Below, in pieces: positions 1 through 13,664 of a stretch of DNA of 13,664 nt. Below the pieces are notes generated by a model. It was not told the DNA's origin. It saw only the letters and a list, made by a program, of their open reading frames with translations, and did no database searches. This DNA is from an uncultured Candidatus Saccharibacteria bacterium (GTDB taxonomy: Bacteria > Patescibacteriota > Saccharimonadia > Saccharimonadales > Saccharimonadaceae), in the NCBI GenBank assembly GCA_947364965.1, contig CANAUU010000019.1, forward strand, positions 1 to 13,664. The letters are read 5' to 3'. The position numbers were made by a program, and so were the translations under genes. Positions within the stretch are counted from its first letter, which is position 1. Every line of letters starts with the position of its first letter.

Positions 1-1
1 G

Positions 2-748
2 CCGTTCAAGATCCCGATGACAGCGGTGCAGGCGACTCGCGATATAGCGACGGCGCCGACCGTGACAATTGATTCGGAGACGGGTGGCTATGTGAACGTT
101 TTGATTCCGGTGGTTAAGCCGAGCGCTGTAACAGTAGCGATACTGGTCGGTACGGATGCTTCGACAAACATGATAAAAACGTCGGTGGCTACCTCGGATG
201 GCGTGATAGCGTCGGTACCGAGCGGGGCGACGATCAAAATCGTCGACAATAGCAAGACGTTCACGGATGTGGCGCCCGGAAACTGGGCGAACGACGCGAT
301 TGCTTTCGCTTCGGCCAGGGAGCTGTTTAGTGGGACTTCGGCGACGACATTCTCGCCCAACGTACCGATGACGCGTTCGATGCTGATGGTGGTTTTGGCT
401 CGGCTTGACGGAGCGAAGACTACTGGCGGCGAGACTTGGTATGAGCGAGGTGTCGAGTGGGCGATCCAGAAAGGGATTAGCGATGGTTCGGCTCCGGAAG
501 CTAATATCAGCCGCGAGCAGTTGGTGACAATGCTTTGGCGCTATTGCGGTTCCCCGTCGGGGGCTGGCAACGTGTCGGGTTATACCGATGCGGGTCAGAT
601 TAGCGGCTATGCGCAGGAAGCGATGGCTTGGGCGATCGAAAACGGAATCGTGAGCGGTTTCGGAGACGGTCGGCTGGGACCGCAAGGTCAGGCTACGCGG
701 GCGCAAGTTGCGCAGATGTTGATGAACCTCCTGAAAAGTTTGGCGTAA
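2..748 (+). CDS. SLH-domain surface protein, C-terminal part (5' end outside window)
   Basis: The frame is open to the left edge of the window, so the ATG at 17 is probably internal and the gene is cut. The visible part has about 80 residues of beta-rich, Val/Thr-rich sequence, then three SLH motifs. The first begins FTDVAPGNWANDAIAFA (about 245-390), the second covers about 435-555 and the third about 580-740, ending at the stop. Known of the family: SLH triplets anchor exported proteins non-covalently to secondary cell-wall polymers. Inference: this is the anchoring tail of a large secreted protein. The motif style (FSGTSATTFSP, SREQLVTMLWRY, TRAQVAQML) is that of SLH proteins of gut Clostridia and is unexpected beside Patescibacteria-type genes, which suggests transfer or an assembly join. 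A terminator follows. The domain call is very secure; the export signal lies outside the window. Confidence 0.9.
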   Translation, partial: PFKIPMTAVQATRDIATAPTVTIDSETGGYVNVLIPVVKPSAVTVAILVGTDASTNMIKTSVATSDGVIASVPSGATIKIVDNSKTFTDVAPGNWANDAIAFASARELFSGTSATTFSPNVPMTRSMLMVVLARLDGAKTTGGETWYERGVEWAIQKGISDGSAPEANISREQLVTMLWRYCGSPSGAGNVSGYTDAGQISGYAQEAMAWAIENGIVSGFGDGRLGPQGQATRAQVAQMLMNLLKSLA

Positions 749-819
749 AATACGCTTTGGCTGGATACGGCAGCTCGCTGTAGTTTAGTCGAAGGCGATT
801 AGCGCAAAGGCACTTTATG

Positions 820-850
820 GGCCGTCTGTCTTTTTGGCAGGCGGCCTTTT
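820..850 (+). terminator. Intrinsic terminator of the SLH gene
   Basis: The 9-bp stem GGCCGTCTG/CAGGCGGCC (820-828 with 838-846, one G-U pair) encloses a T-rich loop and is followed by TTTT. It lies about 70 bases after the SLH stop codon. The opposite strand has no T-run after the stem, so it mainly serves plus-strand transcription. Confidence 0.85.
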
Positions 851-923
851 CCTGGGTTTTGGGCGGAGTTTGTTTTGGTTTAACGGTATGTTTATCGGGT
901 GAGGCTGAGTTTATGAGTGAGGG

Positions 924-1508
924 CTATTTTTGTTTGAGGGCAAGACGAATGCGCTCTTCAACCGGGAGACTCGGGTCGACTTCGGCGAGGGCGGCGGAGG
1001 CTTCTTTCAGAGGGAAGCCGAGGGCGATGAGGGCATCGAGGGCTTCGTCGGCTGGACCGGTAGGAGTGGCGAGGGTGAATTTTGTTTCGGTGGCACCGTA
1101 GTGAGTGGGAAGACCGACTTTGTCACGGAGGTCAACGATGACGCGCTCGGCGGATTTTTTGCCGACACCGGAGGCTTTGGAGATGAAGGCGGCGTCGGTA
1201 TTGGCGATGGCGTTTCGGACTTCTTCGGGAGTGCCGAGGCTAAGGATACTGATAGCGGCTTTGGGGCCAATACCATTGACAGAAATGAGCATCTCGAAAA
1301 GTTTTTTCGCAGCGAGGCTGGTGAAGCCGTAGAGGTCTTCGGCGTTTTCGCGGAGGGAGTGATAGGTGTAGAATTTGAATTCGTCACCGAGGCTGATGCG
1401 TTCGGCGTCGGGGGCAGAAAGGATGAGTTCGTAGCCAACGCCGTGAACATCAATAATGACAGAGGCGGGGAGTTTTTCGGTGATGGTGCCGACGAGGTGG
1501 GCAATCAT
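924..1508 (-). CDS. ruvA: Holliday junction branch-migration protein RuvA
   Basis: The product is 194 residues, the usual RuvA length. RuvA tetramers bind the four-way junction and load the RuvB motor. Seen: an N-terminal OB-fold domain (residues 1-62, MIAHLVGTITEK start and HGVGYEL), two helix-hairpin-helix motifs in domain II (SVNGIGPKAA around 77-85 and ASGVGKKSAERVI around 112-124), and a C-terminal domain III (about 152-194, DEALDALIALGF) that contacts RuvB. The ATG overlaps the stop of the upstream gene by one base (TAATG), so translation is probably coupled to the secreted protein encoded before it. No ruvB is present in the window, and no terminator is obvious after the stop. Confidence 0.97.
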   Translation of the reverse strand: MIAHLVGTITEKLPASVIIDVHGVGYELILSAPDAERISLGDEFKFYTYHSLRENAEDLYGFTSLAAKKLFEMLISVNGIGPKAAISILSLGTPEEVRNAIANTDAAFISKASGVGKKSAERVIVDLRDKVGLPTHYGATETKFTLATPTGPADEALDALIALGFPLKEASAALAEVDPSLPVEERIRLALKQK

Positions 1509-2023
1509 TAGAAGCTCTCTCGCTCAAAGTGGTCGGCGATTTCGTCGCGATTTTTATGAGATTTGCGAGATTTTTTGCGGGCGATGAGGTTGATGACGAT
1601 GATGAGAACGAGAGTGAGGACAAGGACGGAGGCGGAGAGGATGAGGGGCCAGATTTCGGGGTCAACCTCAACGCCGAGCTGATCTTCGATGAAAGAGAGG
1701 ATGGGGTTGGCGGTGGATGCGGCGTTCGTTTCGGAGTCGGATTCGGGGTTGTTCTCGGGAAGAGCTGGATCGGGATTTTCGGTGGCTCCAGTGGTGGCTT
1801 CAGGGCTGTTCTCGCTAGCGATAGGAGTTTCGGGGACTTCTGGAGTGTCGAAAGTTGTTGGTGTGTCTGGAGTTTCGGCGGTAGGGGTCGAGGTGGGCTC
1901 CTCAATGGTGCCGGTGACGACGTCACCGAGAGCGGTGGCGTAGGCTGGCGCAGTGACGAGAGCTAGGGTCGTGGCTAGGCTGGCCATAGCTAGAGGAAGG
2001 GTAAAGATAAGTTTTTTGAACAT
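1508..2023 (-). CDS. Secreted, membrane-anchored Pro/Thr/Glu-rich stalk protein
   Basis: I do not recognise a family. The 171-residue product has a signal peptide (positive FKK start, hydrophobic core 5-25, likely cleavage after APAYA at 29). A low-complexity stretch rich in P, T, E and S follows (about 40-105, with repeated TPxTP/PETP-like units). Next come a short folded-looking patch (107-123), one transmembrane helix (about 124-148) and a strongly basic tail starting RKKSRKSHKNR. The topology resembles a surface stalk held by a C-terminal membrane anchor; no LPxTG motif is seen. The start is set by a strong AAGGAG Shine-Dalgarno (about 2029-2034) and a promoter just upstream. It is first in a two-gene unit with ruvA, with which it shares one base. 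Its link to recombination is unknown. Confidence 0.85.
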   Translation of the reverse strand: MFKKLIFTLPLAMASLATTLALVTAPAYATALGDVVTGTIEEPTSTPTAETPDTPTTFDTPEVPETPIASENSPEATTGATENPDPALPENNPESDSETNAASTANPILSFIEDQLGVEVDPEIWPLILSASVLVLTLVLIIVINLIARKKSRKSHKNRDEIADHFERESF

Positions 2024-2045
2024 AATAACTCCTTGTATTGCTAGT

Positions 2046-2054
2046 ATTGTAGCA
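2046..2054 (-). promoter_or_regulatory. Extended -10 promoter TGCTACAAT for the stalk protein-ruvA unit
   Basis: TG at 2054-2053, a spacer C, then TACAAT at 2051-2046. Transcription is predicted to start near 2039, giving a leader of about 16 nt that contains AAGGAG before the ATG at 2023. No convincing -35 box is seen, as expected for an extended -10 promoter. Confidence 0.6.
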
Positions 2055-2117
2055 TAACTTGCGGGATTGGCGAGGGGCTATGTTTTGGATCTAGTGGTTG
2101 GTGTTAGCGGGTGATTA

Positions 2118-2885
2118 TTATTTTATAATGTTGCCGAGGTGCTCCCACTCGCCGGTGAAGTTATTGAGGACTTGGAGATTGGATGAGTCGGAGCCGAGGG
2201 TATAGGTTCTTTCGGTTTGGACTTCGCGGGTGCCACCTTCAAGGCCAGTGAAGGTATAACCTTCCTCTTCGCTAAAATCGCGATCTTTGATAAAGTAGCC
2301 TAGGTAGACTTTGCCGACTTCAAAATCAGGGTCCTGGATTGAGAATTCTGCAATAGTGCTACGGTCTGGCTTGAGGTGGCGTAGTTTGTCGCAGTGGGCT
2401 TGGTTGGCGTGCTCGCAATATTGATCGAAGTCCATGACGCCGCCGTAGCGGTAGAAGGTTTTCGTGCTGCCGGGTTCGAGGTTGCCCTTGAAGCTTTCGA
2501 GGATAGTCATTTTGCCGAAGGAGACGATTGCGGTGCTGTGGTCTGCTGCTTTGGCGTAGTTAGTAGCGCCATCGATGGAGTCAATGAAGACGATAGCGAC
2601 GGCGTCGCTGGCCTCTTGAAGTTTGGCGGGGATTTTATAGTCCGAGCCCACGATGTTGAGAAGGTATCCTCCCGAACCGATTTCATCTTGGTTGAACTCT
2701 GTGCGATTGTCGTAGGTCGGTCTTTTGGAAAAATCAATAATGACTGGGGCGGAGGCTGTTTCATCGAAGATCGGAGTATCGTCTTGTTTATTGAGAGTAT
2801 TGAAGACGAGGATACTGCAGATTATGATGGTTGCAATTGTCAGGGCGCTGGCTATACCGAGAGTGATTTTGGTAGAGTTTTTCAT
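2118..2885 (-). CDS. Membrane-anchored extracellular protein of unknown function
   Basis: The product is 255 residues. An N-terminal signal anchor (hydrophobic residues about 8-29 after MKNSTK) precedes a wholly extracytoplasmic domain of about 220 residues with alternating beta strands. Cys23 lies in the anchor but lacks a lipobox (III-C, no small residue before Cys), so it is not a clear lipoprotein. C157 and C165 (CEHANQAHC) could form a disulfide and so be a client of the DsbA-like protein encoded at 8551-9246. The pattern AVAIVFIDSID, ILESFKGNLEPG and TFYRYGG loosely recalls uncharacterised NTR/TIMP-like OB-fold secreted proteins of Bacillota, but I cannot confirm this. The start is supported by AAGGAGG about 12 nt upstream, inside a hairpin loop. 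It has its own promoter and lies 150 bases after ruvC. Confidence 0.85.
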   Translation of the reverse strand: MKNSTKITLGIASALTIATIIICSILVFNTLNKQDDTPIFDETASAPVIIDFSKRPTYDNRTEFNQDEIGSGGYLLNIVGSDYKIPAKLQEASDAVAIVFIDSIDGATNYAKAADHSTAIVSFGKMTILESFKGNLEPGSTKTFYRYGGVMDFDQYCEHANQAHCDKLRHLKPDRSTIAEFSIQDPDFEVGKVYLGYFIKDRDFSEEEGYTFTGLEGGTREVQTERTYTLGSDSSNLQVLNNFTGEWEHLGNIIK

Positions 2886-2891
2886 AATGAT

Positions 2892-2919
2892 CGTTAAAAC
2901 CTCCTTGCAAGTTTTAACG
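2892..2919 (-). promoter_or_regulatory. Hairpin presenting the Shine-Dalgarno in its loop
   Basis: A perfect 9-bp inverted repeat (2892-2900 CGTTAAAAC with 2911-2919 GTTTTAACG on the plus strand) encloses a 10-nt loop. On the mRNA this loop reads TTGCAAGGAG, so AAGGAGG sits in the loop and at the stem edge, just before the ATG at 2885. The stem is AT-rich and could act as a weak translational control or simply keep the site exposed. Confidence 0.6.
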
Positions 2920-2934
2920 TTGATATATATTTAT

Positions 2935-2943
2935 ATTATAGCA
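2935..2943 (-). promoter_or_regulatory. Extended -10 promoter TGCTATAAT
   Basis: TGC at 2943-2941 and TATAAT at 2940-2935, a perfect consensus -10. It drives the gene starting at 2885 with a leader of roughly 43 nt that carries the Shine-Dalgarno hairpin. Confidence 0.75.
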
Positions 2944-3035
2944 TTTGGTTGTGAAGTGTGAGGAATTTGTTGGTCTCGGAACTAGCTCTTGGAGGAGTAG
3001 TTATGGCTGGTTGGTTTTATGACGAGGGGTGATCT

Positions 3036-3509
3036 TCATAATGCGGAGGTATTCTTCGCAATGAAGGAGTGGACGATGGCGGCGGCGAGGGCGTCGGCGG
3101 CGTCGTCGGGTTTTGGGACTTGGTCGAGGTGGAGGTGGAGGCGGACCATTTCTTGGATTTGGGGTTTGTGGGCTTGGCCATAGCCGCAGATGGCCTTCTT
3201 AATCTGGTTCGGGCTGTATTCGAAAATTGGCATGTTATACTGTTTCGCGACGAGAAGGCAGACGCCGCGGGCTTCGGCGACGGAGATGCCGGTGGTGATG
3301 TTTTGTTTGAAGAAGAGTTTTTCGATAGACATGACGTCGGGGTGATTCTGGTCGATGATTTCGTGGAGGGAGTTGTAGATATCTTCGAGACGGTCGGGTA
3401 GGGGGGTGTGGGGAGGAGTGGCGATTACGCCGTAGTCGAGGGCGGTGGTGCCTTCGATGACGCCGAAACCGCAGATACCAGTGCCGGGGTCGATACCTAG
3501 AATGCGCAT
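3036..3509 (-). CDS. ruvC: Holliday junction endonuclease RuvC
   Basis: The product is 157 residues, close to the family norm. RuvC is a dimeric RNase H-fold nuclease that cuts Holliday junctions symmetrically, using four acidic residues and divalent metal. All four are visible: D7 in MRILGIDPGTG, E63 in MSIEKLFF, and D136 and D139 in PDDAADALA. FFKQN (66-70) and the substrate-binding stretch QIKKAICGYGQAHKPQIQ also fit the family. The ATG lies 3 bases after the radA stop, so the two form one operon and ruvC is probably translated by coupling; no separate promoter is seen. Confidence 0.98.
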   Translation of the reverse strand: MRILGIDPGTGICGFGVIEGTTALDYGVIATPPHTPLPDRLEDIYNSLHEIIDQNHPDVMSIEKLFFKQNITTGISVAEARGVCLLVAKQYNMPIFEYSPNQIKKAICGYGQAHKPQIQEMVRLHLHLDQVPKPDDAADALAAAIVHSFIAKNTSAL

Positions 3510-3512
3510 AGT

Positions 3513-4868
3513 CTATTTATTAACATATTTGATTAGAGTATCGCGGAGGTCGCGGACGGGGATGACGAAAGAGTCTTTGATGGTGGCGGGGGCGATGGCA
3601 CGGGTGAAGCCGAGTTTTTTCGCTTCGGAGATGCGCTGGTCAGGACGGAAGGCAGAGCGGATTTCGCCACCGAGACCGACTTCGCCGAAGACGACGTATT
3701 CCTCGGAGAGTTTGCGACCGGCAACGGCACTTGCGATGGCGAGGCAGATGGCGAGATCGGCGGCGGAATCCTGGAGTTTTAGTCCGCCAACGACGTTGAC
3801 GAAGATGTCTTGGTCGGAGAGTTTGAGTTTCGTGCGGCGTTCGAGGACGGCGATGAGGAGGTTCAAGCGGTTCAGGTCGCAGCCGGAGGCGGTGCGCTTC
3901 GGGTAGCCGAAATTCGATGGAGTGACGAGGGCCTGGATTTCGACGAGGATGGGACGAGTGCCTTCTAATGTCGCGAGAATGATAGAGCCGTCGGTGTTTT
4001 GGCGTTCGGCGAGGAGGGCGGCGGAAGGGTTTTTCACTTCAGAGAGGCCTTGCTGGTCCATTTCAAAAATGGCGGCTTCGGTTGTCGAACCGAAACGATT
4101 CTTCACGGCGCGGACGGTTTTGAACCCGCCATAGCGGTCGCCCTCGAAATTAAGAACGACGTCGACGAGGTGTTCGAGGACTTTCGGGCCGGCCAAAGTT
4201 CCCTCTTTCGTGACGTGACCGACGATGATAACAGCGGTGCCGGAGGTTTTCGCGGCGCGGATGATGAGGTTGCCGCAGTTGGTGACCTGGGAAATGCCAC
4301 CGGGGGCGGAGGCGATTTCGGCGAGGGTGAGGGTCTGAATGGAGTCGACGATAACGAGGTCGAACTCGCCGCCTTCGATGGTTTTCGCGATATCATTAGC
4401 GCTGGTGGAGCTGGCGAACTTCAGATTGTCGGATTTGGCGCCGAGGCGAACGGCGCGGAGCTTGACCTGGCTAGCGGATTCCTCACCGGAGATGTAGAGG
4501 ACGGTGCGGGTCTCGGCGATTTTCGCGCAGATTTGCATGAGGAGGGTGGATTTGCCGATGCCGGGCTGGCCGGCGAGGAGCGAAACCGAGCCGAGGAGGA
4601 TGCCGCCGCTGAGGACGGTGTTGAGGTCGGGAAAGCCGGTTTTCAGACGTTCTTTTTCAGTCGAGATTTCGAGGTCGTTGATGGAAGCGTAATTCAAGAC
4701 TTTGCCGGAGGCTTGTCCGCGGGAGATGGCGGATTTTTCGTCGCGTTCTTTATCTGCGGATTGCTCCAAGAGGGAGTTCCAGGCGCCGCATTTGCTGCAG
4801 CGGCCGTTCCAGCTGGTATAGATGGCGCCGCATTGCTGGCAGACAAATTGAGAGTGGGGTTTTGCCAT
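3513..4868 (-). CDS. radA: DNA repair protein RadA (Sms)
   Basis: The product is 451 residues from the chosen start, the standard length. RadA is a RecA-like hexameric ATPase that processes recombination intermediates and extends D-loops. Seen in order: an N-terminal C4 zinc finger (C10, C13, C24, C27), Walker A GQPGIGKST (100-108), Walker B LVIVDS (171-176), the RadA signature KNRFG (256-260), and a C-terminal Lon-protease-like domain (about 355-445, VNVVGGLKLQDSAADLA) that is a scaffold in this family. I chose the ATG at 4868 over the in-frame ATG at 4883. The protein then begins MAKPHSQFVC as in homologues, and the -10 box TATAAT (4880-4875) would overlap an mRNA starting farther upstream. 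With this start the mRNA is predicted to be leaderless. First gene of the radA-ruvC operon. Confidence 0.98.
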   Translation of the reverse strand: MAKPHSQFVCQQCGAIYTSWNGRCSKCGAWNSLLEQSADKERDEKSAISRGQASGKVLNYASINDLEISTEKERLKTGFPDLNTVLSGGILLGSVSLLAGQPGIGKSTLLMQICAKIAETRTVLYISGEESASQVKLRAVRLGAKSDNLKFASSTSANDIAKTIEGGEFDLVIVDSIQTLTLAEIASAPGGISQVTNCGNLIIRAAKTSGTAVIIVGHVTKEGTLAGPKVLEHLVDVVLNFEGDRYGGFKTVRAVKNRFGSTTEAAIFEMDQQGLSEVKNPSAALLAERQNTDGSIILATLEGTRPILVEIQALVTPSNFGYPKRTASGCDLNRLNLLIAVLERRTKLKLSDQDIFVNVVGGLKLQDSAADLAICLAIASAVAGRKLSEEYVVFGEVGLGGEIRSAFRPDQRISEAKKLGFTRAIAPATIKDSFVIPVRDLRDTLIKYVNK

Positions 4869-4874
4869 AGGGAT

Positions 4875-4880
4875 ATTATA
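4875..4880 (-). promoter_or_regulatory. radA -10 box, predicting a leaderless mRNA
   Basis: A perfect TATAAT ends exactly 6 nt before the ATG at 4868, so the start of transcription should coincide with the start codon. It is preceded by GTG rather than a strict TGn element, and no clear -35 is seen. Confidence 0.65.
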
Positions 4881-4924
4881 CACTATTTTGCGGACAATTC
4901 GGTCTTGAAATTGCTTTAGTATGA

Positions 4925-4933
4925 TGCTAGAAT
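4925..4933 (+). promoter_or_regulatory. Possible extended -10 (TGCTAGAAT) for a very short plus-strand transcript
   Basis: TGC plus TAGAAT (5 of 6 matches to TATAAT) precedes the terminator-like hairpin at 4949-4982. A start near 4940 would give an RNA of only about 43 nt. No protein gene lies between them. Weak evidence. Confidence 0.25.
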
Positions 4934-4948
4934 GGGGTTGTTAGGTTT

Positions 4949-4982
4949 TTACTTTCGCTTCTTTTTAGCGAAAGTAATTTTT
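4949..4982 (+). terminator. Orphan intrinsic terminator-like hairpin
   Basis: A perfect 11-bp stem (TTACTTTCGCT 4949-4959 with AGCGAAAGTAA 4967-4977), loop TCTTTTT, followed by TTTTT (4978-4982). The T-run lies on the plus strand only, yet there is no plus-strand gene upstream (radA is on the other strand). Either it ends antisense or spurious transcription toward 5240, or it ends a tiny RNA from 4925-4933. It overlaps the 3' end of the candidate minus-strand small ORF. Confidence 0.6.
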
Positions 4983-5038
4983 ATCTGGAATAGAGTAATC
5001 CAGACTTGCATACGTTTTATAGAAAAGCGTATTTTCAT
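4949..5038 (-). CDS. Candidate small basic peptide, 29 aa
   Basis: Too short for a secure call. The ATG at 5038 is preceded by AAAGGAGG (5053-5046) at an ideal 7-nt spacing, the best evidence that it is translated. The peptide starts MKIRFSIKRM, has an aromatic/aliphatic centre (VWITLFQIKITF) and ends with a Lys/Arg cluster, so it is cationic and amphipathic. Only a weak promoter is visible upstream (TTGGTA, 18 nt, TACGCT at 5108-5103). It has no homologue that I recognise and no terminator of its own; radA follows with its own promoter. Alternatives are a leader peptide or chance. Confidence 0.35.
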   Translation of the reverse strand: MKIRFSIKRMQVWITLFQIKITFAKKKRK

Positions 5039-5229
5039 AACCTGCCCTCCTTTCTCCCTTGTTAAAGTTGCGTCATCAAGACCGAAATTTGTCCGTGAAA
5101 TTAGCGTAGCATACTTTGAAGACTTTTACCAAGCACAAGCACGAAGATTTTGAGTTTTGGGGATTGTGGCTATGGTGAGGATGATGGCTCCCGCAGTTAG
5201 GAAGATTTTGCTTGCGGTTTGAAAATGTG

Positions 5230-5238
5230 TGATATAAT
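5230..5238 (+). promoter_or_regulatory. Extended -10 promoter TGATATAAT of the FISUMP surface-protein gene
   Basis: TG at 5230-5231, A, then TATAAT at 5233-5238; a possible weak -35 is TTGCGG at 5212-5217. The predicted start is 5244-5246, which coincides with the first base of the long RNA helix in the leader. This leaves an untranslated leader of about 250 nt, very long for this window. Confidence 0.75.
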
Positions 5239-5240
5239 GG

Positions 5241-5395
5241 GGTTGTCTATACAATGTGTTATTAAACGAGTAAATCGTTTTTGTTTATCTTCGGTTTTTA
5301 CTGTTGAAATGGCGCCGTAAGGCACAGTGCAGTAGAAAATCGAAAGGTTTACTCGACGCGTTGTATAGACACCCTTGCGGCGTCATTTTTGTTGT
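5241..5395 (+). ncRNA. Candidate structured leader RNA: three-helix rod with loop-to-tail pseudoknot
   Basis: Pairings worked out by hand: helix 1, 5244-5259 with 5356-5371 (16 bp, two G-U); helix 2, 5267-5276 with 5346-5355 (10 bp, one G-U); helix 3, 5292-5303 with 5330-5342 (12 bp, one bulged A, two G-U). The apical loop (5304-5329) contains GGCGCCGTAAGG (5311-5322), which pairs over 12 contiguous bp (two G-U) with CCTTGCGGCGTC (5373-5384), directly after helix 1. ATTTTT follows at 5385-5390. The loop can alternatively form a small GCC-GTAA-GGC hairpin. It starts at the predicted transcription start and lies in the leader of a surface-protein gene. I recognise no known riboswitch or RNA class. 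The outer helix also resembles terminal inverted repeats of a small mobile element (16 of 19 identical), but the differences preserve G-U pairing, which favours an RNA. Confidence 0.65.
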
Positions 5396-5485
5396 AGGGC
5401 TTTAGTAGTTCCGGCCAGAGATTGACCGGGATGAGGCGAAAAGGTTCGGACGGAAGTGGCGCGCGGGGTGTCTATCAACAACAAA

Positions 5486-5491
5486 AGGAGG
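5486..5491 (+). promoter_or_regulatory. Shine-Dalgarno that decides the surface-protein start
   Basis: AGGAGG lies 6 nt before the ATG at 5498 and thereby excludes the upstream in-frame GTG at 5456. The A-run preceding it (5478-5486) can pair with TTTTGTTGT at 5387-5395, and GGGTGTCTAT (5466-5475) can pair with 5365-5374 in the structured leader. Confidence 0.85.
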
Positions 5492-5497
5492 GCTGTG

Positions 5498-6748
5498 ATG
5501 CGAAGCCAAAATAAATGCCAGGTTGGACGGGAATGTCGGACTGGGTGTTTAAGTTATAGAAACTTTAATGCGTTGGGGAGAGCGGGGTGTGTGGGGTTGG
5601 CTGTGCTGGCGTTCATGTTAGTGAACCCAGTAGTTGGGAATTCGGCAAGCGCACTGGAGGAGATTGATGAGGAGGGTGGTGATATGACTGCTCCATCCCC
5701 AGCAGATGACCCCGATGCGGTCATCATGCCAGCAGCTGCAACTAACTCGACAGTGGCAATCTCATTTTCTCCAACGTCGGCAAACGGAACCGTGACTCCG
5801 ATTGACTCAAACGGTGCTAAAGCCAAAGTAGACGTCAAAGCTACAGTCCGAGTCCAAAACTCGGGTGGGTACTCGGTCTATGTTGGTAGTAATTCTTCAC
5901 AACTGAAGAATGGTGCTAATGTGATTGAATCAGTCGGTTCGACAACAACATATGCTAATCTACCTGTAAACAGGTGGGGCTACTCATTCGCGTCTGGTAC
6001 TACCGCAGCAGATAGCTATAAAGCAATGCCAGCTACTCTACGTGGAACAGCACTAGACTCAAACAACAATACTAACATCAAAGACGAAACCCGGAACTAT
6101 ACCCTTAGCTTCGCAGCTAACATCGGAGCAGATAAACCTGCCGGAACCTACACCAACCAAGTGACAATGAGTGTGGTGAGTAGTCCGCTGGAGGTGACTA
6201 ATAAGTTTGGGATAGAAACGATGCAAGAGATGACGAGCGCGGTTTGTAGCCAGGCGGAGGCTGGGGCGAGCCAGCAACTCAGAGATACGCGTGATGGGAA
6301 AAGTTATTTGGCGACGAAGCTGGATGACGGGAAATGTTGGATGACACAGAATTTGGATTATAGTCTCTCTAACGGAAAGTTTCCTACAGGATATTATACT
6401 TGGAATGAGGCGAAAACAGTGTGTCCAAGTGGTTGGGGATTACCTACATCGAGCGAGTTTAGGAATCTTTTGTCGGCGTATTCGATCACGAGTAGTGAAA
6501 GTAGCATGACAAAGTTAATGGGATCACCGCTAAACTTCGTGAAGAACGGTTATGTAAAAAGCGGCACTACGGTTGCGACTGGAGTTGGGGAGCGGGGTGG
6601 GTATTGGTCGTCTACGATAGCGCCTTACACCATTGATGATGATTCGGTAATCGTATACCTTTTAAGTTTCAGCGGTACCGACAAAATCCAGAGTGACGCT
6701 ATGAGTGAGGATTCATACGGTTATTCTGTTCGTTGTATAGCTAAATAG
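5498..6748 (+). CDS. Secreted surface protein with C-terminal FISUMP domain
   Basis: The product is 416 residues from the ATG with AGGAGG. It has a long basic N-region, a hydrophobic signal segment (about 28-47) and likely cleavage after NSASA (52). An acidic linker (53-75) precedes a Ser/Thr/Asn-rich beta domain (about 82-230). The FISUMP domain spans about 250-416, shown by RDTRDGKSYLATKLDDGKCW, MTQNLDY, CPSGWGLPTSSEF, GGYWSST and the terminal YSVRCIAK. C250, C280, C309 and C413 could form disulfides and hence depend on the exported thioredoxin protein at 8551. The FISUMP fold is related to C-type-lectin-like/FGE folds and occurs in surface proteins; the ligand is unknown. The long structured leader suggests regulated expression. 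Base composition changes near 5690 and 6172 suggest a mosaic gene. Confidence 0.88.
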   Translation: MRSQNKCQVGRECRTGCLSYRNFNALGRAGCVGLAVLAFMLVNPVVGNSASALEEIDEEGGDMTAPSPADDPDAVIMPAAATNSTVAISFSPTSANGTVTPIDSNGAKAKVDVKATVRVQNSGGYSVYVGSNSSQLKNGANVIESVGSTTTYANLPVNRWGYSFASGTTAADSYKAMPATLRGTALDSNNNTNIKDETRNYTLSFAANIGADKPAGTYTNQVTMSVVSSPLEVTNKFGIETMQEMTSAVCSQAEAGASQQLRDTRDGKSYLATKLDDGKCWMTQNLDYSLSNGKFPTGYYTWNEAKTVCPSGWGLPTSSEFRNLLSAYSITSSESSMTKLMGSPLNFVKNGYVKSGTTVATGVGERGGYWSSTIAPYTIDDDSVIVYLLSFSGTDKIQSDAMSEDSYGYSVRCIAK

Positions 6749-7085
6749 TTAGTTTTAGGCTTCGGGTTTGAGATTTCTAGATTGCTGGACTTCTGAGTTT
6801 GATATGTCGTCTAGTTTTCGGGTCTTCTCCGCCCTAGCCACCGCACCTACCAAGTAGTTTTATATGCAGAGTTTGGGCTTTATGCCTAGACTTTGGAGAT
6901 AATATTGTCGATATAGCACATATCTATTCCTTTTTTTTACAATAAATTAGATATCGCGATATAGTCTTTTAAGGATAAGTTATTCCAACAAGTTGTTTCT
7001 AAATGAAAGTTAAGACAACTTATGACTTATTCAGAGTTTCTGTAGCATTACACAGAAACATATTAGAGAAGTCCTCCATACTTTT
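6749..7085 (+). other. AT-rich convergent intergenic region with palindromes, no gene seen
   Basis: This lies between two converging genes. A 9-bp hairpin with two G-U pairs (6870-6878 with 6884-6892, loop TTTAT) may end the surface-protein transcript, though the T-run after it is poor. A T8 run is at 6931-6938. ATATCGCGATAT (6951-6962) is a perfect palindrome and CGATATAG occurs at 6909-6916 and 6957-6964. Inverted repeats AAGTTGT/ACAACTT (6990-6996, 7015-7021) and GTTTCTGT/ACAGAAAC (7036-7043, 7052-7059) follow. No convincing ORF or RNA family is recognised. Confidence 0.5.
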
Positions 7086-7370
7086 CTAACAATAACTACT
7101 TGGCGGGGCGGCGGCTGGGGCGGAGGTTTTGCCTCCCTGGCGGTAGAGAGCGGAATAGCGCCTCAGCTCGCGCGGGCGGAAGCCAGCCTGCTTCATGCCG
7201 ACAAGAATCTGAAGCAGATCTATCTGCCAGGGCTCAAAAATACGTTGGTGCTTTGCGTTGCGGCGAACGTGCGGAACGAGGCCGCGGTTGCAAAAGTGGC
7301 GAATCGTGACGACAGGGACTTGAAGCATGTCAGCAGTTTCGCTGATGGTTTTAGTTTGAGGGTTATCCAT
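7086..7370 (-). CDS. Short MerR-family DNA-binding regulator
   Basis: The product is 94 residues. A MerR-type winged helix-turn-helix fills residues about 8-75: ISETADMLQVPVVTIRHFCN is the HTH, GLVPHVRRNAKHQRIF the wing, and the second helix pair runs through MKQAGFRPRELRRY. MerR proteins normally continue with a long dimerisation helix and an effector domain. Here the protein stops after RQGG and a low-complexity Ala/Pro tail ending SSYC, so it is either a minimal regulator or a gene that lost its 3' part. The coding sequence near the end contains a GC-rich hairpin (GGAGG/CCTCC around 7122-7136). The start is fixed by TATAAT 6 nt upstream, predicting a leaderless mRNA. The target is unknown; its own upstream region and the neighbouring genes are candidates. 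Confidence 0.82.
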   Translation of the reverse strand: MDNPQTKTISETADMLQVPVVTIRHFCNRGLVPHVRRNAKHQRIFEPWQIDLLQILVGMKQAGFRPRELRRYSALYRQGGKTSAPAAAPPSSYC

Positions 7371-7376
7371 AAGTTT

Positions 7377-7382
7377 ATTATA
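7377..7382 (-). promoter_or_regulatory. -10 box of the MerR-type gene, leaderless
   Basis: A perfect TATAAT ends 6 nt before the ATG at 7370. Upstream on this strand are CAGGTCAGGT (a 5-bp tandem repeat, 7389-7398) and a T/A-rich stretch at about -35. This spacing and repeat could form an operator, but no clear dyad is seen. Confidence 0.65.
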
Positions 7383-7404
7383 CTATGCACCTGACCTGTT
7401 TTTG

Positions 7405-7482
7405 AAAAAGTTTAGCCTGATGTTCGTTCTTTACCCCTGTTGGCGATGAAACCCGTGCTAAATTTTTTTCAAAAAGTTTAGC
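7405..7482. repeat. Direct repeat of AAAAAGTTTAGC upstream of the MerR-type gene
   Basis: The 12-mer occurs at 7405-7416 and 7471-7482. The second copy is also half of an imperfect hairpin with GCTAAATTTTT just before it (from about 7458). The block lies between the stop of the CBS-pair gene and the MerR-type promoter. It could be an operator pair or a weak terminator; neither is demonstrated. Confidence 0.45.
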
Positions 7483-7510
7483 GTAAAGCAAATCCCAATT
7501 TCTCATGATT

Positions 7511-8500
7511 TTATTCCCTCCGGCTGGCGACGGCAAGGCGGTCGTTGTCACGATCGAAAGAGTCTTTCGGATTGGTGCCGAAGAGATGATGCATGAAGTC
7601 GTTGAAGGTGAGGAAACCGACGATTTTGCCGTAGCGGTCGGTGACGAGGAAGAAAAAAGCGTTGGTGCGGAGGAAGACGTCGAGGACGCGCTCGAGAGAA
7701 TAATCATCGCGGACGAAATAGAGACCGGGGTCGAGAATATCGGCGACGCGGGCAGATTTTTTGATGTCGAGGTTGTTGAAGTGGGTGGTGTGGACACAGC
7801 CGATGAGTTCGCCTTTCACGTCTTTGACTGGGAAATGATCGAAGCCGGAGCGATAGAGACGGTCGAGGGTGAGTGGGCCGAGGACTTCGTCGGCGCTGAC
7901 GTAGACGATTTTGGTGGCGGGGAGCATGATGCTGGAGGCTTTGATGTCGGGGAGATCAAGGAGGTTGGTCATCATTTTGCGTTCGCGCTGGGTGAAAATG
8001 CTGTGTGGAGCCTGGGCAAGGGTTTCGAAAATGTCAGCGCGGGTGCGAGGGGCGTCGTCAATAGAACCCATTGGGACGCTGGGGTGGCTTGTCGACGGGT
8101 TATTGAGATCTTGGGGTTTGGTAAAGTTGGGCGATTTGAGATGGTCGGGGGAGGTGGCTTCAGGGGTAGAAGTGCTTGCGGTCGTGGGGCGCATAGTGAT
8201 AGAGCTCGTGGCTGTGGAGTTTCCTACGGGCGAACTTGCTTTTGGATGCGCGCGGTAGGGCTCGAGCTTCGGATCGATCCACTTTGTGAAACGGCGAAGG
8301 AATTTCTTCCAAGAACGGCGAGTGAGACTGGCAAATTTTTTCCAGTTGCGTTTCAGAAAGGCGCCGAAGGTTTTGAGGGCCCTCGCCAGAGATTGGAGGA
8401 GTTTTTGGCAAGCGGCGAGGAAGGTATCGAGGAAAGATTTATCTGGCGCAGAACTCCCCGGAGTTTGCGAGGGTTTTGGCAGCTGATTATCCGGTTCCAT
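7511..8500 (-). CDS. CBS-pair protein, CorC/HlyC-like, without the DUF21 membrane domain
   Basis: The product is 329 residues from the chosen ATG. The N-terminus carries a Lys/Arg and Trp/Phe-rich amphipathic segment (about 22-76, e.g. RNWKKFASL, RSWKKFLRRFTKW) that could lie on the membrane or bind nucleic acid. A Ser/Thr/Pro linker follows (about 85-150). Two CBS domains occupy about 188-308: IMLPATKIVYVSADE, GFDHFPVKD and LIGCVH, then VADILDPGLYFVRDDYSLERVL and GKIVGFLTFNDFMHHLFG. CBS pairs bind adenine nucleotides and, in CorC/CNNM-type proteins, regulate Mg2+ transport; the transport domain is absent here. The ATG at 8500 is preferred to upstream in-frame starts because TGCTATAAT lies 6 nt before it and the extra upstream residues overlap dsbA-like coding sequence. 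Function unknown beyond ligand sensing. Confidence 0.88.
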   Translation of the reverse strand: MEPDNQLPKPSQTPGSSAPDKSFLDTFLAACQKLLQSLARALKTFGAFLKRNWKKFASLTRRSWKKFLRRFTKWIDPKLEPYRAHPKASSPVGNSTATSSITMRPTTASTSTPEATSPDHLKSPNFTKPQDLNNPSTSHPSVPMGSIDDAPRTRADIFETLAQAPHSIFTQRERKMMTNLLDLPDIKASSIMLPATKIVYVSADEVLGPLTLDRLYRSGFDHFPVKDVKGELIGCVHTTHFNNLDIKKSARVADILDPGLYFVRDDYSLERVLDVFLRTNAFFFLVTDRYGKIVGFLTFNDFMHHLFGTNPKDSFDRDNDRLAVASRRE

Positions 8501-8515
8501 GGTATAATTATAGCA
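8500..8515. promoter_or_regulatory. Overlapping divergent promoters sharing a palindromic -10
   Basis: The plus strand reads TGG TATAAT (8500-8508). The minus strand reads TGC TATAAT (8515-8507). The two perfect -10 boxes overlap by two bases in the palindrome TATAATTATA (8503-8512), so polymerase cannot occupy both at once. The minus promoter gives a leaderless mRNA for the CBS-pair gene (ATG at 8500); the plus promoter gives a leader of about 36 nt for the DsbA-like gene. Confidence 0.8.
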
Positions 8516-8550
8516 TAATAACTTATCGAGCTTAAGTATACAGGAGGAAA

Positions 8551-9246
8551 ATGGACAAGAAGACTTGGGTGATAATTGGGGTGCTGGTGGTGGCTTTTTT
8601 GGGGTTGGTCGGGGTGAGCATTGCACAGAATTCGGCGCAGCAGGTGGAAGTGGCGCAGGTGTTTGAGGCGAGCGAGGACAATGGCGGCTTCGGCGAGATG
8701 ATTGAGGGTGATCCGAACGCACCGGTGAAAATTTATGAATATGGTGATTATCAGTGCGATGCGTGTGCGCCAATGAACCCGTATATTAACGAAATTGTCG
8801 AAGAGTATGATGGGAAGGTGGCGGTGGTGTTCCGAACGATGATTTTGTCTTATCACCAGAACGGCACGGCGGCGGCCTCGGCGGCGCTCGCGGCAGCGAA
8901 GCAAGGGTATTGGAAGGAGTATAAGGATTTGCTCTACACGAACCAGAACGACTGGTTTTATTCCGATGCGACGCAGCGACAGAAGCAGTTTGAGGATTAT
9001 CTCAAGCAAGTGAGCGATGGTAAGGGGGATATGGAACAGTTCTTGGCAGACATGGGGAGTAGCGAAGTTTCGAAAAAGATTAGTTTCGATGCGGATTTGG
9101 CGCGGAAGCAGAAGGTCTCGTTCACGCCGTCGTTTTATGTCGAGGGCGAGTTTGTCGACCAGCGAGATAAAACTCGCGATGATTTCTTAAACGAGCTGAG
9201 AGCGAAAATTGACGAGAAGCTAGCCGAAAAGGGCGTCGAGAAGTAA
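8551..9246 (+). CDS. Exported DsbA-like thioredoxin-fold disulfide oxidoreductase
   Basis: The product is 231 residues. An N-terminal signal anchor (about 6-25, after MDKK) is followed by an extracytoplasmic Thioredoxin_4/DsbA-type domain. Seen: the NAPVKIYEYGDYQCDACAPMNP active-site region with CxxC = CDAC (C69, C72), an inserted helical domain (about 105-185), and the cis-proline loop FTPSFYVEGE with T192-P193. Known: such proteins introduce or shuffle disulfides in exported proteins and need a DsbB or VKOR partner, which is not in the window. Likely clients nearby are the Cys-containing surface proteins at 5498-6748 and 2118-2885. AGGAGG (8542-8547) fixes the start. A terminator follows 43 bases after the stop. 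The gene is divergent from the CBS-pair gene and shares its promoter region. Confidence 0.93.
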   Translation: MDKKTWVIIGVLVVAFLGLVGVSIAQNSAQQVEVAQVFEASEDNGGFGEMIEGDPNAPVKIYEYGDYQCDACAPMNPYINEIVEEYDGKVAVVFRTMILSYHQNGTAAASAALAAAKQGYWKEYKDLLYTNQNDWFYSDATQRQKQFEDYLKQVSDGKGDMEQFLADMGSSEVSKKISFDADLARKQKVSFTPSFYVEGEFVDQRDKTRDDFLNELRAKIDEKLAEKGVEK

Positions 9247-9288
9247 TTCTGGTTTTTGGGGGGTGCTAGGGTTTGGGGTTTTGAGACC

Positions 9289-9319
9289 AGCCGCTAACCT
9301 GTGAGGGTTGGCGGCTTTT
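9289..9319 (+). terminator. Intrinsic terminator of the DsbA-like gene
   Basis: An 11-bp stem AGCCGCTAACC (9289-9299) / GGTTGGCGGCT (9306-9316) with one G-U pair, loop TGTGAG, then TTTT overlapping the stem end. It follows the stop codon at 9246 by 43 bases; a G-rich stretch (runs at 9258-9263, 9269-9271, 9275-9278) lies between. Confidence 0.88.
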
Positions 9320-9391
9320 CCATGTGCGCGGGTGACTGCGATGATTTTCGATACGGGGCGGCGGTTAAGCTTTGATTGGACTTTGCGCATC

Positions 9392-9422
9392 AAAAAAGCC
9401 CTGGGTTCATAACCAAGGGCTT
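9392..9422 (-). terminator. Intrinsic terminator of the 31-aa ORF transcript
   Basis: 12-base arms (9396-9407 with 9411-9422, one mismatch, loop of 3) contain AAGCCCT/AGGGCTT. On the minus strand the stem is followed by TTTTTT (9397-9392). This is a strong terminator for transcription from the right and shows that a minus-strand transcript passes through 9423-9680. Confidence 0.88.
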
Positions 9423-9465
9423 TATGTAAGCGTATTAAACTTATTCCCCCTTGCTCGCGAAGGCC

Positions 9466-9510
9466 GTTCAGAGATATAATCTCATCGCGGCTGCTTTTGC
9501 GAACCTGAAC
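9466..9510 (-). other. Candidate three-way junction in the 3' region of the small-ORF transcript
   Basis: GTTCAG/CTGAAC (9466-9471 with 9505-9510) encloses two small hairpins, GAGAT/ATCTC (9471-9475 with 9479-9483) and TCGC/GCGA (9485-9488 with 9499-9502). It lies between the stop of the 31-aa ORF and the terminator. The helices are short, so this is tentative. Confidence 0.35.
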
Positions 9511-9511
9511 T

Positions 9512-9607
9512 CTAGAACTTTGGCTCGATTTCGATGAACTCTTGCCAAGGTGCGGGCGGGAAGATTCTCTCGCGCCGGGAGTTCGGGCGTTTGGATTTAC
9601 TACGCAT
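9512..9607 (-). CDS. Small protein, 31 aa, in its own transcription unit
   Basis: The ATG at 9607 follows AGGAG (9617-9613) with a 5-nt spacer. The peptide starts with a very basic segment (MRSKSKRPNSRRER, 7 Arg/Lys in 14). A hydrophobic/Pro motif IFPPAPWQEF and an acidic end IEIEPKF follow. This ordered pattern, together with a consensus promoter (9687-9715), a leader of about 70 nt and a strong terminator (9392-9422), argues for a real gene with a transcript of about 290 nt. I do not recognise the family. The basic part could bind RNA or the ribosome. Alternatively the transcript is chiefly a regulatory RNA that also encodes a peptide. It is not tmRNA: no tRNA-like acceptor/T-arm end or tag typical of ssrA is visible. 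Confidence 0.6.
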   Translation of the reverse strand: MRSKSKRPNSRRERIFPPAPWQEFIEIEPKF

Positions 9608-9686
9608 TAATTCTCCTGTTTAAGTGCTGTGCGCCTCGGGATAGCAGCAAAAGGCTAATCGACCTAATCCTCCGGAACACCTTACT

Positions 9687-9715
9687 ATGATATCAAACCT
9701 TATGATTAAAGGCAA
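9687..9715 (-). promoter_or_regulatory. Promoter of the 31-aa ORF unit
   Basis: -35 TTGCCT (9715-9710), a 17-nt spacer ending in TGA, then -10 TATCAT (9692-9687), i.e. an extended -10 with 5 of 6 matches. Predicted start near 9680. Confidence 0.7.
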
Positions 9716-9808
9716 GCATGAGCGGAATGAGCAGAACAGGAGTAAACATGGATATAGTCGTTTTCGAAGATTTTGATTAGGGCTAAACAGGTATCTCGAG
9801 CTCTTGAG

Positions 9809-10615
9809 TTAGGCGAGAATCAGCATAGTGCCAATAACAAGACAGGCGACGATAATGCGGTATTTACCAAAACTTTGGAGAGATTTAGGCTTTTTGAGGT
9901 AGGTGAGGAGGAAGCGAAGCGCAAGGATCCCGACGATGAAAGCGACAAGATTGCCGAGCAAAAGTGGACCGAGGTTGGCGGTGAAATAGGCACGTCCAGT
10001 CGAGGAGATAAATAGACGCAGGCAGACGGCGGCCATGATAGGAATGGAAGCGAGGAAAGAATATTCGGCGGAGGATTCGGAATCCATGCCGACGAGTCGA
10101 CCGGCGATGATGGTGGAGCCGGAGCGGGAAACGCCAGGAATGAGGGCAAAAGTCTGGAGTAGGCCGATGATGAGGGCGCGGGCGGGAGTGAGTTCGTTTT
10201 CGTCTTTGAGGGTGGACATATGGGGGAGGTGGTCGATAGCGACCATGATGAGACCAACGATGCCCATGGCGGCGCAAACGGTATAGAGGGAGCTAAAGAA
10301 ACTATTTTCCTCGATAAAACCAGAGAGGAGAAGTCCGATGAGGCCGGCCGGGATGCTGGTGATGAGGATATTGATGGCGAGGCGGTAGTTTTTTTCAACG
10401 AAAATATCTTTGATGATTTTCCAGATGCGCTTACGGAAATAAATCAGGAGCGCGAGTAGGGTGCCGAGATTGATGAATTCGAGGAAGAGGTGGAAGTTTT
10501 CTCCGGCGAAGCCGCAAAGTTGTAGGATGAGCTCGAGGTGACCGGAGCTAGAAACCGGGATAAACTCGGTCAGGCCCTGAACAAAACCTAAAAGAATTGA
10601 CTGAAAAATATCCAT
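9809..10615 (-). CDS. uppP: Undecaprenyl-diphosphatase UppP (BacA)
   Basis: The product is 268 residues, the standard length, with about eight hydrophobic segments. It dephosphorylates undecaprenyl diphosphate to the C55-P carrier for peptidoglycan and other envelope polymers, and is linked to bacitracin tolerance. The two signature motifs are intact: QGLTEFIPVSSSGHLEL (13-29, catalytic Glu17, Ser and His26) and PGVSRSGST (160-168, catalytic Arg). The first acidic position of (E/Q)GLTEF is Gln, as in many homologues. The start is fixed by TGCTATAAT 6 nt upstream, predicting a leaderless mRNA. The gene lies 18 nt after murJ, so it may also receive read-through from serS-murJ; both products act in the lipid II cycle. 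Confidence 0.98.
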   Translation of the reverse strand: MDIFQSILLGFVQGLTEFIPVSSSGHLELILQLCGFAGENFHLFLEFINLGTLLALLIYFRKRIWKIIKDIFVEKNYRLAINILITSIPAGLIGLLLSGFIEENSFFSSLYTVCAAMGIVGLIMVAIDHLPHMSTLKDENELTPARALIIGLLQTFALIPGVSRSGSTIIAGRLVGMDSESSAEYSFLASIPIMAAVCLRLFISSTGRAYFTANLGPLLLGNLVAFIVGILALRFLLTYLKKPKSLQSFGKYRIIVACLVIGTMLILA

Positions 10616-10621
10616 AAGGTA

Positions 10622-10630
10622 ATTATAGCA
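10622..10630 (-). promoter_or_regulatory. Extended -10 promoter TGCTATAAT of uppP, leaderless
   Basis: TGC at 10630-10628 and TATAAT at 10627-10622, ending 6 nt before the ATG at 10615. The whole promoter sits in the 18-nt gap after the murJ stop codon. Confidence 0.78.
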
Positions 10631-10633
10631 TGC

Positions 10634-12388
10634 TTACTCGACGTTGCGGAAGAGAATTTCTTTGACGCGTTTGCTGATTGGGCGGACTTGTTCGACGTCA
10701 AGGAAATAGCCGGAAATGAGGTAGGCGAGAAGCGAAACGATAGTGATGAGGCAGAATTTCGGGAAAACGACGAAAATTGAGTCATCGGTCGCCATGAGCG
10801 GGAAGAATTTGGTCATGGAATAGGCGACGCAACCGGTGATGATGGTGGCGATAGTAATCCGGGTGAAGTTGCGCCAAAAACTTTTGCCAAGGAGATTGCG
10901 TTCGGAGCGGCGCTGGAGAATGCCGAGGAGCAGAACGATTTCGAGGACGGCGCCGATAGATTGCGCCCAGCCGAGTCCTTCTGGACCCATGCCCAGAACC
11001 GTGAAGAGGATGGCGAGGAGGACGGTGGCGCCAATGGCGATGACGGAGATGATGAAGGGGGTTTTGGTATCTTGTTTGGCATAGAAGCCGCGGGAGGCGA
11101 TGTGAAAGACCGAGTGAGCGAAGATGGAAATAATGAGCGTAGCGAGGATGGAGGAGATGAGCTGATCGCCGCCGTTTTTTATGAAGCTGACGACGTAGCC
11201 ACGAGCAAAGAAAGCTACGATAGCAATGGGCATCGAAATCCAGATGATGGTGCTAAGAGCGGTGCGGAAGGTTTGGCGGAACTTAGCTTCATCTCCGGCG
11301 CCAACTTCTTCGGTGAGCTGCGGGAAGAAAGCGGTTGAGATGGCGACGCCAATAAGATTGACCGGCATAGAGGAAAGGCTGGAAGCTTGTTGATAGGAGC
11401 GCAGTGCGCCGGCGCCCATGCGTGAGGAAAGGTTGGTAGTGACGAGCGTATTGACGTAGTCGATTCCCTGGTCAAGCGAGCGAGCGGGCAAGAGCTTGAG
11501 GACGGAGCGGAAGCCTTGGTTTTTCCAATGGAGTTTGAATTCGTAGTCAAAGCCGAGACCGAAAAGTCCGACGAGACTGACGAGGAGCTGGAGAATAGCG
11601 CCGAAGACCACGCCGAGCGCCACACCCATGATGCCGCCTTCGAAAAGTTGCCAGCCGAAAATATTAATGCCACCAGTAAACCAGACGATACCAATAAGAA
11701 TACCAACGTTATAGAGAGCCGGGGCAAGGGCGTAGAAGACGAAGCGACCAAGAGCTTGCTGAATACTGGAGAGGATGGTAGAAATCGAGAAGAGGAAGGG
11801 GTTGATAGCGATGACGCGCATCATATTGATAGCGAGAATGGTGCCGGATTCGTCGAGCCCAGGGCCGACGATGTAGCGGACGAGCGGGTCAGCGAAAATC
11901 ATGATAAGTATTGAAGCCACTGAAGTCATGAGCGCCATGAGGTTGAGAATGCTAGAGGAGAGCTCCCAGGCGGATTTTTTGTTGCCAGAGGCGAGGCGTT
12001 GGTTGAAGACTGGGATGAAACTGACTGCGAGCGCCCCAGAAGTGAGGATGAAGAACATAAAATCTGGAATAGTAAAAGCGGCGGTGTAGGCGTCGATGCC
12101 GGTCGGGTAAGTATCAAGATAGTAGGAGTTGAGGAGGCGATCGCGAAAAATCCCAAGCAAAGCAGAGACCAAGGTTGAGCTAGCCAGCACCACGGCAGCA
12201 AATTTGACCGAAAGCTTGCGATTGGCGAGAGCGACTACTGAACTGAAGCGGAATTGTCCGCGACGTTTGCTTTTCGGAGCGTGGGGGTCAGCTGGCGGGA
12301 CTTCGATGTCTGGCGCCTTGTCGGCGTTTTGCGCAGCGGAGCCAGCGTCAACAGTATTGTCAGCATGAGTTTTTTCCTCATGAGGCAT
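10634..12388 (-). CDS. murJ: Lipid II flippase MurJ (MviN)
   Basis: The product is 584 residues, a polytopic MOP-superfamily protein with about 14 transmembrane segments. It carries lipid II from the inner to the outer face of the membrane. Recognisable family sequence: ALLGIFRDRLLNSYYL and DAYTAAFTIPDFMFFILTSG near the start, AVSFIPVF, then LPARSLDQGIDYVNTLV with QQASSLSSMPVNLIGVAIST and AFFPQLTEE in the middle. A hydrophilic N-terminal extension of about 55 residues (rich in Asp, Ala, Pro, ending PKSKRRGQFRF) is longer than in typical MurJ and should lie in the cytoplasm. The ATG is 2 nt after the serS stop (TAG-CC-ATG), so the two genes form an operon with likely coupled translation. uppP follows with its own promoter. 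Confidence 0.96.
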   Translation of the reverse strand: MPHEEKTHADNTVDAGSAAQNADKAPDIEVPPADPHAPKSKRRGQFRFSSVVALANRKLSVKFAAVVLASSTLVSALLGIFRDRLLNSYYLDTYPTGIDAYTAAFTIPDFMFFILTSGALAVSFIPVFNQRLASGNKKSAWELSSSILNLMALMTSVASILIMIFADPLVRYIVGPGLDESGTILAINMMRVIAINPFLFSISTILSSIQQALGRFVFYALAPALYNVGILIGIVWFTGGINIFGWQLFEGGIMGVALGVVFGAILQLLVSLVGLFGLGFDYEFKLHWKNQGFRSVLKLLPARSLDQGIDYVNTLVTTNLSSRMGAGALRSYQQASSLSSMPVNLIGVAISTAFFPQLTEEVGAGDEAKFRQTFRTALSTIIWISMPIAIVAFFARGYVVSFIKNGGDQLISSILATLIISIFAHSVFHIASRGFYAKQDTKTPFIISVIAIGATVLLAILFTVLGMGPEGLGWAQSIGAVLEIVLLLGILQRRSERNLLGKSFWRNFTRITIATIITGCVAYSMTKFFPLMATDDSIFVVFPKFCLITIVSLLAYLISGYFLDVEQVRPISKRVKEILFRNVE

Positions 12389-12390
12389 GG

Positions 12391-13635
12391 CTAAATCTCG
12401 GTCGCTCCACCAAAGTATTCACGTAAAGCTTCGGGAAGTTCTAACTTGCCGTCTTTTCTAGCATAGTTTTCGAGGACAACAACCATGGTGCGGGCGAGAG
12501 AAATGGCTGTACCATTTAAAGTATGGAGAACTTCGACTTTGCCATCGTTCCGACGCACCCGAATATTGAGGCTGCGAGCTTGGAAGTCGGTGCAGTTGGA
12601 ACAGCTGGTGAGCTCGCGATACTTCTGGTCGACTGGAGACCAGTATTCGATGTCATATTTTTTCGCGGCAGGAGCGCCAAGATCGCCAGCGGCGATGTTG
12701 ATTACGCGATACGGGATGCCTAGCTCTTGCCAGATTTCTTCTTCGATGGCGCGAATTTTCTCGTGCATTTCTTGAGATTTTTCCGGCAAACAGAAGACAT
12801 ACATTTCGAGCTTATTGAACTGGTGGACTCGGAAAAGGCCACGGGTGTGTTTGCCGTAGGTGCCAGCTTCTTTGCGGAAACAAGCGCTGTAGCCTGCGTA
12901 GCAAAGTGGCAGGTCTTTTTCGTCAATAATTTCGTCCATGTGGTAGCCGGTGAGGGGCATTTCGGCAGTGGCGATCATGGCCAGATCTTCACCTTCGATA
13001 TAATATTCGTCGCTCTGCTCGCTACTACGAGGATTAAAGCCGCAACCTTCGAGAATTTTACTGGAAACCATGTCAGGAACGGTCATAAAGTTAAACCCGT
13101 GTTCGGTGACTTTCTTCAGTCCGAATTGGAGCAGGGCGTTTTCGAGCAGGGCAAGTCCATTTTTTAGATAATAGAACTTGGCGCCAGCGACTTTGGCTCC
13201 ACGCTCAAAGTCAACCCAGTCCCGAGAAAGCGCATAGTCGAGATGGTCAACACCGTCAGTGCGATGCTCGCCCCAGCTCGCAACCTCGACGCTGCATTCT
13301 TCGCCACCAAGCGGCACATCATTAAAGATAATATTCGGGACCTTTTTAAGTCCGTCGGCAAGCTCAGTTTCAATTTCAGCAAGCTGCGGTTCAAGTTCGG
13401 CGAGCTGCTCCTTGACTTCTTTAGCCCGGTCAATTAGATCCGCATCCGGCTTACCGCCCTTCATTTGACTAGACAATTCATTACGGCGTTTGCGCAATTC
13501 CTCGACGGTCTGGAGGGATGATTTGCGCTTATCGTCCAGCTCAAGGAGGGCAGGGATGTCGACCTGATATCCTTTTTCACGAGCGGACTTCTCAACTAAA
13601 GCTTGATTTTTCCGAATGAAATTAATGTCTAACAT
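12391..13635 (-). CDS. serS: Seryl-tRNA synthetase
   Basis: The product is 414 residues, the usual bacterial length. It attaches serine to tRNA-Ser. Seen: an N-terminal antiparallel coiled-coil arm that grips the tRNA long variable arm (about 30-98, charged heptads), then a class II catalytic core. The core has the serine-binding TAE motif (T223-E225), motif 2 FRKEAGTYGKHTRGLFRVHQF (253-273), and motif 3 LNGTAISLARTMVVVLENY (373-391). The start at 13635 has TGCTATAAT 6 nt upstream, predicting a leaderless mRNA. It is the first gene of serS-murJ. The stop TAG is 2 nt before murJ. Confidence 0.98.
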   Translation of the reverse strand: MLDINFIRKNQALVEKSAREKGYQVDIPALLELDDKRKSSLQTVEELRKRRNELSSQMKGGKPDADLIDRAKEVKEQLAELEPQLAEIETELADGLKKVPNIIFNDVPLGGEECSVEVASWGEHRTDGVDHLDYALSRDWVDFERGAKVAGAKFYYLKNGLALLENALLQFGLKKVTEHGFNFMTVPDMVSSKILEGCGFNPRSSEQSDEYYIEGEDLAMIATAEMPLTGYHMDEIIDEKDLPLCYAGYSACFRKEAGTYGKHTRGLFRVHQFNKLEMYVFCLPEKSQEMHEKIRAIEEEIWQELGIPYRVINIAAGDLGAPAAKKYDIEYWSPVDQKYRELTSCSNCTDFQARSLNIRVRRNDGKVEVLHTLNGTAISLARTMVVVLENYARKDGKLELPEALREYFGGATEI

Positions 13636-13641
13636 ACATTC

Positions 13642-13650
13642 ATTATAGCA
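13642..13650 (-). promoter_or_regulatory. Extended -10 promoter TGCTATAAT of serS-murJ, leaderless
   Basis: TGC at 13650-13648 and TATAAT at 13647-13642, ending 6 nt before the serS ATG. The -35 region falls at the window edge and cannot be fully judged. Confidence 0.75.
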
Positions 13651-13664
13651 TAGGTCTTCGACTT

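Follow-up and report, generated by a model that had tools for sequence, protein, structure and literature searches.

The stretch of DNA analysed in this work (the window, 13,664 nt at its full length) carries on the + strand a leader region lying between an extended -10-like box and a surface-protein gene. The features of the leader and its gene are as follows.

5230-5238, + strand: extended -10-like element TGATATAAT, read from the sequence, 5 nt upstream of helix 1
about 5243-5245, + strand: predicted transcription start at the foot of the rod, placed from the -10-like box
5244-5259, + strand: basal helix P1, 5' arm; pairs with 5356-5371, with covariation in the family
5267-5276, + strand: helix P1b, 5' arm; pairs with 5346-5355 (10 bp)
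5277-5289, + strand: U-rich, one-sided 5' hinge CGTTTTTGTTTAT; the genus alignment keeps a U-run at this place
5290-5304, + strand: apical helix P3, 5' arm; pairs with 5329-5344
5307-5322, + strand: loop element L AAAUGGCGCCGUAAGG, in the 24-nt apical loop; complementary to T
5329-5344, + strand: apical helix P3, 3' arm; 15 bp with 5290-5304, one base bulged
5346-5355, + strand: helix P1b, 3' arm; pairs with 5267-5276
5356-5371, + strand: basal helix P1, 3' arm; pairs with 5244-5259 (16 bp), with covariation in the family
5368-5384, + strand: terminator-like hairpin GACACC-CUUGC-GGCGUC, read from the sequence; AUUUUUG follows, to 5391
5373-5388, + strand: tail element T CCUUGCGGCGUCAUUU; pairs with L and overlaps the hairpin 3' arm and the U-run
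5466-5475, + strand: downstream box D GGGUGUCUAU, 9 nt ahead of AAGGAGG; complementary to AUAGACACCC at 5365-5374
5483-5492, + strand: Shine-Dalgarno region AAAAGGAGGG, read from the sequence
5498-6748, + strand: surface-protein gene, 416 aa, with an N-terminal hydrophobic segment and a match to Fib_succ_major (PF09603, E 4e-9)

The original prediction had described a rod of helices of 16, 10 and 12 bp beginning at the predicted transcription start of a surface-protein gene. The two lower helices were correct and the apical one has to be redrawn as 15 bp with one bulge; the rod (5244-5371) is thus a stack of 16, 10 and 15 bp in which the hinge interrupts the 5' side only. The -10-like box ends 5 nt before helix 1, and the downstream product has the hydrophobic N-terminus and PF09603 match listed above. 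The proposed pairing of the apical loop (5311-5322) with 5373-5384, 12 contiguous bp including two G-U, was confirmed, and an AAAU/AUUU extension of this core brings L:T to 16 bp (5307-5322/5373-5388). The predicted fold energy of the window leader is -61.3 kcal/mol, compared with -37.9 +/- 3.6 kcal/mol for shuffled sequences (z -6.5; 0/200). GACA at 5368-5371, the end of the P1 3' arm, is also the start of the 5' arm of the terminator-like hairpin. Three features had gone unnoticed before: the tail also forms a terminator-like 3' arm, the leader belongs to a large family, and there is a further box near the Shine-Dalgarno sequence.

Relatives of the leader were searched for with a tail pattern and with covariance models. 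The tail pattern (up to 3 mismatches) gave 13 matches in the genome of the window, on 12 leaders, and the reversed pattern gave none there at the same setting; the matches on contigs C76 and C81 are two sides of one locus, the contig ends carrying the same stretch. Covariance model R1 yielded 23 matches in this genome at E ≤ 0.01 and, at the same threshold, 54 in G055, 30 in G353 and 61 in G375, where the weak matches include mirror matches on the opposite strand. Such opposite-strand matches lying over strong ones are apparent mirrors of the palindromic rod and were not counted as leaders. Above 60 bits there were 39 rows in G055 and 43 in G375, both of the window's genus. Across the family, R1 (E ≤ 1e-3) found the leader in at least 38 of 199 genomes and at least 22 of 61 genera. 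Model R2, for which 50 leaders from several genera were used, found it across the class in at least 68 of 244 genomes and at least 30 of 108 genera (E ≤ 1e-4), and across the phylum in at least 16 of 379 genomes, 15 of them within the class; all these counts are lower bounds, the best 8-15 candidates per genome having been scored. In genera outside that of the window there were mostly one or two matches per genome among the best candidates scored. The sole match outside the class in the phylum scan (G689) lies on contig 291 of about 320, next to a gene similar, by eye, to those at L128-L130; it is likely a product of misbinning. A search of named genomes with the exact L...T pattern returned 89 stretches. 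Among the 80 loci listed, 74 are titled Candidatus Saccharibacteria, and the other six carry the titles Patescibacteria group, Nomurabacteria, Bacilli, Oscillospiraceae or 'bacterium'. On the strength of these titles the class is taken to be that of the Saccharibacteria.

The Rfam scan that had been proposed (Rfam 15) gave nothing at gathering thresholds in the window, and at E ≤ 10 over 5150-5500 only two snoRNA models appeared (E 8.5 and 9.9). On 19 relatives nothing fell on the leaders, the matches listed (tRNA, RNase P, sub-threshold) lying elsewhere. A literature search on leader RNAs, riboswitches and terminators of Saccharibacteria, with subscription papers mostly outside its scope, found no description of the element; one paper (PMC11665869) mentions riboswitches as a possible tool. 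The sequence comparisons suggest that the element is a member of an apparently undescribed family of 5' leader RNAs of the Saccharibacteria class. The family and its loop-to-tail complementarity are, in our judgement, almost certainly real. We regard it as a new RNA family whose type of function is already known; what sets it apart is its architecture, its distribution within a candidate-phylum group and its multiplication in front of surface genes.

Several contigs end within ∼30 nt past a leader tail (C76/C81 of the window's genome, G000; contig ends of G055; L084, L150, L170, L202, L210 and L212). Assemblies seem to be interrupted by the repeated sequence after the tail, and the number of surface genes may be underestimated as a result. 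One contig (L200) has two leader matches ∼480 nt apart.

Next, we examined the pairing of the basal helix P1. From 81 loci, the leader parser obtained 72 rows at 70 loci; after removal of one spurious row (L088-2408), 71 distinct leaders remained. These had been preselected for a helix score of ≥20, and the pairing figures are conditional on a helix having been found. Four loci with a tail (L042, L044, L052 and L063) had best helix scores of 16-19 and fell below the cut-off; the tail expression failed to match L017, L056, L057 and L072, L013 covers half of a locus, and L041 and L050 had been excluded beforehand for their protein-coding look (by eye). Within the 71 leaders, a leader's own P1 arms pair at 15.6 of 16 positions and swapped arms at 7.1. 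Because the arm was picked as the best helix, the choice was repeated on control DNA: the best score averaged 38.7 (minimum 25) in the leaders, 15.8 (maximum 30) in shuffled upstream DNA and 15.9 in another leader's DNA.

Covariation was scored in three alignments, in each case without correction for relatedness. In A1 (46 leaders; L049, L062, L064, L018 and L069, which have large inserts or are short, were dropped, and 20 of the 31 G055 leaders then left were set aside as well), both sides change at 13 of 15 P1 pairs and at 7 of 16 L:T pairs, and covariation was 0.412 compared with 0.177 after shuffling (0/500) and at most 0.163 with slid partners. A2 and A3 are hand-picked sets: A2 (50 leaders of several genera) has double changes at 19 of 29 pairs and a covariation of 0.486 vs 0.175 shuffled (0/500), and A3 (31 leaders of other genera) gave 0.269 vs 0.132. 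The covariance-model search of Saccharibacteria genomes that had been suggested returned a large family with covariation above shuffles, and numerous homologous leaders with compensatory changes support the original view of a cis-acting RNA of no known class. The sense strand of P1 contains 110 G-U pairs and 7 A-C or C-A mismatches in the 71 leaders. That G-U is common and A-C rare, when wobbles would be mismatches on the other strand, marks the sense-strand RNA as the selected molecule. The U of these wobbles is on the 5' arm in 103 cases and the G in 7; the 5' arm is G-poor.

A MITE-like or other DNA element, or an accident of inverted repeats, had been named as the alternative. The inverted-repeat ends (84% complementary over 19 nt in the window leader) and the many copies agree with it. 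The copies nevertheless share the pairing and not the arm sequence, the 5' arms being only 36% identical across the 71 leaders, and their wobbles mark the sense RNA; nearly all copies that were read sit between a -10-like box and a gene. In addition, the exact L...T pattern had no match in viral contigs, and BLASTN of the window leader found no phage or plasmid match. The copies lack a common terminal sequence, and membership of a MITE or transposon group was rejected. We regard this explanation as extremely improbable.

The loop element pairs with the tail at 11.65 of 12 positions in the related leaders, compared with 8.5 for shuffled loops. Swapped tails fit L as well in the 71-leader set (11.8 within genomes and 11.3 overall); the set is uninformative on own versus swapped T because T is nearly invariant in the genome that supplies most pairs. 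In G055, T is identical in 32 of 32 leaders and the varying L pairs 12/12 in every one, with only such changes as wobble pairing tolerates. In the genome of the window, the 3' half of L pairs with its own T at 123 of 161 positions in 23 leaders (C41 and C55, in which the script apparently misplaced L, were retained), a mean of 5.3 of 7 vs 4.5 with the T of other leaders, and none of 100,000 permutations of the 23 did as well. Joint changes of the two strands were also seen by eye. Both L and T are changed in L126, where AAATCGGCATCGCAC pairs with GTGCGGTGCCGATTT; in L135 each of the two strands carries a single additional base; and L248 and L255 combine CGGCACCACGC with GCGTGGTGTCG, the terminator arms and L all being kept with another sequence. 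In L252, CACC is replaced by CAAC twice, in L and in the 5' arm of the terminator, and GGTG of T by GTTG. This joint change of three strands is what two competing pairings predict. Little is strongly conserved in the genus alignment beyond L, T, CACC before T and the U-run of the hinge; in the alignment of other genera the 3' strand, GUGAAUGG, is better conserved. A T-like stretch within the rod, just 5' of the apical helix (T'), was tried as a competitor for L and rejected, having 83% complementarity and covariation not above shuffles.

The number of copies raises the question of action in trans, in which terminated leaders would serve as small RNAs whose L pairs with the T of a different leader, so that surface proteins are expressed in concert or to the exclusion of one another. 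There are 23 copies in the genome of the window, G055 has 39 strong matches and G375 has 43, and by complementarity L and T are largely interchangeable within a genome (11.8/12). The preference of L for its own T in the window's genome favours cis action instead, and most genomes outside the genus have one or two matches among the best candidates scored. No RNA bearing T elsewhere in the window's genome was found within 3 mismatches of one tail pattern. Action in trans is in our view very unlikely.

The tail is also the 3' arm of the terminator-like hairpin. Of 145 leaders scored, 122 have the outer hairpin pair (84 G-C, 37 A-U and 1 G-U) and the other 23 have an A-C mismatch there; six more leaders did not parse. 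In A2 an A-U/G-C exchange occurs in 11 of 50 leaders, at the sole hairpin pair in which both partners vary. The L:T covariation, the outer pair and the joint change in L252 indicate that a terminator and an antiterminator pairing, which exclude each other, are both conserved. On this sequence evidence we favour, with a fair degree of confidence, the reading that the leader is a cis-acting transcription attenuator in which L:T serves as antiterminator against an intrinsic terminator. L would capture T, the terminator would be blocked and RNA polymerase would read into the gene (ON); with L occupied or delayed, the T hairpin would form and transcription would stop after about 145-150 nt (OFF). 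The median energies over the 71 leaders are -7.2 kcal/mol for the hairpin and -26.1 kcal/mol for L:T, the latter computed as a duplex without a pseudoknot or loop penalty. Since L:T is so much the stronger, readthrough would be favoured unless L is held or slow, and the OFF state would need kinetics or a factor.

The window hairpin carries an A-C mismatch within its stem (5371/5381) and was absent from a simple terminator scan of the window; the predicted energies here are -5.2 kcal/mol for the hairpin and -27.7 kcal/mol for the L:T duplex. One terminator pair is lost in this copy and L:T is intact (G-C at 5314/5381), hinting that it may be set mostly ON. The weakness of the hairpin, the 23 outer mismatches in 145 leaders, the stem mismatch in the window, the absence of its hairpin from the terminator scan, the single covarying hairpin pair and the lack of a gene function common to the whole set outside the genus count against an attenuator. 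The L:T helix abuts the U-run and could itself be read as the terminator: the loop would zip onto T up to the U-run, the pseudoknot would be the OFF state, and a factor holding L would turn the gene ON. L:T does take in part of the U-run (AAAU/AUUU), is far stronger than the local hairpin, and is left unbroken in the window copy, where the local hairpin is broken. The local hairpin would, however, be pointless if L:T terminates, and it is mostly kept (122/145), shows the exchange in 11 of 50 leaders, and changes together with L in L252 and L248. Termination by L:T itself is judged unlikely.

As to the surroundings of the leaders, a -10-like hexamer lies 2-10 nt upstream of helix 1 in 63 of the 71 leaders (in the TGn form in 52), and by eye directly upstream in 23 of 23 leaders of the window's genome. 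Outside the genus, 36 of 37 loci have an ORF that starts no more than 75 nt past the leader (median distance 38 nt), and AAGGAGG precedes the genes of 20 of 21 own-genome leaders tested. The -10-like boxes and the closeness of the ORFs make it likely that the leader sits between a promoter and a gene that has no promoter of its own. One well-scoring leader (G000:C26:5158-5304) had no Shine-Dalgarno-led ORF behind it that the script could find. Within the genus set, 52 of 71 leaders have a script-readable downstream ORF, and 49 of these 52 ORFs have a hydrophobic N-terminal segment; Fib_succ_major was matched by 8 of 10 sampled ORFs (E ≤ 1e-3), two of them above the curated cut-off. The copies in the window's genome mostly precede genes for proteins with a signal peptide. 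At least five leaders of the window's genome (C4, C19, C34, C55 and C82) precede ORFs covering PF09603 matches, many others running into contig ends. Downstream genes outside the genus are diverse (20 proteins scanned): they encode a Tsp45I-type restriction enzyme, N6/N4 and C5 DNA methylases, type IV secretion pilins, DUF4352 and Ltp lipoproteins, an NHL-repeat protein and proteins without a family. Surface genes and exchangeable accessory genes are common there, and one function shared by all was not seen. N-terminal transmembrane segments were tried as a shared property and set aside as not convincing (19 of 36 downstream ORFs vs 29 of 74 in a background that includes spurious ORFs, a few ORF starts being set too early by the script).

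L116, L121 and L132, of other genera, stand directly before restriction-modification genes (for an N6/N4 methylase, a Tsp45I-type enzyme and a C5 methylase). A short protein starting MK(D/N)RKTYK is found behind L128, L129, L130, L237 and L249, in several genera and at the out-of-class match; the two tested (L129 and L237) had no Pfam family.

A third strand lies near the Shine-Dalgarno sequence. In the window's genome, 15 of 21 leaders have a box 3-11 nt before AAGGAGG that pairs with the 3' strand of the rod over 7-13 nt; the test covered 21 of the 23 leaders, C26 (no gene found) and C76 (contig end) being excluded. A leader's own box fits better than swapped ones (summed best run 188; 0/20,000 permutations). 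Box D was also seen by eye in several G014 leaders, and is not evident in G055 or other genera. A second copy of L, matching T at 10 or more of 12 positions, lies between the U-run and the gene in 7 of 7 leaders of G009, where the match is perfect, and in 25 of 31 of G055 (7% and 5%, respectively, in shuffled sequences); in G000 (1/10) and G014 (1/6) it is no more frequent than in shuffles. With box D and the second L copies, the tail region can have a partner beyond L and the hairpin. From these complementarities we think that the third strand would add another switching step once readthrough has occurred, or couple the leader to translation: the box (in the window's genome) or the second L copy (in two relatives) may reset the structure once polymerase has passed or act on translation.

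Box D also agrees with a function as a 5' stabiliser or processing element, in which the rod would guard the mRNA or be cut by RNase III and box D would then capture the 3' strand of the rod and form a new 5' hairpin by the Shine-Dalgarno sequence. The rod starts at the predicted 5' end, 43 of 71 leaders have 23-26 pairs on the lower side of the hinge when folded with L and T held open, and box D prefers its own rod 3' strand to swapped ones. This explanation leaves the L:T covariation and the U-run unaccounted for, however, and box D was tested in the window's genome and is not evident in G055 or other genera; we hold it to be improbable. Under the attenuator reading, the apical arm would be able to bend back at the hinge and so carry L to T, next to the foot of the rod. 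Above the hinge, defined as the most 5'-lopsided gap, there are 12-18 pairs in 48 of 71 leaders and 7-12 pairs in 27 of 31 leaders of other genera. The pair numbers below and above the hinge gave a correlation of -0.55, which lends no support to fold-back in a test that is biased by the choice of hinge.

The leader was compared with known systems. Like the preQ1-I, fluoride and ZTP riboswitch platforms and attenuators, it has a helix that overlaps an arm of an intrinsic terminator directly before a gene. Unlike them, it carries the competing strand in the apical loop of a ∼40-pair rod with a one-sided hinge, shows little rod sequence conservation within a genus and no evident ligand pocket, and can be present in dozens of copies per genome. 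In such platforms (see also PMC11625349) a pseudoknot or an antiterminator competes with an intrinsic terminator. T-box riboswitches also combine a long 5' rod with a terminator and antiterminator, and the L motif UGGCACCGC resembles part of the T-box UGGNACCGCG; the leader differs in having no Rfam match and no tRNA-specific region that could be seen. T-box membership was rejected: there was no T-box match in the window (at gathering thresholds, and at E ≤ 10 in 5150-5500) or on 19 relatives (E ≤ 1), and in place of the invariant UGGN bulge the column before GGC covaries with T (CG 29, UA 12, GC 5, other 4; n=50). The repZ leaders of IncB and ColIb, which control replication, resemble it in having an apical loop that base-pairs with a complementary segment further along the leader; the repZ pseudoknot acts on translation, whereas the loop partner here is a terminator-like arm. 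The put and EAR antitermination RNAs are likewise structured leaders that favour readthrough, but they act on polymerase and on distant terminators, and the complementarity in the present leader points to the adjacent hairpin.

The Saccharibacteria in culture are very small cells living as episymbionts on other bacteria. The leaders, which covary, occur in at least 30 of 108 sampled genera of the class and reach dozens of copies, mostly before surface-type genes, in genomes of one genus, would make up a major surface-protein regulon in genomes of 0.7-0.9 Mb. They also offer a natural series of ∼150 distinct variants of a single fold whose distal loop, at the tip of a ∼40-pair rod, can capture a terminator-like arm. 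A more ambitious proposal is a switch class running the surface repertoire, with a rod and pseudoknot for each of dozens of surface-protein genes per genome, cross-talk in trans and boxes at the Shine-Dalgarno sequence as a second layer, so that RNA folding, and not DNA inversion or transcription factors, would set which adhesins an episymbiont presents to its host; we consider this a long shot.

Two further sites were noticed in the window upstream of the leader. At 4905-4977 there is a second promoter-like site, TTGAAA-17-TAGAAT, followed by GGGGTTGTTAGG, which is 88% identical over 17 nt to the -10/start region of the leader, and by a strong terminator-like hairpin at 4949-4977; this site is perhaps a truncated leader or a short RNA. 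At 5044-5053, GCCCTCCTTT has 10 nt of complementarity to the Shine-Dalgarno sequence of the surface gene (5484-5493). The minus strand there reads AAAGGAGGGC, by eye a few bases ahead of an ATG, and may be a remnant of the start of another surface gene.
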